Assembly (NCBI GenBank): GCA_001603805.1
Contig: LUZY01000013.1
Span: 186,001 to 250,000, forward strand
Source of the DNA: Deferribacterales bacterium Deferri_01
GTDB lineage: Bacteria; Chrysiogenota; Deferribacteres; Deferribacterales; Geovibrionaceae
DNA: 64,000 bases
Direction of reading: 5' to 3'
Part shown: one piece after another, positions 1 through 64,000 of the stretch
Layout: every line of letters starts with the position of its first letter
Position numbering within the stretch: position 1 is the stretch's first letter
Made by a program: the position numbers and the translations under genes
Notes under the pieces: generated by a model
What the model saw: only the letters and a program-made list of their open reading frames with translations
Database searches by the model: none
What the model was told of the DNA's origin: nothing

Positions 1-688
1 TATTGTTAACAGAAGTGTATTCGCAGTGGAGCATCAGGCGTGGAAATTCTCTTCCTCCGTAAAGTTTATCACCTACAATAGGGAAGCCGGAGTGCGACAA
101 ATAGGCTCTTAGCTGGTGTCTGTTAGCATGCTTAAGTTCAGCGTTGACAACAGAAAAGCCTTTAAAAAACATGCGGCAGGTGAATATGACTGGATTTACT
201 CCTTTAGTATCAAGAACTTTTACTTTTTTACGTTTTGCGGCATCGATGGCGTTGTCCATATACAATCTATCTGGAAACCTGTTTTCAACTATAGCAATAT
301 ATATTTTATTAACGTCCTTAATATCAACTTTATTTCCAACAGCAGCAAGGACTCCGTCCGTTTCATGGTCCAGTCTTGAAATGAGCCTGTGTGTGTTTGG
401 TACTAAGTCACTTATGGAAATAGGATCTTCAGGCGTATGACGTTCACTGTGCATAAACGGCGGTTTGTAATAAAAAATAACATCGTTCTTGATAGAGATT
501 ATAAAAGAATCTGTATCGTAAATTTGTTCCGTTTGTTTTATTTCCAATAAAGGATTTTCATCGCCTGCAACTTCAATATCTTTTCTGACAGCTCTGCTGT
601 TCAGGCTTACTCTGCCTTCTGTTATATATTTCTTTGCGTTTCTGCGTGAAATACCGTATATCTCACTTAATCTTGCGGACAGTCTCAT
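1..688 (-). CDS. RluA-family pseudouridine synthase (3' end cut by window edge)
   Basis: Converts uridine to pseudouridine in structured RNA, most likely rRNA. Translating the minus strand from the ATG at 688 gives about 229 codons without a stop, so the gene continues off the left edge. Residues 1-50 look like an S4 RNA-binding domain (SARLSEIYGISRRNAKKYI). The catalytic motif is RLDHETDGVL at about 105-114; it keeps the catalytic Asp107 but departs from the usual RLDxxTSG. The C-terminal family signature HANRHQLRAYLSHSG is present. It diverges from prmA with only 29 bases between the two start codons, so the promoters of both genes must overlap or lie inside the neighbouring gene. Which RNA position is modified cannot be told from the sequence. 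Confidence 0.85.
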   Translation of the reverse strand, partial: MRLSARLSEIYGISRRNAKKYITEGRVSLNSRAVRKDIEVAGDENPLLEIKQTEQIYDTDSFIISIKNDVIFYYKPPFMHSERHTPEDPISISDLVPNTHRLISRLDHETDGVLAAVGNKVDIKDVNKIYIAIVENRFPDRLYMDNAIDAAKRKKVKVLDTKGVNPVIFTCRMFFKGFSVVNAELKHANRHQLRAYLSHSGFPIVGDKLYGGREFPRLMLHCEYTSVNN

Positions 689-717
689 GGACTGTATTTT
701 ATCATAACGGAGCAGAA

Positions 718-1497
718 ATGAAAGAATATAGATATTTTAAACAGAATGAAGAGTTTGAAGAAGCTCTCTTTGATATGGAACTTACTGTTATTGAAGACAG
801 TTTTAAAAATGAAGAAACGGTTTACATTGTATATTCAGACACCGATCTTACAGATATTTTCAAGAGCTTCGGAATCGAATTTACAGCAGCAGATATAAAC
901 GAAACAGGCTGGGAAGAAAAATGGAAGGAGTTCCTCCAGCCCGGCTGGCTTACAGATAATGTCTTCTTTTGCTTTGATGCCGAAACTCCCGCTCCGTCCG
1001 GCAAGGCAGTCCGCATTATTCCTGCCCTTGCTTTCGGAACAGGAACACATGCCACAACGCAGGCGGCTGCAAGGCTTCTGGAAAGTGTTTGTCAGGGAAA
1101 ATCAGTAGCAGATGTGGGCTGCGGGAGTGCGATACTTGCCATAACAGCATCTGTCTGCGGTGCTGAAAAAGTTTATGCTTTTGATATAGATGAACTCGCC
1201 ATGGGGAACGCCCATGAGAATATTGAACTCAACGGATGCAAAAATATTGAAGCATGGGCAGGTGGAATCGAGAGCCTGAACCATCATGCTGATGTGATAG
1301 TGGCAAATATTATTACTTCGGTTCTGAAAGTTATCCACGGTGAGGTCATAGCAAAACAGCCGGAATATATAGTTTACTCAGGCATACTTCAAGAAGAATA
1401 TGAAGAATTTATGTCAGATATAGATATTTCCGATTATGCGGTTGAGGCTGTGGAAGAAGTTAAGGAGTGGAAAGGAGTGCGTCTTAAAAGATGTTAG
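718..1497 (+). CDS. prmA: Ribosomal protein L11 methyltransferase PrmA
   Basis: SAM-dependent enzyme that trimethylates ribosomal protein L11. The 259-residue protein has the PrmA signature AFGTGTHATT at 105-114, the SAM-binding glycine loop DVGCGSAIL at 132-140 and VIVANIITSVL further on, matching the NPPY-like region of this family. The first ~100 residues correspond to the substrate-recognition domain, slightly shorter than in E. coli PrmA (about 293 residues). The reading frame is open further upstream, but the ATG at 718 follows a ribosome-binding site (cggag) and gives the family N-terminus. It begins a four-gene operon with overlapping stops and starts; its stop overlaps the next start by 7 bases. 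A shorter PrmA-like paralogue lies at 50633-51178. Confidence 0.9.
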   Translation: MKEYRYFKQNEEFEEALFDMELTVIEDSFKNEETVYIVYSDTDLTDIFKSFGIEFTAADINETGWEEKWKEFLQPGWLTDNVFFCFDAETPAPSGKAVRIIPALAFGTGTHATTQAAARLLESVCQGKSVADVGCGSAILAITASVCGAEKVYAFDIDELAMGNAHENIELNGCKNIEAWAGGIESLNHHADVIVANIITSVLKVIHGEVIAKQPEYIVYSGILQEEYEEFMSDIDISDYAVEAVEEVKEWKGVRLKRC

Positions 1498-2252
1498 GAG
1501 TAATAGGTGATGTGCATGGATGTGTCAGGACGCTTGATGCTCTTCTGAACAGGCTTTTCGGAGAATACGACATTCACCGGCTGATTTTCCTTGGTGATAT
1601 AGTTGACAGAGGCAGATACTCCAAGGAGGTCTGCGATCTCATTATAGAACTTAAAAAGGAGTATGATGTTACTCTCCTGTTGGGCAATCATGAGGATGTC
1701 ATGATGGACTACCTGCGCTCCTCTCTTCGTTACGGCTTTAAGCAGTTTATGAAACTTGGCGGAGACAAAACAATAAGCTCATTCACCGGAGGGCGGTTCG
1801 ACAAAGAAATGGCTCAGGGAAAGGATGTTTCACTCCTTGCTTACAAATACTTTGAGCCTTATATGGGTTTCTTCAACTCCGCAGTGATATGCGATTCAAT
1901 GGATTACGGTTTTCTCAGACTCCATTTTTCCCATGCCGGTATTGGTGATGGTTCGGGAAACGGAGATGATGAATCATTTAGTCCTCAATTCCGCTTTGTA
2001 TGGTCAAGGAATACTGATAGACGTAAAACAACATACTTCGGATACACAATGGTTCACGGTCATACTCCTGTGGTAAAGATTGACCCGCAGATAAATCCTA
2101 ACAAACCTTACATCAACCGGAATAAGAAAGGAGAGATATGCTCCATTAACCTTGATACAGGTTGTGTTTACGGTTATTTTCTTAGCTCAATGATTATTGA
2201 TGATAACGGTGATTTTGAGTTTGAGTCAGTAAAATATAAGGACAAAGGCTGA
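1491..2252 (+). CDS. Calcineurin-like metallophosphoesterase
   Basis: Cytoplasmic metal-dependent phosphatase of the PrpE/ApaH/Ser-Thr phosphatase type. The metal-ligand motifs appear in order: GDVHG at 6-10, GDIVDRG at 35-41, GNHED near 65, an HAG motif near 150 and GHTP near 190. The 253-residue length suits small bacterial protein phosphatases and diadenosine-tetraphosphate hydrolases; the sequence alone does not distinguish phosphoprotein from dinucleotide substrates. The ATG overlaps the prmA stop and the stop overlaps the rsmE start, so it is translationally coupled within an operon otherwise devoted to modification of the translation machinery. Confidence 0.88.
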   Translation: MLGVIGDVHGCVRTLDALLNRLFGEYDIHRLIFLGDIVDRGRYSKEVCDLIIELKKEYDVTLLLGNHEDVMMDYLRSSLRYGFKQFMKLGGDKTISSFTGGRFDKEMAQGKDVSLLAYKYFEPYMGFFNSAVICDSMDYGFLRLHFSHAGIGDGSGNGDDESFSPQFRFVWSRNTDRRKTTYFGYTMVHGHTPVVKIDPQINPNKPYINRNKKGEICSINLDTGCVYGYFLSSMIIDDNGDFEFESVKYKDKG

Positions 2253-2935
2253 TGAAGAGAATCTGGCTTGATGAAGTTGAAAGTTCATCCTGCGAACTGC
2301 GGGATGATGCTCATCATTATTTAAAAACAGTTCTGAGAAGCAGAGAAGGGGATGAATTCGGTATCCTCACCCCTGAAAAGTTTTGTGTGGCGAAGGTTTC
2401 CCGGATAACTAATAAGTTTACCTCCCTTGAGATTTTATCCGAACGCCCTGCTGTTAAACCATCATACAGTCTGGCTGTTTATCAATGTGTTCTCAAACGT
2501 GAATATATGGATTTTGCCGTTGAAAAGTATGCTGAACTTGGAGTGACGGAGATTATCCCTGTAATTAGCGCCCGCAGCATGAAGGATGTTAAGGATAAAT
2601 CATTCAGCAGATATCATGATATTGCGGTTAAGGCTGTTCTCCAAAGTGAAAATGAGCATGTTCCTGTTATTATGCCCCCTGTGGAGCTGGCTGATATTCA
2701 GGCAGATAATGCAGAAAAGCTTCTGTTTTATGAAAGAAAGGAGGGCAAAGAACCGCTTAAGATTCAATCCCGTGATGTAGCCATGATAATAGGCTGCGAG
2801 GGTGGTTTTGAAGATGCAGAAGTGGAAACTCTCAAATCAAAAGGCTTTCGTGTGGTATCTCCTTTTACTCCTGTTCTGAAGGCAGAAACAGCCGCTGTGG
2901 TTTTCACAGGGCTGGTGCGTATGGAGCTTGAATGA
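2252..2935 (+). CDS. rsmE: 16S rRNA (uracil-1498-N3)-methyltransferase RsmE
   Basis: SPOUT-class methyltransferase that methylates N3 of U1498 in 16S rRNA. The N-terminal part resembles the RsmE PUA-like domain (HHYLKTVLRSREGDEF) and the C-terminal part carries the trefoil-knot SAM-binding segment MIIGCEGGF followed by LKAETAAV, equivalent to the usual IGPEGGF and LRTETA motifs; the Cys in place of Pro is a mild departure. At 227 residues it is close to the family length (about 240). The start shares a base with the preceding stop (TGATG), and the end overlaps tadA by 4 bases. Confidence 0.9.
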   Translation: MKRIWLDEVESSSCELRDDAHHYLKTVLRSREGDEFGILTPEKFCVAKVSRITNKFTSLEILSERPAVKPSYSLAVYQCVLKREYMDFAVEKYAELGVTEIIPVISARSMKDVKDKSFSRYHDIAVKAVLQSENEHVPVIMPPVELADIQADNAEKLLFYERKEGKEPLKIQSRDVAMIIGCEGGFEDAEVETLKSKGFRVVSPFTPVLKAETAAVVFTGLVRMELE

Positions 2936-3411
2936 CGGATTTTCAGTTTAATGATGATGATATAAAGTTTATGAGTCTTGCAATCGAACAGGCTCTAGAG
3001 GCACGCTCAGAGGGTGAAGTGCCAATCGGTGCGGTGGTTGTGAAGGACGGTGTTGTAATAGGCAGGGGCAGAAATGCCAAAGCCGTTGCCAAAACAGCCA
3101 CAAGCCACGCAGAGATAATAGCCATCGAAGACGCCTCCAAAAACACAGGCGACTGGCGGCTTGATGAGTGCAGTCTTTATGTTACGGTCGAACCGTGCCT
3201 GATGTGCGCCGGAACAATAATACACTCCCGCATACGCAATGTGGTTTTCGGCGTGCCTGAACCTAAGTTCGGCGGAGTGATCAGTCTTGCGAACACCTTT
3301 GATATTCAGGGGCTTAATCACAAGGTTAACTACAAACACGGCATCTTTGAGGACGAGATCAGAGAGATGCTGAAGAGCTTTTTCAGAGATTTAAGAAACG
3401 GAAGGCTTTGA
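2932..3411 (+). CDS. tadA: tRNA-specific adenosine deaminase TadA
   Basis: Zinc-dependent deaminase that makes inosine at the wobble position of tRNA-Arg(ACG). The catalytic HAE is at 59-61 (His ligand and proton-shuttling Glu), and the second zinc motif PCLMC is at 88-92. The rest of the family pattern follows, including RIRNVVFGVPEPKFGG. The protein has 159 residues, normal for TadA. It is last in the prmA operon, and its 3' end overlaps the 3' end of the convergent EamA gene by 21 bases, leaving no room for a separate terminator. Confidence 0.92.
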   Translation: MTDFQFNDDDIKFMSLAIEQALEARSEGEVPIGAVVVKDGVVIGRGRNAKAVAKTATSHAEIIAIEDASKNTGDWRLDECSLYVTVEPCLMCAGTIIHSRIRNVVFGVPEPKFGGVISLANTFDIQGLNHKVNYKHGIFEDEIREMLKSFFRDLRNGRL

Positions 3412-4275
3412 TTTTTTCCCTGCGCTGCCCCATACCGGCAGAATAATTCCCGCTATTATCATGAACATACCTATAAACTGCGCTGCCGCAGTTGTCTCTT
3501 TCAGAAGCATGTGTGCCAGAATAACCGTGAAAACAGGCTCGATTGACGATGCTATGCAGGTGAGCGAAGGACCTATTTCTTTCAATGCCTTATAAAGCAG
3601 AATTGTTGACATTGACGAAGGCACTATCCCTATGAGCACAGCAAGAAAAAGCTGATAAGGCGTCAGGCGGAACACATCTGTTCCTGTGATGAAAAACAGA
3701 ACTGCGGATGCCGTTAGCATAAAGAAGAAGGTCAATGCAAAAGCATCTATATTATCAAGTATATTCCGTGTAATTATTATATAGGTGGAGAACATCATCA
3801 TCGCAGCGAAAGCAAGCCCTATTCCCGCAAGGTCCACATTGGAGGAAAACGCCTCATAAAGAACAAACGCCGAACCTGCGAATGCTGTGACTGCTGCGAT
3901 AAGATGCAGCCTGTTGAGCTGCTTTCTGAAAACCGCCCACGAGATCAATATAACAGCCGTGGGGTAAAAATAAAAAATAAGTTCCGTAGTTACAGCGGAA
4001 ATATATTTAACTGATGATACGAAAAAAAATGCCTGCGGCAAAAACAAACAAACCGCAGCAAGCATGATTCTTACAATATTTGCTTTGCTTGTCATGAGAA
4101 CCGGAAGTTTTCCGGTCAGAACAAGAAACACAGCTATTGACAATGCACCGAATGTAAAACGGTAAAAAAGCATTTGTGTTGATGTGAATCCGGCATCGTA
4201 GCAAAGTTTGGCAAAAACAGGCAGGGTGGAAAAGCCAAGAGCAGACAAAACGGAATAGATTATGCCTCTTAACAT
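3391..4275 (-). CDS. EamA-family (drug/metabolite transporter) permease
   Basis: Inner-membrane transporter of the DMT superfamily, with about ten hydrophobic helices arranged as two five-helix EamA halves. The protein begins MLRGIIYSVLSALGFSTLPV, and the second half begins near VDLAGIGLAFAAMMMFSTY. Substrate is unknown; relatives export amino acids or other metabolites. The ATG at 4275 is preferred over an upstream TTG at 4284 because an AAGAG ribosome-binding site lies about 9 bases before it. It is the last gene of the long minus-strand cluster that starts near 12.1 kb, 12 bases after priA. Confidence 0.85.
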   Translation of the reverse strand: MLRGIIYSVLSALGFSTLPVFAKLCYDAGFTSTQMLFYRFTFGALSIAVFLVLTGKLPVLMTSKANIVRIMLAAVCLFLPQAFFFVSSVKYISAVTTELIFYFYPTAVILISWAVFRKQLNRLHLIAAVTAFAGSAFVLYEAFSSNVDLAGIGLAFAAMMMFSTYIIITRNILDNIDAFALTFFFMLTASAVLFFITGTDVFRLTPYQLFLAVLIGIVPSSMSTILLYKALKEIGPSLTCIASSIEPVFTVILAHMLLKETTAAAQFIGMFMIIAGIILPVWGSAGKKSKPSVS

Positions 4276-4287
4276 ATCAGACAACTC

Positions 4288-6234
4288 TTACATAAAAAAA
4301 TACGGGTCACGGTCAACCTTCATAATGACGGCAGTTTTGCCGAGTTTATTAAAGGCTGATACTGCTAAGGTTATTGCTCTTTTCAGAAGAGCGGTATCGC
4401 TGCTTTTCATAAGGATAGAGTACCTGTATTTGTTGCGTATCTTATAAACAGGTGCCTGAGTCGGTTTTTTTATATCTATACCTGCCGGGAGAGAATTTAA
4501 TGCCTGCTTGACGCTTTGAGCGGCATCATAGACAGTTTCCTCCCTTGAATGACTGAAAATAAGCCTGCAAAGCTTACCGGATGGAGGGTATCCGAATGGC
4601 TCACGGCGCATCATTTCAAAATCATAAAAATCATCAGGACGATTCATAGCCATGTCAAAAATTTCCATATCCGGAGAATAGGTCTGAATTATCACTTTGC
4701 CCTCTTTCTCGCATCTCCCTGAACGTCCGGAAAGCTGAACTAGAAGCTGAAACGCACGCTCATGAGCCCTGAAATCAGGAAGAGAAAACATATTATCCAG
4801 ATTAAGCACGGCAGAAAGAGTCACATCAGGAAAGTGAAGTCCCTTTGCCACAAGCTGTGTGCCTACCAGAACCTTAAACTTTCCGTCACGAAAATCATCC
4901 AGCATTTTACTTAGTTTGCTTTGGGATGTAACACTGTCTGTGTCAAGTTTCATCACCGGTATTCCCAGAAGCTGTTCCAGAACTTCTGCCACACGCTCCG
5001 TTCCTGCTCCGTAGTCTCTGGTCTGGGTGCTGCCGCAGTGAGTGCAGTGGGGGATTTTATATTCCGAGGCGCAGTAATGGCACTTAGTGACGTTTCTTGA
5101 TTTATACCATGTGAGAGCAACAGAGCAGTTGGGGCAGTGTATGGTTTTTCCGCATTTTTCGCAGTAGAGTGTATGGGAATAGCCTTTGCGGTTTATGAGT
5201 AGTATCGCCTGCTCACCACGCTGAACAGTGGCGGAGAGTTCGTCATACAGGCGTTCGGATATTATATGATCTATAGGGTCGCAGGAGCGCATATCCACGG
5301 TCTCTATCACAGGCATACATGCTGCATGCCTTGTGGTGAGCCTGTGTAGTTTATATTTCCCTGTTTTTGCATTGTACATGCTTTCAAGGGATGGAGTAGC
5401 ACTGCCAAGAATCACTGTGGCTCCCAGAATACTTCCGTACAGGACAGCCATATCACGAAGCTGGTAAGAGGGTGCTTCCTCCTGTTTGTAGCTTTGTTCA
5501 TGCTCCTCATCCACGATTATAAGACCAATATTCTCAGCCGGAACAAACAGGGCGCTCCTTGCGCCGATAAGCACCGGGGCTTCACCTTTAGCAAAGCTCC
5601 AGAAAGCTTCTTTGCGTTTTTTAGGTGTGTGTCTGCTGTGGTAGGAGGGAACCTCGAATCCCAGTCTTTTTGAAATCCGGTCAACCATCTGCGGAGTGAG
5701 GGATATTTCCGGTACAAGGTAAAGCACCTTTTGTCCGGCAGCTATGACATCTTTTGCCAGCTCTATATATATTTCTGTTTTGCCGCTTCCTGTTACTCCG
5801 TGAATAAGGTGTACTGAGAATTTTCCGCTGTCTGCCTTTATCGCCTCGTACACTTCCTGCTGGTCGTCATTAAGTTTCAGTTCTTCTTTTGATTTCAGCA
5901 TTTTAACAGGGACAGGGCAGGGGTCGGATTCTGTTACAGATTTGGACACGACACCCGAAAAAGCAAGCCCGGGCGGATTTACATAGTAATCCGCCATTGT
6001 TTCAATTAGCTTGAGAAAAGGATCTGTAAACAGAGGAGCATCTTCAAATATTTCTGTAATTTCACGGTATTTGACACCTTCTTTAAGCTCCATTGCCTTA
6101 CGCAGAACCGCTCCGGTGAGGACTCTGGATGCGAGGGGAACTTTAACCCTCTGCCCCCTGTGAAGCGGCGTATGGGAGATGTAAGTGTAAACGCCGCCTG
6201 CGGGAACGGGCAGAAGGATGTCATAATATGTCAA
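4288..6234 (-). CDS. priA: Primosomal protein N' (replication restart helicase PriA)
   Basis: 3'-5' DNA helicase that reloads the replisome at stalled forks. The Walker A motif GVTGSGKT is at 146-153, followed by DEEHEQSYK (DEEH box), GSATPSLES and a PriA zinc-binding region with cysteine pairs (CEKCG, CPNC, CHYC, CTHCG). Later helicase motifs include GTERVAEVLEQ and VGTQLVAKGLHFPDV. At 648 residues it is shorter than E. coli PriA (732), mostly in the N-terminal DNA-binding part. The start is a TTG at 6234 preceded by GGGGAG; the first nearby ATG is out of frame. It lies three bases after the acyl-CoA synthetase stop and is probably translated by coupling. Confidence 0.93.
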   Translation of the reverse strand: MTYYDILLPVPAGGVYTYISHTPLHRGQRVKVPLASRVLTGAVLRKAMELKEGVKYREITEIFEDAPLFTDPFLKLIETMADYYVNPPGLAFSGVVSKSVTESDPCPVPVKMLKSKEELKLNDDQQEVYEAIKADSGKFSVHLIHGVTGSGKTEIYIELAKDVIAAGQKVLYLVPEISLTPQMVDRISKRLGFEVPSYHSRHTPKKRKEAFWSFAKGEAPVLIGARSALFVPAENIGLIIVDEEHEQSYKQEEAPSYQLRDMAVLYGSILGATVILGSATPSLESMYNAKTGKYKLHRLTTRHAACMPVIETVDMRSCDPIDHIISERLYDELSATVQRGEQAILLINRKGYSHTLYCEKCGKTIHCPNCSVALTWYKSRNVTKCHYCASEYKIPHCTHCGSTQTRDYGAGTERVAEVLEQLLGIPVMKLDTDSVTSQSKLSKMLDDFRDGKFKVLVGTQLVAKGLHFPDVTLSAVLNLDNMFSLPDFRAHERAFQLLVQLSGRSGRCEKEGKVIIQTYSPDMEIFDMAMNRPDDFYDFEMMRREPFGYPPSGKLCRLIFSHSREETVYDAAQSVKQALNSLPAGIDIKKPTQAPVYKIRNKYRYSILMKSSDTALLKRAITLAVSAFNKLGKTAVIMKVDRDPYFFM

Positions 6235-6237
6235 ATT

Positions 6238-7803
6238 TTACTCCCCGGAGTGATGCCCCGTGTTGAAGTGACCGGAAAGAACCTCTCTTTTCAACTCACG
6301 CTTGAGCACTTTGCCTGTGGCAGTGAGGGGCAGATCCTTTCTTATATAGACATGGCGAGGTATTTTGTAATTTGCAAGCTTTTCACGCAGATATTTTTTA
6401 ATATCTTTAACATCAAGGTTTGAGCCTTCTTTCGGTTTGATATAAGCGTCAGGTACTTCACCGCTTGCCTCATCAGGCAGACCTATTACAGCCGCCACTT
6501 CAACGCCTTCGTATTTATGAAGCACTTCTTCAATCTCTCTGGGGTAAACGTTCATACCTTTAACAAGAATAAGATCTTTTTTGCGGTCTACTATGTATAT
6601 GAAGCCGTCTTTATCTACTTTAGCAAGGTCGCCTGTAAAAAGCCATCCGTTGCGGATTGTAGTTTCCGTGAGTCCGGGCATGTTCCAGTAGCCTTTCATA
6701 ACATTAGGTCCTTTTACAATCAGCTCGCCCACTGCACCCACCGGAACTTCCATCTCGTTTTCATCAATGACCTTGACCTGAACACCGTCAAGAGCAGGAC
6801 CTACAGAAAGCGGTTTTTGTCTATTCAGAAGGTTTACCGAAACAACAGGTGATGCCTCTGAAAGACCATAGCCTTCTATAATTGTTTTCCCGAACTTGTT
6901 TTTAAACTGTTTTAAAGTTTCCTCAGGAAGAGGCGCACCGCCGCTCACATGAAGCCTTATGGGGTAAATAAATTTGATAAACCATGCGGGCATCTTGGAT
7001 TTCAGCAGTGCTGTATAAACTTGAGGAACACCGAGGAAGAAGGTGGGACGTTTGAAAATGAGTATGTTTTTAAAGCTTTTCTTCTTTAAGTCATTCACTC
7101 CTTCCAAAATGATCACGGATGACCCGCAGAATGTGGGCAGGATAAGACATGTCATCATTGCATAGGAGTGGAAAGAGGGGAGGAAAAGCAGGAATTTTTC
7201 CTTAGAGCGGACATCAAACCGCGAAGCACAGGCAGCAGCATTTGCAATAAGATTTCTGTGTGTGAGTTCTGCTCCTTTGGGGTGTCCTGTTGTGCCGGAG
7301 GAGTAGATGAGAAGAGCCGAGTCCATCTCTGTCACATCCGGTTTTACATCTTTATCTGAAAGATTTTCTGAAATTGTATAAAAGTTTTCCGAACGGAATG
7401 CCGTTTCCTGGTAAGCCATAACAGCTTTCAGGGTCTTAATGTCTTTGTCTATTTTATTGGCAACCTCGTGGAACTCCGGGGATGTTACAAAAATTTTAGC
7501 TCCGCTGTCTTTGAGTATGTACGCCACTTCGTCTTTTTTAAGGAATATATTTACCGGAACAACGACAGCACCACATTTTGCGGCAGCAAAAAGAGTAAAA
7601 ACAAATTCAGGAGAGTTTTCAAGCATTATTGCTATCCTGTCCCCTTTTTCGATACCTTTAAGCTGCATGGCTGCGGCTATTTTATTAGTTATTCTGTTGG
7701 CTTCGCCGTAAGTGATTTTGGATTCCTGAAAATGAAGGTAGATTTTTTTAGGCTGAATTTTTGCCCTGTCAATAAGCATTTGGGCAAGGTTGTTAAAATT
7801 CAT
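6238..7803 (-). CDS. AMP-binding acyl-CoA synthetase
   Basis: ATP-dependent fatty acyl-CoA (or related acid) ligase of the ANL superfamily. Core motifs are all present: the phosphate loop YSSGTTGHPKG near 167-177, EGYGLSEASP, the TGDLAKVDKDGFIYIVDRKK hinge region and the C-terminal catalytic lysine in TATGKVLKREL. The 521-residue length is typical of FadD-like enzymes. Fatty acids are the best guess as substrates, but chain length cannot be inferred. The ATG lies inside the end of maf (11-base overlap), so it is translationally coupled in the operon. Confidence 0.88.
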   Translation of the reverse strand: MNFNNLAQMLIDRAKIQPKKIYLHFQESKITYGEANRITNKIAAAMQLKGIEKGDRIAIMLENSPEFVFTLFAAAKCGAVVVPVNIFLKKDEVAYILKDSGAKIFVTSPEFHEVANKIDKDIKTLKAVMAYQETAFRSENFYTISENLSDKDVKPDVTEMDSALLIYSSGTTGHPKGAELTHRNLIANAAACASRFDVRSKEKFLLFLPSFHSYAMMTCLILPTFCGSSVIILEGVNDLKKKSFKNILIFKRPTFFLGVPQVYTALLKSKMPAWFIKFIYPIRLHVSGGAPLPEETLKQFKNKFGKTIIEGYGLSEASPVVSVNLLNRQKPLSVGPALDGVQVKVIDENEMEVPVGAVGELIVKGPNVMKGYWNMPGLTETTIRNGWLFTGDLAKVDKDGFIYIVDRKKDLILVKGMNVYPREIEEVLHKYEGVEVAAVIGLPDEASGEVPDAYIKPKEGSNLDVKDIKKYLREKLANYKIPRHVYIRKDLPLTATGKVLKRELKREVLSGHFNTGHHSGE

Positions 7804-8386
7804 GCAGTCCCCCCGGTCTTATTCCTGATTTCATAAGCTGCTGAAAAAGCCTGCTGACAGGCAGACCGACAACATTGTCATAATCGCCGTCTATTTTTTC
7901 AACCATGAGGCAGCCTTTTCCCTGAATGGCGTATGAACCTGCTTTGTCAAAGGGTTCTTCTGTTTCTATATACCAGTCAATGAAATCATCACCGTATTCA
8001 CGGAAATAAACGTCTGTGGATTCATAAAATCTGTCGCAGATGCTGTCACGCTTGTTAACAAGGGCAACACCGGTTATCACCGTATGTTTTTTCCCGCTGA
8101 GAGCACGGAGTGTGTTTTTTGCATCTTCAGCGTCTTTTGGTTTGCCGTATATCACGCCGTCCAGCGTGACGATGGTGTCAGCACCGATTATGTATGCCTC
8201 GTCATAGATGTTTGCCACGTTGTATGCTTTCATAGCCGCAAGGCGCATTGCCTGATGCCCGAAATCGGGATCATCGGTAAGTTCTTCTTTAATGTCTGAT
8301 GTTACATACTGAAAGTTCATGCCTATGCGTGTCATAAGCTCCCTGCGTCTGGGTGAGCCGCTGGCAAGTATTATTTTCTGAATCAT
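7793..8386 (-). CDS. maf: Maf-family nucleoside triphosphate pyrophosphatase
   Basis: Hydrolyses non-canonical or canonical pyrimidine nucleoside triphosphates (dTTP/UTP type) to monophosphates; members are described as house-cleaning or septum-related enzymes. The N-terminal signature ASGSPRRRELMTRIG is followed by GADTIVTLDG and later FDKAGSYAIQGKG and DYDNVVGLPVS, all family motifs. 197 residues is a normal length. ATG at 8386 has a good ribosome-binding site (GGAG, 9 bases upstream). It starts 13 bases after the end of the Gx transporter gene. Confidence 0.93.
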   Translation of the reverse strand: MIQKIILASGSPRRRELMTRIGMNFQYVTSDIKEELTDDPDFGHQAMRLAAMKAYNVANIYDEAYIIGADTIVTLDGVIYGKPKDAEDAKNTLRALSGKKHTVITGVALVNKRDSICDRFYESTDVYFREYGDDFIDWYIETEEPFDKAGSYAIQGKGCLMVEKIDGDYDNVVGLPVSRLFQQLMKSGIRPGGLHEF

Positions 8387-8399
8387 ATTTTCTGCTCCG

Positions 8400-8933
8400 T
8401 TACTGCGATCTTTTCAGATACCCGTTTATCATAAGCGCCGTATAACCGGTGAAAATTCCGCAGGCTGTCGAAACGGCGGCAAAATAGGGTAAAAGCCCGT
8501 AAATCGCCGGGCTCTGAATGTATAAAATACCGGCCATAAAGAACTGAACGGTGATATGAACCAGCCCGCCCAATGCCCCCATACTGACCGAAGTTATGAA
8601 TCTACCGCATAATTTAAAATATGTCAGCATTAAAAACGTGGATGCCAAAGTTGCTGGTAGTCCTATGGAAACTTTGACAATAAAATTGCCTGTTACCAGA
8701 GGTACTATTATGGCTTTCAGGAAGGCAACTGCGAACGCCGCTTTGAAGTCAAGCATTGTGATTGCAAGCATGATTCCGATATTTGCAAGTCCGAGGCGCA
8801 AGCCCGGTAAAGGCAGCCCGATGAAGTTTTCCGCTATCCCGAAAACTATGGACAAAGCGGTAAAAACCCCTATTAGTGCAGTTCTATCTTGATATGGCGT
8901 CAAGTCCTTTGTCATCATCTTCACATCTGACAT
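8400..8933 (-). CDS. Gx transporter family protein (heptaprenyl diphosphate synthase component I-like)
   Basis: Small integral membrane protein of the family called Hpre_diP_synt_I or Gx transporter, recognised by LPGLRLGLANIGIML and GNFIVKVSIGLPATLAS. About five to six hydrophobic helices span the protein. The family name comes from an old assignment as a subunit of a prenyl diphosphate synthase; the fold is that of an ECF-type or vitamin-uptake S component, so its real role is uncertain. ATG 8933 with AAGG about 9 bases upstream is preferred to a TTG at 8942. The start lies inside the NusG-II gene (50-base overlap). A polyprenyl synthase sits further upstream in the same operon. Confidence 0.78.
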   Translation of the reverse strand: MSDVKMMTKDLTPYQDRTALIGVFTALSIVFGIAENFIGLPLPGLRLGLANIGIMLAITMLDFKAAFAVAFLKAIIVPLVTGNFIVKVSIGLPATLASTFLMLTYFKLCGRFITSVSMGALGGLVHITVQFFMAGILYIQSPAIYGLLPYFAAVSTACGIFTGYTALMINGYLKRSQ

Positions 8934-9246
8934 AAACAGCAACCTTGTTCGGAATACACACGGCGGCGTCTCCGCAGGCTGAAACCCAGCCAGTGAGAAC
9001 GCATATCTGCGCCGGACAGTCCGATTCTTTTATTCTGGCTCTTCCGTCTTTCACTTCCAGAATCATCGCATGCCCTGTTTCTTCTCTTAGGTCGTAAAGG
9101 TGATTATGGAAGGGAATATTCTTTTCCCCGTTTTCGGTGACAAGTACAAGAGAAGGCGCACCGGAAGGGGTGAACAGATTTTTTATAAAGAATACTGAAA
9201 TAAACAGCAAAACTATTACAACTATATCTGCCGCTTTAATTTTCAA
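8884..9246 (-). CDS. NusG domain II-containing protein
   Basis: Short protein (120 residues) with one N-terminal membrane anchor (about residues 7-23) followed by an extracytoplasmic NusG_II domain. The recognisable core is KESDCPAQICVLTGWVSACG followed by AAVCIPNKVAVYV, with three conserved cysteines. The family is regularly found next to Gx transporter and ApbE genes; the biochemical role is not established. Here it overlaps apbE upstream by 11 bases and the Gx transporter downstream by about 50 bases. Confidence 0.82.
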   Translation of the reverse strand: MKIKAADIVVIVLLFISVFFIKNLFTPSGAPSLVLVTENGEKNIPFHNHLYDLREETGHAMILEVKDGRARIKESDCPAQICVLTGWVSACGDAAVCIPNKVAVYVRCEDDDKGLDAISR

Positions 9247-10171
9247 AGCTTTCCCACCCGCAGAGCTTTATCAGCCTGCCATCGTGAGTGTATATGAGAA
9301 CCGGAGTGCCCGTACGCTTGCAGACTTCCGCAGCATCGGTCTCAGGCAGCAGAAAAAAAACAGTGGAAAGACCATCAGCCGTTTCACAGTTGTCAGCTAT
9401 TACGCTCACACTTCTGTAAAGGCTTGCTGGCTCCATTGTGGTCATATCGAATATATGGCTGTAGCGTATACCGTTTTTCATGAAAAACCTTTCGTAGTCT
9501 CCGCTTGTGGCTACAGCTTTGTCAGAAATAGCGATGGTAGAGATAACTTTTGAAGCATCGTCAGGGTGTCTGATTCCCACACGCCAACGGGATTTATTCT
9601 TTTTACCGAAGGCGTACAGGTCGCCGCCGGCATTCACAATTCCTGATTCCGCTCCGTTTTTCTTCATCACCTCTACAGCTTTGTCAACTATCATTCCCTT
9701 TGCAAATGCGCCAACTGAGATTTTAAGTCTTTCATCCTCTTTTACCAGCTTACCGTCCACAAAGAGCAGAGGTTTATTTTTTATGGCATCAACCGCAGCA
9801 GCATATTTTTCAGGAGATGGTAAATCAAAAGAACCTTCAGGGAAACCGTAAAGCGATGTAAGACTCATTGCTCTGATATCAAAACGGTCTTTTGAGAGGG
9901 CTTTATAGTCGTATGATTTTTTGAAAAGCACTTCCCAAAGCGGGTTTATGGGAAAGCTTGAACCCGCCGGAGCATTATTATATTCATTTTCAAAGGATTT
10001 AACCTGTTCTTCATATTCGTTTATGGTACGTATGACCTGTTTAAGTCCCGCATCTTTCTTATGAGTGATCTCCACAAGAGTTCCCATTGCGTAGAACTGG
10101 CGTTTCTCAAATTTATCAGTGCATGCAGCCGCAAAAAGAACTACACACAGAAGTAAAGCTGTTTTCCGCAT
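9236..10171 (-). CDS. apbE: FAD:protein FMN transferase (ApbE), lipoprotein
   Basis: Periplasmic Mg-dependent enzyme that attaches FMN covalently to threonine residues of redox proteins such as Rnf or Nqr subunits. A lipoprotein signal peptide ends in LFAAAC, placing it at the membrane. Family motifs include FYAMGTLVEI, VGAFAKGMIVDKAVEVM, SGIVNAGGDLYAFG and ATSGDYERFF. The 311-residue length is typical. ATG 10171 with an AGGTG ribosome-binding site is preferred over a GTG at 10180 that lies within that site. No Rnf, Nqr or other obvious flavinylated acceptor is encoded in this window, so the target lies elsewhere. Confidence 0.9.
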   Translation of the reverse strand: MRKTALLLCVVLFAAACTDKFEKRQFYAMGTLVEITHKKDAGLKQVIRTINEYEEQVKSFENEYNNAPAGSSFPINPLWEVLFKKSYDYKALSKDRFDIRAMSLTSLYGFPEGSFDLPSPEKYAAAVDAIKNKPLLFVDGKLVKEDERLKISVGAFAKGMIVDKAVEVMKKNGAESGIVNAGGDLYAFGKKNKSRWRVGIRHPDDASKVISTIAISDKAVATSGDYERFFMKNGIRYSHIFDMTTMEPASLYRSVSVIADNCETADGLSTVFFLLPETDAAEVCKRTGTPVLIYTHDGRLIKLCGWESFEN

Positions 10172-11121
10172 TCGGTACACCTGTTAGTTTTAAGGTAAGA
10201 TTCTACTTTGTAACCGTTTCTTTTTACAAGAAGAGCTTTGCAGTGAGGGCAGAAACTGTCATTTTTTTCATGTCTCAAATTTCCGGCATAAACATAATTA
10301 AGATGCTTTTCCGCTATTTTCTTCATATTAATAATAGTTTCGGGATCGGTAGGGCGTTCTTTGGATTTATAAGCCGGAAAATATGCTGAAAGATGAAGAG
10401 GAATATCTCTGCTTATTGATGCAAGCCATCCGCACATGGCATCAAAATCCTGCTCATTATCATTTCTGTCGGGGATAACAAGGTTGGTGACTTCAACTAA
10501 AACTTCTGATATGTAAAGGGTTTTAATTGTATTCTTCACAGGTTCAAGTCCGCCTGTGACATCTTTATAAAAGCTTTCTGTAAAGCCTTTAAGATCAATA
10601 TTTGCCGCATCAATAAGCGGAATAAGCTCTTTTAAAGGGGACTGATTTATATATCCGTTGGAGACAATCACGTTTTTAAGTCCTTGTTTTTTGAATTCCG
10701 CTGCGCAGTCAGATACAAATTCGTACCAGATTAAGGGTTCATTGTAGGTAAAAGCAATGCCCACACAGCCTGCTTCCTTTGCTTTCTCTGCAAGCTCTGC
10801 GGGAGAGGCTTCCTGTCTGGGTGTTTGCAGTGTGCTTATATGCCAGTTTTGGCAGAAATCACACCTGAAATTGCATCCGTTTGTACCAATGCTCAATATG
10901 CTGCTTGAGGGATGAAAATGGTATAGCGGTTTTTTCTCAATGGGATCAATGGCAAAGGATGACAGCTCGCCGTATGCGGTTTGAAAAAGTTTGCCTTTTA
11001 TGTTTTTGCGTATAAGACAGATACCGTTTTTAGACTCGTTTATCAAACATTCATGCGGGCACAGCATGCATTTTACAGCACTGTTTTTCCGCGGCTCGTA
11101 AAAACGCGCCTCTTTCAGCAT
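10141..11121 (-). CDS. AmmeMemoRadiSam-type radical SAM enzyme
   Basis: Radical SAM protein of the AmrS type, similar to pyruvate-formate-lyase activating enzymes. The SAM/4Fe-4S motif is CNFRCDFCQNW, preceded by a cysteine motif KCMLCPHECLI and GICLIRKN typical of this family. A zinc-ribbon-like tail (CPHCKALL and CTECGKQLYFC) ends the 326-residue protein. The family is named for its frequent pairing with Memo and AMMECR1 proteins; neither partner is in this window. The gene overlaps apbE by about 30 bases and starts immediately after the polyprenyl synthase stop, so it is co-transcribed with both. Substrate is unknown. Confidence 0.85.
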   Translation of the reverse strand: MLKEARFYEPRKNSAVKCMLCPHECLINESKNGICLIRKNIKGKLFQTAYGELSSFAIDPIEKKPLYHFHPSSSILSIGTNGCNFRCDFCQNWHISTLQTPRQEASPAELAEKAKEAGCVGIAFTYNEPLIWYEFVSDCAAEFKKQGLKNVIVSNGYINQSPLKELIPLIDAANIDLKGFTESFYKDVTGGLEPVKNTIKTLYISEVLVEVTNLVIPDRNDNEQDFDAMCGWLASISRDIPLHLSAYFPAYKSKERPTDPETIINMKKIAEKHLNYVYAGNLRHEKNDSFCPHCKALLVKRNGYKVESYLKTNRCTECGKQLYFCV

Positions 11122-12096
11122 CTATTTTTCCCGTTTAATCATAAAATCCGCAAGGCTCTCAAGTGCTTCTCTGTATTTGTTTTCAGGGAAAAGTTTAAGA
11201 CATTCCTTCGCTTTTTCTGAATAGCTGTCCAGTATTTCCTCTGATTTTTTCTTAACATCATACTTTTTCATTAAGTCTATAATGTAGTGGAGGTTTTCAT
11301 CGTCAGAGTTTTCATTGACGATAATTTCTCTTACTTTTTTCTTTTCATCATCTGTTGCGTTATCAAGCAGAACTATTACCGGAAGAGTTATCTTGCCTTC
11401 TTTAAGGTCTGTTCCGGGTTTTTTGCCGGTTTTTGCTTCATCACCCAGATAGTCAAGGATATCATCGCTCATCTGAAATGCTATACCTAGATTTTTTCCG
11501 AAATCACGCAAAGCAGTGCGTTTCTCTTCGGATTCGTTGCCGAGAAGGGCTCCTATCTCACAGCAGGCGGAAAAAAGAACAGCCGTCTTACTGTTGATGA
11601 TTTTCAGATAGTCGTCCATGGTGATTTTGATATCAGCAGTTTTGATAAGCTGAAAAACCTCACCCTCGCTCATGGTTCTTGCCGCAACAGCAAGTGTCAT
11701 CTGTATATCGGGGTTTCCGTCTTTTACAAGGTTCATGAACGCTCTGGAATATAAGAAATCACCGCAGAGAACTGTTATATCGTTGCCGAAAACTGTATTT
11801 GCGCTCTCTTTTCCTCTCCTGTAGAGTGCGCCGTCAATAACATCGTCATGAAGAAGCGTGGCTGTGTGGATATATTCAACAACACCGCTTATGGCTGCTG
11901 TTCTGGGTCCTTCGTATCCGCAGAGCAGTGATGAGAGGATCAGGAAAACCGGACGAAGTCTTTTGCCGCCGCTCTCAAACACGTATGAAGCAACTTCATT
12001 CACCATCTGAACATCAGAATCCAGATTAAGGAGCAGCTCTTTTTCTACTTCGTCTCTTTGTTTTTCAATCATTGATAATATATCGTTAACCTGCAT
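11122..12096 (-). CDS. Polyprenyl diphosphate synthase (trans-isoprenyl type)
   Basis: Condenses isopentenyl diphosphate units to a long-chain all-trans prenyl diphosphate, probably for the quinone side chain. The first aspartate-rich motif LLHDDVID and the second DDILDYLGDE are both present, with GGKRLRP near the N-terminus and GKKPGTDLKEGKITLP near the end of the catalytic core. 324 residues fits IspB-type enzymes; chain length cannot be read off reliably. It is the first gene of the minus-strand cluster, and no upstream gene on that strand precedes it. Confidence 0.92.
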   Translation of the reverse strand: MQVNDILSMIEKQRDEVEKELLLNLDSDVQMVNEVASYVFESGGKRLRPVFLILSSLLCGYEGPRTAAISGVVEYIHTATLLHDDVIDGALYRRGKESANTVFGNDITVLCGDFLYSRAFMNLVKDGNPDIQMTLAVAARTMSEGEVFQLIKTADIKITMDDYLKIINSKTAVLFSACCEIGALLGNESEEKRTALRDFGKNLGIAFQMSDDILDYLGDEAKTGKKPGTDLKEGKITLPVIVLLDNATDDEKKKVREIIVNENSDDENLHYIIDLMKKYDVKKKSEEILDSYSEKAKECLKLFPENKYREALESLADFMIKREK

Positions 12097-12152
12097 CAGC
12101 CGAATATATCCTCTCTCTTGATATTTTTGTTAATAAAAGATATTTTAACCAA

Positions 12153-12938
12153 GTGAAGCCTACTTCCCACAGGGTGACAAGTAAGTTTTTCAACCGAACA
12201 AGGATATACGAAACAAACGGCGGTGTAAAGAAAAAGGTTTTTGGAGATAGTCATTTGAGTTACACGGGTATGGAGGATATTCACCTTACTTATTATAAAC
12301 TTCTGGACGGAATCGACACATCCGTAAATCTCGATGTGTCCGGTGTTGTTGATCTCTCGTTCAATGACTTTGTGACTGCCCGCTACCTTGTTGATAACAA
12401 AGGCTTCAGGAACGTCACCGCACTTACTGATCTCAAAATGATCAATTACGAGGGCATAAACCCCGTACGCATAGACAGAAACCTTTCGTTTACTTTAAGA
12501 AAGCTCAAGGCGGATCTTCTGATTTCTCTTGGCGGGACGTTTCGTTTTCAGCCTGTCCATGACGCCTCATACGCTCTGCATGGCTGCCTGAACATAGGCG
12601 GTACAGTGATTCTGGCTGTTTTTCCCACAATTTATGACAGACAGGGGCGGGACATGCTCGCAGCATTCAGTGCCGCAACGGGAATTCCTGTGCGTGATAA
12701 ACTTGGCAGATGGTACAGCACTCTTTACAACACAATGTGCAACCTTTTTGTTAATATCCGCACTGAGGAAGTGCTGTCCGACACTACAAGCGCCGAGATT
12801 ATGTCCGTATTCTCAATGGACAGTTTTTACAGGTATATTTTCAGAGATAATCAGGATTACGATAAGTTCTTCTCGATAATTGGGGAAAATGACGGATATA
12901 TTCTTTCATGGAAAATAATTAAAGGATTAAAGGTGTAA
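12153..12938 (+). CDS. Conserved protein of unknown function, methyltransferase-like fold possible
   Basis: A 261-residue soluble protein that I do not recognise. The middle (DLSFNDFVTARYLVDNKGF, then ADLLISLGGTFRFQ and LNIGGTVILAVFP) alternates strands and helices as in a Rossmann-like SAM-dependent methyltransferase, with GGTVILAVFP resembling the strand after motif III; a classical glycine-rich motif I is absent. The start is uncertain: GTG 12153 gives the longest form but has no clear ribosome-binding site; GTG 12174 and ATG 12271 are alternatives. It sits 3 bases before ridA on the same strand and diverges from the polyprenyl synthase gene. Confidence 0.6.
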   Translation: MKPTSHRVTSKFFNRTRIYETNGGVKKKVFGDSHLSYTGMEDIHLTYYKLLDGIDTSVNLDVSGVVDLSFNDFVTARYLVDNKGFRNVTALTDLKMINYEGINPVRIDRNLSFTLRKLKADLLISLGGTFRFQPVHDASYALHGCLNIGGTVILAVFPTIYDRQGRDMLAAFSAATGIPVRDKLGRWYSTLYNTMCNLFVNIRTEEVLSDTTSAEIMSVFSMDSFYRYIFRDNQDYDKFFSIIGENDGYILSWKIIKGLKV

Positions 12939-12941
12939 TTT

Positions 12942-13319
12942 ATGAAAACAGTTACTACAGATAACGCTCCGGCAGCTATAGGACCTTACTCACAGGCAAC
13001 TCACGCAGGAAACATGCTCTTTGTCTCCGGTCAGATACCCCTTGACCCTAAAACAGGTGCAGTGGTGGGTGATACTGTTGAATCACAGGCCGAAAAAGCT
13101 ATTCATAATCTTATAGCTATTGTGCGTGATGCAGGTTTTCTCGTTACTGATATTGCAAAAATCAATGTTTATATAAGAGATATGGGCAAGTTTGCGGAAT
13201 TTAATGAAGTATATGCCCGTGAGCTTTCCGGTCATAAGCCGGCAAGAGCCGTAGTAGAGGTTTCCGCACTGCCGAAGGGCGTGTTGGTGGAACTTGATGC
13301 GATCTGTGTTAAAGAATAG
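12942..13319 (+). CDS. ridA: RidA-family reactive enamine/imine deaminase
   Basis: Hydrolyses reactive enamine/imine intermediates such as 2-aminoacrylate, protecting PLP enzymes. The family core is seen throughout: AIGPYSQATHAGNMLFVSGQ, then FAEFNEVYARE and the C-terminal KPARAVVEVSALPKG containing the conserved active-site Arg, followed by LVELDAICV. The 125-residue length is standard. The protein should be cytoplasmic and trimeric. Its 3' end overlaps the start of the GH114-like lipoprotein gene by 23 bases. Confidence 0.95.
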   Translation: MKTVTTDNAPAAIGPYSQATHAGNMLFVSGQIPLDPKTGAVVGDTVESQAEKAIHNLIAIVRDAGFLVTDIAKINVYIRDMGKFAEFNEVYARELSGHKPARAVVEVSALPKGVLVELDAICVKE

Positions 13320-14097
13320 CCTCATTACTCTGATTATACTTGTTCTTACAGCCTGTTCAGCACGTAAGGATGATGAACAGGCAATTCCCGAACACTGGCA
13401 GCCTGTATCCGGTTCAAGCTGGCATTTTCAGCTTCAGGGAGAGCTTGTCAAGTATGACGATGCCGGAGTTTACGACATTGATCTGTTTAACACGGATGAG
13501 TCTATGATTGAACTGCTGCACTCGGAAGGGAAGAGGGTGATATGTTATTTCAGCGCCGGAAGTTTTGAGGACTGGCGTCCGGATTCGGGTTCGTTTCCGC
13601 CGGAGCTTACAGGTAAACCTCATCCTGAATGGGAATCTAAAAAGTGGTTAGACATAAGGGAAATAGGAAAGCTTGCGCCTATGGTTGAAGCAAGGCTCGA
13701 TCTTGCCGCCGCCAAAGGCTGTGATGCTGTTGATGCTGACAATGTTGATGCCTACTCCTATGATTCCGGTTTTGATATAACCTATGAGGACCAGATAAGG
13801 TTTAATAATTATCTTGCTGATGAGGCACACAAAAGAGGACTTGCCATAGGGTTGAAGAACAACTTCGGTCAGGTTAAGGATTTGGCAGCTGTATTTGATT
13901 TTGCAGTGTCAGAGCAGTGCTTTGAGCTTAACCAGTGCGATCTTCTTTATCCTTTCATAAAAAAAGGGAAAGCAGTATTCGGAGTGGAATATGCTTTTCC
14001 CGCAGAAGTCTTCTGTGATGCGGCAAATAACGTAGGGTATGACTTCATCCTCTCAAACAGAGAGCTTGACGGAACATTCAGAATTCCATGCAGATAA
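13297..14097 (+). CDS. GH114-like (endo-alpha-1,4-polygalactosaminidase family) lipoprotein
   Basis: Probable secreted glycoside hydrolase of family GH114 / the TM1410-like superfamily. A lipoprotein signal peptide ends in LVLTAC. The mature part follows the family pattern: WHFQLQGEL near the N-terminus, YDIDLFNT, KRVICYFSAGSFEDWRPD, KGCDAVDADNVDAY (candidate catalytic acid residues) and GLAIGLKNNFGQ. Substrate could be a polygalactosamine-containing exopolysaccharide but this is by family analogy only. ATG 13297 is preferred over TTG 13294 directly before it. It overlaps ridA and converges on a GNAT gene 3 bases away. Confidence 0.75.
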   Translation: MRSVLKNSLITLIILVLTACSARKDDEQAIPEHWQPVSGSSWHFQLQGELVKYDDAGVYDIDLFNTDESMIELLHSEGKRVICYFSAGSFEDWRPDSGSFPPELTGKPHPEWESKKWLDIREIGKLAPMVEARLDLAAAKGCDAVDADNVDAYSYDSGFDITYEDQIRFNNYLADEAHKRGLAIGLKNNFGQVKDLAAVFDFAVSEQCFELNQCDLLYPFIKKGKAVFGVEYAFPAEVFCDAANNVGYDFILSNRELDGTFRIPCR

Positions 14098-14099
14098 GG

Positions 14100-14624
14100 C
14101 TATACTGTCGGTGAAAGCTTTTTTGCCAGAACCTTTTTGTATTGATTCAGTGTGTCGTTGTCTATTTTGACCTTGTAGCTCATTATCTTTAAAGGTATTC
14201 GGGCTGTTTCACCCTTCTGCATAACAGGCTGTATATAGCCGAAGTCTGTGAGAAAAAATCCCAGTCTTTCGTATAAACCTATGCGCCTTTTTGCTATGTC
14301 GCTGTCTTCATCCTCGACTTCAAGAATTGCAGGCTTAGTGCAGGATGCGAGAAACTCCTTCATCATCGATGTTCCCAAGCCTGTGCCTCTGGTATGAGGC
14401 TGAACCGCCAGATGCTCCATGAATATGAATTCTTCAAAGTTCCATACACCGAGAATTCCGTCAAATTTTCCTTCTCCTGCGGTGTAGAGGCTGTACTCTG
14501 GGTTGTCCAGTATCTCCAGAGCTTTTTCGTAGGATCTTATTTCTGCCGGATGAAAGGAGTTTTTCATCAGTTCATACGCTGCAGGGAAATTTTCTTTGAT
14601 GCAGAGAGATAAAATCTTTTTCAC
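14100..14624 (-). CDS. GNAT-family N-acetyltransferase
   Basis: Acetyl-CoA-dependent N-acetyltransferase. The acetyl-CoA pyrophosphate-binding loop is RGTGLGTSMM, preceded by the beta-strand MEHLAVQPHT; ILEVEDEDSDIAKRRIGLYE and LGFFLTDF complete the fold. The 174-residue protein probably starts with GTG at 14624, which has GAGG 7 bases upstream. Substrate is not inferable. It lies downstream of hflKC on the same strand but behind a hairpin that looks like a terminator. Confidence 0.8.
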   Translation of the reverse strand: MKKILSLCIKENFPAAYELMKNSFHPAEIRSYEKALEILDNPEYSLYTAGEGKFDGILGVWNFEEFIFMEHLAVQPHTRGTGLGTSMMKEFLASCTKPAILEVEDEDSDIAKRRIGLYERLGFFLTDFGYIQPVMQKGETARIPLKIMSYKVKIDNDTLNQYKKVLAKKLSPTV

Positions 14625-14644
14625 TGTAAAACCTCATAACCGAA

Positions 14645-14676
14645 AAGCCCTCCGCTCTTTGAGGAACGAAGGGCTT
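14645..14676 (-). terminator. Intrinsic terminator after hflC
   Basis: On the minus strand a 7-base-pair stem AAGCCCT/AGGGCTT closes a loop of about 18 bases and is followed by a short T run. It lies between hflC and the downstream GNAT gene. Confidence 0.6.
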
Positions 14677-14717
14677 ATATATATAAATATAGTTTTAAAT
14701 GCCGTTACGGCAAGCTG

Positions 14718-15575
14718 TTATTCACCTTTCTGGAGAATTCTCAGCATTTTATTGTTTGTGGTGAGGAAAAAGCCTGTGCTGTTGTCGCTAAGTACATTTC
14801 TGTACACTTCAAGGGACTTATAAAATTCGTAAAACTGCGGGTCTTTATTGTACGCAGATGCATAAATATTAATAACTTCTGCATCTGTTTTACCTTTGAT
14901 CTCCTCAACTTTACGGTAAGCCTCTGCTATGATTATGGCTCTTTCCTTTTCAGTGGTTGCCTTGATAATCTGCGACTCTTCCATACCCTCTGAGCGGTAC
15001 TGCTTGGCGATTCTATTACGCTCCGCCTTCATACGCTCATACACTGCTCTTTCGTTCTGAGTGGGAAGATCAGCACGCTTAATCCTTACATCATGTATAT
15101 CAATACCGTATTCGAGGGCTTTTTCTCTGGAAAGTTTGGTAACGTTTTCCATTATTACCCCTCTGTTAGTTTTGATAACATCAATAAGATCATGTTTGCC
15201 GAGTTCGTTCCTCATTTCAGAGTAGATGATGTCATCCAGCCTATGAAATGCGCTTCTGTAATCCCTTACGGTGAGATAAAACTTCAGCGGGTCAGTTATC
15301 CGCCAGCGGCAGTAGTTATCTATCACCAGCGCTTTTTTGTCTTTGGTAAGGATTTCAGACGAGCTGGCATCATACTCTATAAGCTTCTTTGACATGAAAA
15401 TAGCCTTCTGCACGAAGGGCATTTTAAAATAAAGTCCTGGTGTGGAATGGCTTTTCACAGGCTTACCAAGCTGTGTTATGACGGCATGCTCAGTTACATC
15501 AACTATGATAAACAGAGATTTAAAAGCGACAAACGCCGCAATTATTATTACAGGTATAATCAGTTCTTTTCTCAT
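14718..15575 (-). CDS. hflC: HflC, SPFH-domain membrane protein modulating FtsH
   Basis: Membrane-anchored prohibitin-like (SPFH) protein that with HflK forms a cage around the FtsH protease. One N-terminal membrane helix (about residues 5-22) precedes the SPFH core, recognised by DVTEHAVITQLGKP and YGIDIHDVRIKRADLP. A long charged helix follows (NRIAKQYRSEGMEE, EAYRKVEEIKGKTDAEV) and the C-terminal YNKDPQFYEFYKSLEVYR is a standard HflC feature. 285 residues is slightly short. It overlaps the hflK stop by 4 bases. Confidence 0.93.
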   Translation of the reverse strand: MRKELIIPVIIIAAFVAFKSLFIIVDVTEHAVITQLGKPVKSHSTPGLYFKMPFVQKAIFMSKKLIEYDASSSEILTKDKKALVIDNYCRWRITDPLKFYLTVRDYRSAFHRLDDIIYSEMRNELGKHDLIDVIKTNRGVIMENVTKLSREKALEYGIDIHDVRIKRADLPTQNERAVYERMKAERNRIAKQYRSEGMEESQIIKATTEKERAIIIAEAYRKVEEIKGKTDAEVINIYASAYNKDPQFYEFYKSLEVYRNVLSDNSTGFFLTTNNKMLRILQKGE

Positions 15576-16570
15576 TTCGCCAGTCCCCCTTTGATAGCGT
15601 CAAGCCCGAGGAGGGGCGATATGTTCTTTATACTGTCATCAAAGATGTATTTTTGATTGCCTTTATATACTTCCGCCATTGTGTCAAAATACATTCTCTT
15701 TTTGGTCACAGACGGGGATTTTGAATAACTGGCAAGTATCTGGTTAAACCTTGATGTATCACCGAGTGCCTGCTCAACCTTTTCTTTTCTGTAGGCTTCA
15801 GCTTCCTGAATCATTGATTCCGCCTGACCTCTGGCTCTTGGGATGAGTTCGTTGCGGTAAGCTTCCGCTTCGTTGATAAATCTGTTTTTATCTTCCCTTG
15901 CGCTTGCAACGTCCTTGAAGGAGTCAACAACCTCAACTGGAGGTTCGACATCCTGAAGCTGAACAGCAACAATGGTTACGCCTGTTTTGTAGTAATCCAG
16001 CATGTCCTGAAGAATCTTCTGTGTTTCGTTCTGGATTCTGCCTTTGCCTATAGTGAGAATGTCGTCAATCATTTCTCTGCCCGCAACCTCTCTGATGGCT
16101 GATTCAGCAGCGTCTTTGATTGTGACTTCAACATTGTTCACGTTGTACAGGTAGCTTTCTATGTCCGTTATCCTGTACTGGAGGCTTAAGGCAATGCTTA
16201 CTATGTTTTCATCGCCTGTCAGCATGAGGGATTCCTTGGGAATCTCCTGATACCCGCCGCGTGCGCCTGTTTTAAAACCGATCTCAATTCTGTGAACCTG
16301 AGTAACCACTGCCTTGTCTATTGTTTCAAAGGGGTAGGGCATATGGTAGTGAGGTCCGGCGCTGACTATGCGGTTAACAACTCCGAAACGTTTGATAACT
16401 GCCTGTTCATCCGCAGCGACGATAAAAAAGCCGCTGGCAAAATAGACTACCACAATAATGAGCCCGATAAACGATGCTCCGGGCAGTTTGATGTCGGGTT
16501 TTTTGATTTTGAAGTCAAACTTCTCATCGCCCCACGGATTTCCGCCCGTGCCTTTGCCTTGTGAGTTCAT
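15572..16570 (-). CDS. hflK: HflK, SPFH-domain membrane protein modulating FtsH
   Basis: Partner of HflC in the FtsH-regulating membrane complex. It begins with a glycine-rich cytoplasmic tail (GKGTGGNPWGDEKFDFK), then a membrane helix near residues 33-53, then the SPFH core (ADEQAVIKRFGVVNR, GPHYHMPYPFE, ITDIESYLYNV). The coiled-coil region ends with YFDTMAEVYKGNQKYIF. 332 residues is somewhat shorter than E. coli HflK (419), mainly at the ends. ATG 16570 is preceded by a strong GGAGATATTA ribosome-binding site. No hflX or hfq is adjacent. Confidence 0.93.
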   Translation of the reverse strand: MNSQGKGTGGNPWGDEKFDFKIKKPDIKLPGASFIGLIIVVVYFASGFFIVAADEQAVIKRFGVVNRIVSAGPHYHMPYPFETIDKAVVTQVHRIEIGFKTGARGGYQEIPKESLMLTGDENIVSIALSLQYRITDIESYLYNVNNVEVTIKDAAESAIREVAGREMIDDILTIGKGRIQNETQKILQDMLDYYKTGVTIVAVQLQDVEPPVEVVDSFKDVASAREDKNRFINEAEAYRNELIPRARGQAESMIQEAEAYRKEKVEQALGDTSRFNQILASYSKSPSVTKKRMYFDTMAEVYKGNQKYIFDDSIKNISPLLGLDAIKGGLAK

Positions 16571-16885
16571 TAATATCTCCTTTTTTGTTTATACACTACT
16601 AAATCATCTTGATGGTTTCATCAATGAAATGTTCTCAAAAATAAGCTTAGGAATCACCGTTTGTGCTGCTGAACTATCATTACATAATATAACAAACAGA
16701 TAAATAAAAAAATTTCCCTGTAAAGCGTTGAATTTCGCTCAAACTCTGATAAACTTAATCAAGGCGGAGTTTAAGACTTTGTCCCTGCTGTTTTATTCAG
16801 TTTTTGACAGCCTCTATGCTCATAAGTTAAATTTCACCGCTTTTTTTGCGGTTTAATCTTATAAACAAGCAGTTCGGAGGTCGAA
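16571..16885. other. Intergenic region between divergent hflK and the EF-G gene
   Basis: Some 315 bases without a credible gene, expected to contain the promoters of both divergent transcription units. A small dyad ACCGC / GCGGT around a T7 loop (16836-16852) lies about 35 bases before the EF-G start; it could be an RNA hairpin in the leader or an upstream terminator, but there is no strong T run after it. I see no perfect sigma-70 promoter pair. Confidence 0.4.
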
Positions 16886-18949
16886 ATGGAGATTGGCAAA
16901 ATAAGAAACGTGGCATTCATCTCCCATGGAGGTGCGGGCAAAACCAGTCTGGCGGAAGCTATCCTCTTCAACGCCGGAGCAGTGAACCGTATCGGCAGTG
17001 TCGAAAACGGCACAAGCTTTATGGACTTTGATCCTGTTGAGATTAAGAGAAAATTGTCAATTCACTCCAAAGTATCCTCTATCGAATGGCAGAAATACCT
17101 TATAAATATAGTCGACACACCCGGTTACTCCAACTTTCTGCATGAAACAAAAGCCGCTGTAACCGCTGTGGGCGGAGCGGTGGTTATCGCCAGTGCCATC
17201 ACAGGTGTTAAGGCTGAAACCCAGCGTGTATGGCAGTATGCCGACGATAATGATCTTGCTAAGATTGTCTTTGTTAATAAAATGGATAAGGACAGGGCTG
17301 ATTTTTTCAGAGCCTTGGGTGATATAGAAAAATCATTCGGCATTACTCCTCTCCCTATTTTTATTCCCATAGGCAAGGAAAACGATTTTAAAGGTATAAT
17401 AGACCTTGTTAAAATGAAGGCATACGTTTATCCGGCAGAACCTACTGCTCAGTACAGGGTTGAGGATATTCCCGCAGAGTATGCCGACGAAGCTGAAAAA
17501 TACCGCAACAAGCTTCTTGAGGCTGTGAGTGAGACTGATGATGATCTCATTGAAAAATTCCTCGAAGGGGAAGAACTCACAGAAGAAGAGATTGAAAAAG
17601 GGCTGCGTGAGGGAACGATCCGCAAGCAGTTTGTTCCTGTTCTGTGCGGCTCTGCTGTAAAAAATATCGGCAGTAAGCTCCTTCTGGAAGCAATAATAAA
17701 ATACCTTCCCTCACCCCTTGAGAGGGAATATAAAATAGCGAAAGATCTTGTTACGGGTGAAGATTTTGTTGCCGTACCTAATGAGGCGGAATTCTCTGCC
17801 TTCGTGTTTAAAACCTTTATCGATCCTTTTGCCGGAAAACTCTCTCTGATAAGGATTTTTTCAGGTGAACTAAAGAACGATTCAGAGGTTTATAACTCTA
17901 ATAAAGATGAAAAAGAGCGCATATCCCAGCTATATCTTCTTCAGGGTAAAAATCATATCAAAACTGATAAAGCTGTCGCCGGTCAGATAGTTATGGTAAA
18001 TAAACTGAAATATACCGATACTTTTGATACTCTGTGCAGCGGCAAAAAGAAAGTTATGTTCCCCATACCGGAGCTTAGTGAGCCTGTGCTGGCTTATTCG
18101 ATAGTTCCAAAATCAAAAGACGATGAAGACAAGGTTTCATCCGGTCTTCACCGACTCAGAGAAGAGGATATGGGAATCCGTGTGGAGCGCAATGAGCAGA
18201 CCGGGCAGCAGCTCCTTAAAGGTATGGGGCAGATGCACATCGAGGTTGTGGCGGAAAGGCTTCAAAACAAATTCGGTGTTCAGGTTGAGCTTAAAACCCC
18301 CAAAGTGCCGTATATGGAAACCATAAAAAGCAGGGCACAGGGGCAGGGCAAATATAAGAAGCAGAGCGGCGGCAGGGGACAATACGGTGATGTTTGGATT
18401 GAGATTTCTCCCCTTGAACGCGGCAGCGGGTTCGAGTTTGAAAATAATATTGTAGGCGGAGCAGTGCCGAAAAACTATATACCCGCAGTAGAAAAAGGTA
18501 TATATGAAGCATCACGGGAAGGAGTTCTTGCCGGATTTCCTCTGGTGGACTTCAGGGTAAGTCTTTATGACGGATCTTATCACTCGGTGGATTCATCGGA
18601 AATGGCTTTTAAAATCGCAGGTTCAATGGCATTTAAAAAGGTTGCTGAAGAATGTAAACCTATTCTTCTTGAGCCTATAATGAATCTTGATGTATTTGTT
18701 CCTGATGATACAACCGGAGCTGTTATAGGTGACCTTAACTCCAGAAGAGGGCGTATAGCAAACGTTGAGCCTCAGGCAAACGGTCAGCATATCAGAGCCG
18801 AGGTCCCCATGGCGGAGGTGCTTGCCTATGCTCCGGATCTCAGAAGTATGACAGGCGGGCACGGCATATTCACTATGGAGTTCTGCCGTTATGAGGAAGT
18901 TCCCACACACCTCATGGAGAAAATTATCGAGGAGCAGAAAGAGGCTTAA
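16886..18949 (+). CDS. Divergent elongation factor G-like translational GTPase (EF-G paralogue)
   Basis: Translational GTPase with EF-G domain order: G domain (1-280), domain II, III, IV (GGRGQYGDVWIEISPLERG) and V (VPDDTTGAVIGDLNSRRG). G1 is SHGGAGKTS at 13-21, G3 is DTPGYSNF at 77-84 and G4 is NKMDKDR. The residue after DTPG, normally the catalytic His, is Tyr81. That pattern and the unusual N-terminus are typical of EF-G paralogues (EF-G2-like) rather than the housekeeping fusA in the str operon; neither rpsL, rpsG nor tuf is near. A strong ribosome-binding site (ggaggt) precedes the ATG. Role in this organism is unknown; paralogues are linked to recycling or slow-growth translation. Confidence 0.88.
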   Translation: MEIGKIRNVAFISHGGAGKTSLAEAILFNAGAVNRIGSVENGTSFMDFDPVEIKRKLSIHSKVSSIEWQKYLINIVDTPGYSNFLHETKAAVTAVGGAVVIASAITGVKAETQRVWQYADDNDLAKIVFVNKMDKDRADFFRALGDIEKSFGITPLPIFIPIGKENDFKGIIDLVKMKAYVYPAEPTAQYRVEDIPAEYADEAEKYRNKLLEAVSETDDDLIEKFLEGEELTEEEIEKGLREGTIRKQFVPVLCGSAVKNIGSKLLLEAIIKYLPSPLEREYKIAKDLVTGEDFVAVPNEAEFSAFVFKTFIDPFAGKLSLIRIFSGELKNDSEVYNSNKDEKERISQLYLLQGKNHIKTDKAVAGQIVMVNKLKYTDTFDTLCSGKKKVMFPIPELSEPVLAYSIVPKSKDDEDKVSSGLHRLREEDMGIRVERNEQTGQQLLKGMGQMHIEVVAERLQNKFGVQVELKTPKVPYMETIKSRAQGQGKYKKQSGGRGQYGDVWIEISPLERGSGFEFENNIVGGAVPKNYIPAVEKGIYEASREGVLAGFPLVDFRVSLYDGSYHSVDSSEMAFKIAGSMAFKKVAEECKPILLEPIMNLDVFVPDDTTGAVIGDLNSRRGRIANVEPQANGQHIRAEVPMAEVLAYAPDLRSMTGGHGIFTMEFCRYEEVPTHLMEKIIEEQKEA

Positions 18950-18967
18950 GCTTCGTAAATTTAACGA

Positions 18968-20068
18968 ATGAACGGAATTAATTTACTTAAATTTCATGAT
19001 AAAAGCTTTTCAGACATTCATCGTCTGATGCATGGAGAAATTGAGGACGAGCTGTTTACGCAGCTTGTCCTTAACCCTGCACAAAATAAAGGCAGACCCA
19101 AGCAGCGCAGGCTTCTGAGCCCTGTTTATGCTGCTGCTCTTCTGCTTACTCTTACTGCCGGAGCAGTATCTTATTTTTATTATAATACAGGCACAACGCC
19201 AGCAGATCTCATAAAACCTTCTGCCGAAAGACCAGCGCTCTCTTCTTCCGCTCCTCCTCAAACACGGTTAGAACGAGAAGGGTTTACAAAAATTGGCGAA
19301 ATCATATTTCTGGATGAAAACGAGGCAGAAACCACCGTTGTTATCGAATCAGAATATACTCCGGAAGAAAATCCTCAAGAAAACGCTACCATAGCTCCTC
19401 CTGCTGTTGCAGTTAAATCGCTTGATGTTACAACAGAACCGCAACCACGAAAAACAGCTATCGCCAGAGGAACATATGTTGCTGTTGGAAAAGCTGAAAG
19501 CAGGGATATTAAATCTCCGGCTGTTTCTGAACCAAAAGCTGTACAAAAATCAGTTCCCAAACCTGTTGAGCAGCCCAAACCCCCGGTGAAAAAAGTTGAG
19601 GAGCCTAAAAAAGCAGAAGTACCAAAGCCTGCTCCTGCTAAAATTGCCGCACTCCCGGCATCTATACCGGAAAAAACTTTTGCAATAGAATTTGAGAATG
19701 TAACATCTGCGAAAAGATACACTATCCTTGCTAATGCTGAAAGAGCAGGTCTTAAAGGGAAAGAGACCATTATTTCCACAACGGAAAACACTTTATGGCG
19801 TGTTTACAAGCTTGTTCCTGGGTCAAAAACACAGATAGCGGGACGAGGTGTAGAATTCGCCGCCGATCTGCCGGACAGAGAGCAGGCTATTGAGTACGTG
19901 AAAAAAAATAATATACCTGCCGCAATTAAACAGGTAAAAATTGAAAATAGTGTATATAATATAACAGTTTGCTGTACGACTGCCGAGAAAGCCCGTAATT
20001 TTCTGTCCTACAACAGAGCAAATGCGGAAAATACTAGGCTCGTACCTTCATCAGATAAAAGTAATTGA
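18968..20068 (+). CDS. Single-pass membrane protein of unknown function with Pro-rich periplasmic linker
   Basis: I do not recognise this 366-residue protein. It shows a short cytoplasmic N-terminus (1-50), one membrane helix at about 51-71 (SPVYAAALLLTLTAGAVSYF), a Pro/Lys/Glu-rich linker (about 85-230; for example KPPVKKVEEPKKAEVPKP) and a C-terminal globular part of about 130 residues. The tail includes two short segments (AKRYTILANAERAGLKG and YNITVCCTTAEKARNFLSY) that resemble SPOR-type peptidoglycan-binding repeats in size and position, but not strongly enough to assign. It starts 18 bases after the EF-G stop with a weak ribosome-binding site, so coupling is possible. Confidence 0.7.
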   Translation: MNGINLLKFHDKSFSDIHRLMHGEIEDELFTQLVLNPAQNKGRPKQRRLLSPVYAAALLLTLTAGAVSYFYYNTGTTPADLIKPSAERPALSSSAPPQTRLEREGFTKIGEIIFLDENEAETTVVIESEYTPEENPQENATIAPPAVAVKSLDVTTEPQPRKTAIARGTYVAVGKAESRDIKSPAVSEPKAVQKSVPKPVEQPKPPVKKVEEPKKAEVPKPAPAKIAALPASIPEKTFAIEFENVTSAKRYTILANAERAGLKGKETIISTTENTLWRVYKLVPGSKTQIAGRGVEFAADLPDREQAIEYVKKNNIPAAIKQVKIENSVYNITVCCTTAEKARNFLSYNRANAENTRLVPSSDKSN

Positions 20069-20092
20069 CTGTAAATAAAAGGCTATTATAAT
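20065..20092 (+). promoter_or_regulatory. Sigma-70-type promoter for ihfA-merR
   Basis: TTGACT (20065-20070) and TATAAT (20087-20092) are separated by 16 bases, about 22 bases before the ihfA start codon. The -35 box overlaps the stop codon of the preceding gene. Confidence 0.72.
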
Positions 20093-20114
20093 TTTGTCTA
20101 TAAGGGAGGCTGTT

Positions 20115-20390
20115 ATGACAAAAGCTGACATCGTCGAAACCGTACACGAGAAGCTCGGACTTACCAAGAAAGACATTTCCAAAGTTGTTGATGAGGTCTT
20201 TGATGCAATCAGAGGCAACATCCTCGAAAAAACAAATGTCAAAATCTCCGGTTTCGGTAACTTTGAAGTTAAGAAAAGAGGCAGAAGAATCGGCAGAAAC
20301 CCCAAAACAGGCGTTGAAACTGTTATCGAACCCCGCACTGTAGTGGTTTTCAGACCAAGCCAGATTTTTAAAGACGAGGTAAATGACTGA
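20115..20390 (+). CDS. ihfA: Integration host factor alpha subunit / HU-IHF family DNA-bending protein
   Basis: Small basic DNA-bending protein of 91 residues. The sequence MTKADIVETVHEKLGLTKKD and the beta-arm region ISGFGNFEVKKRGRRIGRNP resemble IHF-alpha more than HU; the C-terminus VVFRPSQIFKDEVN also fits IHF-alpha. The frame is open upstream to a TTG at 20094, but the ATG at 20115 follows GGGAGG and gives the normal family N-terminus. It overlaps the MerR gene by 8 bases, an arrangement common in several bacterial phyla. A second HU-type gene is at 53405. Confidence 0.9.
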   Translation: MTKADIVETVHEKLGLTKKDISKVVDEVFDAIRGNILEKTNVKISGFGNFEVKKRGRRIGRNPKTGVETVIEPRTVVVFRPSQIFKDEVND

Positions 20391-20721
20391 TAAGCTTTAT
20401 TACAAGATAGGCGAAGTCTGCGAAATCACGGAGCTTAAATCCTCCGTACTGCGTTTTTGGGAGAAGGAGTTTAAACAGCTACGCCCTGTTAAATCAGGAG
20501 GCGGACAGCGTTTTTATACGAAAAAACACCTTGATCTTATCTTTTCCCTGAAACGTATGCTTTACGAAGAAAAGCTTACTATCGAAGGTGTACGCAGAAA
20601 ACTAAGCAAGGCCGCATCAGAACCTGTGAAAGCAGCGGTTCAGCCTTCTCTTGTACCCGCCTCTCAGGAAGAAATCAGAAAAGAGCTTATGGATATCCTT
20701 AGTATCCTTAAAGATAAGTAG
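20383..20721 (+). CDS. MerR-family transcriptional regulator
   Basis: DNA-binding protein of 112 residues with an N-terminal winged helix-turn-helix: YYKIGEVCEITELKSSVLRF, then WEKEFKQLRPVKSGGGQRFY and a helix VRRKLSKAA. The effector-binding C-terminus is short and lacks the cysteines of metal sensors. It belongs to the MerR type found next to ihfA; the signal and targets are unknown. It ends directly before a strong terminator. Confidence 0.85.
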   Translation: MTDKLYYKIGEVCEITELKSSVLRFWEKEFKQLRPVKSGGGQRFYTKKHLDLIFSLKRMLYEEKLTIEGVRRKLSKAASEPVKAAVQPSLVPASQEEIRKELMDILSILKDK

Positions 20722-20754
20722 CGGCAGCCTTGCCCGATTAGGCTGCCGTATTTT
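20722..20754 (+). terminator. Intrinsic terminator of ihfA-merR
   Basis: Perfect 8-base-pair stem CGGCAGCC/GGCTGCCG with an 11-base loop, followed by TATTTT. Confidence 0.88.
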
Positions 20755-20807
20755 CCCCGCATCAGTCTTTTTTTACCTTCAGTATTATTTCAGTTGGGAT
20801 ATGTAAA

Positions 20808-21620
20808 ATGCAGTCTGAATTATCTAATCAATTTCCATCTTCACACGGAACTGTCAGATATGGTGTAACAGGGCAGGGAGAACCCCTTGTTCTGGTTCAT
20901 GGAACCCCCTGGTCCTCTTTTAACTGGCGTAAAATTATTCCTGCGTTAAGCAACTGGTTTACTGTGTATTTTTATGATCTTCCCGGATACGGGCAGTCAG
21001 AAAAATCATCGGGAGATGTCTCTCTCGGTATCCAGAATATAGTCCTAAAAGAACTGATTGACTTCTGGGGGCTCAACTCACCCAAGGTGCTGGGGCATGA
21101 CTTTGGCGGAGCAACTGTACTGCGGGCTCATCTTCTGAGTGGTCAGTCTTTTCATAAAATAATGCTTGTTGACCCTGTTGCGGTTTCCCCTTGGGGTTCG
21201 CCGTTTTTCGCCCATGTAGCTTCCCATGAAGCAGCATTCACAGGTCTTCCGGCTTATATTCATGATGCTGTTCTGGAAGCATATATTAATGGCGCAACAT
21301 ACACACCAATGGATAAGGAAACAGCAGAAGGAATAAAAAGTGCGTGGATTGGTGCAGAATCACAGCCCGCTTTTTACAGGCAAATTGCTCAGTCAGACAG
21401 AAAATATACTGATGAAGTTGAACCTATGTACGGGAGTATAAGTGTTCCCGTATGCCTTATCTGGGGGGAGGATGACCAGTGGATTCCTCTTGAAAGAGGC
21501 AAACAGCTCCACAGCATGATTCCGTCTTCAGAGTTTGTAACTTTTAAGGAGTGCGGGCATCTGGTTCAGGAAGATCAGCCCGCACAGCTTGTTTCGCATA
21601 TTCTGAGGTTCATGTTCTGA
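20808..21620 (+). CDS. Alpha/beta-hydrolase with aspartate nucleophile (dehalogenase/epoxide hydrolase type)
   Basis: Soluble alpha/beta-hydrolase of 270 residues. The oxyanion-hole motif HGTPWSS precedes the nucleophile elbow GHDFGG, in which the nucleophile is Asp rather than Ser. The acid lies in WGEDDQWIP and the catalytic His in ECGHLVQED. An Asp nucleophile is characteristic of haloalkane dehalogenases, haloacetate dehalogenases and epoxide hydrolases, so a haloalkane or epoxide substrate is more likely than an ester. The gene stands alone, after a terminator, and converges on the FecR-domain gene 8 bases away. Confidence 0.85.
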   Translation: MQSELSNQFPSSHGTVRYGVTGQGEPLVLVHGTPWSSFNWRKIIPALSNWFTVYFYDLPGYGQSEKSSGDVSLGIQNIVLKELIDFWGLNSPKVLGHDFGGATVLRAHLLSGQSFHKIMLVDPVAVSPWGSPFFAHVASHEAAFTGLPAYIHDAVLEAYINGATYTPMDKETAEGIKSAWIGAESQPAFYRQIAQSDRKYTDEVEPMYGSISVPVCLIWGEDDQWIPLERGKQLHSMIPSSEFVTFKECGHLVQEDQPAQLVSHILRFMF

Positions 21621-21628
21621 TATAAATT

Positions 21629-22456
21629 TTACTTTGCTGTTCTATTGTCAATGGTTTCCTGTTTAGGTTTAGGAGGAAAAGGAGGACGAATCTTCTTTTT
21701 TTCCTGCTTTTGCCCGGTAACATTTATTGTTGATGAAAACGTTTCAAGTTCTTTGAAAGCCTGATTAACATCATCACCAAAGCTGATATTTCTTACTTCA
21801 TTTCCGTCTATCGCTACGGCAGTTCCGCCTTGGATGGTAAACTCTTTCGTATATTCGACAAATTCTCCCTGTTGCTCACGGAGGTATTTTTCATAGTCAC
21901 TCATAGTATCATTAACGAAGCTGTTATATTCCTCCTGAACCTGTTCAACATACCTTTTGAATTCTCCTTCAATTGAAGTAAACTCAAGCTCACCTTCTTT
22001 AAGGTAAACTTTTGTCGGTGAGACTCCTATACCATCTGCATTGGGTTCAACTTCTACAAGAAATGTCGTTCCCTTAACACCTATTACAGTTGTCTGTAAA
22101 CCAATCTGCACGCCTTGCGCTTCCCCTGTCTTGGTTATTTTAAACAAGACCTTGCCTTCAGACGGGGAATACTGCTTAAAGTCATCCAGCGTAAGCACAG
22201 ATCTTTCCAGAAGAATCACTTTAGACTGATCCCGAAGTGATATAAAAGCTTTGCTTTTGCCGGAGGTTTTGATTTTATCCCCTTTAAAAAGCTTATAACC
22301 GTTTTTTCTGAACAATTCGCCTCGAACTTCGTTCTCTTTGTAGATGTTGACTTTTCCTTCCGCAGAGGCTATTTCTCCTATGGACACTTTGTCTATGGAA
22401 AATGCGGTTGCTGTGATGGCAGCAAGGAGTGTTGCGAGGATCAGGATTTTCTTCAT
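21629..22456 (-). CDS. Secreted FecR-domain protein
   Basis: A 275-residue exported protein: signal peptide MKKILILATLLAAITATAFS, then a FecR-type domain (GEIASAEGKVNIYKENEVRG, LFKGDKIKTSGKSKAFISL, TTVIGVKGTTFLVEV). The C-terminal third is charged and partly helical (EQVQEEYNSFVNDTMSDYEK) and ends in a Lys/Pro-rich tail. There is no membrane helix after the signal peptide and no anti-sigma N-terminal domain, so this is not a classical FecR signal transducer. It diverges from the LPP20 lipoprotein genes and is probably part of the same envelope system. Confidence 0.78.
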   Translation of the reverse strand: MKKILILATLLAAITATAFSIDKVSIGEIASAEGKVNIYKENEVRGELFRKNGYKLFKGDKIKTSGKSKAFISLRDQSKVILLERSVLTLDDFKQYSPSEGKVLFKITKTGEAQGVQIGLQTTVIGVKGTTFLVEVEPNADGIGVSPTKVYLKEGELEFTSIEGEFKRYVEQVQEEYNSFVNDTMSDYEKYLREQQGEFVEYTKEFTIQGGTAVAIDGNEVRNISFGDDVNQAFKELETFSSTINVTGQKQEKKKIRPPFPPKPKQETIDNRTAK

Positions 22457-22616
22457 GGCATTTCTCCGCAGGTTAAAAGTTATACTAATTTATATTACCT
22501 TATAAATTGCTTATCCAGTGAATTTTCCCTTTTTTCATTGGTAAGCTGAATGTATTATTTTTAAAAAGTGGTACAATATCACTGAGAGACGGTTATTAAC
22601 CCCTATAGGAGGATTT

Positions 22617-23183
22617 ATGAAAAGATTAGTTTTAGCTGTTATGTTTACAGCTCTTGTTGCTGTCGGCTGCGGAGGAAAAAGTACGGAAGCTCCCAAAGTT
22701 GCGGATCCCTGCTTTAACGGCGCACCTTCATGGGTTCTCAGCCCAGAGCTTGAGGGTGGTCTTGCTGCTTCCGGCTCTGCCAAAGTAGGTCCTGCTGGAA
22801 TGCAGTTTGCAAAAACAGAAGCAATGGCAGCCGGCAGAGATGAGCTTGCAAGAATTCTCAGCGTAAAAGTACAGAACATGGTTAAAAACTTCACACAGGT
22901 AACAGGTGTGGGAGATGCTCAGACAGTTGACAAAGTTTCATCTCAGGTTTCCAAACAGGTTGCCAACGAAACACTCAACGGTTCAAGGCAGAAAAACATA
23001 TGGCAGTCACCCTGCGGCGATCTTTGGGTGCTTGTTGTCCTTGACCCTGCTGTAGTTAAAGAGCAGGCTAAACAGGCAGTTCAGACAAGCTATAAAAACG
23101 ATCAGGCCCTCTGGCAGCAGTTTCAGGCTAAAAAAGCCTATGAAGAGCTTGATAAAGAACTTGCAAAAGAATTCGGACAATAA
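22617..23183 (+). CDS. LPP20-family lipoprotein
   Basis: Lipoprotein of 188 residues: signal peptide with lipobox AVGC, then an LPP20-like domain (PSWVLSPELEGGLAASGSAK, followed by QFAKTEAMAAGRDELARILSVKV and a final DLWVLVVLDP). This domain occurs in Helicobacter Lpp20 and in FlgP-type flagellar outer-membrane proteins; which role applies here is not known. A strong ribosome-binding site (taggagg) precedes the ATG. An extended -10 like TGGTACAAT is found at 22569-22577. It is followed by a terminator, so it is transcribed partly apart from the next LPP20 genes. Confidence 0.8.
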   Translation: MKRLVLAVMFTALVAVGCGGKSTEAPKVADPCFNGAPSWVLSPELEGGLAASGSAKVGPAGMQFAKTEAMAAGRDELARILSVKVQNMVKNFTQVTGVGDAQTVDKVSSQVSKQVANETLNGSRQKNIWQSPCGDLWVLVVLDPAVVKEQAKQAVQTSYKNDQALWQQFQAKKAYEELDKELAKEFGQ

Positions 23184-23190
23184 ATTTAAC

Positions 23191-23213
23191 AAAGGGGCGT
23201 TACCGCCCCTTTC
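23191..23213 (+). terminator. Intrinsic terminator after the first LPP20 lipoprotein gene
   Basis: Stem AAAGGGGCG/CGCCCCTTT with a TTAC loop, beginning 7 bases after the stop codon. Confidence 0.8.
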
Positions 23214-23280
23214 CACTTATCACACAAACCGCATTTAAACTTTTTAAAAGCGGATTTCTAATATATTTAAGGACACACTT

Positions 23281-23697
23281 ATGAAACAAACCTCTAAGCT
23301 TATTGTCTTTATTATATTACTTGCTTTTGTATGTGCCTGCGGGAATCAAACAGTGACCGCACCTGTGCCTCAGCTCAAGCCTGAATGGTTGTGGAAACCG
23401 TCTGATAACGGCAAAATCGGAGGAGTGGGTATAGCTAAAGAGCATATCCACGGAATTGACGCCCAGAGAAAGCTGGCTGTTTCCAGAGCTATTGACTCAA
23501 TAGCGGCACAACTTGGGGTTCAGGTGCAGAATGTTACTGTCCTTGAATCCCACGCTGATTCTTCAGGAGCAGGCACAACAACTATTGACTCCTACAGCAT
23601 CCACACTGTGCAGGGAAGCACTGTGAAGGCCTCTGTGAGAGAGTTCTGGAATGATCCCCAGACAAACGAACTTTATGTATGGATGGTGCTTGAATAA
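23281..23697 (+). CDS. Small LPP20-like lipoprotein
   Basis: A 138-residue lipoprotein; lipobox AFVCAC. The body has the LPP20 pattern in compact form: PEWLWKPSDNGKIGGVGIAK, DAQRKLAVSRAIDSIAAQL and a C-terminal TNELYVWMVLE. It ends with a 1-base stop/start overlap with the MltC-like gene, indicating translational coupling and a shared function at the outer membrane or cell wall. About 30 percent shorter than the other two LPP20 proteins in the cluster. Confidence 0.78.
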   Translation: MKQTSKLIVFIILLAFVCACGNQTVTAPVPQLKPEWLWKPSDNGKIGGVGIAKEHIHGIDAQRKLAVSRAIDSIAAQLGVQVQNVTVLESHADSSGAGTTTIDSYSIHTVQGSTVKASVREFWNDPQTNELYVWMVLE

Positions 23698-24905
23698 TGA
23701 AAAAACTTCTTTATATCGCAGTTGTTCTGCTCATGGCTGCTTTTTCTTTTGCAGAAGGGTTTGACGATTTTAAACAGGGTATGGACAGCGGGTTTAAGGA
23801 TGAAAAAAGCAGCTTTGATACCTATAAGAGCGAGCTTGAAAAAGAATTTGCCGAATATAAAAAGATAGCCGAAGCGGAGTACGCAGCTTACCGCAATGAA
23901 ATACTCTCATTCTGGAAAGAAGCTGAAATGAGTTCACCAACTAAATGGGTTGAGTACACTGACGGGCTTAAACAGAAAAAAGTTGTGGATTTTGAGAACG
24001 GAACATGGCGTCTTGAAGTTATAGGGAAAGACTATGAACAGGCTGAAAAAGATCTGGATGCCTTGATGAAAGACATGCTGGGTGTAGACAGAGCCACAGC
24101 CTTTGATAGAGACGTTCCTGCCAGAAAGACCGATGAAAAAGCACGGGAACAGCTTAAAAATATAGCTACAGGCACAGTGGGCGGCGAGAGCGTGATCGGC
24201 AGTGCTGTTATCGGGAAAGAACATCCCACTAAGAAAGATATAGATAATGCTGCTTCACAGCTTAAGGAAACCGTCGAAGTAAAGACAGAGCCATCAAAAA
24301 CCGGTGAAATGATATTTGTTATGCAGGGCAAGCTGCCATCAGAAACATATAAAAGGAAGGCAGAAGAACTTAAACCTTCTGTTTTGAAATACGCTGAAGA
24401 ATTCAAAATACAGCCTTCCCTTGTTTATGCTGTGATACAGACCGAAAGTGCATTTAACCCGATGGCGCAATCCCATATTCCCGCATACGGGCTGATGCAG
24501 ATTGTTCCCACATCAGCAGGTAAAGACGTGGCGCAGATGCTCATGGGGAAACCTCTGATTCTGACACCGTCTTATCTCTTTAATGCTGATAACAACGTCA
24601 GGGCGGGAACTGCCTACATCCACATACTCTATTACAGATATCTTAAGGCAGTTAATCATCCTGTGAGCAGGTTTTACTGCTCCGTTGCCGCATATAACAC
24701 AGGCGCCGGAAATGTGGCTTCGGCTTTCAATGGCCGCAGTGCCGGAAAAAACAGGTATAATGTCACAGCGGCTGCTGGTATAATAAACAGCATGGAGCCC
24801 AACGCTGTTTATGAGTATCTCCGTGCCAAGCTTGAATATGATGAAGCCAGAAGATATATAGTTAAGGTAACAGGTGCTATGCCTTCTTACCGATATTTTG
24901 ACTAG
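23697..24905 (+). CDS. MltC-like lytic murein transglycosylase
   Basis: Cleaves peptidoglycan glycan strands with 1,6-anhydro product formation. Residues 1-20 form a signal peptide (AAFSFAEG). The first half matches the MltC N-terminal domain (FDDFKQGMDSGFKDEKSSFD and PTKWVEYTDGLKQKKVVDFE). The second half is a GH23/SLT domain with the catalytic Glu in VIQTESAFNP and the conserved YGLMQIVPTSAGKDV, later YNTGAGNVASAF. 402 residues compares with 359 in E. coli MltC. No lipobox cysteine is obvious, unlike E. coli MltC. Flanked on both sides by LPP20 lipoproteins. Confidence 0.87.
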   Translation: MKKLLYIAVVLLMAAFSFAEGFDDFKQGMDSGFKDEKSSFDTYKSELEKEFAEYKKIAEAEYAAYRNEILSFWKEAEMSSPTKWVEYTDGLKQKKVVDFENGTWRLEVIGKDYEQAEKDLDALMKDMLGVDRATAFDRDVPARKTDEKAREQLKNIATGTVGGESVIGSAVIGKEHPTKKDIDNAASQLKETVEVKTEPSKTGEMIFVMQGKLPSETYKRKAEELKPSVLKYAEEFKIQPSLVYAVIQTESAFNPMAQSHIPAYGLMQIVPTSAGKDVAQMLMGKPLILTPSYLFNADNNVRAGTAYIHILYYRYLKAVNHPVSRFYCSVAAYNTGAGNVASAFNGRSAGKNRYNVTAAAGIINSMEPNAVYEYLRAKLEYDEARRYIVKVTGAMPSYRYFD

Positions 24906-24913
24906 GGGGTTTT

Positions 24914-25567
24914 ATGTTTAGAATAATAATTGCAGCAGCAGCCTCACTGGCTCTTGCCGGGTGCATGGCTTCAAAAACAGAAACGCCGAAGCCAGCGGCT
25001 CATAATACAAAGCAGGTTCAGCAGATACGGGCAGATGATGCTTTTGATGAGCTTGAAAAAGAAGTTAGCGGGCAGGGGACAGGTCTTGAAAGCATGGAGA
25101 AACCTATTCCTGCTGTTCCATCACCTGCTGTTGAGACAAAAACACCTGAAATTCCAAAGCCAGATATGCAGAATAAGGCAGTTTATAAAAACAATCTTGG
25201 TCCGGCAACTAAATATCCCATGCAGGGAGGTTTTCCCGTGTGGTTTGCCACTCCTAATATGGATGGATATATAGGCGCTGTGGGTATAGCCAAACAGCAG
25301 GCAAGGGGCGGAATTGCAGCACAGAGAAGAATTGCAAAAGCTCTGGCGCAAAGTGAACTTGCCAGAACGATAAAAGTTATAGTAAATACTGAAGTGAATA
25401 TAGAAAAGCTTAACGTGGATACGCAGACTCTTAAATATTACCGGAGCAAAGTTTCGACTCTTTCCAGGCATCAGGCTGAAGAGGTTTTGAGCGATTTTGA
25501 AATCAGGGATGAATGGCTCGATCAGAAAACAAAAGAGCTTTATGTGTGGCTTGTTCTGAAGAAATAA
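24914..25567 (+). CDS. LPP20-like lipoprotein with Pro-rich N-terminal linker
   Basis: A 217-residue lipoprotein with lipobox LAGC. About 75 residues of Pro/Lys/Glu-rich linker (KPIPAVPSPAVETKTPEIPK) separate it from the LPP20-like domain: FPVWFATPNMDGYIGAVGIA, GIAAQRRIAKALAQSELART and the ending KTKELYVWLVLKK. That ending closely resembles the ending of the 138-residue protein upstream, so the two are likely paralogues. It lies 8 bases after the transglycosylase gene in the same operon. Confidence 0.78.
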   Translation: MFRIIIAAAASLALAGCMASKTETPKPAAHNTKQVQQIRADDAFDELEKEVSGQGTGLESMEKPIPAVPSPAVETKTPEIPKPDMQNKAVYKNNLGPATKYPMQGGFPVWFATPNMDGYIGAVGIAKQQARGGIAAQRRIAKALAQSELARTIKVIVNTEVNIEKLNVDTQTLKYYRSKVSTLSRHQAEEVLSDFEIRDEWLDQKTKELYVWLVLKK

Positions 25568-25749
25568 ACCGTCTGAACTACAAGTAACAGTGTAAACGTT
25601 CATGTTATTTGCTTTTTTTGTCATTTCCTGTTAATGTTTTTTACTCTGATTACGATACTTATATTGTCGGACGTTGTCCCGTTTTGTTATTATGAATTAA
25701 GTTGTATTATATCTGTGGAAATATACTTTCAGTTGTATGAGGGGGTATG

Positions 25750-26082
25750 ATGAAAATACACACTGAGGATTACGGTCAGTTTAAAGTTCTGAAAGTCGCC
25801 GGAAAGGTAGACATACTTACTTCCTCCGAGATCAGAGCGAAACTTGCCGAAGTTGCCCGTGCGAGGATTTCTGTTCTCGTGGTGGATCTTGATAAAGTTG
25901 TGTATATGGATTCATCCGGACTTGCCACTTTTCTTGAAGGACTCAAAAGTATGAAGGAATACGGCGGAGTTCTTAGGCTTGTAAATGTTCCCGAAAGGAT
26001 TGATAAAGTTCTGAAACTCATGAAACTTGATCAGGTTTTTGAAGTTTATGAATCAGTTGAAGACGCTGCCAAAGGAAAGTAG
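25750..26082 (+). CDS. STAS-domain protein (anti-sigma factor antagonist type)
   Basis: SpoIIAA-like single-domain protein of 110 residues. KVAGKVDILTSSEIRAKL begins the domain, and the phosphorylatable serine is in YMDSSGLATFLEG, a perfect match to the DSSG motif. Such proteins switch partners with anti-sigma kinases or act in two-component-like phosphorylation circuits. No kinase or sigma factor is adjacent. Two ATG codons occur in tandem at 25747 and 25750; the second has better spacing from the GAGGGGG ribosome-binding site. It converges on the cytochrome b gene with a shared terminator. Confidence 0.88.
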   Translation: MKIHTEDYGQFKVLKVAGKVDILTSSEIRAKLAEVARARISVLVVDLDKVVYMDSSGLATFLEGLKSMKEYGGVLRLVNVPERIDKVLKLMKLDQVFEVYESVEDAAKGK

Positions 26083-26121
26083 TACCCGGTAAACTGATAA
26101 AACGTTCAAATGATTGCTCAT

Positions 26122-26154
26122 AAAAAAAGCCGCTTCAGCTGAAGCGGCTTTTCT
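26122..26154. terminator. Bidirectional terminator between STAS and cytochrome b genes
   Basis: A perfect 12-base-pair inverted repeat, AAAAGCCGCTTC / GAAGCGGCTTTT, with a 4-base centre AGCT. A-tracts and T-tracts on both sides let it serve both convergent genes. Confidence 0.9.
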
Positions 26155-26175
26155 GTTTATATATTTAGTGTGTTC

Positions 26176-26874
26176 TTAATCATCCGAAACGTCTGTTTTC
26201 CAGCCGGAGAATATCGAACTGATATCGCCGGCACGGGTTCTAAAATCCACAAGAGCAGCCGCATAGAGGTGAACTACAAGGAAAGTCGCTATGAGGAACA
26301 CTACAAAATAGTGGATCATTCTTATATACTGCACGTTGCCTATGTAGCTGAACCAACTGAGCATTCCGTAAAGAGCCCCGTTAGGATCATTAAGCGACCA
26401 GAGGTAAAAACCACTTAATATCTGAAAGAAAAATATACAGAACACACCGATATAAGCATACTGAGCCATAGGGTTATGCGTGATGATGTGTTTTGGGTGC
26501 TTTTCAAGAAAAGCGTAATACTTGAGGTACTGTATTATCATATTTCTGTCTTTTTTATTGAACGGGTTGTAGAAAGTGCGCCAGTTAGCGTATTCGTTGC
26601 CTATGATTACATAAACAATCCTCAACAGCACACTGAAAGTAAAGACTATTCCCGTTACAAAGTGTAAAAAGCGTATCTGCCCCATGACGTAAGGCTCTGT
26701 CAGAGCATTGTCATAAGTGAAGAAAGGGTAGTGAATGTAAAGCCCTGTGCCGATTAAAAGCGTAATACAGATTACATTAAGCCAGTGGCTGAACCTTACA
26801 GGCATCTGCCAGACATAAATGAAGCCTTTAGCCGGACAAAGATGACGCATCTCTGCGGTGAGTTTAGGAGTCAT
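26176..26874 (-). CDS. Ni/Fe-hydrogenase-type b-type cytochrome subunit
   Basis: Membrane dihaem cytochrome b that passes electrons from a periplasmic hydrogenase (or similar oxidoreductase) to the quinone pool. Four hydrophobic helices carry histidines at RFSHWLNVI, IRFLHFVTG, MIHYFVV and LVVHLYAA, the usual haem ligands of HyaC/HupC proteins. The C-terminus RTRAGDISSIFSGWKTDVSD matches this hydrogenase-linked family. 232 residues is normal. No hydrogenase large or small subunit gene adjoins it in this window, so it is an orphan here; its partner may be encoded elsewhere or be a different enzyme. Confidence 0.87.
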   Translation of the reverse strand: MTPKLTAEMRHLCPAKGFIYVWQMPVRFSHWLNVICITLLIGTGLYIHYPFFTYDNALTEPYVMGQIRFLHFVTGIVFTFSVLLRIVYVIIGNEYANWRTFYNPFNKKDRNMIIQYLKYYAFLEKHPKHIITHNPMAQYAYIGVFCIFFFQILSGFYLWSLNDPNGALYGMLSWFSYIGNVQYIRMIHYFVVFLIATFLVVHLYAAALVDFRTRAGDISSIFSGWKTDVSDD

Positions 26875-27028
26875 TGCAACCTCCGGAATATACTTATGAA
26901 CTTATGATACAACTCTTCGCATTTGATGTCCAGTCGAATAAGCGTTTTATTATGAAAATCCGCTCATTTATCAGTTGCTTTTAATGCTGTAAATCAGTAT
27001 TTGCATAAACACTGGCTGCTTCTTTAAT

Positions 27029-27604
27029 TCAGGCTCTTTTTTCAAGATCCGGCAGAATATCACGAAGGAAAAGCTTCACACTTAAAAGCTCAGATCCTTC
27101 AAGCTTTGCCAGAATTTCATCGTATTTGGCTTCAAAAGGTGATTTATTGCCGAGGTTCTTTTCATAGAGACACTCAAGCAGGGCATCAATATTATCAGCG
27201 TATTTGAGAATGCGTCCTTCCATTGAGGAGTCTTTTCCGTCAAACAGTATATCTCTGAAAACCTCTTTATACGGTTCACTGAACGAGCTTAAAAGCATGT
27301 CTTCTGCTATGAGAACTTCAATTTCCTCCACCATATATTTCATCTTCTCTGTCCGGTGCTTTACATGGCTGAGAATATCCCCGGTGAAGGCTTCGGATAC
27401 ATCATGATTAAGGGCTTTTTTATAAAGCTTGCCCCAGTCAACTTTATTTCCTGCGTTTTCTTCCATTATTCCGAGGAGCTGGGCTACCTGAGCCACAGAA
27501 AAGGAGTGTTCTGCCACAGAAGCCCGTCTGTGCATGAAATCGCTAGCCCATCGTCCGATATTGTTAAGCTTTTTTACTGATAAAAGATAGTCTGCTGCGC
27601 TCAT
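27029..27604 (-). CDS. HD-domain phosphohydrolase, YfbR (5'-deoxynucleotidase)-like
   Basis: Metal-dependent phosphohydrolase of 191 residues. The pattern NIGRWASDFMHRRASVAEHS with the metal-binding HD in KKALNHDVSEAFTGDI is characteristic of the YfbR/5'-deoxynucleotidase group; a downstream DNIDALLECLYE provides the final aspartate. It probably dephosphorylates deoxynucleoside monophosphates. It diverges from the small cysteine protein and malic enzyme genes. Confidence 0.87.
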   Translation of the reverse strand: MSAADYLLSVKKLNNIGRWASDFMHRRASVAEHSFSVAQVAQLLGIMEENAGNKVDWGKLYKKALNHDVSEAFTGDILSHVKHRTEKMKYMVEEIEVLIAEDMLLSSFSEPYKEVFRDILFDGKDSSMEGRILKYADNIDALLECLYEKNLGNKSPFEAKYDEILAKLEGSELLSVKLFLRDILPDLEKRA

Positions 27605-27740
27605 TATCCACCCTTACTTTGTCTTATCGTTTATAATACTATGGGGCAGTGGTACTGTACAGGTATAATCATGTAATCAATTCTCTTTACAGAGCATATT
27701 ACATGGCATATCCTTAGTTTAAAAATTATTGCGGAATATA

Positions 27741-27926
27741 ATGAACGAAAAAGAGATAAAATGCCTGACCTGTGTCCATTTGAGAAAGATTAAGCTCGAA
27801 GAGCTTAAAGGCTCATGGAAAATGCGCTGTGCGCTCACGGGCAGGTTTATGAAGGAAGCAAAAACCAGATGCAGAGATTACGAATCAGAAACGTGGGAAC
27901 GTTTTGTTGATGAAGAGGATAAGTAG
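27741..27926 (+). CDS. Small cysteine-rich protein, probably zinc-binding
   Basis: A 61-residue protein with four cysteines in the pattern CLTC-x20-C-x14-C (CLTCVHLRK, MRCALTGRFM, TRCRDYE). The residues around them are charged, as in small zinc-finger or redox proteins. I do not recognise the family. The ATG at 27741 follows GGAATATA; an in-frame TTG at 27729 is less likely. The gene ends 9 bases before the malic enzyme start and should be co-transcribed with it. Confidence 0.65.
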   Translation: MNEKEIKCLTCVHLRKIKLEELKGSWKMRCALTGRFMKEAKTRCRDYESETWERFVDEEDK

Positions 27927-27935
27927 GAGGATTTA

Positions 27936-29273
27936 ATGCTTTTCGAGTATTCAAATAAAACCATAAAGTCTATCAGGGTCAAAATTACTGATAAACCCGG
28001 CTATCTGGGCAGACTCACAAGCCTTGTGGGAACTATGGACGGCATGTTCGGAGAGATAAAGTCTGTCCACATAGGTAAAGGCTATAAGATTCGTGATCTT
28101 GACGTATATACCGACAGTGAGGAGCAGCTTAAGGCCATACTCACTGAGATGGAAAAACTTGACGGCATAGAGATTATAGCTGTTAAAGACATAGTGGAAG
28201 AATATCATCAGGGCGGCAAGTTCAAGATCGTGCCGACTGTGCCGGTGGAAACTATTGATGATCTCAAAATTGTTTATACCCCCGGTGTTGCATCTATATG
28301 CAAACAGATTGCGGCTGATAAGAGCCTTGCAGATAAATTTACCACCATACCAAACAATGTGGCGATAGTTACAAACGGAACAGCCATACTTGGTTTGGGG
28401 GATATAGGTGCGGTAGCCGGAATGCCGGTGATGGAAGGAAAAGCTCTGCTCTTCAGCAGACTGTCAGATATAAACGGAGTGCCTATATTGATTGAGTCAC
28501 ACGACTCTGAGGTGATAATAGAAACAGTTAAGAATATTGCACCCACATTTGGAGCTATAAAACTTGAGGATATAAAAGCACCTGAGTGTTTTGAAATTGA
28601 AAAAAGGCTTCAGGATATGCTTGATATACCCGTTATGCACGATGACCAGCACGGAACCGCAGTTGTGGTGCTTGCTGCACTCATCAATATTGCAAAATAC
28701 ACCTTTATAAACCTGCATCAGTCCAGCGTGGGCTTTATAGGGCTTGGAGCTGCCGGAACAGGCATATTCAAGCTGCTTAAGGCTTACGGGGTTACAAAAC
28801 TCATGGGTACTGACCTTAACCAGCAGGCTAAAGACCTTTTTCAGGAGCTTGGCGGTATTCCCACTGATCTTAACGGAGTAATGAAAAACTCCCGTATTGT
28901 TATTGCAACCACAGGCTGCCCTGAACTTATAAAACCGGAAATGATACAGCCCGGACAAGTGATACTGGCTCTTTCAAACCCTAATCCGGAAATTGATCCT
29001 GAGCTTGCTGTTAAATCAGGTGCAATATTCGCCGCAGACGGCAAATCAGTAAACAATGCACTTGCATTCCCCGGAGTTTTTAAAGGGGCTCTCACTGCAA
29101 AGGCAAAGGTTATCAATGACAGAATGAAGATTGCAGCGGCTAAGACAATTGCTTCATTTGCCCTTGAGGGGGATCTTGTACCGAATATTCTGGATAGAAA
29201 AGTTCATGATGCAGTGGCTCTTGCTGTTGAGCAGGAAGCCTTTAAATCCGGCGCTGCCGTTAATCCGGAATAA
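27936..29273 (+). CDS. NAD(P)-dependent malic enzyme with N-terminal ACT-like domain
   Basis: Oxidatively decarboxylates malate to pyruvate. Residues 1-85 form an ACT-like regulatory domain (KSIRVKITDKPGYLGRLTSL), which suggests allosteric control by a small ligand. The catalytic part has KIVYTPGVASICKQIA, GDIGAVAGMPVMEGKA, the substrate/metal region EDIKAPECFEIE, VMHDDQHGTAVV and a Rossmann motif VGFIGLGAAGTGIFK. 445 residues suits the small bacterial enzymes. A very good ribosome-binding site (taggagg) precedes the ATG. Confidence 0.92.
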   Translation: MLFEYSNKTIKSIRVKITDKPGYLGRLTSLVGTMDGMFGEIKSVHIGKGYKIRDLDVYTDSEEQLKAILTEMEKLDGIEIIAVKDIVEEYHQGGKFKIVPTVPVETIDDLKIVYTPGVASICKQIAADKSLADKFTTIPNNVAIVTNGTAILGLGDIGAVAGMPVMEGKALLFSRLSDINGVPILIESHDSEVIIETVKNIAPTFGAIKLEDIKAPECFEIEKRLQDMLDIPVMHDDQHGTAVVVLAALINIAKYTFINLHQSSVGFIGLGAAGTGIFKLLKAYGVTKLMGTDLNQQAKDLFQELGGIPTDLNGVMKNSRIVIATTGCPELIKPEMIQPGQVILALSNPNPEIDPELAVKSGAIFAADGKSVNNALAFPGVFKGALTAKAKVINDRMKIAAAKTIASFALEGDLVPNILDRKVHDAVALAVEQEAFKSGAAVNPE

Positions 29274-29278
29274 AACGC

Positions 29279-29530
29279 ATGAAAAGATTGCAAACTGCCG
29301 TTATTCTGACGGCAGTTCTTTTTTCAGGCTGTTCAATGACCCGTGAATTTGGCGACAGCTTCAAAAGAGAGTACAACAATGCCAAGCCTGAGGCAAAGCA
29401 GCAGTGGAAGGAAACTAAAAAAAGCGCAGGGGAGCTTCCATCTGATGCCAAAGATGCAGCAGAAAAGTTTAAGGACGGCACTGCGGACGTCTATGAAGGT
29501 ATAAAAGAGGATGTGAAAAAAATCCGCTGA
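29279..29530 (+). CDS. Small lipoprotein of unknown function
   Basis: An 83-residue protein with a lipoprotein signal (AVLFSGC) followed by a charged, helical, Lys/Asp/Ala-rich body (EYNNAKPEAKQQWKETKKSA). No conserved domain is recognised. It starts 5 bases after the malic enzyme stop and is likely co-transcribed. Its composition resembles small envelope or stress lipoproteins, but that is only a resemblance. Confidence 0.65.
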   Translation: MKRLQTAVILTAVLFSGCSMTREFGDSFKREYNNAKPEAKQQWKETKKSAGELPSDAKDAAEKFKDGTADVYEGIKEDVKKIR

Positions 29531-29619
29531 ACAGCATAAATCTTATTTAATCTTGAGTTTCCGTTAATTACTTATTATTATTTCCGCTGATTATTACTTG
29601 GATAATTTAAGGAGCAGGA

Positions 29620-30609
29620 ATGCCTCAGAATATTCTTTTGGTATGGATCGGCAAAATAGGTGATTTTGTTGTATCCACTTCATTTATAAGGGCTTTACGT
29701 AAAAGATATCCGGACGCCAACATTACTGTTGTGCTTAGTGATTTTGTTGCTGAACTGGCACATACAGTCCCGGAGCTTGACAGAATAATTGTCTTCCCTA
29801 AAAAAAAGATTGCTAAGAACCTTTTCCCTTTTCTGGGCACATATTTCGGCAAAAAATGGGATCTTTGTATAGATCTTAATCCTAGCCGTTCCACCTCCGC
29901 CGGCTGGCTTACAAGGCTTTCAGGGGCAAAAAGAAGGGTTTCTTCTTTTAATGAAAACTGCGAAAAATTTTACACTGAAATGATAAAAGTCGGTGTTAAT
30001 CAGGAACATATGCTTGAGATTTATAAGCAGTTTGCAGAATATTTTGATGCCGGCGATGAGTTTGACTACAAGCTTTCCATAACTTTTACAGGTGCTGATA
30101 TGGCAGCCGCAGGGAAGATTTTTGAACAGCTTGACATAAAACAGGATGAAAAGTTTGCCATTGTTCACCCCGGCAATTTCTCCAAACCCCGTTCGTGCTG
30201 GGCAGCGGATAAGTTCGCCGCTCTTACAGCTTACCTTACGGAGCATTCCGACTTCAAACCGGTTTTCATCTCCGGTCCCGGTGAAAGCGAAAAGGTCAGG
30301 GATGTCATTTCGCAATCCGGTGTCAGCTGCGCTCTGGCTCCCAATATGCCGCTTCCTGTTCTTGCTGCGTTTTTAAGCAAGGCATCAATGTTTATAGGCA
30401 ACTCCACTGGGACACTTCATATTGCGGAAGCTGTCGGTGTGCCCACTCTCAGCTTTAACAGGGCTTATTCATATGATGTCTGGCGTCCTATTACTCCTAA
30501 GTCTGTCGCCATAAAAGGACCGGAAAAAGAAGTTGGCAGTATTCCTCTTGAAGAAGGTGTGGAAGGGCTTAAAAAACTCTTTGAACTAAACGGCTATAAC
30601 TTCAAATAA
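29620..30609 (+). CDS. Glycosyltransferase family 9 protein (LPS heptosyltransferase-like)
   Basis: Transfers heptose or a related sugar onto lipopolysaccharide core, at the inner face of the membrane. The N-terminus ILLVWIGKIGDFVVSTSFIR and the nucleotide-sugar-binding half (KFAIVHPGNFSKPRSCWAAD, MFIGNSTGTLHIAEAVGVP) match family GT9. 329 residues is normal. It is a single gene with a good ribosome-binding site (aaggagc), in no LPS cluster here, so the acceptor sugar remains open. Confidence 0.87.
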   Translation: MPQNILLVWIGKIGDFVVSTSFIRALRKRYPDANITVVLSDFVAELAHTVPELDRIIVFPKKKIAKNLFPFLGTYFGKKWDLCIDLNPSRSTSAGWLTRLSGAKRRVSSFNENCEKFYTEMIKVGVNQEHMLEIYKQFAEYFDAGDEFDYKLSITFTGADMAAAGKIFEQLDIKQDEKFAIVHPGNFSKPRSCWAADKFAALTAYLTEHSDFKPVFISGPGESEKVRDVISQSGVSCALAPNMPLPVLAAFLSKASMFIGNSTGTLHIAEAVGVPTLSFNRAYSYDVWRPITPKSVAIKGPEKEVGSIPLEEGVEGLKKLFELNGYNFK

Positions 30610-30632
30610 AAAGGGCAGGTTAACCCCGCCCG
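30608..30632 (-). terminator. Intrinsic terminator of the chemoreceptor gene
   Basis: On the minus strand GGGCGGGG-TTAA-CCTGCCC is followed by TTTTTATTT. It overlaps the end of the convergent glycosyltransferase gene. Confidence 0.75.
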
Positions 30633-30644
30633 ATACTCAATATT

Positions 30645-32414
30645 CTATTTTTTGATCTCTTCCGGCATTATTCCGGTTATAAGCGCACCCCAGTGTTTCC
30701 CTTTAACATATATCGGCATGGATATATCATTAAAGACCTCTCCGGTATCTCTGATTATAGTCTGAAGGAGAATAGGTTTCTGGTTCTGGGCGCGTTTTCT
30801 TTCAGCCTGTGAGCCAAAGTAAACCTTCATATGACGGCTGAACTTAAGGTCAGTATCCTTGTTCCCCGTAAGTTCTTTGGAAAACTCGGAATGATGCACA
30901 GGCAGATATCCTTTCCTGTTGATCGGAACTGAGTATATAAGATTAGGCATTTTTCGCAGAATACTGTCAAGCCTGCCTTGAATTTCGCTTTTTAAAGCTT
31001 GTCTGTAGGAGATATCGTATTTCTGCGGGAACGTGTTCTTGACTGCGGAACAGTTTTCATCAAAAATATTTATCCCTTTATCGGAAAGTTTTTCAAGACT
31101 TGTCTGGATCTCATTTCTGAACGCAGCAATTTCCATGGCTGTTTTTTCAAATTCGCCTCTACCGGTTTTAAATGTTGCCATAATTTCCTGAAGCTCTTCC
31201 GCTTCATCACGCAGAGTGTTTGTGCTTGTTCTGGTTTCGGTCATCATGTGGGCAACCTGATTGCTTAGTTCACGGATATTGACTATGTTTTCATGAACCT
31301 CGCTGTTGGTAACTGAAAGCTCTTCGATAGCAGATGCAATAGTCATAAGCTGGGTGTTATTTCTTTCAAAGTCATTTACCATACTGACAAATTTTGTAGC
31401 AGACTCAGTAACCACGTTTTTAGTGTTGTCAGTATAGCTAACAATAACTTCAGTTTCTTTTTCTGTATTTTTAACAAGATTGATCATTTCGCTGACGTTG
31501 TTTTCTATTTCGTCAGTGGCGTCTTTAACTCTTTCTGCAAGCTTGCGTACTTCATCAGCGACCACAGCAAAGCCTCTGCCGTGTTCTCCCGCTCTGGCGG
31601 CTTCTATTGCAGCGTTAAGTGCCAGAAGATTTGTCTGCTCTGATATATCTTTAATAAGCGATATGATCTGCTTTATATTAGCAGAATTATTTGAGAGGGC
31701 ATCAACAGTGTTGCCGAAACTGCCCAGCATTGAACCCACCTGCGATATTTCACCGCTTGCTTCCTCAAGCCTGATAGAAATATCCTTTGCACTTTCAAGG
31801 TTTGTTGTTGTGGAGGAGGATATTTCCTGAGAGTTTACGGCTATTTCATTTATAGCAGTGGTAGACTGTTCGCTCGCAGTGAATATAAGCTCTGCCATGT
31901 TGTTCTGTCTTGTTATGCTTTCTGTGGCAAAGTCAACTGCTTTACTAACTTTTTCGCCGCCTATAGCCACTTCAATTCCGATATTTCTTGAAACACAGAT
32001 ATTCCTTCGCAGATGATCCATAAAAGAGTCATAGCTCTCAGCCATCTGACGGAATTCATCATAGCTCATTTTAGGCAGTGAACAGGATATATCGCTGGAG
32101 TTTACATCTGTGCTTTCAAAAACATGTATCATAGCCTTTACTGGTCGTATGAAAAGGTGACGCATAAACAGAATGATAAAAGTCCCTGCACCTATGCTTA
32201 AACAGACCATGACAGCGATGATAATGAGTGAGCCGGTCAGAAATGACTCAACTTCAGGAATACCGGAACGCACAGCGAATGTTCTTTCTCTTATATAGAG
32301 AACTGCGACAGTTATAATATTAAGAAGGATAAGAAATCCTACGTTACCGATAATCTTTTTTGATATTGAGTCAAAGAAGTGCATTTCAAGATATTCATAG
32401 ATCTTCATAAACAT
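30645..32414 (-). CDS. Methyl-accepting chemotaxis protein with C-terminal sensor-like domain
   Basis: Chemoreceptor of 589 residues. Two membrane helices lie near 22-42 and 60-85 with only a very short periplasmic loop between them; a HAMP-like segment follows, then the signalling hairpin [20 protein letters not shown] and [19 protein letters not shown]. After the methyl-accepting coiled coil, about 120 residues (from [16 protein letters not shown] to the end) look like a small PAS/Cache-like domain with [17 protein letters not shown]. The likely ligand domain is therefore cytoplasmic and C-terminal. ATG 32414 with AGGTGA before it is preferred over GTG 32423. It diverges from the Lap operon. 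Confidence 0.88.
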
Positions 32415-32728
32415 AGAACTCACCTGACAATAAACTTTTCAAACATTAAAAGTGATAGTAGGGGTTGTGTCAAGATATTCTTTTTGAATAGCATGATGTT
32501 ACATCCTTTACGTATGTTCATCTTCATATTGGAGACTATCAGATATATTAATAACTTAAAACGATAGCACGAATAGAGAGGGGCATGTGCCTGCAGTAGT
32601 TTGAATATGTAAAAGAATTTGCATAAACAATTTTTACTGCTACTAACGAATATAATTACATAATTCTTATTCTCAGAAAACACTTATTTTTACAGTGCAG
32701 TGGTTAATTTCGTAAAAAAGATAAAAAA

Positions 32729-32746
32729 ATTGTACGAAGGTACAAT
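32729..32746 (+). promoter_or_regulatory. Palindromic operator upstream of the Lap operon
   Basis: ATTGTACGAAGGTACAAT: 7-base arms around a GAAG centre. A -10-like hexamer (TATATA, 32762-32767) begins 18 bases after the right arm, so the site covers the -35 position, as expected for an activator. On the minus strand before the adhesin gene (50389-50406) 13 of 16 core positions match (TGTACNANGGTACNAT). Best explained as a shared binding site for a dimeric regulator. Confidence 0.65.
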
Positions 32747-32809
32747 ACATCTTTAATTACTTATATATTTGAGAAAAATATCTGTTTCGAGGCTACGTTT
32801 GGGTAAAAT

Positions 32810-32859
32810 TACCACTTATTGATATTAATTTTTGTTTGATTATCAGAATAAGAGTGGTA
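32810..32859 (+). repeat. Imperfect long dyad in the Lap operon leader
   Basis: TACCACTTATTGATA (32810-32824) faces TATCAGAATAAGAGTGGTA (32841-32859), giving about 15 pairs with small bulges and a 16-base loop. If transcribed it would fold as a leader hairpin about 50 bases before the first gene. Confidence 0.5.
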
Positions 32860-32873
32860 TTATTTGATTGTCA

Positions 32874-32892
32874 TTATTGCGTACGTCAATAA
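32874..32892 (+). promoter_or_regulatory. Dyad next to the ribosome-binding site of the Lap operon
   Basis: TTATTG-CGTACGT-CAATAA, 6-base arms with a 7-base centre that again contains GTAC, ending beside the AGGAG ribosome-binding site at 32894-32898. It could be a second operator or part of a translation-control hairpin. Confidence 0.35.
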
Positions 32893-32905
32893 CAGGAGTG
32901 TTAGT

Positions 32906-34894
32906 ATGTGCTTATCGAATAACATTAAGAGGAAACTTCTCTCAATCGTAGCTTTGTTTTCTCTGTTATGCACGGCAGGATTTATACCCACTGCATATGC
33001 AGATGAAGACCTGTCACAAATGCAGACTGATAACGGTCAGGCTGCCCAGTTCATGCCTCTTCAAGAGGTGCTTAAAGATGTTGTCAGGACTAACCCGGAA
33101 ATTCTTGAAGCTTTAAAAAGATACCAGACGGTTAAATCCGAACTGGGTATGGCAAAAAGCGGTTATAAACCAAACATAAGCGCTGAGGCAAGTATTGGAC
33201 CCGAAGTTACCAAAGGCTATGATACGAACTATGAAAGCGAGGATCTTATAGCCAGAAGGGCAGGTATTTACGCCCGCCAGAACCTTTTCAACGGTATGCA
33301 CACATCAAACTATGTAAAAGAAACTGAAGCTCGTGTCAAGGCTGCGGCTTATGATGTTCTTAACACTGCAAACAGAGTGTTTCTTGATGCGGCAGAAGCT
33401 TATCTTGAGGTTTTGAAAACAGCAGAACTCGTTGAGCTTGCCAGACAAAATGTGCTTACACAGGCACAAATCCTTAATCAGATAAAAGAAAAAACCGATT
33501 CAGGATTTGGCAGAGTATCTGATCTCTCCAACTCTGAATCACGTTTTGCTCTTTCACGGAGCAATTTCATATCGCAGCAGCAGGATCTTAATCAGGCTAT
33601 TGTCAAGTTTCACAGACAGTTCGGACGTATATTAAGACCCGAAGTGTTTATAATCCCTGAACCTGCCGGTGAGCTTCCTGCCACTAAGGAAGAGGCTGTG
33701 GACATGGCAATGCATGTGCATCCTGCTCTTCGTGTTGCCAACTACAATATTGAAGTGCGGAAGTATACCCTCGCTAAAGAAAAATCAACTTACTATCCTT
33801 CACTTGATCTTGAACTTCAGGCTCAACACAATAATGATGTTGGCGGCGATGACGGCTGGACAAACAATGCTGGTGCATTCCTGAAACTCAGCTACACCTT
33901 TTATGATGGCGGAGTCAGAAAAGCACGTAAAATAGGCAACTATGAATCCATGCTGAAAGAGCATCAGAGAAGCTACATCGAACGCAGAAACGTTAACGAA
34001 ACTGTTGGGCTTGCATGGAACATTTTTGTTGCTGAACAAACAAAAAAAATGTTTCTCACTGAGCATGTTGACATGAGTGAAAGGACCCTTGTTGAGTTCA
34101 AGGAAGAATATCACCTCGGCAGAAGGACTCTGCTTGACCTTCTGGATATGGAAACAGAATACTTTACTGCTCAGAATTCATTTGTTCAGTCAAAATATTC
34201 ATTTCTTGCCGCATACTACAGGCTTGAACAGGCAACCGGAATGCTGCTCAGTGAGTTTGAAACAGGTCTCTTTGAAAAGGTTGAACTCCCTGAATATAAA
34301 GATGAATTCGACTACTCTCTTTATAAAAAACTCGGTGAGGACAGAGATGAAGACACTGTGAAGGACACAGCCGACCAGTGCGACAACTCACTCCTCGGAA
34401 CAGATACTATGCCTTGGGGATGCTTTGATAAAAAAGCTCTTGAAGTAGGCTACAATGGTCCTGAAAAGATTGAACCTTACATTCTTCCGAAAGAGGAAAG
34501 AATAACTGCTGAAGAACAGAAGGTTCTTGCTATTGATAACACCAAGAAGGAACAATCGTTTCATCTGGATATAATCAATTTCAACTTCGATTCAGCAGAG
34601 CTTACTCCCGAAGCCCATGAATATCTTAAAAGCATAGCCGGACAGCTTAAAGGGCTTGAAAACTACAAGCTTGATATAGTGGGACACACTGATACTTCAG
34701 GAACAAGAAGATACAACCAGAAACTCTCTGAAAAAAGAGCGGAAACAGTTGTTAACGAGCTTGCTTCCCTTGGTGTATCAAAAGATATTATGACTGCCTA
34801 CGGTAAAGGAAGCACTTCACCGATTTTCAGCAACCAGACACTTGAAGGCAGACAAAAGAACAGAAGAATAGAGTTTAAGATTATCAGGAACTAA
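32906..34894 (+). CDS. TolC/LapE-like outer-membrane channel fused to a TSP3-like linker and an OmpA domain
   Basis: Outer-membrane component of the type I secretion machine. A signal peptide ends ...IPTAYA (about residue 32). Residues about 50-460 are TolC-like: LQEVLKDVVRTNPEILEAL, ARRAGIYARQNLFNGM, LDAAEAYLEVLKTAELVELA and FKEEYHLGRRTLLDLLDMET. A short acidic segment DRDEDTVKDTADQCDNSLLG resembles a calcium-binding thrombospondin type 3 repeat. The last 110 residues are an OmpA peptidoglycan-binding domain (INFNFDSAELTPEAHEYL, VGHTDTSGTRRYNQKLSEKR, ending GRQKNRRIEFKI). In most Lap systems these are two proteins. ATG 32906 is chosen for the AGGAG site; the frame is open upstream to 32864. 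First gene of the Lap operon. Confidence 0.9.
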   Translation: MCLSNNIKRKLLSIVALFSLLCTAGFIPTAYADEDLSQMQTDNGQAAQFMPLQEVLKDVVRTNPEILEALKRYQTVKSELGMAKSGYKPNISAEASIGPEVTKGYDTNYESEDLIARRAGIYARQNLFNGMHTSNYVKETEARVKAAAYDVLNTANRVFLDAAEAYLEVLKTAELVELARQNVLTQAQILNQIKEKTDSGFGRVSDLSNSESRFALSRSNFISQQQDLNQAIVKFHRQFGRILRPEVFIIPEPAGELPATKEEAVDMAMHVHPALRVANYNIEVRKYTLAKEKSTYYPSLDLELQAQHNNDVGGDDGWTNNAGAFLKLSYTFYDGGVRKARKIGNYESMLKEHQRSYIERRNVNETVGLAWNIFVAEQTKKMFLTEHVDMSERTLVEFKEEYHLGRRTLLDLLDMETEYFTAQNSFVQSKYSFLAAYYRLEQATGMLLSEFETGLFEKVELPEYKDEFDYSLYKKLGEDRDEDTVKDTADQCDNSLLGTDTMPWGCFDKKALEVGYNGPEKIEPYILPKEERITAEEQKVLAIDNTKKEQSFHLDIINFNFDSAELTPEAHEYLKSIAGQLKGLENYKLDIVGHTDTSGTRRYNQKLSEKRAETVVNELASLGVSKDIMTAYGKGSTSPIFSNQTLEGRQKNRRIEFKIIRN

Positions 34895-34908
34895 TGCTAT
34901 ACTAAGTG

Positions 34909-35571
34909 ATGATAAGACTTAAACATTTAATGCTTATAACCTCCGCAGCAGTGATATTTTATGTCGCTGCTGCGGTTTCGTCTGATACTTTCTACGTGCC
35001 GGATGATGCTGTGAATGCCTTTAAAACCCGCTACGGCGGACAGGCAGAGAAAAGACTCACCGCACTGATAGAGCTTATGAATGAACTTGTGTCTGCAGAT
35101 GAGACAACAAAGATCACAGAGGTCAATAAATTTTTCAATCGGGTTGAATACCGTTCAGATGCGCAGGTGTGGGGTAAGAGCGATTATTGGGCAAGCAGGC
35201 TGGAGTTTTTAGGGAAAGGGATGGGTGACTGCGAAGACTATGCCGTTGCTAAATTTCTAACGCTTATTCAATTGGGCGTTCCGCAGGAAAAGCTGTTTCT
35301 CACATACGTCAAGGCTATAGGATATGCCGAGGTGGCTCATATGGTTGTTTCCTATTACCCGCAGAAAGGCGCTGTTCCGCTTATTCTGGATAACTATAAC
35401 AAACAGATTATGCAGGCTACGCAGAGAAATGATCTTGTGCCTGTTTACAGCTTCACTGCAAAGGATCTTTATATACAGAAACAGCAGGGACTTGGAAAAA
35501 GGGTGAATCCTTCTTCATCCAAAAATCTCCAGAAACTAAAAGAAATAGACCTTGAAATATATAAGAGGTAA
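34909..35571 (+). CDS. lapG: LapG-type periplasmic cysteine protease (BTLCP family)
   Basis: Calcium-dependent transglutaminase-like protease that cuts the N-terminal retention module of LapA-type adhesins. A signal peptide occupies about 1-25. The catalytic Cys108 is in GMGDCEDYA, with Asp107 and Glu109 at the positions known to bind calcium in LapG; His144 is in EVAHMVV and Asp161 in LILDNYN, completing the triad. The W-x-SRLEFLGKG lead-in is typical. 220 residues is normal. An in-frame GTG lies directly before the chosen ATG. Its predicted substrate site, TAAG, is in the adhesin encoded at 41766-50330. Confidence 0.92.
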   Translation: MIRLKHLMLITSAAVIFYVAAAVSSDTFYVPDDAVNAFKTRYGGQAEKRLTALIELMNELVSADETTKITEVNKFFNRVEYRSDAQVWGKSDYWASRLEFLGKGMGDCEDYAVAKFLTLIQLGVPQEKLFLTYVKAIGYAEVAHMVVSYYPQKGAVPLILDNYNKQIMQATQRNDLVPVYSFTAKDLYIQKQQGLGKRVNPSSSKNLQKLKEIDLEIYKR

Positions 35572-35576
35572 CTAAA

Positions 35577-37517
35577 ATGACCTTATTCCGACAGTTACAA
35601 ATTTTCGTGACAATAATGCTGCTGGCGGTTCTGGGTATTGTTCTGCAAATTAATTTCAGCGATACAAAAGAATACGTCCGCAGCCAGTTATATACAAATG
35701 CGAAAAACACCGCTAATTCCCTGTCTCTCTCTATGAGTCCATTTATGGATGATCTTTCCATAATGCAGACAATGATAAACGCTATGTTTGACGGCGGTTA
35801 TTTTGAAGAGATAACTCTTATAAGACAGGATGGAACAATTTCTTATTCCAAGAGTGAGAAAATAGAAGTGGAAGGAGTTCCTCAGGCATTTATTAATATG
35901 GTAAAACTTGAGGCACCTGTGGCGGAAGCGGCAGTTTCCGGCGGGTGGAATATATACGGAACACTGAAAGTTAAGGTTCATCTCGGGCATTCATACCTGC
36001 GTTTATGGGAGACATTTAAACAGCTCTGCATATGGTTTGTGGCTATCGGCGGATTGGCTTCTTTTGCCAGTTATTTCATTCTCAAGCTTATTCTGGCATC
36101 GCTTAATGCAATTAAGAACCAAGCGGAAGCCGTAGGGAACAATGAATTTATAATAAATAACCGTGTGCCCAGAACCCCGGAACTCAAACAGGTTGTTCTT
36201 TCTATGAACTCTATGGTTCAGAAGGTGCAAACCATTTACAACCGCGAGGTTGAGACTCTGAAAAAATATCAGGAGCTTCAGTTCAAAGATCCGCTGACAG
36301 GGCTTTACAACCGTAAATACTTCATAAAGCAGTTCGGCAACTTTATTTCTTCCAATGATGAGCGCTCCAAAGGGGAAATTATACTCTTTTCCTTTGAGGG
36401 ACTGGAAAAAGTTCAGCAGATATCTGGTTTTCAGGTTGTTCAGCAGCTTTATGATTTTGCTTCAGCAACAATGAAAGAGTGTACTGCAACCAAACTGTAT
36501 TCATTTATATCATGCCTGAATGCCAATGATTTTGTCATAGCACTGCCTTCTGCAGATTCTGATGAAAGCAATCTCTGCACTAAAATGATCTATTCCAAAA
36601 TTAAAGACTTTGTAGATGCAAATAGAGAATTCAGGGAGCATACAGAGTTTGCAGCAGGGATTGTATCTTATAATGAATCCGACACAATAAGCAGTGTATT
36701 GACAAAAGGCGACTATGCTCTTTCTGCTGCAAAAAATTCTGCCGAACCTCATTTTGAACATTTCAGGGATGATGGAAACGCCCTGATTCTGGGTAAGCTT
36801 GAGTGGAAAAAAATGATTGAATCCGCCCTCAGTGACCAGAGGTTTATGCTTACATCACAGCCAGTTGTTTCCGATACGGGAGAACTGCATCAGGAGATCT
36901 TCATTAATATGGTAGATCTTCAGGGGCAGATCCAGCGTGCAGGATACTTTATGCCGATGGTTATTAAGCTGTCACTTGCTAATGAAGTTGATCAGTATGT
37001 GCTGCGCCACGCCACGGACTTTCTTGATAAAAATCAGGATATTACCCTTGCTGTCAATGTTTCCAATGACTTTCTCAAAGACAGGGAGTCGTTTACATGG
37101 TTCAGAAAATTTCTTGCTACAGTCAAACACCTCAGCAAAAGACTTGTTTTTGAAATTCCCGATGAAGCTATTGGCAAGAGTTTTGACATTTGTCTGGATT
37201 TTTCTGGTTTGATTAAAGGAACCGGCTTCAAGTTCGGTATAGACAGGTTCGTGATGAATGAGACCTCTGTTAAATACCTGCATCTGCTTAAACCTGACTA
37301 TATAAAAATAGAGCAGGACTATCTGCTTGATATTGAAAACAGAGGTGAAGCAGAGGTGGCTCTTAACGCCTTCCTGACTATTACAGAAAGCCTTGGAATA
37401 AAGCTTATAGCTACCAAAATAGAGAATGAGGAACAAAAAGCAGTGCTTGAAGCAAGACAGATAAAATATTTTCAGGGCAGGGGAATCGCTGATATTACTC
37501 CTTTAGGTGATAAATAA
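35577..37517 (+). CDS. lapD: LapD-type c-di-GMP receptor (inactive GGDEF and EAL domains)
   Basis: Inner-membrane receptor that holds LapG in the periplasm when c-di-GMP is bound. Membrane helices at about 8-28 and 150-172 flank a periplasmic domain with Trp124 in SGGWNIYG, the counterpart of the Trp (125 in Pseudomonas fluorescens) that inserts into LapG. A HAMP segment follows. The GGDEF domain (DPLTGLYNRKYF onward) has NANDF instead of GGDEF, and the EAL domain has EIF instead of EAL with DRF where DDFG is expected, so neither should be enzymatic. 646 residues is normal. A good ribosome-binding site (aagaggt) precedes the ATG. Confidence 0.92.
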   Translation: MTLFRQLQIFVTIMLLAVLGIVLQINFSDTKEYVRSQLYTNAKNTANSLSLSMSPFMDDLSIMQTMINAMFDGGYFEEITLIRQDGTISYSKSEKIEVEGVPQAFINMVKLEAPVAEAAVSGGWNIYGTLKVKVHLGHSYLRLWETFKQLCIWFVAIGGLASFASYFILKLILASLNAIKNQAEAVGNNEFIINNRVPRTPELKQVVLSMNSMVQKVQTIYNREVETLKKYQELQFKDPLTGLYNRKYFIKQFGNFISSNDERSKGEIILFSFEGLEKVQQISGFQVVQQLYDFASATMKECTATKLYSFISCLNANDFVIALPSADSDESNLCTKMIYSKIKDFVDANREFREHTEFAAGIVSYNESDTISSVLTKGDYALSAAKNSAEPHFEHFRDDGNALILGKLEWKKMIESALSDQRFMLTSQPVVSDTGELHQEIFINMVDLQGQIQRAGYFMPMVIKLSLANEVDQYVLRHATDFLDKNQDITLAVNVSNDFLKDRESFTWFRKFLATVKHLSKRLVFEIPDEAIGKSFDICLDFSGLIKGTGFKFGIDRFVMNETSVKYLHLLKPDYIKIEQDYLLDIENRGEAEVALNAFLTITESLGIKLIATKIENEEQKAVLEARQIKYFQGRGIADITPLGDK

Positions 37518-39664
37518 TGAGTAAAAAAATATCATCTGATTCATTGATGAACTGCTTGGTTTTATTAACCAAGCTGAATGACAGACCAGCCACGATGGAA
37601 GCACTGGCCTACGGTCTGCCCTTTGATCCTAAAAAGGAGAAGCAATCGCTTTTTGATGTTGAAAAATCAAAAGCAAACTTTTCACGGGCGGCTGCGAATG
37701 CAGGGTTTAAATCCACTCTTGTTAAAAGGAAAATAGAGGATTTCCCCGTAGTTGTTCTTCCGGCAATCCTTCTTCTCTCTAACGGAAACGCCTGTGTACT
37801 GACAGCAATAGACCATGCAAAAAGAAAAGCTGAGATTGTAATTCCTGATATTGATGAAACTCCGATGGAAACAGATCTGGACAAGCTTAATGAGGAATAC
37901 CTCGGTTTCGCTTTTCTCCTTAAAAGAGTTTATGAGGGCTACAGACCGGAAGATACTGTTTCAACAGAAGGCGACCGTGAAAACTGGTTTTTCGGCACTC
38001 TGCTGAAGTTTAAGAGTATTTACGGCAACGTTCTGCTTGCTACGTTTCTTATAAATATATTCGTAATAGCCGGTCCTATGTTTACCATGAATGTGTATGA
38101 CAGGATTATCCCTCATAACGCAGTCGATACTCTCTGGGTGCTTGCTATAGGAATTTCCACGGTTTATACCTTCGACCTTATTCTTAAATACCTTCGTACT
38201 CAGTTTCTTGAGGTAGCTGCAAAAAAAAGTGATGTAATTCTTTCATCCATTCTTTTTGAGCAGTCCCTGAATCTGAAGATGAAAAATAAACCACGCACAG
38301 TGGGTTCTTTTGCCAATAATCTCAGGGAGTTTGACGGAATAAGAGGCTTTTTTACATCAGGTGCCGTAACAGCATTTATCGAGCTTCCTTTTGTCGTGAT
38401 TTTTCTTTTGGTTATCTATTATATAAGCAAACTCCTTGTGCTTGTTCCCCTCGCTACTATCCTTCTTATCCTTATTTACAGCGTAATTATGCGTAAACCG
38501 ATTAAAAGGCTGGCAGACAGTACACACGAGGCATCTGCACGAAAAAGCGGAATACTGGTTGAGGCTCTTTCCAACCTTGAGACAATAAAGGCTTTCAACG
38601 CTAACAGCTCTGTTCAGTGGCACTGGGAGGAAAGCACCGGAGATATCGCTTCAAAAGGGCTTAAATCGAGGATTTTATCCAGCTCTCTCAGCACGGTTGC
38701 AGCGTTTCTTACTCAATTAAGCAGCGTTGCCGTGGTAATTGCAGGTGTTTATCTGATCAAGGAGGGTGAGCTGACCATGGGCGGACTTATCGCAACGGTT
38801 ATACTGTCTTCCAGAAGCATAGCTCCGATGTCTCAATTCGCATCTCTGCTTACAGGATACGAACAGATGAAGACGGGGCTTGCCTCTCTCAACGATCTGA
38901 TGAAGAAAGAAATAGAACGCCCGGACCGCAGGCTTTTCCTCCGCCGTCCGATTTTTAAAGGGGCTATCGAGTTTAAAAACGTGACCTTTAAATATCCGGA
39001 CGAAACCAAAAATGCCCTCTCCAACGTCAGCTTTAAAATCAACCCGAAAGAACGGGTGGGAATCATAGGACAGGTCGGTTCCGGTAAATCAACTCTGGCA
39101 AAGATGCTCATGGGGTTTTATGAACCGGAAGAAGGAAGCATTTTTGTGGATGGCATAGACATACAGCAGATAGATCCGGCGGATTTACGGCATAATTTCA
39201 GCTATGTTCCGCAGGATGTATCACTGCTTTCCGGAACAGTTCGTGACAATGTGACCTTTAAAGCTCCCCATGCGGATGATACCGAAATAATCAGAGCTGC
39301 GCAGGTGGGCTGTGTGACAGCTTTTACAGACAGACACCCCATGGGGCTTGATGTAAATGTGGGGGAAAGAGGAGGCAACCTTTCCGGCGGTCAGAGGCAG
39401 TCTGTTGCAGTGGCTCGTGCATTTCTGGTGGACAGCCCCATAGTCCTTATGGATGAACCCACTAACTCCATGGACTACGCCACAGAGATGAAGGTAATAG
39501 CCAATCTGAAAGAGAGTACAAAAGATAAAACCACTATAGTGATCACTCATAAACCGAGTATCCTTGAAATAGTTGACCGTATTATTGTTTTCGATAATGG
39601 AACCATAGCTCTGGACGGCAAAAAAGAGGATGTTCTGGCAAAGCTCGGAGGTAACCGTAAATGA
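37517..39664 (+). CDS. lapB: LapB-type type I secretion ATPase/permease
   Basis: Inner-membrane ABC exporter driving adhesin secretion. Residues 1-140 form a C39-peptidase-like domain lacking the catalytic Cys motif (starting MNCLVLLTKLNDRPATMEAL), as in RTX-type exporters. Six membrane helices follow (about 165-450, with FTMNVYDRIIPHNAVDTLWV), then the nucleotide-binding domain: Walker A GQVGSGKST near 517-525, Q-loop VPQDVSLLSGTVRDN, signature LSGGQRQSVAVARAF and Walker B IVLMDEPTNSMD. 715 residues is typical. Start overlaps the lapD stop by 1 base. Confidence 0.94.
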   Translation: MSKKISSDSLMNCLVLLTKLNDRPATMEALAYGLPFDPKKEKQSLFDVEKSKANFSRAAANAGFKSTLVKRKIEDFPVVVLPAILLLSNGNACVLTAIDHAKRKAEIVIPDIDETPMETDLDKLNEEYLGFAFLLKRVYEGYRPEDTVSTEGDRENWFFGTLLKFKSIYGNVLLATFLINIFVIAGPMFTMNVYDRIIPHNAVDTLWVLAIGISTVYTFDLILKYLRTQFLEVAAKKSDVILSSILFEQSLNLKMKNKPRTVGSFANNLREFDGIRGFFTSGAVTAFIELPFVVIFLLVIYYISKLLVLVPLATILLILIYSVIMRKPIKRLADSTHEASARKSGILVEALSNLETIKAFNANSSVQWHWEESTGDIASKGLKSRILSSSLSTVAAFLTQLSSVAVVIAGVYLIKEGELTMGGLIATVILSSRSIAPMSQFASLLTGYEQMKTGLASLNDLMKKEIERPDRRLFLRRPIFKGAIEFKNVTFKYPDETKNALSNVSFKINPKERVGIIGQVGSGKSTLAKMLMGFYEPEEGSIFVDGIDIQQIDPADLRHNFSYVPQDVSLLSGTVRDNVTFKAPHADDTEIIRAAQVGCVTAFTDRHPMGLDVNVGERGGNLSGGQRQSVAVARAFLVDSPIVLMDEPTNSMDYATEMKVIANLKESTKDKTTIVITHKPSILEIVDRIIVFDNGTIALDGKKEDVLAKLGGNRK

Positions 39665-41028
39665 TAAACGGAAAAAACTCTTCGGGTTATAAAAACGGAA
39701 ACGGAAAAAAATATGTTCAGGAAAGTGACATTGAATTCATGAACAGCCTTAACGCCGCCGTTCTTCAGAAAAGCCCTGTGAAAATGTCACTGATACTTTA
39801 TGTAATAACTGCTCTTATAATTGTGCTGTTCACATGGGCTTATTTTACTGAACTTGATGAACTCACAAGAGGCATAGGCAAAGTTATTCCATCCAGACAG
39901 GTTCAGGTGGTTCAGAACCTTGAAGGCGGTATAGTTAAGGAGCTTCTGGTAAAAGAAGGGCAGTTTGTCAAATCGGGGCAGGTACTTGTGATTATTGATG
40001 ACACAGGTGCAGGCAGTTCATATCAGGAAGGCAGAGCAAAACTTGGCGAACTGAAGGCGAGGGCGGTAAGGCTTCGTGCTGAAGCCGGCATAGCTCCGTT
40101 TATTATAGATGATGACGCAAAAAATAATTATCCCATGCTGATTATGGAAGAACAAAGGCTTTATGAAACTAATGCCGCACGCAGAAATAATGAAAAAGAA
40201 GTTTTTGTTCAGAGATTTAAGCAGAGGCAGGTTGAACTTGCCAATGCTCGTCTCCGGCTTAAAAACCTTCATACCAGCAGAGGAATGATTCACAGGGAAA
40301 TCGAGCTTATGGAGCCGCTTTATAAAAAGGGGCTGGTATCCGAGCTTGAGTTTATTCAGCTTAAACAGAAGGAGCTTGATAACCGCAAAGAGATTGATGA
40401 AACAGTGAAAAATATTGAATCTCTGGAATATCAGGTTGTGGAAGCAAGAAACGCTATAGAAGAGATCGAAGGAAGACAGAAAAGTGAGGCTCAGACAGAG
40501 CTGAATAAGGTAATAGCAGAGATAGAACAGATCTCCAACTCACAGGTTGCCATCGAAGACAGAGTAAGGCGAACAATGGTTCGCTCACCTGTTGACGGAA
40601 CAGTTAAGCAGCTTTTCATCAACACTGTCGGCGGTGTGGCAAAACCGGGAATGGATATAATTGAAATTGTTCCCAATGATGACAGGCTGCTCATAGAAGC
40701 CAAAATTAAGCCATCGGACATAGCGTTTATATACCCCGGACAGAATGCAGTGGTTAAGCTTACAGCCTATGATTTTGCCATTTACGGCGGTCTCAAAGGC
40801 AAGGTTATCCATGTGAGTGCAGACACTATAACAGATGAAAAAGATGAGGAATACTACCTTGTCCGCATCGAAACAGACAAAAACTACCTGGGCACAGAAG
40901 ATAACAAAAAGGACATTATGGTCGGCATGACAGTGCAGGCGGATATTATTACGGGCAAAAAGACAATTCTTCAGTACATCATGAAGCCGATTTTAAGAGC
41001 GAAGTATAACGCATTAAGGGAAAGATGA
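39661..41028 (+). CDS. lapC: LapC-type HlyD membrane-fusion protein
   Basis: Periplasmic adaptor linking the ABC exporter to the TolC-like channel. A single membrane helix at about 40-62 is followed by a lipoyl/biotinyl-like half-motif (RQVQVVQNLEGGIVKELLVK, then EGQFVKSGQVLVIIDDTG), a long coiled coil (about 130-330) and a beta-barrel part (VRSPVDGTVKQLFINTVGGV and GLKGKVIHVSADTITDEKDE). 455 residues is usual for the family. It overlaps lapB by 4 bases and the LuxR gene by 4 bases. Confidence 0.93.
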   Translation: MINGKNSSGYKNGNGKKYVQESDIEFMNSLNAAVLQKSPVKMSLILYVITALIIVLFTWAYFTELDELTRGIGKVIPSRQVQVVQNLEGGIVKELLVKEGQFVKSGQVLVIIDDTGAGSSYQEGRAKLGELKARAVRLRAEAGIAPFIIDDDAKNNYPMLIMEEQRLYETNAARRNNEKEVFVQRFKQRQVELANARLRLKNLHTSRGMIHREIELMEPLYKKGLVSELEFIQLKQKELDNRKEIDETVKNIESLEYQVVEARNAIEEIEGRQKSEAQTELNKVIAEIEQISNSQVAIEDRVRRTMVRSPVDGTVKQLFINTVGGVAKPGMDIIEIVPNDDRLLIEAKIKPSDIAFIYPGQNAVVKLTAYDFAIYGGLKGKVIHVSADTITDEKDEEYYLVRIETDKNYLGTEDNKKDIMVGMTVQADIITGKKTILQYIMKPILRAKYNALRER

Positions 41029-41618
41029 TGAAAATAACTGTTGTAACTGACGATACCCGCTTTTTTAAATATGTCGAGTCAGCCGTAAGACTTAACGGCT
41101 GCAATTTCGCAAGATATGAACGTGATAAGGCGGAAGATTCCGTAAAAGATGCGGATTTGGTTGTGGTGGATTTACTCGCTTCGGACAGACAGATTCATGC
41201 AGGCGGATGCCCTGTTGCTGTTTTCTCCGCTGTACCGTCTTACGGTGAAGCTCTGCGCTTTCTCCAGAAGGGCGTTAAGGGGTACGGAAACCGTTTGATG
41301 AACCCTGAAAACATGAACCAGCTTGTTCACACTGTTTTATCAGGGCAGGTATGGCTTCCTCCTGCGATATTGAACAGGCTCATAGCATCTGTGCCTCAAA
41401 ACGGCACATCAAAGCTTGAGGCTGGCTTTTTTGAGGATTTGAGCGAAAGGGAACAGCAGGTAGCAGAGCTTGTAGGGCGGGGAATGAGCAATAAAGAGAT
41501 TGCCGAATTAATGAATATCACCGTTCGCACGGTAAAGGCGCACTTGTCGTCTGTTTTTGTGAAGACAGGCTGCCGTGACAGGCTGGAGGTTGCTCTCAAG
41601 CTGAAAGGTAATCTCTGA
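41025..41618 (+). CDS. LuxR/NarL-type response regulator at the end of the Lap operon
   Basis: Transcription factor of 197 residues. Residues 1-115 are a receiver-like domain: acidic pair DD at 9-10, candidate phosphorylated Asp49 (VVVDL), Ser68, but Arg90 (GYGNR) at the position of the conserved Lys. Residues about 139-190 are a LuxR helix-turn-helix (LSEREQQVAELVGRGMSNKE then VRTVKAHLSSVFVKTGCRD). No histidine kinase is adjacent. Co-transcription with the secretion genes, and a shared palindrome before this operon and the adhesin, make it the obvious candidate for the regulator of both. A second ATG at 41028 is also possible. Confidence 0.88.
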   Translation: MMKITVVTDDTRFFKYVESAVRLNGCNFARYERDKAEDSVKDADLVVVDLLASDRQIHAGGCPVAVFSAVPSYGEALRFLQKGVKGYGNRLMNPENMNQLVHTVLSGQVWLPPAILNRLIASVPQNGTSKLEAGFFEDLSEREQQVAELVGRGMSNKEIAELMNITVRTVKAHLSSVFVKTGCRDRLEVALKLKGNL

Positions 41619-41653
41619 ATTTCATAATACGTGACAGAGTATTTTTAATAATA

Positions 41654-41697
41654 AAAGAATCCCCCGTAAGCTTTACAGCCTGCGGGGGATTTCTTTT
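41654..41697. terminator. Bidirectional terminator between the Lap operon and the adhesin gene
   Basis: Stem ATCCCCCG (41659-41666) / CGGGGGAT (41683-41690) with a 16-base loop, T-rich on both outer sides. A second, imperfect hairpin (CTGCG...CGCAG, about 41712-41735) lies between it and the adhesin stop. Confidence 0.8.
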
Positions 41698-41765
41698 GGC
41701 TATTGCAAACACTGCGCCGGACTCGCCGGACGCAGCATTCTAAGTATTGATTTTAAGTTATCGGC

Positions 41766-44700
41766 TTACATATCTGTACCGTCATCAGTGAATATGACTT
41801 TGATGTGAGTATCTGTCACTTCAAAGTTCACTCCGCCTTCAAAGCTGATGTCAGCGCCGCCGTTGTTGACAACAAGATGATTATCCACTACGGAGAATTC
41901 ACCTTCAGAGTTGTCTATTGTGACAAAATCGCCTTCATTGCCTCTGATAACAAGGGCGTTGTCACCATCGGTAATATCCAGAACATCCTGCAGAGTAAGG
42001 TTCGTGAGGGTATTGTCTCCGTCGGTGAGGTCTATCTCCTCTACATTCCTTACTATTTCGCTGATGTTGCTGAAGTCAAGCTCAGTGCCGCCGGTATTTA
42101 CAACAAGGGTGTCGTAACCGTCTCCGGCGTCTATCAGGTCGGCTGTCGGGTCAAATGTTATGGTATCGTTGCCGTCTGTGCCGCTGATAACATGCTGAGG
42201 CTCTTCACCTATGCTTATTACGAGCTTCGCACTGTCTGTGTCACCGTCAGCCTGAGTAAGCTTATATTCAAAGGTTTCGGTTTTGCCGATACCATCAGTG
42301 CTTTCAGGTGTGTAGGTGTATGAACCGTCTTCTTTGATAAGAAGAGTTCCGTAATCGCCGTTAATTGTGATACCGGATTCAGTAGGTTCAACATATTCTG
42401 TTCCGTTGAATACGGTGAATACTGCACCTTCGGAACCCATATCATCCACAGCGCCCCACTGGTCGTCACTGCCGAGGTATGTGTTCGGGTCTGCGAGAAC
42501 GTTGCCTTCAGCATTTTCTACAATAATGCTTGTAAAAGCAGCAACAGTTGCAACAATAGCAATGTTAGTAAGTGTAACACTGAGGTCATAGTTCCATACC
42601 ATGAAACCATTATCAGTAGTGTTAAACACTATCCTGTAATGTCCGGGATCAATATTGTCTAAGGTCACTGTTCCGCTACCGCTGTACTTTGTTACGGAAG
42701 TACCGGGAACAGCTTTCCATTTGGTATTGCCCCAATAATCCGTTCCGTCAGCTACTTCAAGCTTGTAGCTGAATGAATCACCATCGGAGATACCGGACAT
42801 ATTGTAGTTAAAGCTGAGTGAGCCGCTGCTTCCTCCATTGACTTCAAATTCCGCAGAAGTATCATTGCCATCCTTAAGAGTAATGTCGTTCATTACCTTT
42901 TCAGGCTCTCCTACAACTGCTTCATGGAAAATCTCTTTGTAGATAGCGTGGTCAGCATTGTCCGCAGCAAGAACTTCGCTTCTGTCTGTTGTTGTGAGAA
43001 CAAGTTCGGCTTCGGATCTGTCGCCGTTGCTGTCTTGAATCACATACTTGATAACCGCAGAGGCATCATCCGCAACATCCAGACCGGAAGTAAACTCATA
43101 CCTTCCGTCACTGTATATAGTTACTTTGCCTGCGTTGCCGAGGTCAATTTCTTTGCCGAACTCAATCTCTTCTCCGTTGTATTCGGCAGATACAAGGGCA
43201 GGGCTTCCCGCTCCGTCATCACCGAAATCATCGTTATCAAGGAGATTGCCTTCAACTTTGTTAAGCTCAACAGTTTCCTGCAACTTAGCTGAAAGATCTG
43301 CCTCATTAGCAACAGTGATTACGTTACCGCTATGGTTTCCGTCATCATCACTGGTCCATGCAACCTGTTTAAGCTCTTTAGTATCGTCAATATCCGAACC
43401 AACTGCGATAGCAAAAGACTCTGTGACCCCTTTCTCGTCAAGGAAATCTCTCCATGAGTCTCTTTCTGAGTTATTGAGACCATTTGAATTGGAAGAAGGA
43501 TCTCCGTCTGAAAGGAAGTACACATATGTATTGTCTGCCGCTGTGGGATTGCCGTAGCCGGTTTTAACCGCATTAATAGCCGCATCATAGTTAGTTCCGC
43601 CGCCGCCCTTCATCAGGGAGTTATCCTGAAGCAGTTCAACAGCCTCACTGCCTGTCATCCATGTTGAGCCGTCATACTCGACAATGCTTGCTCCTGAATC
43701 GAAGTCTACAAGCATAACGTTCTGGAGAGAATCGCCGTATTTGCCAATAAGGTCTATGAGAGCCTGTTTGGCAAGGGCAAGACGGGTTGTCCATTCTCCG
43801 TCAACATAGATAGTTCCGGAATAGTCTGTCATACTGCCTGATGTGTCAAGCATCAGAACAAGGTTGGTTTTGGAGGTTGTTGCAACACCTTCCTCAATAC
43901 TTACGATATCATCCTGAGCAACAGGCACATCATTGGTATTATTAACCTTGACAGTTACTGTTTCAGTATCTGTTCCGCCGTTTCCGTCTGAAACTGTGTA
44001 AGTGAACGTATCCTCGCCATCAAAGCCTTCTGCGGGAGTGTAAACAAGTTTGCCGTTCACAAGCTCAACTGTTCCACCGTTTTCGCTTGTGCTGTCAAAG
44101 TCTGATACGCTGAGAGCGTCGCCGTCTGCGTCTGTATCGTTTGCGAGAACATCAATTTCGACAGAGGTGTTTTCATCTGTTTCAATGTAATCCGCAGCAG
44201 CCACAGGTGCATCATTTACAGGAGATACTACAAGGTAAACAGTTGCGGAATCTTCACCGCCGTTTCCGTCTGAAATAGTGTATTCAAACTGAGCAGGTCC
44301 GTTATAGTCTGCATCCGGTGTGAAGGTTATGCTTCCGTCAGGGTTAAGAGTAACCTCTCCGTTTACAGCATTGCTGACACCTATGATTGTGAGGTCATCT
44401 CCGTCCACATCAAAGTCATTATCAAGAAGATCTGCCGCTGCAAAATCTATGGCAACGTCTTCCGGTGTGGCGTATGTGCCTTCGTTTGTGAGCATTGTGT
44501 AGGTCTGTCCGCCGTCAGCGCTTATTTCAGGCTTGAATACATATTCGCCGCCCTGATCCCACCAGTACATATCAATGTCGTACCATCCGCTTTCTCCGAT
44601 GGTGAAAGAGTCATGTACGTGGGTTGCGGGGGACTGGTTGTTGGCGAATTTAGCCACACTGTCACCGTTTATGAGTATCTCATAACCGTCATCCGCAAGA

Positions 44701-47700
44701 ACTCTGAAATTGTAGGTTCCGGCTTCGATATATACTCTACCGGAGATATGGAAACCGCCTTCATCAGAGTTTACAACTTCGCCGTCATTGTAAGTAAGTG
44801 AGTTACCATCAGTGTTTTCACCGTTGGCATTGAGGAATCTCTCAAGGTTATTACCCTGTGAAACACTGCCTGTGCCGTAGCCGTACCAAATCTTTGTGGC
44901 TTCAAAAGATGCCGCAGGATCAGTTGTATTAACTATGTGTTTGAATTCATTGAGGTTATCTATCAGATAACCGCTATTATTGTCATCACCGAGACCATTG
45001 TCATCAGTGTCAACAGCGTAATAGTTACCAGTAAGCCCTGTGAAGCTGAAGTTAGGTCTGCCGTCATCAACAGCAACTGGTTCATCGTTTACAGGTATTA
45101 CTTTAACGGTTGTTATGGCAGTGTTACTGTCATCGTCTCCATCATTTACAGTTACTTCGATAAAGCGGTCGTCTGTCGCAGGGTTTTCGCTTGTGCTTGC
45201 GAAGCCTATTGCCTTTATGGCTTCCTGATAGTCTGCCAGGGTGGCAGTACCTTCAAGAACTATGGTAACGCCGTCATTGCTGACAACACTTATACCTGCG
45301 GGCAGGGTGCCTGTTGAAAGGAAGTCCCCGTCAAACGGATTGGTGAGTTTGATAACTGCGCTTTCTATGTTAGTATCGTCAACATCAGTTATCTCAACTG
45401 TGTCACTGGCTATTGATACAGGAGATGAGTTCTCAACGTATGTTGTTTCGTATCCTGTGCCATCACCGGAAGATGTTTCCGTAAGGGTGAGTACGACATC
45501 GTTGAAATCACTGTCGGTCTGGTCTTCAATAGCAATTGTGTGAGTTCCGTCACCGTTGTCAGTTATCAGGAAGAACTGTTTTCCGTCAGGGTTCTTACCA
45601 TCTTCACTGTAGAAAACGGGCTTAGTGGGCTCTGCTCCGTTAATAAGCAGCTTGCCGTCTGCATCAAAGCTGAAAACAGTGCTTCCGTCAACTATGGATG
45701 CTCCGTCAGCTATGATAAAGAACTGAATGTTTCCGGCTTCTGAATTCATGGAGAATATCTCACCGAAATCGGTGTTGTCTGATCCGTCCAGAATTATCTG
45801 TGCATCAACAGGGTCGCCGTTTTCATCCAGCCAGTAAACACCGACTGCATTGTTAAAGCTTGCGCTCTGTGAGTCGTAAGTGATTGTGGTTTTTGCGGCA
45901 TCAGCTTCAAGATCCAGCACAGGAGCATCATTAACAGGATTAACGTTAATGTTCACTGTGGCTGTGCTTGTTGCACCATTTTCATCTTTAATGGTGTAAG
46001 TGAAGCTGTCTGAACCGTTGTAGTCACCGTTAGGAGTGTAAGTGAATGTTCCGTCAGGGTTGAGAGTAATTTCGCCGTGTGCGGGCTGTGTGTAGTCTTT
46101 AATGCTTATAGTGTCTCCGTCAACATCGTAGTCGTTGTCGAGAACATCTATCACAACCTGACTATCCTCATTAACCTCAACAGCATCATCCTGTGCAACC
46201 GGCGCATCGTTTGTGCCTTTCACTTTGATAGTGATATAGCCTTCTTCCGATGTGTCGTTATCAGAGCCGGAGTTATCTGTGGCGGTAAACGGTACTTTAA
46301 TAAGTGTTGTTTCGCCCTTTGCCAGATAATCATAAGCAGGGTCAGAGGGGTCGAAAGACCATGAACCGTCAGAATTAAGCGTAAAGCCCGCAGGTGCATC
46401 ACCAACGAGAGCAAAAGTATGTGTATCGCCGTTATCAGCATCATAAGCCCTAAGCTGTCCGCCGATTTCGTTTCCGCCTTCGTAAACTGTTTTAAATACA
46501 TCAGTTACGCAAGGTCTGTCATTTGTGCCTGTAACAGTAATTGTAATAGTTCCTGTTTCAGAGATTGAGTTAAGAGATACAGAATCATCCACAGCAACAT
46601 ATTTCACTGTGAGCGTAAGCTCTTCGCCTTCTCTCAGGCTGTTATATGCGGGATTTGAAGGATCAAAGCTGTAAGAGCCGTTGGGCAGAAGCACAAAGCC
46701 TGCGGGGAATCTGCTTGCGGGCAGGAAGATATGCTGATCGCCTTCATCAACGTCTGTTACATCAAGCTGACCTGTGTATCTTGCTCCGCCTTCAAAAACT
46801 CCGAACTCAACATCTCCGACTTCCGGTCTGTCGTTTGTACCTATAACTCTGATAGTTATTGTTCCCTGTTCAGATTCAGCATTATCAGCACCTGAATCAT
46901 CAGTGGCAGTGTAGGGTATCTTAAGCACAAGGACATCGCCTTTTGCGAGGCTGTCGTATGTGTCATGGTCAGGGTCAAATGACCAAGAACCGTCAGAGTT
47001 CAGAATGAACCCGTCAGGAGCATCGCCGGAAAGAGCGAATGTATGAGTATCTGTAGTATCAACATCAGACACGGAGAGCTGACCGTCTATGGTTCTGCCG
47101 TCTTCAAAGACGATTTTTGAAACGTCTCTAACTTCCGGTCTGTCGTTAGTTCCTGTGATTGTTACCGTCACGGTTTCTGTGGCTGTTCCGTCAACAGATA
47201 CAACCTCAAAAGTTTCTGTCAGGGTTTCACCTTCACCAAGCGCCTGAACTGTGCCGTTACTGTTGTTAAGGCTGTATGTCCAGTTACCGTTTTCATCCAT
47301 TACGAATGAACCGTAATCACCATCCTGATTGGACGGGTCGAAAAGGCTCTCGCCTGTGTCAACGTCAGCAATATTAAGCTTGCCGTCAACTGAAAGAGTA
47401 ACATCTTCCACAACCGTACCGCTGTCCTGACCGCTGATTACGGGAACATCATTAGTTCCGGTGATTGTCACGGTGACTGTATGTGTTGCAGAGCCGTCTA
47501 TGGATGTTACTGTAAATTCTTCTGTAAGTGTTTCTCCTGCGGGAAGCGATTGGATTGCTGCGCTGTTGTTAGTTGCGGTGTATGTCCACACGCCGAGCGG
47601 TCCGACAGTAAATGTGCCGTATTCGCCTCTAACTGCTTCCGGTTTAAAGAAATCCTGAAGAAGATCAACATCATCAATTGTAAGCACGCCGCCTGTTATG

Positions 47701-50330
47701 AGCTTGCCGAAGAATACGCCCTGATCTTCTGTGACAGAGCCTTCATCCTTACCGCCTATAACCGGTACGTCATTTGTGCCTACTATAGTTACTGTTACTT
47801 TCTGAGATGCTGTTCCATCAAGAGATACAACTGTAAAAGTCTCTTTCAGTTTCGCTCCTTCGGGGAGATACTGAACAGCGTCATTATCAAGGTCGTAAGT
47901 CCAGTTACCGTTCTCATCTACACTGAAAGTGCCGTATCTGCCGGATGTATCTTCCTGCGAACGGAAGAAGCTTTCATCTGTATCGATATCTGCTATGTCA
48001 AGCTTGCCTGATGTTGAAAGAACGTCGCCGTCTTCATATACGGTGCCTTTCTTTTCGCCTGATATTTCAGGGACATCGTTAGTACCAGTGATGGTAACTG
48101 TTACTGTTTCTGTAGCTGTGCCGTCAAAGGATACCACTTCAAAAGTTTCGGTAAGGGTTACGCCAGCGGGAAGAGCCTGAACAGCGCCGTTTTCGTTATC
48201 GAGGCTGTAAGTCCAGTTGCCGTTTTCATCCATTACGAATGAGCCGTAGCTTCCATCCTGTTCTGTAGGCTGGAATGAACTTTCGCCAGTGTCAACGTCA
48301 GCTATATCAAGCTTGCCTGAAGCTGTGAGTGTTCCATCCTCGACTACATCACCTGCGGCGTTGCCTGTTATCACTGGAACATCGTTAGTTCCGGTAATGG
48401 TGACTGTTACAGTTTCTGTAGCTGTGCCGTCAAAGGAAACAACTTCAAAAGTTTCGGTAAGGGTTACGCCAGCGGGAAGAGCCTGAACAGCGCCGTTTTC
48501 GTTATCGAGGCTGTAAGTCCAGTTGCCGTTCTCATCCATTACGAATGAACCGTAGCTTCCATCCTGTTCTGCGGGCTGGAATGAACTTTCGCCAGTGTCT
48601 ACATCTGCAATGTCGAGTTTACCGTTAACTGAAAGAGTAGAGTCTTCGATCATTGTTCCGCTGTCCTGACCACTGATTACAGGAACATCATTTGTGCCTA
48701 TAATAGTTACTGTTACAGTTTCTGTAGCTGTGCCGTCAAAGGAAACAACTTCAAAAGTTTCGGTAAGGGTTACGCCAGCGGGAAGAGCCTGAACAGCACC
48801 GTTTTCGTTATCAAGGTTATACGTCCAGTTGCCATCTTCATCCATTACGAATGAACCGTAGCTTCCTTCCTGATCTGCGGGCTGGAATAAGCTTTCGCCA
48901 GTGTCAACATCAGCTATATCAAGCTTGCCTGAAGCTGTGAGTGTTCCGTCTTCAACTACATCACCAGCGGCGTTGCCGGTTATTACTGGGACATCATTTG
49001 TGCCTGTAATAGTTACTGTTACCGTTTCTGTGGCTGTGCCGTCAAAGGATACCACTTCAAAAGTTTCAGTGAGGGTTACGCCGGCGGGAAGAGCCTGAAC
49101 AGCGCCGTTTTCGTTATCGAGGCTGTAAGTCCAGTTGCCGTTCTCATCCATTACAAATGAGCCGTAGCTTCCGTCCTGTTCTGTAGGCTGGAATGAGCTT
49201 TCGCCTTCATCTACATCGGCTATATCAAGCTTGCCGGAGATTGAGACTACAGAGTCTTCAACTACGTCAGCGGAAGATTCGCCTGTTATCACGGGAACAT
49301 CATTTGTACCTGTGATGGTAATTGTTACGGTTTCTGTAGCTGTGCCGTCAAGAGAGACAACTTCAAACGTTTCCGTAAGAGTTGCACCTTCTGGGAGAAA
49401 TTGAACAGCATCATTATTAAGCTGGTAAGTCCAGTTTCCGTTTTCATCCAGAACAAAACTGCCGTACTCGCCAGTCTGTTCGGATGGGCGGAAGAAGCTT
49501 TCACCTTCGTCAATATCATCAATAGTTACCTGACCGTCGATTGACGTAACTACATCTTCAACCACAGCACCTTCATCTCCGGTAAGGATCGGGACATCAT
49601 TAACAGGGTTAACTGTTATATCCACAGTGTAGGTTGCTGTTCCGCCGTTTCCATCATCAATTACATAAGAGAAACTGTCTGGACCGTTATAGTTGGGATT
49701 GGGGGTGTAAGTGTAGGAACCGTCAGGGTTGATAACAAGTATTCCGTTTACAGGCGGAGTGCCTACGGAGTAGGTTACATCATCGCCGTCTATGTCTGAG
49801 GCTGCGGGAAGTTGACCGGAAAAAACACCGTCTTCATCCATTACGACCGCATCATCAGCCGCAGCAGGGGCAGCGTTACCTGCACCGGTGTCATCTCCTG
49901 TATCTTCTCCGCCTTCATCAGCATCTGCATCAAGCAGGTATGTACCTACCTGACCTTCGGAATCATCACCGCTATAGTAAGAAGCAAGAAATTCAAAAGA
50001 GTCTTCCTCGCCTGCGGCTGTTTCTTCTTCGATTTCATCGATATTTTCACCAGCTTCAAGTGCAGCTTGAAGGGCTTCAACATCTGATATGGACGCATCT
50101 TCGTTTTCTACTGATGCTGTCACTGTTTCATCCAGCAGCATCTGGGCGTTTTCGCCGAGAGCTATTTCCTTGTTGTCAGCGAGAGTGATAACTATAGAAC
50201 CGCCGGCGCCTGTTTCGATAATTTCATTATCAAAAACTATGTCGCCAACTGCGAGGGTACGCACCTGACCATCTGCGCCGCGTGCTGTTACCATTCCGCT
50301 GATTGATTTAACTGTTCCTGCCTGAGCCAT
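41766..50330 (-). CDS. lapA: Giant LapA-type RTX adhesin with LapG cleavage site, VCBS repeats, PA14 and vWA domains
   Basis: Secreted, cell-surface adhesin of 2854 residues, exported by the adjacent type I system. Residues 1-110 are a LapA-type retention module (VKSISGMVTARGADGQVRTL) with the LapG site TAAG at 104-107, cleavage expected between Ala105 and Ala106. Then: cadherin-like domain (~155-245); eight VCBS repeats of ~100 residues (244-1060); three NDRP-type repeats (1062-1370); more cadherin-like domains; a DUF4114-like segment (DSDFNDVVLTLTE, ~1607-1619); PA14 (~1763-1950); vWA with MIDAS DTSGS at 2162-2166, Thr2246 and SDGDP at 2274-2278; and a C-terminal region with one RTX-like GTDGNDTI (2717-2724), consistent with a type I signal. 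ATG 50330 follows GAGG. Very acidic, one cysteine. Confidence 0.93.
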   Translation of the reverse strand: MAQAGTVKSISGMVTARGADGQVRTLAVGDIVFDNEIIETGAGGSIVITLADNKEIALGENAQMLLDETVTASVENEDASISDVEALQAALEAGENIDEIEEETAAGEEDSFEFLASYYSGDDSEGQVGTYLLDADADEGGEDTGDDTGAGNAAPAAADDAVVMDEDGVFSGQLPAASDIDGDDVTYSVGTPPVNGILVINPDGSYTYTPNPNYNGPDSFSYVIDDGNGGTATYTVDITVNPVNDVPILTGDEGAVVEDVVTSIDGQVTIDDIDEGESFFRPSEQTGEYGSFVLDENGNWTYQLNNDAVQFLPEGATLTETFEVVSLDGTATETVTITITGTNDVPVITGESSADVVEDSVVSISGKLDIADVDEGESSFQPTEQDGSYGSFVMDENGNWTYSLDNENGAVQALPAGVTLTETFEVVSFDGTATETVTVTITGTNDVPVITGNAAGDVVEDGTLTASGKLDIADVDTGESLFQPADQEGSYGSFVMDEDGNWTYNLDNENGAVQALPAGVTLTETFEVVSFDGTATETVTVTIIGTNDVPVISGQDSGTMIEDSTLSVNGKLDIADVDTGESSFQPAEQDGSYGSFVMDENGNWTYSLDNENGAVQALPAGVTLTETFEVVSFDGTATETVTVTITGTNDVPVITGNAAGDVVEDGTLTASGKLDIADVDTGESSFQPTEQDGSYGSFVMDENGNWTYSLDNENGAVQALPAGVTLTETFEVVSFDGTATETVTVTITGTNDVPEISGEKKGTVYEDGDVLSTSGKLDIADIDTDESFFRSQEDTSGRYGTFSVDENGNWTYDLDNDAVQYLPEGAKLKETFTVVSLDGTASQKVTVTIVGTNDVPVIGGKDEGSVTEDQGVFFGKLITGGVLTIDDVDLLQDFFKPEAVRGEYGTFTVGPLGVWTYTATNNSAAIQSLPAGETLTEEFTVTSIDGSATHTVTVTITGTNDVPVISGQDSGTVVEDVTLSVDGKLNIADVDTGESLFDPSNQDGDYGSFVMDENGNWTYSLNNSNGTVQALGEGETLTETFEVVSVDGTATETVTVTITGTNDRPEVRDVSKIVFEDGRTIDGQLSVSDVDTTDTHTFALSGDAPDGFILNSDGSWSFDPDHDTYDSLAKGDVLVLKIPYTATDDSGADNAESEQGTITIRVIGTNDRPEVGDVEFGVFEGGARYTGQLDVTDVDEGDQHIFLPASRFPAGFVLLPNGSYSFDPSNPAYNSLREGEELTLTVKYVAVDDSVSLNSISETGTITITVTGTNDRPCVTDVFKTVYEGGNEIGGQLRAYDADNGDTHTFALVGDAPAGFTLNSDGSWSFDPSDPAYDYLAKGETTLIKVPFTATDNSGSDNDTSEEGYITIKVKGTNDAPVAQDDAVEVNEDSQVVIDVLDNDYDVDGDTISIKDYTQPAHGEITLNPDGTFTYTPNGDYNGSDSFTYTIKDENGATSTATVNINVNPVNDAPVLDLEADAAKTTITYDSQSASFNNAVGVYWLDENGDPVDAQIILDGSDNTDFGEIFSMNSEAGNIQFFIIADGASIVDGSTVFSFDADGKLLINGAEPTKPVFYSEDGKNPDGKQFFLITDNGDGTHTIAIEDQTDSDFNDVVLTLTETSSGDGTGYETTYVENSSPVSIASDTVEITDVDDTNIESAVIKLTNPFDGDFLSTGTLPAGISVVSNDGVTIVLEGTATLADYQEAIKAIGFASTSENPATDDRFIEVTVNDGDDDSNTAITTVKVIPVNDEPVAVDDGRPNFSFTGLTGNYYAVDTDDNGLGDDNNSGYLIDNLNEFKHIVNTTDPAASFEATKIWYGYGTGSVSQGNNLERFLNANGENTDGNSLTYNDGEVVNSDEGGFHISGRVYIEAGTYNFRVLADDGYEILINGDSVAKFANNQSPATHVHDSFTIGESGWYDIDMYWWDQGGEYVFKPEISADGGQTYTMLTNEGTYATPEDVAIDFAAADLLDNDFDVDGDDLTIIGVSNAVNGEVTLNPDGSITFTPDADYNGPAQFEYTISDGNGGEDSATVYLVVSPVNDAPVAAADYIETDENTSVEIDVLANDTDADGDALSVSDFDSTSENGGTVELVNGKLVYTPAEGFDGEDTFTYTVSDGNGGTDTETVTVKVNNTNDVPVAQDDIVSIEEGVATTSKTNLVLMLDTSGSMTDYSGTIYVDGEWTTRLALAKQALIDLIGKYGDSLQNVMLVDFDSGASIVEYDGSTWMTGSEAVELLQDNSLMKGGGGTNYDAAINAVKTGYGNPTAADNTYVYFLSDGDPSSNSNGLNNSERDSWRDFLDEKGVTESFAIAVGSDIDDTKELKQVAWTSDDDGNHSGNVITVANEADLSAKLQETVELNKVEGNLLDNDDFGDDGAGSPALVSAEYNGEEIEFGKEIDLGNAGKVTIYSDGRYEFTSGLDVADDASAVIKYVIQDSNGDRSEAELVLTTTDRSEVLAADNADHAIYKEIFHEAVVGEPEKVMNDITLKDGNDTSAEFEVNGGSSGSLSFNYNMSGISDGDSFSYKLEVADGTDYWGNTKWKAVPGTSVTKYSGSGTVTLDNIDPGHYRIVFNTTDNGFMVWNYDLSVTLTNIAIVATVAAFTSIIVENAEGNVLADPNTYLGSDDQWGAVDDMGSEGAVFTVFNGTEYVEPTESGITINGDYGTLLIKEDGSYTYTPESTDGIGKTETFEYKLTQADGDTDSAKLVISIGEEPQHVISGTDGNDTITFDPTADLIDAGDGYDTLVVNTGGTELDFSNISEIVRNVEEIDLTDGDNTLTNLTLQDVLDITDGDNALVIRGNEGDFVTIDNSEGEFSVVDNHLVVNNGGADISFEGGVNFEVTDTHIKVIFTDDGTDM
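47151..49601 (-). repeat. VCBS repeat array inside the adhesin gene (8 units)
   Basis: Eight protein repeats, each starting NDVP and ending VTVTITGT, begin at residues 244, 343, 445, 547, 649, 751, 853 and 960. The units starting at 343-649 (48081-49304) have an exact 306-base period and nearly identical DNA; the outer ones are more diverged and vary from 99 to 107 residues. Confidence 0.93.
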
Positions 50331-50388
50331 AAAATACCTCTTCGGTTTTTATTGATAATCAATGTTAAATCATAAAAACAATGGGAAC

Positions 50389-50406
50389 ATCGTACCATGG
50401 TACAGG
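50389..50406 (-). promoter_or_regulatory. Palindromic operator upstream of the adhesin gene
   Basis: GTACCATGGTAC is a perfect 12-base palindrome (50392-50403); read on the minus strand the region is CCTGTACCATGGTACGAT. It matches the Lap operon palindrome and lies 17 bases before a -10-like TATGAT (50374 down to 50369), about 60 bases before the start codon. Confidence 0.65.
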
Positions 50407-50520
50407 TGGGTGAAATATCCTGAAAAAAAATCTCATTAAAACAGATAAATAACTGATATTAATAACGAATAAAAAAAGATAAAAAATGAGTTATTTTGAA
50501 GGCAATACAAGGGAAATTAT

Positions 50521-50555
50521 AAAAGAAAACGGATTCCAGAGTTTTCTGAAATCCG
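50521..50555 (-). terminator. Intrinsic terminator of the tRNA-Arg transcript
   Basis: Minus-strand stem CGGATTTCAGA-AAAC-TCTGGAATCCG with one mismatch, followed by TTTTCTTTT, 14 bases after the tRNA 3' end. Confidence 0.85.
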
Positions 50556-50568
50556 CTTATGTTCTGTA

Positions 50569-50642
50569 CGGGCGGTGCGGGAATCGAACCCACTACCTCA
50601 GGCTTCGGAGACCTGCACTCTATCCTGATGAGCTAACCGCCC
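50569..50642 (-). tRNA. tRNA-Arg (anticodon CCG)
   Basis: Minus-strand cloverleaf with acceptor stem GGGCGGT/ACCGCCC, D-arm AGCTCATCAGGATAGAGT, anticodon arm CAGGT-CTCCGAA-GCCTG (anticodon CCG, reading CGG) and T-arm GTGGGTTCGATTCCCGC. The discriminator base is G and the 3' CCA is not encoded. The 5' end overlaps the last codons of the PrmA-like gene upstream on the same strand. Confidence 0.93.
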
Positions 50643-51178
50643 TTTTGCAAAAGAATCGTACTATATTCATCATGTATATTCAAGTCAAGGACTTTGAACC
50701 CCTGCCTCTCGTAACAAACCTTTACCTCATAGTTATACTCAAGAGGAATACCGGAGAGAAGGGCAAGTCCCTGCACTGTTAAAATATCGGCTATATAGGG
50801 GCAAAGTGTAATAAGAATATCCTGATATATATTTGCAGCGACAACATCGAACCTGCCACTCACTGCATCGTTATATCCACATATAATATGGTTGTTTGTA
50901 ACTCCGTTAAGCTCATTGCAGAAGACAGCAGTTTCGCATGCGGCAAGGCTCGGATCGAAGCCAATGCACATTTCAGCACCAAGAAGAGAGGCAGCAATAC
51001 CGAGTATTCCTGTTCCGCAGCCGACATCAAGCACCTTCTTCCCTTTAAGCTCCATATTCTGTAAATGCTTAAGGCAGGCGAGGGTGGTCTCATGTTCGCC
51101 GCTGCCGAAAGCTCCCTGCCTTATCCGCATTTTTCTGCCGCCTTTCAGCGGTATGTCATATATCTTCTTTTCATTCAT
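50633..51178 (-). CDS. Short PrmA-like SAM-dependent methyltransferase
   Basis: A 181-residue methyltransferase related to PrmA, the second such gene in the window. AFGSGEHETT at 23-32 and the SAM loop DVGCGTGILG at 51-60 are intact, and FDVVAANIYQDILI occupies the position of the catalytic NIxxxxL region. The ~100-residue N-terminal substrate domain of true PrmA is missing, so the target is probably not L11 or is recognised differently. The final codons and stop (GGC GGT TAG) lie inside the tRNA-Arg acceptor and D-stem, so the mRNA and tRNA are presumably one transcript processed by RNase P. Confidence 0.82.
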   Translation of the reverse strand: MNEKKIYDIPLKGGRKMRIRQGAFGSGEHETTLACLKHLQNMELKGKKVLDVGCGTGILGIAASLLGAEMCIGFDPSLAACETAVFCNELNGVTNNHIICGYNDAVSGRFDVVAANIYQDILITLCPYIADILTVQGLALLSGIPLEYNYEVKVCYERQGFKVLDLNIHDEYSTILLQKGG

Positions 51179-51289
51179 AGTTTATTCTTTTCCGTTTAGT
51201 CTCACTTTATCAAGTGATAGCATGAACAAACAACGAACACAAGTGCAGACAAATAATAGTGTTTTAAAGCCTTAATTTCGCTTTAAGTG

Positions 51290-51318
51290 TTGACAAAAGG
51301 GCGTTCTGATAATATTTC
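51290..51318 (+). promoter_or_regulatory. Possible promoter for asd
   Basis: TTGACA at 51290-51295 with an AT-rich hexamer TATTTC 17 bases later (51313-51318), about 30 bases before the asd start. The -35 is perfect, the -10 poor. Confidence 0.4.
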
Positions 51319-51348
51319 ATTTACTACCATATTCCTTGAGGTGTAATA

Positions 51349-52368
51349 ATGGCGCAATTACAGAAGAAAGACGCTTACAACGTGGCCATTGCCGGTGCTA
51401 CCGGTGCCGTAGGAGAAACCTTTCTCCAGATTCTCGAAGAGAGAAACTTTCCCATAGCAGAACTCAGACTTCTTGCTTCAAAACGTTCAGTCGGCAAGAC
51501 GCTTAAGTTTAAGGGTAAGGATTATACGGTGCAGGAACTCACGCATGACAGCTTCAAGGATATTGACATAGCACTGTTCTCCGCAGGCGGCGGCAGAAGC
51601 CTTGAGTTTGCACCATCTGCTGTTAAGGCAGGCGCAGTTGTTGTCGATAACAGCTCCGCCTACAGAATGGATGATAACGTGCCCCTTGTCGTTCCTGAAG
51701 TTAACCCGCAGGATGCGTTTAAACATAAAGGTATAATAGCAAACCCTAACTGCACTACAATTATCATGGTTGTGGCTCTTCAGCCTCTTCATGCTTACTC
51801 CAGAATAAAAAAGGTAGTGGTTTCATCCTACCAGTCAGCTTCCGGAGCAGGCGCACAGGCTATGCAGGAGCTTATGGACCAGACAAAAGCATGGGCGGAA
51901 GGAAAAGATATCAAGGTTGAAAAATTTGCAAACCAGCTTCTTTTCAACGTTTTCCCCCACATAGACAGCTTCACCGAAAACGGTTACACCAAAGAAGAGA
52001 TGAAAATGTTTAACGAAACAAGAAAAATAATGGGAGACAAGGACATAAAAGTCAGTGCGACATGCGTCCGTGTTCCTGTTCTTTCAGCTCATTCTGAATC
52101 CGTTACGATTGAAACTGAAAAAGAAATTAGCCCTGAGCTTGCCCGTGAGCTTTTCAGCAAGGCACCGGGACTCGTAGTTAAGGATAATCCTGCTGAAAAT
52201 AAATATCCTATGCCTCTTTTTGTGGCTGGTCAGGATGACTGCTACGTAGGCAGAATAAGAAAAGATCTCTCTGCTGATAATACTCTCAGCTTTTGGGTTG
52301 TAGGTGATCAGCTCAGAAAAGGTGCTGCAACAAACGCAGTACAGATTGCAGAACTCTTAATTAAGTAG
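51349..52368 (+). CDS. asd: Aspartate-semialdehyde dehydrogenase
   Basis: NADPH-dependent enzyme converting beta-aspartyl phosphate to aspartate semialdehyde on the way to lysine/diaminopimelate, threonine and methionine. The nucleotide loop is AIAGATGAVGETF, the catalytic Cys135 lies in ANPNCTTIIM, and YQSASGAGAQAMQEL follows. The distal ATCVRVPVLSAHSESV holds the catalytic His. 339 residues matches the Gram-positive/archaeal-like ASADH class. It is followed by a terminator, so it is a single-gene transcript. Confidence 0.95.
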   Translation: MAQLQKKDAYNVAIAGATGAVGETFLQILEERNFPIAELRLLASKRSVGKTLKFKGKDYTVQELTHDSFKDIDIALFSAGGGRSLEFAPSAVKAGAVVVDNSSAYRMDDNVPLVVPEVNPQDAFKHKGIIANPNCTTIIMVVALQPLHAYSRIKKVVVSSYQSASGAGAQAMQELMDQTKAWAEGKDIKVEKFANQLLFNVFPHIDSFTENGYTKEEMKMFNETRKIMGDKDIKVSATCVRVPVLSAHSESVTIETEKEISPELARELFSKAPGLVVKDNPAENKYPMPLFVAGQDDCYVGRIRKDLSADNTLSFWVVGDQLRKGAATNAVQIAELLIK

Positions 52369-52381
52369 TATAGTATATCTT

Positions 52382-52418
52382 ACGGTCGGGAGCTGCAGGG
52401 GCGGTTCCCACCGTTTTA
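52382..52418 (+). terminator. Intrinsic terminator of asd
   Basis: ACGGTCGGGA pairs with TTCCCACCGT (nine of ten positions, one G-U) around a 13-base loop, followed by TTTATTT. Confidence 0.75.
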
Positions 52419-52464
52419 TTTGAAAGTAATAAATTTATTTTTGAACGGAGAAACCACTAAGTAT

Positions 52465-53307
52465 ATGAAATTTGAACCTGTCAGTAATTGTTTTATCTCC
52501 TGTGACAAACCCTTTGACACAGCAGAAAACATAATCATGGGTGTACCCTATGACGGCACATGCAGTTTCAGACCCGGTTCCAGATTCGCACCGGATGCCA
52601 TCCGTTCAGCTTCATACGGGATAGAGACATACAGCCCCATGCTGGATGCTGATCTTGAAAATATGAAAAACTGCGATATAGGCGACCTTGAGTTATCCTT
52701 CGGAAATAAAAAGAATATTCTCAGCGTGATAGAGTCTGCCGCGCTTGAGGTTTTTAATTCAGGCAAAAGACTTATCTCTTTCGGCGGGGAGCATCTGGTT
52801 ACTCTGCCGCTTTTCCATGCTCTTTCTGTAAGCCTTAAAACAAAAGATATTTGCGTTATTCATCTGGATGCACATGCCGATCTGCGTGATGATTACATGG
52901 GCGAAAGACTTTCCCACGCCACCGTTATCAGAAGAATTTCTGAAATAACTGGAATGGCTAATATTTTTCAATATGGGATACGCTCCGGAACAAAAGAAGA
53001 GTTTGATCTTATAAAAAAAGAAGGTACAATGATAACACCTTTTGCTGATTTAGCGGATGCTATAGGCGGGAGACCCGTTTATCTTACCATAGATCTTGAC
53101 GTGCTTGACCCGTCAGGCTTTCCGGGCACAGGAACACCTGAACCCGGTGGATGGCAATTTATTGAGATTTACAGTATTCTCAGAGCTATCAAAAACTTAA
53201 ACGTAAAAGCTGCAGATGTGGTTGAACTTTCACCGCATTATGATCACAGCGGAGTGTCGACCGTAACAGCCTCAAAGGTAGTCAGAGAGCTACTTCTGAG
53301 CCTTTGA
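52465..53307 (+). CDS. speB: Agmatinase / ureohydrolase family protein
   Basis: Hydrolyses agmatine to putrescine and urea. Manganese-binding motifs are in order: SFGGEHLVTLP, HLDAHADLRDDYMGE, SHATVIR and LTIDLDVLDPSGFPGTGTPE. The pattern GVPYDGTCSFRPGSRFAPDA favours agmatinase over arginase or formiminoglutamase. Length from ATG 52465 is 280 residues. That start is preferred on family alignment although the GGAG before it is 14 bases away; TTG codons at 52420 and 52441 are alternatives that would run into the asd terminator. Confidence 0.9.
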   Translation: MKFEPVSNCFISCDKPFDTAENIIMGVPYDGTCSFRPGSRFAPDAIRSASYGIETYSPMLDADLENMKNCDIGDLELSFGNKKNILSVIESAALEVFNSGKRLISFGGEHLVTLPLFHALSVSLKTKDICVIHLDAHADLRDDYMGERLSHATVIRRISEITGMANIFQYGIRSGTKEEFDLIKKEGTMITPFADLADAIGGRPVYLTIDLDVLDPSGFPGTGTPEPGGWQFIEIYSILRAIKNLNVKAADVVELSPHYDHSGVSTVTASKVVRELLLSL

Positions 53308-53344
53308 AATTTAGTTTTTTTATGGTTGAAGAATGAATAATATC

Positions 53345-53373
53345 TTGATTTTATAGGTACCACTGTGTATAAC
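53345..53373 (+). promoter_or_regulatory. Sigma-70-type promoter for the HU gene
   Basis: TTGATT (53345-53350) and TATAAC (53368-53373) with 17-base spacing, about 32 bases before the GTG start. Confidence 0.65.
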
Positions 53374-53404
53374 CTATAGAAACTTCTTGAGTGAGGAGGT
53401 TGTA

Positions 53405-53677
53405 GTGAATAAGAAGGAACTTATTGAGAAGATTGCCGAGAAGTCAGGGCTGAAAAAGTCTGACGCAGAAAAAGCACTTAAAGCTTTTGAAGAGGCAACT
53501 GTTGAAGCTCTTAAAGCAGATGACAAAGTTACGCTTGTCGGCTTTGGTACATTCTCTGTTTCCGCAAGGAAAGAGCGCAAGGGTAGAAACCCTCAGACTG
53601 GTGCAGAGATGACTATCCCTTCCAAAAGGGTACCCAAATTTGTTGCCGGCAAACTTTTCAAAGACAGCGTAGACTAA
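53405..53677 (+). CDS. HU-type DNA-binding protein
   Basis: Nucleoid protein of 90 residues, the usual HU length, from a GTG start at 53405 with GGAGG five bases before it. MNKKELIEKIAEKSGLKKSD begins the protein; VTLVGFGTFSVSARKERKGR and NPQTGAEMTIPSKRVPKFVA form the DNA-wrapping arms. It is more HU-like than the IHF-alpha at 20115. Single-gene unit with its own promoter and terminator. Confidence 0.94.
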   Translation: MNKKELIEKIAEKSGLKKSDAEKALKAFEEATVEALKADDKVTLVGFGTFSVSARKERKGRNPQTGAEMTIPSKRVPKFVAGKLFKDSVD

Positions 53678-53715
53678 GCTGTCTCTTGTTTTACTGAGAC
53701 AAATTTCCAAGGAAT

Positions 53716-53752
53716 AAAAAGCTCTCTTCGCACTAGCCGAGGGGAGCTTTTT
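53716..53752 (+). terminator. Intrinsic terminator of the HU gene
   Basis: AAAAAGCTCTCTTCG pairs with CGAGGGGAGCTTTTT over 15 positions (two G-U) around a short loop. Confidence 0.88.
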
Positions 53753-53855
53753 AATTTCCCTTTCCCCCAGCTTCATTTATTGCTCCTATATTATTGAAAA
53801 TAATTTGTAAATCATATATCATGATTTATCTTCGATTAAACTCATAAGGACAGTT

Positions 53856-55193
53856 ATGTATATTGACTTTTTCGGTTTCAGGGATAAACCTTTCAGACTC
53901 ACGCCGGAACCTTCGGCATTTTTCTGTTCAGCACCCCATGACAGGGCTATGACCATGCTCGAATACGGCATAAACAGCCGCAAAGGTTTTATGCTGCTTT
54001 ACGGTCTGCCCGGAACCGGAAGAACCACGCTCTGTTTTCTGCTTCGGGAAACTCTTGTCAACTGTAATGTATCGTACGTTGCCAGAGTTCCTGACAGTGA
54101 CTTGCTGCAGAAAATATGTAACGGCTTCGGAATAGAAGCAGTCCATAGCTCCACTGAAAACGAGTATTTCGGCGCTATGATGGATTATTTCGTTGGTGAA
54201 TATAAGAAAGGTAAAAATAATCTCATAATCATAGACGATGCCGATGAATACTCTATAGACAGTTTCCGCACCCTTGAAAAACTTTCTGAAGTCGAGATAG
54301 AGCAGTGTAAGCTTGTTCAGGTTCTCCTTGTGGGAACGCAGGAACTATGCACTAAGCTTATGTACGGAAATGTCAAAAACCTTAGTGAGCGTGTCCTATC
54401 TGTAACAGAGTTAAATCTTCTCGGGTTAAGTGACACTGCAAACTATCTCCAGCATCGCATAAAACACGCTAAAGGTACGGATCCCGAAGTGCTGAAAAGA
54501 ACTGCTGTCGTTGAAATTTTCCGTTATTCGCACGGGCTGCCACTTGAAGTCAATCTTGTTGCGGACAAAGCCTTTCAGGCTGCGGCTGATGCCAAAGATA
54601 AAAAAGTTGGTCCTAAACATGTCCGTGAGGCGATAAAACATATTTCAGGCATAAGACAGCCTTTAAAAGTATTCACGGTAGCGCAGTACCTTACACCATT
54701 TCTTATTTTCCTTGTCCTTATTCTCGGCGGGCTGCAGATAAAGTCATTTTTCGATATGAAATTTATAGAAGAACAGTATGCGGTTAACAAACCTGTGGCA
54801 GAAACACCGGAACCTGTTAAACCTGTTGAGCAACCTGTTATTGAAGAATCTTTTCCTGAGTCTGCTGTTGAAGAGGAAACAGTTCAGGAACCTGTTGCAG
54901 TGCCTGAACCCGCTCCGGTTGCGGAGATTCCTGCCGTCGAAAAAAAGCCTGAGCCTGTAACTGCAGCTCCTGTTATGGAAACAAAATACGGCTGTATCAC
55001 CGCCAGAAGCGGACTTAAATTGAGAAATCGTCCAGTGACTGATTCTACTGTGGTTGGTGTTGCTGCTTATAACAGCAGAGTTCCTCTTTTTGAGCGTGAT
55101 GGTGACTGGTGGCGTTCCGAAATCAACGGGACAGAAGGCTATCTTTATGCTCAGTATGTGGCAGAAACAAACCAAGATGGAAACTGCGAATAA
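53856..55193 (+). CDS. ExeA/GspA-like AAA ATPase with membrane helix and SH3-type C-terminal domain
   Basis: A 445-residue protein of the ExeA-like AAA family. It starts MYIDFFGFRDKPFRLTPEPS, the family hallmark. The P-loop is GLPGTGRTT at 50-58 with Arg56 in place of the catalytic Lys, and Walker B is LIIIDDADEY, with DD instead of DE; both suggest weakened or lost ATP hydrolysis. A membrane helix lies near 271-291, then a Pro/Glu-rich linker and a C-terminal bacterial SH3 domain (ARSGLKLRNRPVTDSTVVGV, GDWWRSEINGTEGYLYAQYV) likely binding peptidoglycan. It overlaps a small lipoprotein gene by 17 bases. Confidence 0.85.
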   Translation: MYIDFFGFRDKPFRLTPEPSAFFCSAPHDRAMTMLEYGINSRKGFMLLYGLPGTGRTTLCFLLRETLVNCNVSYVARVPDSDLLQKICNGFGIEAVHSSTENEYFGAMMDYFVGEYKKGKNNLIIIDDADEYSIDSFRTLEKLSEVEIEQCKLVQVLLVGTQELCTKLMYGNVKNLSERVLSVTELNLLGLSDTANYLQHRIKHAKGTDPEVLKRTAVVEIFRYSHGLPLEVNLVADKAFQAAADAKDKKVGPKHVREAIKHISGIRQPLKVFTVAQYLTPFLIFLVLILGGLQIKSFFDMKFIEEQYAVNKPVAETPEPVKPVEQPVIEESFPESAVEEETVQEPVAVPEPAPVAEIPAVEKKPEPVTAAPVMETKYGCITARSGLKLRNRPVTDSTVVGVAAYNSRVPLFERDGDWWRSEINGTEGYLYAQYVAETNQDGNCE

Positions 55194-55455
55194 ACTTCTG
55201 ATTTCTGTTTTTTTCCCAATAATCCTTCTTAGTGCCTGTGCAGCAAAGCCCAGCCCCGCCGTGGAAGCTCTTCAGGACATCGAATCAGAAATGAGGAAAA
55301 TGCGGGAGGAAACATCCGTTTTAAACAACAGAATCAAAGAGCTAGAGGTCAGGCTGGATAGTCTTTCTGCAAATATTGACAATCAGACGGAAGAGATAAA
55401 AGAAACCGGCAAAAGTATCACAGAGACAAAAAAAGATATTGAAGCATTAAGGTGA
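55177..55455 (+). CDS. Small coiled-coil lipoprotein
   Basis: A 92-residue lipoprotein: signal peptide ending LLSAC, then a charged coiled coil (EMRKMREETSVLNNRIKELE and NQTEEIKETGKSITETKKDI). It resembles Lpp-like or YbgF-like envelope coiled coils in form but I do not assign it to a family. The start ATG 55177 lies within the end of the ATPase gene; upstream extension of the frame is probably a shadow of that gene. The pair likely acts at the cell wall together. Confidence 0.72.
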   Translation: METANKLLISVFFPIILLSACAAKPSPAVEALQDIESEMRKMREETSVLNNRIKELEVRLDSLSANIDNQTEEIKETGKSITETKKDIEALR

Positions 55456-55459
55456 TTTC

Positions 55460-56416
55460 ATGATTGAAAAACTGTACTCTAAGTGTCTGAACGGGCATGA
55501 AACGAGTGATTCCGATATAGAAGTAATACTAAAAACCCCTTTGAATGAGCTGCTGGAATATTCTTATAAAATAAAGCAGCACTTCTTTGCCAATGATATA
55601 AGTACCTGCGGCATTATAAATGCAAAAAGCGGATTATGCAGCGAAGACTGTATATTCTGTGCCCAGTCAGCACATCACAGAACAGGGACTCCGGTTTATT
55701 CATTCATAGATCTTGATGAAATCCGTAAAGGAGCATCAATAGCCGCCGAAGCGGGAGTAAAAAGATATGCAGCAGTAATCAGCGGTAAGTCTCCCAATGA
55801 AGCGGAATTTGAGCTTCTGCGTCAGTCTGTGGAGATAATTACCTCTTTCGGGATGGATGCAGATATATCTGTGGGTGTTCTGACCAAAGAACAGCTTGCA
55901 GTCCTCAAGACAAGCGGGTTGAAAGGCTATCATCATAACCTTGAAACTTCGCGCAGTTTTTTTCCCAATATATGCACAACTCATGAATATGATGAGGATG
56001 TAAATGCAGTTAGATACGCTGTGGAAGCAGGGCTTTATGTCTGTTCCGGAGGAATATTCGGAATAGGGGAATCATGGGAGCATCGTGTTGAACTTGCCCG
56101 TGAGCTTAGAAATATCGGAGTTCAATCAATACCTGTCAATTTTCTTAACCCTATAACCGGCACACCCCTTGAAGGCACAAAACCGCTTTCACAGGAAGAG
56201 GCATTAAGAATAATAGCCTTATTCCGTTTTATGATGCCTGACAAACATGTGCGTGTATGCGGAGGCAGAACCCTTGTGTTCCCGGGTAATGAAAAAGATA
56301 AGCTTTTTAAATCAGGCGTTTCCGGACTCATGGTCGGTGATTATCTTGTGGTGAAAGGAGAAGGTCTGGCGAGTGATATGGATGCGATTAACCGCCACAT
56401 CAATGAAAGCTCATAA
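55460..56416 (+). CDS. bioB: Biotin synthase BioB
   Basis: Radical SAM enzyme inserting sulfur into dethiobiotin. The 4Fe-4S motif is CSEDCIFC at 60-67, followed by AQSAHHRTG. Other BioB signatures are YHHNLETSRSFFPNICTTHE, VCSGGIFGIGESWEHRVELA and VNFLNPITGTPLEG. 318 residues is normal. It is 4 bases after the small lipoprotein gene; no other biotin gene is in this window. It converges with the gamma-glutamylcyclotransferase-like gene with a 6-base overlap. Confidence 0.95.
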   Translation: MIEKLYSKCLNGHETSDSDIEVILKTPLNELLEYSYKIKQHFFANDISTCGIINAKSGLCSEDCIFCAQSAHHRTGTPVYSFIDLDEIRKGASIAAEAGVKRYAAVISGKSPNEAEFELLRQSVEIITSFGMDADISVGVLTKEQLAVLKTSGLKGYHHNLETSRSFFPNICTTHEYDEDVNAVRYAVEAGLYVCSGGIFGIGESWEHRVELARELRNIGVQSIPVNFLNPITGTPLEGTKPLSQEEALRIIALFRFMMPDKHVRVCGGRTLVFPGNEKDKLFKSGVSGLMVGDYLVVKGEGLASDMDAINRHINESS

Positions 56417-56794
56417 TATAAAATCTCTCCATCTGCCGGAAAGTACGGGCACTCCTTTTTCCCTTATTTGCTTTTCGTACCGCTTTGATGCGAGAAATGC
56501 CGCAGCCTGAACCACTTCTCTGTCAGTATAGACCTTAACAGCTTTTTCTATATATAGAGGATCAGCCTCGTCAATATCTTCATACTCTCTTATACCGGAT
56601 AAACTTTCCTCACTGACACAGTATATTTCGCCGTAAACCTCTGAAACAGAGTTTTCTATAGCTATAGGATATCCTTCCGGCAGATGAAACAGTTCGCCCT
56701 TGATGTATCCTTTCGCCTCAGGTTCTTTCCCTGTCAGGTATTCATTATGCCCTGAAAAGCCTTTCATCAATGTTCCGTAAACAAAAATTATCAT
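56411..56794 (-). CDS. Gamma-glutamylcyclotransferase-like (AIG2) protein
   Basis: A 127-residue protein of the GGCT fold: N-terminal VYGTLMKGFSGHNEYL, then PIAIENSVSEVYGEIYCVSE and IREYEDIDEADPLYIEK, where the acidic residue of VYGEIY is the usual catalytic position. It may act on gamma-glutamylamines or related peptides; the exact substrate cannot be told. Single gene, convergent to bioB and divergent from phoH. Confidence 0.85.
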   Translation of the reverse strand: MIIFVYGTLMKGFSGHNEYLTGKEPEAKGYIKGELFHLPEGYPIAIENSVSEVYGEIYCVSEESLSGIREYEDIDEADPLYIEKAVKVYTDREVVQAAAFLASKRYEKQIREKGVPVLSGRWRDFIL

Positions 56795-56944
56795 TTCAGT
56801 TATTTTTATGGAATTAAGACATTAATGTCAACCACTGTGAAAATCAGTTAAATTTTTGTGCGGTCTAGGCTTAAGCTAAAACTATCCTTGACTTTAAAAC
56901 ATACTCGGTTGAAAATTAAGGCATTGAAAAGGTTGGAGTTGTTA

Positions 56945-58360
56945 ATGCCTAAAGCAGTTAAAAAATCCACAAAGATCAAGAACTTCGTAATTGACACAAA
57001 CGTAATTCTCTACTCACCAAAAGCTCTGGAAACATTCGATGACAACAACATCTATATCCCGGCTATAGTCCTTGAAGAATTGGACTCATTTAAGAAGGGA
57101 GTAGACCTCAACGGCTATAATGCCCGTGAATTTATCCGCAAAATAGAAGACTACAGAACCGGCGGGGACCTTCTTAAAGGCGTTAAAATGGAAAGCGGAG
57201 CTACATTGTTTATATCTTTTCATGATAAAGAGTCAAAAGACAGTGTTCCTGAAGAGTTCTCCGGCAGAAGAAATGACAACCTTATATTAGGTATAGCAAA
57301 AAAGCTTCAGAACGAATCAAAGAACGAAACAATAATAATCTCCAAAGACGTTAACCTGCGTGTTAAGGCAAATGCTCTCGGCATCAAAGCCGAAGATTAT
57401 TACCATGAGAGGATGGGCAGTTTTGTTGAAAACAGGGACGACACCCTCTATGTGCCTGATTCATATATAAATACGATGTATCAGGAAAGCGAGCTTCCTA
57501 TGCCCGATTATATATACGGCATAAACATGGAGGACTTTAAGCCCAGAGTTAATGAATACTTCGTGATGAAGAGTGAAGTTGATGATAAAAAAGGCGTTCT
57601 TGTAAAATACTTTGAAGATGAAGGAGATATAAAAGGGTTTCAGCGGGTTACGGAATATGAAAATGTTTACGGCATAACCCCTGCCAACAGAAAGCAGAAA
57701 TACCTTATGGAAGCTCTGCTTGACCCGGATATTGATGTTGTCTTCGCCATTGGAATAGCAGGAACAGGCAAAACCCTTCTTGCTCTCTGCGCCGGAATGT
57801 ATGCGGTACTTAACGAAGGAACCTACAAAAAAATGCTTGTTACACGCTCTCCCATTCCTATGGGGCGTGATCTGGGTTATCTGCCCGGAAATATCTCCGA
57901 AAAACTTGACCCATGGCTTAAACCCATATATGACAACCTTGAGTTTATAATCGGCAACAGCAGCAAAGAGATAAAAGACGGAAAAGACGGTATATATTAC
58001 AAAAGCCAGATGAACAACATCACAATAGACTATCTGAAGTCTTCCAACATACTTGAGATTGAAGCACTGACCTACATAAGAGGAAGAACGCTTATAGATA
58101 CCTATGTTGTTATAGACGAAGCACAGAACCTCAGCCCTCATGAGATGAAAACAATCATAACAAGGGCAGGGAACAATACAAAAATTGTATTTACAGGGGA
58201 CTTGAAGCAGATAGACAACCCTTACCTCAATGAATGGGATAACGGGCTTATAAACGCATCAGAGAAGTTTACACAGGCACGTTTCAAACACTGCACAACT
58301 GTTTTCCTTGATAAGGGTGAAAGAAGCCGTCTCGCCACTGAAGCGGCTAGGGTGCTTTAG
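56945..58360 (+). CDS. PIN-domain PhoH-like ATPase (PhoH2 type)
   Basis: Fusion of a PIN ribonuclease domain and a PhoH RNA helicase/ATPase. The PIN half starts FVIDTNVILYSPKAL, with acidic residues in VLEELDSFKKG and NLILGIAKKL. The PhoH half has Walker A GIAGTGKTLLAL, PMGRDLGYLPG and Walker B VVIDEAQNLSPHEMKTIITR with GDLKQIDNP. Length 471 residues from ATG 56945, chosen for its GGAG and family start; the frame is open 29 codons further upstream. PhoH2-type proteins unwind and cleave RNA. Followed by two hairpins, the second a strong terminator. Confidence 0.92.
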   Translation: MPKAVKKSTKIKNFVIDTNVILYSPKALETFDDNNIYIPAIVLEELDSFKKGVDLNGYNAREFIRKIEDYRTGGDLLKGVKMESGATLFISFHDKESKDSVPEEFSGRRNDNLILGIAKKLQNESKNETIIISKDVNLRVKANALGIKAEDYYHERMGSFVENRDDTLYVPDSYINTMYQESELPMPDYIYGINMEDFKPRVNEYFVMKSEVDDKKGVLVKYFEDEGDIKGFQRVTEYENVYGITPANRKQKYLMEALLDPDIDVVFAIGIAGTGKTLLALCAGMYAVLNEGTYKKMLVTRSPIPMGRDLGYLPGNISEKLDPWLKPIYDNLEFIIGNSSKEIKDGKDGIYYKSQMNNITIDYLKSSNILEIEALTYIRGRTLIDTYVVIDEAQNLSPHEMKTIITRAGNNTKIVFTGDLKQIDNPYLNEWDNGLINASEKFTQARFKHCTTVFLDKGERSRLATEAARVL

Positions 58361-58434
58361 AAATATAATACATTGCGGGGCTTAGTGCCCTGCATTTAAT
58401 TAAGAGAAAAAAAGTAACTAATTTAATAAATGAT

Positions 58435-58466
58435 AAAGGCACGGGATAATAAACCGTGCCTTTTTT
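58435..58466 (+). terminator. Intrinsic terminator of the phoH gene
   Basis: AAAGGCACGG pairs with CCGTGCCTTT around a 9-base loop and is followed by a T run. A smaller hairpin (58372-58394) stands directly after the stop codon. Confidence 0.85.
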
Positions 58467-58469
58467 ATA

Positions 58470-58700
58470 CGATAACATATTCATAATTTTGGAAACCCTG
58501 CCCGACTAACGGTACATAGTGTTTTTTCACCTTGCCGGGCAGGGGATTTTAAAGTGACTCAACGGGTAACACCTCCGTATCTGTCTTCAGCGATGCTTAT
58601 GCGGCTTTTTCTCTTATGTAGAGTTCCTAACAACTCAGGGGAATGTCGCTTCCCGTGCGTTCCGTGCATCAGCTATATATCCTAAGATATAAGCCTCTTT
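58470..58700. ncRNA. Unassigned block of nested dyads, possible structured RNA
   Basis: No gene fits between phoH and the GNAT gene. Within this block CCCTGCCCGAC (58496-58506) faces GCCGGGCAGGG (58534-58544); ACGGG (58562-58566) faces CCCGT (58652-58656), nested around AGCGA (58589-58593) / TCGCT (58646-58650) and a hairpin GAGTT/AACTC (58621-58636); GCTATATATC/GATATAAGC closes at 58672-58694. The nesting suggests a folded RNA but the strand is not clear. Read on the minus strand the sequence contains CCCCTGAG and GTTAC opposite each other as in 6S RNA, only a weak hint. It lacks the marks of tmRNA, RNase P RNA or SRP RNA. Confidence 0.35.
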
Positions 58701-58835
58701 GTATTCCGCAATAGTTTTTTGACACTTTTAACAGGAGTGATTGTTAAAAAATGTTTCTGCATATTTGAAAACACCATTTGCTTTTAAAGATCAAAAATAT
58801 TATAGAGATTTTATCATTATTATAACGGAGCAGAC

Positions 58836-59288
58836 ATGGCAGACAGCATCACCCTCCGCCCCGCGGAAAAGACAGATATTGAAGGCATGATAGAGATTTT
58901 GAGTGAGCTTCTCACTCTTGAAAATGAGGTTGTGGACGAGGCTGCCATAGGAAGAGGGTTCGAGATGCTCATGAACGACCCGCAGCGATACTGCATTTAT
59001 ATTGCAGAGCAGGATGGAAAAATCGTAGGCATGTGTCAGGCTCAGTCATTAGTATCTGTGGATGAGGGAGCAAGGGTTGCCTACGTGGAAAATATGATAG
59101 TGAAGGGGGAGCTTCGCAGTTCAGGAGTGGGAGCCAAGCTTCTGTCCGCTGTTGAGGACTGCTGCCGTGCCAGCGGACATATCCGTATTCATCTTCTTGT
59201 TCTGGAGAAAAATCAGGGCGGAATAAAGTTTTATTCCCGCAACGGGTGGAAAAAAGACACCCATGTTTATATGGATAAGGAGCTGTAG
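58836..59288 (+). CDS. GNAT-family N-acetyltransferase
   Basis: Acetyltransferase of 150 residues. ITLRPAEKTDIEGMIEILSE starts the fold, the acetyl-CoA loop is RSSGVGAKLL, and a typical IKFYSRNGWKKDTHVYMDKE ends it. Catalysis should resemble phosphinothricin/diamine acetyltransferases but the substrate is unknown. The ribosome-binding site is cggag. It converges with the nitroreductase gene, one base apart. Confidence 0.87.
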   Translation: MADSITLRPAEKTDIEGMIEILSELLTLENEVVDEAAIGRGFEMLMNDPQRYCIYIAEQDGKIVGMCQAQSLVSVDEGARVAYVENMIVKGELRSSGVGAKLLSAVEDCCRASGHIRIHLLVLEKNQGGIKFYSRNGWKKDTHVYMDKEL

Positions 59289-59289
59289 A

Positions 59290-59868
59290 CTACAGCTCCT
59301 TGATGATCAAATCTTCTATGCATCTTTTAGGAACATAGTGATTCCCTTCTTCGTCCCTGAAATATTTATGATCTGCAGCTTCTCTGATGCTGACCACCTG
59401 AACATTTTCAACCGGATAACCAAGAGCAACGACATAAAGTATATTTAAGCTTTCATCAATTTCAAGTATCTGCATCAAGCGTTCTTTTTTTATATTTCCC
59501 AGTATGCAGGAACCCACTCCAGCGGCTATGGCAGTGAGGCATATGTTCTGCATGGCGAGCCCGGCATCAACCTGTGCATATGAAGAATCCTTGGTGGAAA
59601 GAATAATGATATACCCCACCGGGCGTTCGTCAGGTTCAGGACCATCCCAGTCTTTTAAATAGCCTGCCCAGCCCAGAGTGGAATATACTTCTGCGGCTTT
59701 TTCCCTGTCAGTTACTGTGACATAGCGTAGCGGCTGAAGATTGGCAGCGCTTTGTGCCATTCTGGCGGAGTATATGAGGTCTTCCAGAAAACCCATGTCG
59801 AGGTCTTTGGAGTTATCGAATCTGCGGTAGGAACGGTTAATCTGTATAAGCTCTTTTATTCTTTCCAT
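59290..59868 (-). CDS. Nitroreductase-family flavoprotein
   Basis: FMN-dependent NAD(P)H oxidoreductase of 192 residues. The N-terminus contains INRSYRRFDNSKDLDMGFLE with the FMN-binding Arg pair, followed by ARMAQSAANLQPLRYVTV; LAMQNICLTAIAAGVGSCIL and VVALGYPVENVQVV complete the fold. Physiological electron acceptor is not predictable. Single gene. Confidence 0.88.
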   Translation of the reverse strand: MERIKELIQINRSYRRFDNSKDLDMGFLEDLIYSARMAQSAANLQPLRYVTVTDREKAAEVYSTLGWAGYLKDWDGPEPDERPVGYIIILSTKDSSYAQVDAGLAMQNICLTAIAAGVGSCILGNIKKERLMQILEIDESLNILYVVALGYPVENVQVVSIREAADHKYFRDEEGNHYVPKRCIEDLIIKEL

Positions 59869-59953
59869 TATACGCCCCCGTTAAAGTATTAATTGTATAT
59901 CAACGGCGGCAGGTGTCAAGTACAGCAGGAAATAATTGATATGATAATACGCC

Positions 59954-60018
59954 GGAGCGGGCTTCCTGATTCTCTCTTGCGTTGTTCGCTGTGGAGATTT
60001 TAGCGGAAAACCCGCCCC
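59954..60018. repeat. Long inverted repeat downstream of mobB and upstream of the nitroreductase gene
   Basis: GGAGCGGGCTTCC (59954-59966) faces GGAAAACCCGCCCC (60005-60018), about 12 pairs with a bulge around a 38-base loop that itself holds weaker dyads. Placed after the mobB stop it may act as a terminator or RNA end, but no T run follows. Confidence 0.45.
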
Positions 60019-60031
60019 GTGGACTTGGATT

Positions 60032-60697
60032 CTATTTTCTTAAATCGACCTTTATTTCAAACTCCATAGCATCTTCAGCGCCTTTCAGTGATTTAAGGTA
60101 GCCTTTCAGAGTATTTGCCAGCGAAAACGAGGCAAAACGGTTGAGGTCTATCTTCTTTCCGTCCGCAACAAGACTGACAAAAGGTGTGGGTTTTTCTTCG
60201 CAGAGAATACGCTCTTCGATAAAACTTACTACCGCCTGCGGATCGTTTATATCAAGAAGCATGGGAGCATCTTTGATTTGTCCGCTTTCAGGAGTGTCGG
60301 TCGCCACTGCGATCAGGCTTTCATGACCGATACAGACAGGCTTTTTACCGTTTGATTCTCTGAAAACTTCTATCTTGGGCAATGAGGATGATTTGTAACC
60401 TTCAATAACTATAAGGTCGATGTCACCGTCACCCGCCATATAAAGCATATCACCCAGATCCGCTTCGCCGTCTGCGATCATCGCATACTTTGCGGGGGAT
60501 GATATAAGCACACGCACGGCTCCGGCCTGTTTGTGCCGCCATGTGTCTTTTCCTTCGTGGTCAATCTCGAATCCGTGAGCATCATGCTTGATAAGGGATA
60601 TACGCAGCCCCTTCTCCGTGAGGATTCTGATAACCTGTTCAACAAGCGTTGTTTTTCCGCTGTTGCTGCTTCCTACAAATGAAATAACCGGAATCAT
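60032..60697 (-). CDS. mobB: Molybdopterin-guanine dinucleotide biosynthesis protein MobB
   Basis: GTP-binding accessory protein for maturing molybdenum cofactor. The P-loop FVGSSNSGKTTLVEQV is at the N-terminus, followed by the MobB motif SLIKHDAHGFEIDHEGKDT, WRHKQAGAVRVLISSP and DLIVIEGYKSSSLPKIEVFR. Beyond about residue 165 there is a 55-residue extension (FVSLVADGKKIDLNRFAS) that is not part of the smallest MobB proteins. 221 residues in all. Implies use of molybdoenzymes such as nitrate, formate or selenate oxidoreductases encoded elsewhere. Single gene, diverging from the ABC-F gene. Confidence 0.92.
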   Translation of the reverse strand: MIPVISFVGSSNSGKTTLVEQVIRILTEKGLRISLIKHDAHGFEIDHEGKDTWRHKQAGAVRVLISSPAKYAMIADGEADLGDMLYMAGDGDIDLIVIEGYKSSSLPKIEVFRESNGKKPVCIGHESLIAVATDTPESGQIKDAPMLLDINDPQAVVSFIEERILCEEKPTPFVSLVADGKKIDLNRFASFSLANTLKGYLKSLKGAEDAMEFEIKVDLRK

Positions 60698-60805
60698 ATC
60701 TATTACTCCTGTTAATAATATTGAATCAGCGCATTATCCTTCACTTTTGCAAAGATTTCCAGTAGATTGTATCCGCCGCAGGCATGAATATATGGAGTAC
60801 AGGTA

Positions 60806-62662
60806 ATGATAAGCGTTGAAAACATAAGCAAAAGCTACGGAGGGCAGGTTCTACTGGACGATGCCTCATTCAGATTAAATAAAGGTGAGAGAGCAGGGTT
60901 GGTCGGCAGAAACGGACACGGCAAGACAACTGTTTTCCGCATGCTGATAGGAGAGGAAACGCCGGATTCCGGTCAGATAAGCTTTCCCAAACGATATGTA
61001 ATAGGGCACCTGAAACAGCACCTTGACTTCAAGGAGAATACTGTCATCGAGGAAGGATGCAGGGGTCTCCGTGAGGAAGATGAAGGGCAGACATGGAAGG
61101 TTGAAAAAATACTCTTCGGACTTGGGTTTACTCAGGATGATATGTACAGGCATCCATCTGAGTTCTCAGGCGGATACCAGATACGTCTTAATCTGGCGAA
61201 AGTTCTTGTTTCGGAACCTAATATGCTTCTTCTTGATGAACCCACGAACTATCTGGACATTACATCTGTCCGCTGGCTTGAAAATTTCCTCAGAAGCTGG
61301 AAAGGTGAACTGATTCTGATCACCCACGACAGAAGCTTTATGGATGCTGTTGTTACCCACACAATAGCCATACACCGCAAGAAGATCCGCAAGATAGAAG
61401 GCGACACAGGCAAACTCTACGAACAGATAGCTACGGAAGAGGAAATATACGAAAAAACCCGCCAGAATGAGGAACAGAAGCGCAAAGAGGTCGAAGCATT
61501 TATCACACGCTTCAAGTCGAAAGCCTCTCTGGCAAGCCGTGCCCAGTCAAGGGTGAAAATGCTTGAAAAAATGGGCTCAAGGGCGAAGCTTGAGGACATA
61601 AAAGATCTGGACTTCGGCTTCCGGTACAAACCTTACGAAGGCAAAACAGGGCTTAACGCCAAGGGAATCACCTTTGGTTATGATAAAAGTGATCCGCTTA
61701 TAAAAGATTTGGATGTTAATATCACCACCGGTGAGCGTGTCTGCATAATCGGTAAAAACGGTAAGGGTAAAACCACTCTGCTGAAGCTTCTTGCAGGTGA
61801 GATGAAACCAGATTCAGGGGAAGTGTACTATGGACCCGGCATTGAAAAAGGCTTTTATGAGCAAACAAATATAAAAACACTGGATGACAGACGAACCATA
61901 GAGGAAGAGCTTTTACAGACCGCACCGGATGTTGACAGACAGAGGGCACGCAATATAGCGGGAATCATGATGTTTGAAGGCGACACTGCACTCAAAAAGA
62001 TCGGTGTTCTCTCCGGAGGGGAGAAGAGCAGGGTGATGTTAGGCAAACTCCTCGCCCAGCCTCTTAACTTCCTGATGCTTGATGAACCGACAAACCACCT
62101 TGATATGCAGTCCTGCGATTCGCTGCTTGAGGCTCTGGATGATTTCCCCGGCACGCTTCTGCTGATTACCCATAATGAGATGTTTCTTCATGCTTTGGCG
62201 GACAGGCTTATCGTTTTCAAAAACAACTGTATAAGCGTGTTTAACGGTACATACGCAGAGTTTCTTGAGAAAGAGGGATGGGATGAGGATGATGAATTCT
62301 CCAAACCCAAGAAGAAAACAACCTCGGAAGGGAAACTGACAAAAAAAGAGTTGAGGAAAAGGCGTTCGGATCTTCTTTCTGAAAGAAACAGAACTCTAGC
62401 ACCCCTTGAAAAGAGAGTTCATGACACTGAAACGGCAATTGAGACTGCCGAAAAAAGAGTTACAGAGCTAAATCAGCTTTTGATAAGCGCCTCGGAAAAA
62501 GGGGAGTCGGATAAAATAAGTAAGCTTTCAAAAGAACTCACTGAATGGGAAAGTGAAATTGAAAAGCTTTTTACCCAGCTTGAGGGCGCAACCGAAGACT
62601 TCGAGTTTGAATCCGCAAAATACGAAGCCAAGCTCAAAGAGCTTGGCGACGATGAAGATTAG
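60806..62662 (+). CDS. ABC-F family ATP-binding cassette protein
   Basis: Soluble tandem-ABC protein acting on the ribosome. First cassette: Walker A GRNGHGKTT, signature FSGGYQIRLNLAKVL, Walker B LLLDEPTNYLD. Second: GKNGKGKTTLLKLL, LSGGEKSRVMLGKLL, LMLDEPTNHLD. Between them lies the charged linker (KIEGDTGKLYEQIATEEEIY and KRKEVEAFITRFKSKASLAS), and a C-terminal coiled coil (about 530-618) resembles the Uup/EttA-related C-terminal domain. No transmembrane helices. 618 residues resembles Uup/YheS-type factors more than antibiotic-resistance ABC-Fs. Confidence 0.92.
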   Translation: MISVENISKSYGGQVLLDDASFRLNKGERAGLVGRNGHGKTTVFRMLIGEETPDSGQISFPKRYVIGHLKQHLDFKENTVIEEGCRGLREEDEGQTWKVEKILFGLGFTQDDMYRHPSEFSGGYQIRLNLAKVLVSEPNMLLLDEPTNYLDITSVRWLENFLRSWKGELILITHDRSFMDAVVTHTIAIHRKKIRKIEGDTGKLYEQIATEEEIYEKTRQNEEQKRKEVEAFITRFKSKASLASRAQSRVKMLEKMGSRAKLEDIKDLDFGFRYKPYEGKTGLNAKGITFGYDKSDPLIKDLDVNITTGERVCIIGKNGKGKTTLLKLLAGEMKPDSGEVYYGPGIEKGFYEQTNIKTLDDRRTIEEELLQTAPDVDRQRARNIAGIMMFEGDTALKKIGVLSGGEKSRVMLGKLLAQPLNFLMLDEPTNHLDMQSCDSLLEALDDFPGTLLLITHNEMFLHALADRLIVFKNNCISVFNGTYAEFLEKEGWDEDDEFSKPKKKTTSEGKLTKKELRKRRSDLLSERNRTLAPLEKRVHDTETAIETAEKRVTELNQLLISASEKGESDKISKLSKELTEWESEIEKLFTQLEGATEDFEFESAKYEAKLKELGDDED

Positions 62663-62668
62663 TATTTC

Positions 62669-63790
62669 TTAATTGGCGTTTTCTGATGCTTCAATGCGCA
62701 GGAGACGCCCGTTTTTATTATCCGTCAGCAGATAAATCCATCCGTCTGGTCCCTGACGAACGTCTCTTATCCGTTCACCAAGTTCCTGAAGAAGCCGTTC
62801 CTCGCCGGTGACCTTTCCGTCTGATATAGTGAGCCTCACAAGCATCTTAGCCGCCATAGCACCGACAAACACGTTCCCTTTCCATTTGGGAAAGCCGTCA
62901 GCAGTGTAAAAGATCAGCCCGCTGGTGGCTATGGAAGGATTCCAGTAGTAAAAAGGTTCACGGAAACCTCTTTCCGCATGGTTGTCAGGAATAGGTACGC
63001 CATTATAGTGCGAACCGTAGCTGACTTCCGGCCATCCGTAGTTGACTCCGGCTTCGGTAATATTCAGCTCGTCACCGCCCATGGGACCGTGTTCAACAGT
63101 CCATAATCTGCCCGTTGCAGGCTCAAGTGCAGCTCCCTGAACATTTCGGTGTCCATATGACCATATTTCAGGCATTGCGCCTTCAACTCCCACAAAAGGA
63201 TTATCCGCAGGTATTGAACCATCCGTGCGGACACGTATGACTTTTCCTAAATGGTTATCAAGCTTCTGCGCCTGTTTACTGTAGTCAAACCTTTCTCCCA
63301 GCGTGATAAATATATTGCCGTCACCGGACAATACAAGGCGTGAACCCCAGTGATTTTTGCCGGTTACTTTGGGAAGCTGGCGGAAAATTACCTTTACGTT
63401 TTCCAGTTTTTCACCGTTCAGCTCTGCTCTGGCTACTGCAGTTCCGGCTTTACCGTTTTCTTCTTCAGAAAACGAGAAGTAGATTACCGGGCGTTCAGAC
63501 GATTTAGGGTCAACAATAACATCCAGAAGCCCGCCCTGACCCTGAACAAATATTTCAGGCAGACCTGACAGGGGCTTGGAAAGCACACCGTCAGAGACAA
63601 GCCTCATCCTTCCGGGACGTTCCGTAACCAGAATTCTGCCGTCTGGAAGAAAGGCAAGGCTCCATGGATTCTCTAAACCTGACACAACAACAGAAACATT
63701 AAGATTTCCTGCGCTGGATTTAAATTCATCAGCCTTCACCGAGGGGGCAACTAACAGCATGCAAGTTAGTATCAGAAGAAAATACCTCAT
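62669..63790 (-). CDS. Secreted PQQ-dependent sugar dehydrogenase-like protein (GSDH/YliI family)
   Basis: Periplasmic six-bladed beta-propeller of 373 residues with signal peptide LLILTCMLLVAPSVKA. Family marks are VSGLENPWSLAFLPDGRILV and TERPGRMRLVSDG at the start, VTGKNHWGSRLVLSGDGNIF, WSYGHRNVQGAALEPATGRL, WTVEHGPMGGDELNITEAG and the ending IRDVRQGPDGWIYLLTDNKN. Relatives include aldose sugar dehydrogenases; natural substrate unknown. The cofactor PQQ would have to be made elsewhere or taken up. Single gene, convergent to ABC-F with 6 bases between. Confidence 0.9.
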   Translation of the reverse strand: MRYFLLILTCMLLVAPSVKADEFKSSAGNLNVSVVVSGLENPWSLAFLPDGRILVTERPGRMRLVSDGVLSKPLSGLPEIFVQGQGGLLDVIVDPKSSERPVIYFSFSEEENGKAGTAVARAELNGEKLENVKVIFRQLPKVTGKNHWGSRLVLSGDGNIFITLGERFDYSKQAQKLDNHLGKVIRVRTDGSIPADNPFVGVEGAMPEIWSYGHRNVQGAALEPATGRLWTVEHGPMGGDELNITEAGVNYGWPEVSYGSHYNGVPIPDNHAERGFREPFYYWNPSIATSGLIFYTADGFPKWKGNVFVGAMAAKMLVRLTISDGKVTGEERLLQELGERIRDVRQGPDGWIYLLTDNKNGRLLRIEASENAN

Positions 63791-64000
63791 AATAGCCTCC
63801 TTCTACTTCTATGGTTTTAGATATGTCAAACTTTATATATAGAATCTAGGTATAAGGGGACGATATGTACAGGATAATTTTGATATATGAACTCAAGTAA
63901 TAAAAATTATAAGGTTAATTACGGGCTGAATGTGTTCACTCCAGCCCGCTTAAATATTCCCATCTTTCTATAAATATTTATTTAATCAATCCTTAAACCA
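63791..64000. other. Right-edge non-coding stretch with a hairpin
   Basis: No credible gene in the last 210 bases. CGGGCTG (63922-63928) faces CAGCCCG (63942-63948) around a 13-base loop, perhaps the terminator of a gene beyond the right edge, though no clean T run follows on either strand. Confidence 0.4.

Follow-up and report, generated by a model that had tools for sequence, protein, structure and literature searches.

A Lap operon TolC channel fused to a TSP3-like repeat and an OmpA-like domain in Deferribacterales bacterium Deferri_01, a plausible cell wall anchor for an adhesin pore

The first gene of a complete Lap operon in Deferri_01 encodes a LapE-type TolC channel that continues in the same frame into a TSP3-like repeat and an OmpA-like peptidoglycan-binding domain (plus strand, 32906 to 34894). 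All coordinates are positions in the window, i.e., the 64,000-nt stretch of Deferri_01 contig LUZY01000013.1 that was analyzed. The added TSP3-like and OmpA-like parts correspond to a separate gene in gammaproteobacterial lap operons, and we consider it reasonably likely that this extended LapE anchors the secretion pore, together with the LapA-type adhesin retained in it, to the cell wall.

The fusion gene begins with an ATG at 32906, preceded by AGGAG 7 bases before, ends with a stop codon at 34892 to 34894, and contains no internal stops, giving a protein of 662 amino acids with an N-terminal signal peptide. The channel domain (residues 47 to 455; 33044 to 34270) matched Pfam OEP (PF02321) in two stretches with an E value of 2.7e-43 and passed the TIGR01844 type_I_sec_TolC model (246.6 bits versus a cutoff of 225.15). 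It is followed by a flexible linker (residues 456 to 545), within which lies one TSP3-like repeat (residues 479 to 506; 34340 to 34423) whose paired cysteines are C492 and C506, and by the OmpA-like domain (residues 546 to 662; 34541 to 34891), which passed PF00691 at residues 559 to 653 (E value of 1.3e-21; 77.2 bits versus 27.2). The AlphaFold2 monomer, built from a 16-sequence alignment (mean pLDDT of 77), comprised two confident domains and a low-confidence region at residues 471 to 539, and Foldseek matched its N-terminal part to TolC structures and its C-terminal part to OprF, PA0833, and OmpA C-terminal domains; OmpA-like relatives of the second domain also have experimentally solved structures. 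The architecture described in the first-pass annotation, a TolC protein running past its normal end through an acidic repeat into a full OmpA domain, is therefore real, since the open reading frame and the profiles agree on it; its coordinates were correct as to start, stop, and open frame, and structure prediction, which it had suggested as a check, returned the two domains with a low-confidence joint.

The same annotation had raised the concern that a frameshift might hide a stop between the domains, which is excluded by the congeners and by the selection analysis. Of 12 Deferribacterota genomes from the same family, 11 encoded the fusion as one open reading frame, the carriers being Deferribacteraceae-type relatives (Denitrovibrio and Seleniivibrio records), and the fused frame was 87 to 88% identical in two congeneric genomes; the one exception, G003, was without both the fused gene and LapG. 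The dN/dS ratios against the congeners were ∼0.02 for the channel, 0.05 to 0.08 for the linker, and ∼0.06 for the OmpA part, values that are rough, with dS close to saturation. Purifying selection acts on all parts of the fusion, the junction included. A sequencing or assembly artifact that hid a stop or joined two genes was thus rejected and retains almost no credence: no sign supported it, the frame is open throughout, the same single frame recurs in independent same-family and Desulfobacterota genomes, and purifying selection runs through the junction.

Downstream of the fusion gene, with short intergenic gaps or overlaps, the plus strand encodes a LapG-type periplasmic cysteine protease (34906 to 35571; PF06035 and NF045674 profile), a LapD-type c-di-GMP receptor whose GGDEF and EAL motifs are degenerate in sequence (35577 to 37517; LapD_MoxY_N and NF045673 profile), a LapB type I secretion ABC transporter (37517 to 39664; TIGR03375, 870 bits), a LapC/HlyD membrane-fusion protein (39661 to 41028; TIGR01843, 405 bits), and a LuxR-type HTH regulator (41025 to 41618; GerE) that closes the conserved operon and keeps its position in relatives. 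The order LapG, LapD, LapB, LapC, and LuxR was the same in nine of nine further family loci checked. Convergent to the operon, a LapA-type adhesin of 2854 amino acids is encoded on the minus strand (41766 to 50330), with the N-terminal retention module NF033682 (78.3 bits versus a cutoff of 50) and, according to a motif scan, a LapG-like site, TAAG, at residues 104 to 107. LapG (179 versus 320 bits) and LapD (340.6 versus 1020 bits) scored under the equivalog cutoffs and are, judging from these scores, distant orthologues of the proteins of the pseudomonad families. By gene content, the locus is a Lap-type adhesin retention system, for which c-di-GMP-controlled adhesin release is predicted.

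All parts of the Pseudomonas fluorescens Lap system are matched here (LapA-type adhesin with retention module and LapG-like site, LapG, LapD, LapB, LapC, and LapE), but LapE of P. fluorescens is a plain TolC, whereas that of Deferri_01 adds the TSP3-like and OmpA domains; the gene order also differs, and the Deferri_01 operon is closed by the LuxR-HTH gene. In the Bpf system of Shewanella oneidensis, the genes for the TolC-like AggA, the OmpA-family SO4321, BpfG, and BpfD stand in an order matching that of Deferri_01, although TolC and OmpA are encoded separately there and fused here. SO4321 lies between aggA and bpfG, and its deletion affects biofilm, its role being stated as not known (PMC4523816).

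Other unfused counterparts, known from plasmid records besides this one paper, have a similar layout. Plasmid NZ_CP061942 of Marinomonas algicola encodes, in order, TolC, an LptE-like lipoprotein, OmpA with TSP3, LapG, LapD, LapB, LapC, and LuxR, which is the Deferri_01 order in unfused form except for the lipoprotein gene inserted after TolC. In Marinomonas, the first TSP3 repeat (DRDLDGSLTKNDQCQNSLLNSMVNTIGC) is as long as the Deferri_01 repeat and shares its CxNS signature, and the later ones bear the usual CPxTP. In the lap operons of Photobacterium, Salinivibrio, and Vibrio fluvialis, TolC is followed by a TSP3-OmpA gene, which in Photobacterium and Salinivibrio sits between lapE and lapG, and on a V. 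harveyi plasmid a TolC and OmpA gene pair adjoins a large adhesin gene. No OmpA gene was found near the lap loci of Aeromonas and Aminobacter. Because several gammaproteobacterial lap operons have an OmpA gene directly after lapE, the pairing is not new; the LapE/OmpA association is already known as adjacent genes, and the fused form is a variant of an existing Lap component. Thus, the first-pass annotation, which presented the fusion as a departure from Lap systems with separate proteins, was right about the fusion but not about the novelty of the association. A tree of the short OmpA domains did not resolve a descent of the fused domain from the separate lap OmpA. No description of a TolC-OmpA fusion was found in the open-access literature searched. 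As a separate observation, the Marinomonas lipoprotein gene between TolC and OmpA occupies L066:10273-11127.

Beyond the family, the fusion was found in eight Desulfobacterota-type loci (L032 to L038 and L046) at 51 to 55% identity, with LapG, LapD, LapB, and LapC downstream, largely in the family order, where the contig was long enough, so that the spread of the architecture, which the first-pass annotation had left to be looked up, covers these loci in addition to the 11 family genomes; the fused gene was absent from the other families sampled within the order. Surveys of ∼395 genomes around each of two Desulfobacterota centers gave no further close matches at strict cutoffs with a first-look filter that may overlook diverged copies, which suggests that the fusion is rare around these two centers. 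The fusion clade received support of 100/100 in both the channel tree and the LapB tree. Because the Deferri_01 genus clustered with the Desulfobacterota copies in these trees (96/94 for the channel and 100/99 for LapB), away from its own family, the operon (32906 to 41618) was probably transferred between phyla.

The C-terminal part varies within this clade. The channel and the TSP3-like repeat were kept in L044 (Desulfopila aestuarii) and L045 (Desulfobacterium sp.), but an OmpA domain, sought in the frame and in the following DNA, was not found in either; the L045 channel gene adjoins an intact LapG/LapD/LapB/LapC set. Since both are nested in the clade, the phylogeny implies that the OmpA domain was secondarily lost, with the sister relation of L045 being weakly supported. 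In the Olavius algarvensis Delta 4 endosymbiont, a 999-amino-acid TolC (L035:5893-8892) carries three tandem OmpA domains within a lap operon. On plasmid pACLO of Arcobacter cloacae, an 860-amino-acid protein (L065:13986-16568), whose annotation reads simply "TolC family outer membrane protein," combines TolC, TSP3 repeats, and two OmpA domains, and its neighbors are LapB, LapC, a regulator, a giant adhesin, and LapG; a tree holding this fusion together with the others was not rejected (p-AU of 0.47).

Two further TolC genes were noted in passing. One, in a Seleniivibrio-type genome (L029:6689-8926), is a divergent second paralogue of TolC whose two OmpA domains are decayed; it adjoins LapB/LapC and a 2243-amino-acid adhesin-like open reading frame, without an adjacent LapG or LapD. 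The other (L063:1144-3075) encodes the TolC of a type I secretion system, lies beside LapB, and comes from a different family within the phylum. Its C terminus looked SH3-like by eye; a bacterial SH3 domain at this C terminus received no support from Pfam and was rejected.

The OmpA domain of the fusion retains the residues expected of a peptidoglycan binder. OmpA of A. baumannii contacts diaminopimelate through D271 and R286 (PMC6572160), and the corresponding D596 (in GHTD) and R611 (in LSEKRA) are intact in Deferri_01 with the same spacing of 15 residues. In E. coli, the peptidoglycan lies between AcrA and TolC of the AcrAB-TolC pump (PMC13082787). Because the ligand residues are intact and the wall is near TolC, three OmpA domains per trimer could hold the pore to the sacculus. 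Each LapE trimer (the model being a monomer) would extend three OmpA domains on flexible linkers of ∼90 residues, the arms would leave TolC at its equatorial region in the periplasm, level with the wall, and the domains would grip peptidoglycan diaminopimelate noncovalently. The LapA-type adhesin would stay in the pore via its retention module until LapG cleavage, and a pore and adhesin tied to the sacculus in this way could resist extraction from, or dragging through, the outer membrane under load.

Two known systems resemble this arrangement in part. In Acinetobacter sp. Tol 5, the periplasmic peptidoglycan binder TpgA ties the AtaA adhesin to peptidoglycan (PMC13082670) and likewise strengthens the anchoring of a giant adhesin in the outer membrane, but TpgA-AtaA is a type V trimeric autotransporter made of two separate proteins, unlike the Deferri_01 fusion. 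SiiA, of the Salmonella SPI-4 type I system for the giant adhesin SiiE, binds peptidoglycan (PMC12607715) and is thus a peptidoglycan-binding subunit such as that proposed here; however, it is an inner-membrane Mot/Exb-type protein outside the outer-membrane channel, whereas the Deferri_01 domain lies within the channel protein. With regard to family assignment, the best NCBIfam OmpA-type model was NF053612 (PA1041-family anchor lipoproteins), covering residues 479 to 659; membership was rejected because the score was below the equivalog cutoff (113.7 versus 250 bits), and PA1041-family proteins are lipoproteins, whereas the OmpA domain of Deferri_01 belongs to a channel protein.

Several observations weigh against wall anchoring, namely, a simulation of AtaA-TpgA suggesting that complex formation can strengthen the anchor without wall coupling (PMC13082670), the Aeromonas and Aminobacter loci lacking OmpA, and the substitution of the ligand Asp in the OmpA versions of Vibrio, Photobacterium, Salinivibrio, and Arcobacter. 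Moreover, of the five genomes from the Seleniivibrio-type sister genus, four have lost the Arg of LSxxRA from the OmpA domain. Because of this loss and the absence of OmpA from L044 and L045, wall anchoring is not obligatory, and the OmpA domain appears dispensable for some members of the fusion clade. Such losses, together with the Asp replacements, indicate that a portion of the family may use the domain otherwise. These exceptions qualify the anchoring proposed in the first-pass annotation, and the genuine Lap operon and the intact ligand residues speak for it.

The losses also bear on whether adjacent genes were joined by chance with no special function, the OmpA domain being a generic and losable link between outer membrane and wall. 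Its loss in two Desulfobacterota relatives and the decayed ligand site in one genus would fit such an origin; however, the OmpA part has a dN/dS of ∼0.06, most members of the clade, from two phyla, have kept it, L035 has it in triplicate, and Arcobacter has a second TolC-OmpA fusion, which makes a chance joining decidedly improbable. Alternatively, the OmpA domain might set the height of the LapE trimer in the peptidoglycan mesh, for docking of LapB/LapC and access of LapG, with no role in bearing load. The C-terminal/equatorial region of TolC is a site of partner interactions (PMC8277102), peptidoglycan is present at the equatorial level of TolC, and the unfused OmpA gene is closely linked to lapE and lapG, all of which would suit a role in assembly. 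Nevertheless, the relatives without OmpA retain LapB/LapC, and L045 also LapG/LapD, indicating that assembly is possible without the domain, and we regard this alternative as rather unlikely. Of these readings, anchoring of the adhesin pore to the wall is the most economical and, in our judgment, somewhat favored to be correct.

The linker deserves separate consideration. Its repeat, DRDEDTVKDTADQCDNSLLGTDTMPWGC, is present in one copy with the pattern DxDxDxxxDxxDxC...GC, and its likeness to TSP3 is at the motif level, as Pfam TSP_3 (PF02412) gave no matches to the fusion protein even at an E value of 10. The motif was seen in all relatives examined, including the pair L044/L045 without OmpA and the divergent L029 paralogue, and a C[DQ][NQ]S-like signature marks it in every member. 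As the sole addition common to all members, the TSP3-like repeat is a candidate for a module with a function of its own; because the linker is conserved more strictly than the OmpA domain, it is probably a functional module and more than a spacer. The "TSP3-like linker" of the first-pass annotation accordingly stands as to the repeat, while a mere spacer is unlikely. It could further be supposed that the Cys-pair repeat is the functional core, forming a calcium- or disulfide-stabilized collar of the channel, and that OmpA is accessory. The presence of the repeat in every member, OmpA-less pair and L029 paralogue included, argues for such a collar, but the argument is one of sequence conservation, model confidence is low at residues 471 to 539, and there is no solved homologue, so that we think it quite unlikely.

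If the pore is wall anchored, the fusion bears on how Lap systems keep a giant adhesin, lodged in its outer-membrane channel, in place against pulling forces. It points to the channel as the partner of lap-linked OmpA genes, which would assign a concrete function to those of the SO4321 type, and nature provides variants that carry zero, one, or three wall-binding domains. More tentatively, in one lineage of Lap systems the anchor may be built into the exit pore of the adhesin, so that substrate, adhesin, LapE trimer, and sacculus would form one load path, with SO4321-type genes doing the same in trans, a possibility we consider less likely than not. In that case, how many OmpA domains are present and in what state (zero, one, degenerate, or three) would be matched to the mechanical load that the habitat imposes.

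Minor observations concern the region around the start of the gene. Between congeners, pS was 0.17 to 0.28 in the first 46 codons versus ∼0.65 over the entire gene, and the leader and start region (32880 to 33040) folded better than shuffled sequences (z of -2.85); an Rfam search of this region returned no match. The low synonymous divergence and the folding make an RNA-level or regulatory constraint possible. A palindrome, TTGTAC-N4-GTACAA (32730 to 32745), lies ∼160 bp upstream of the fusion gene as the sole exact copy in the genome and is a candidate operon operator, perhaps bound by the operon's own LuxR-HTH protein. It is kept at the same promoter in the two congeners with an altered spacer, and G002 has one further copy.
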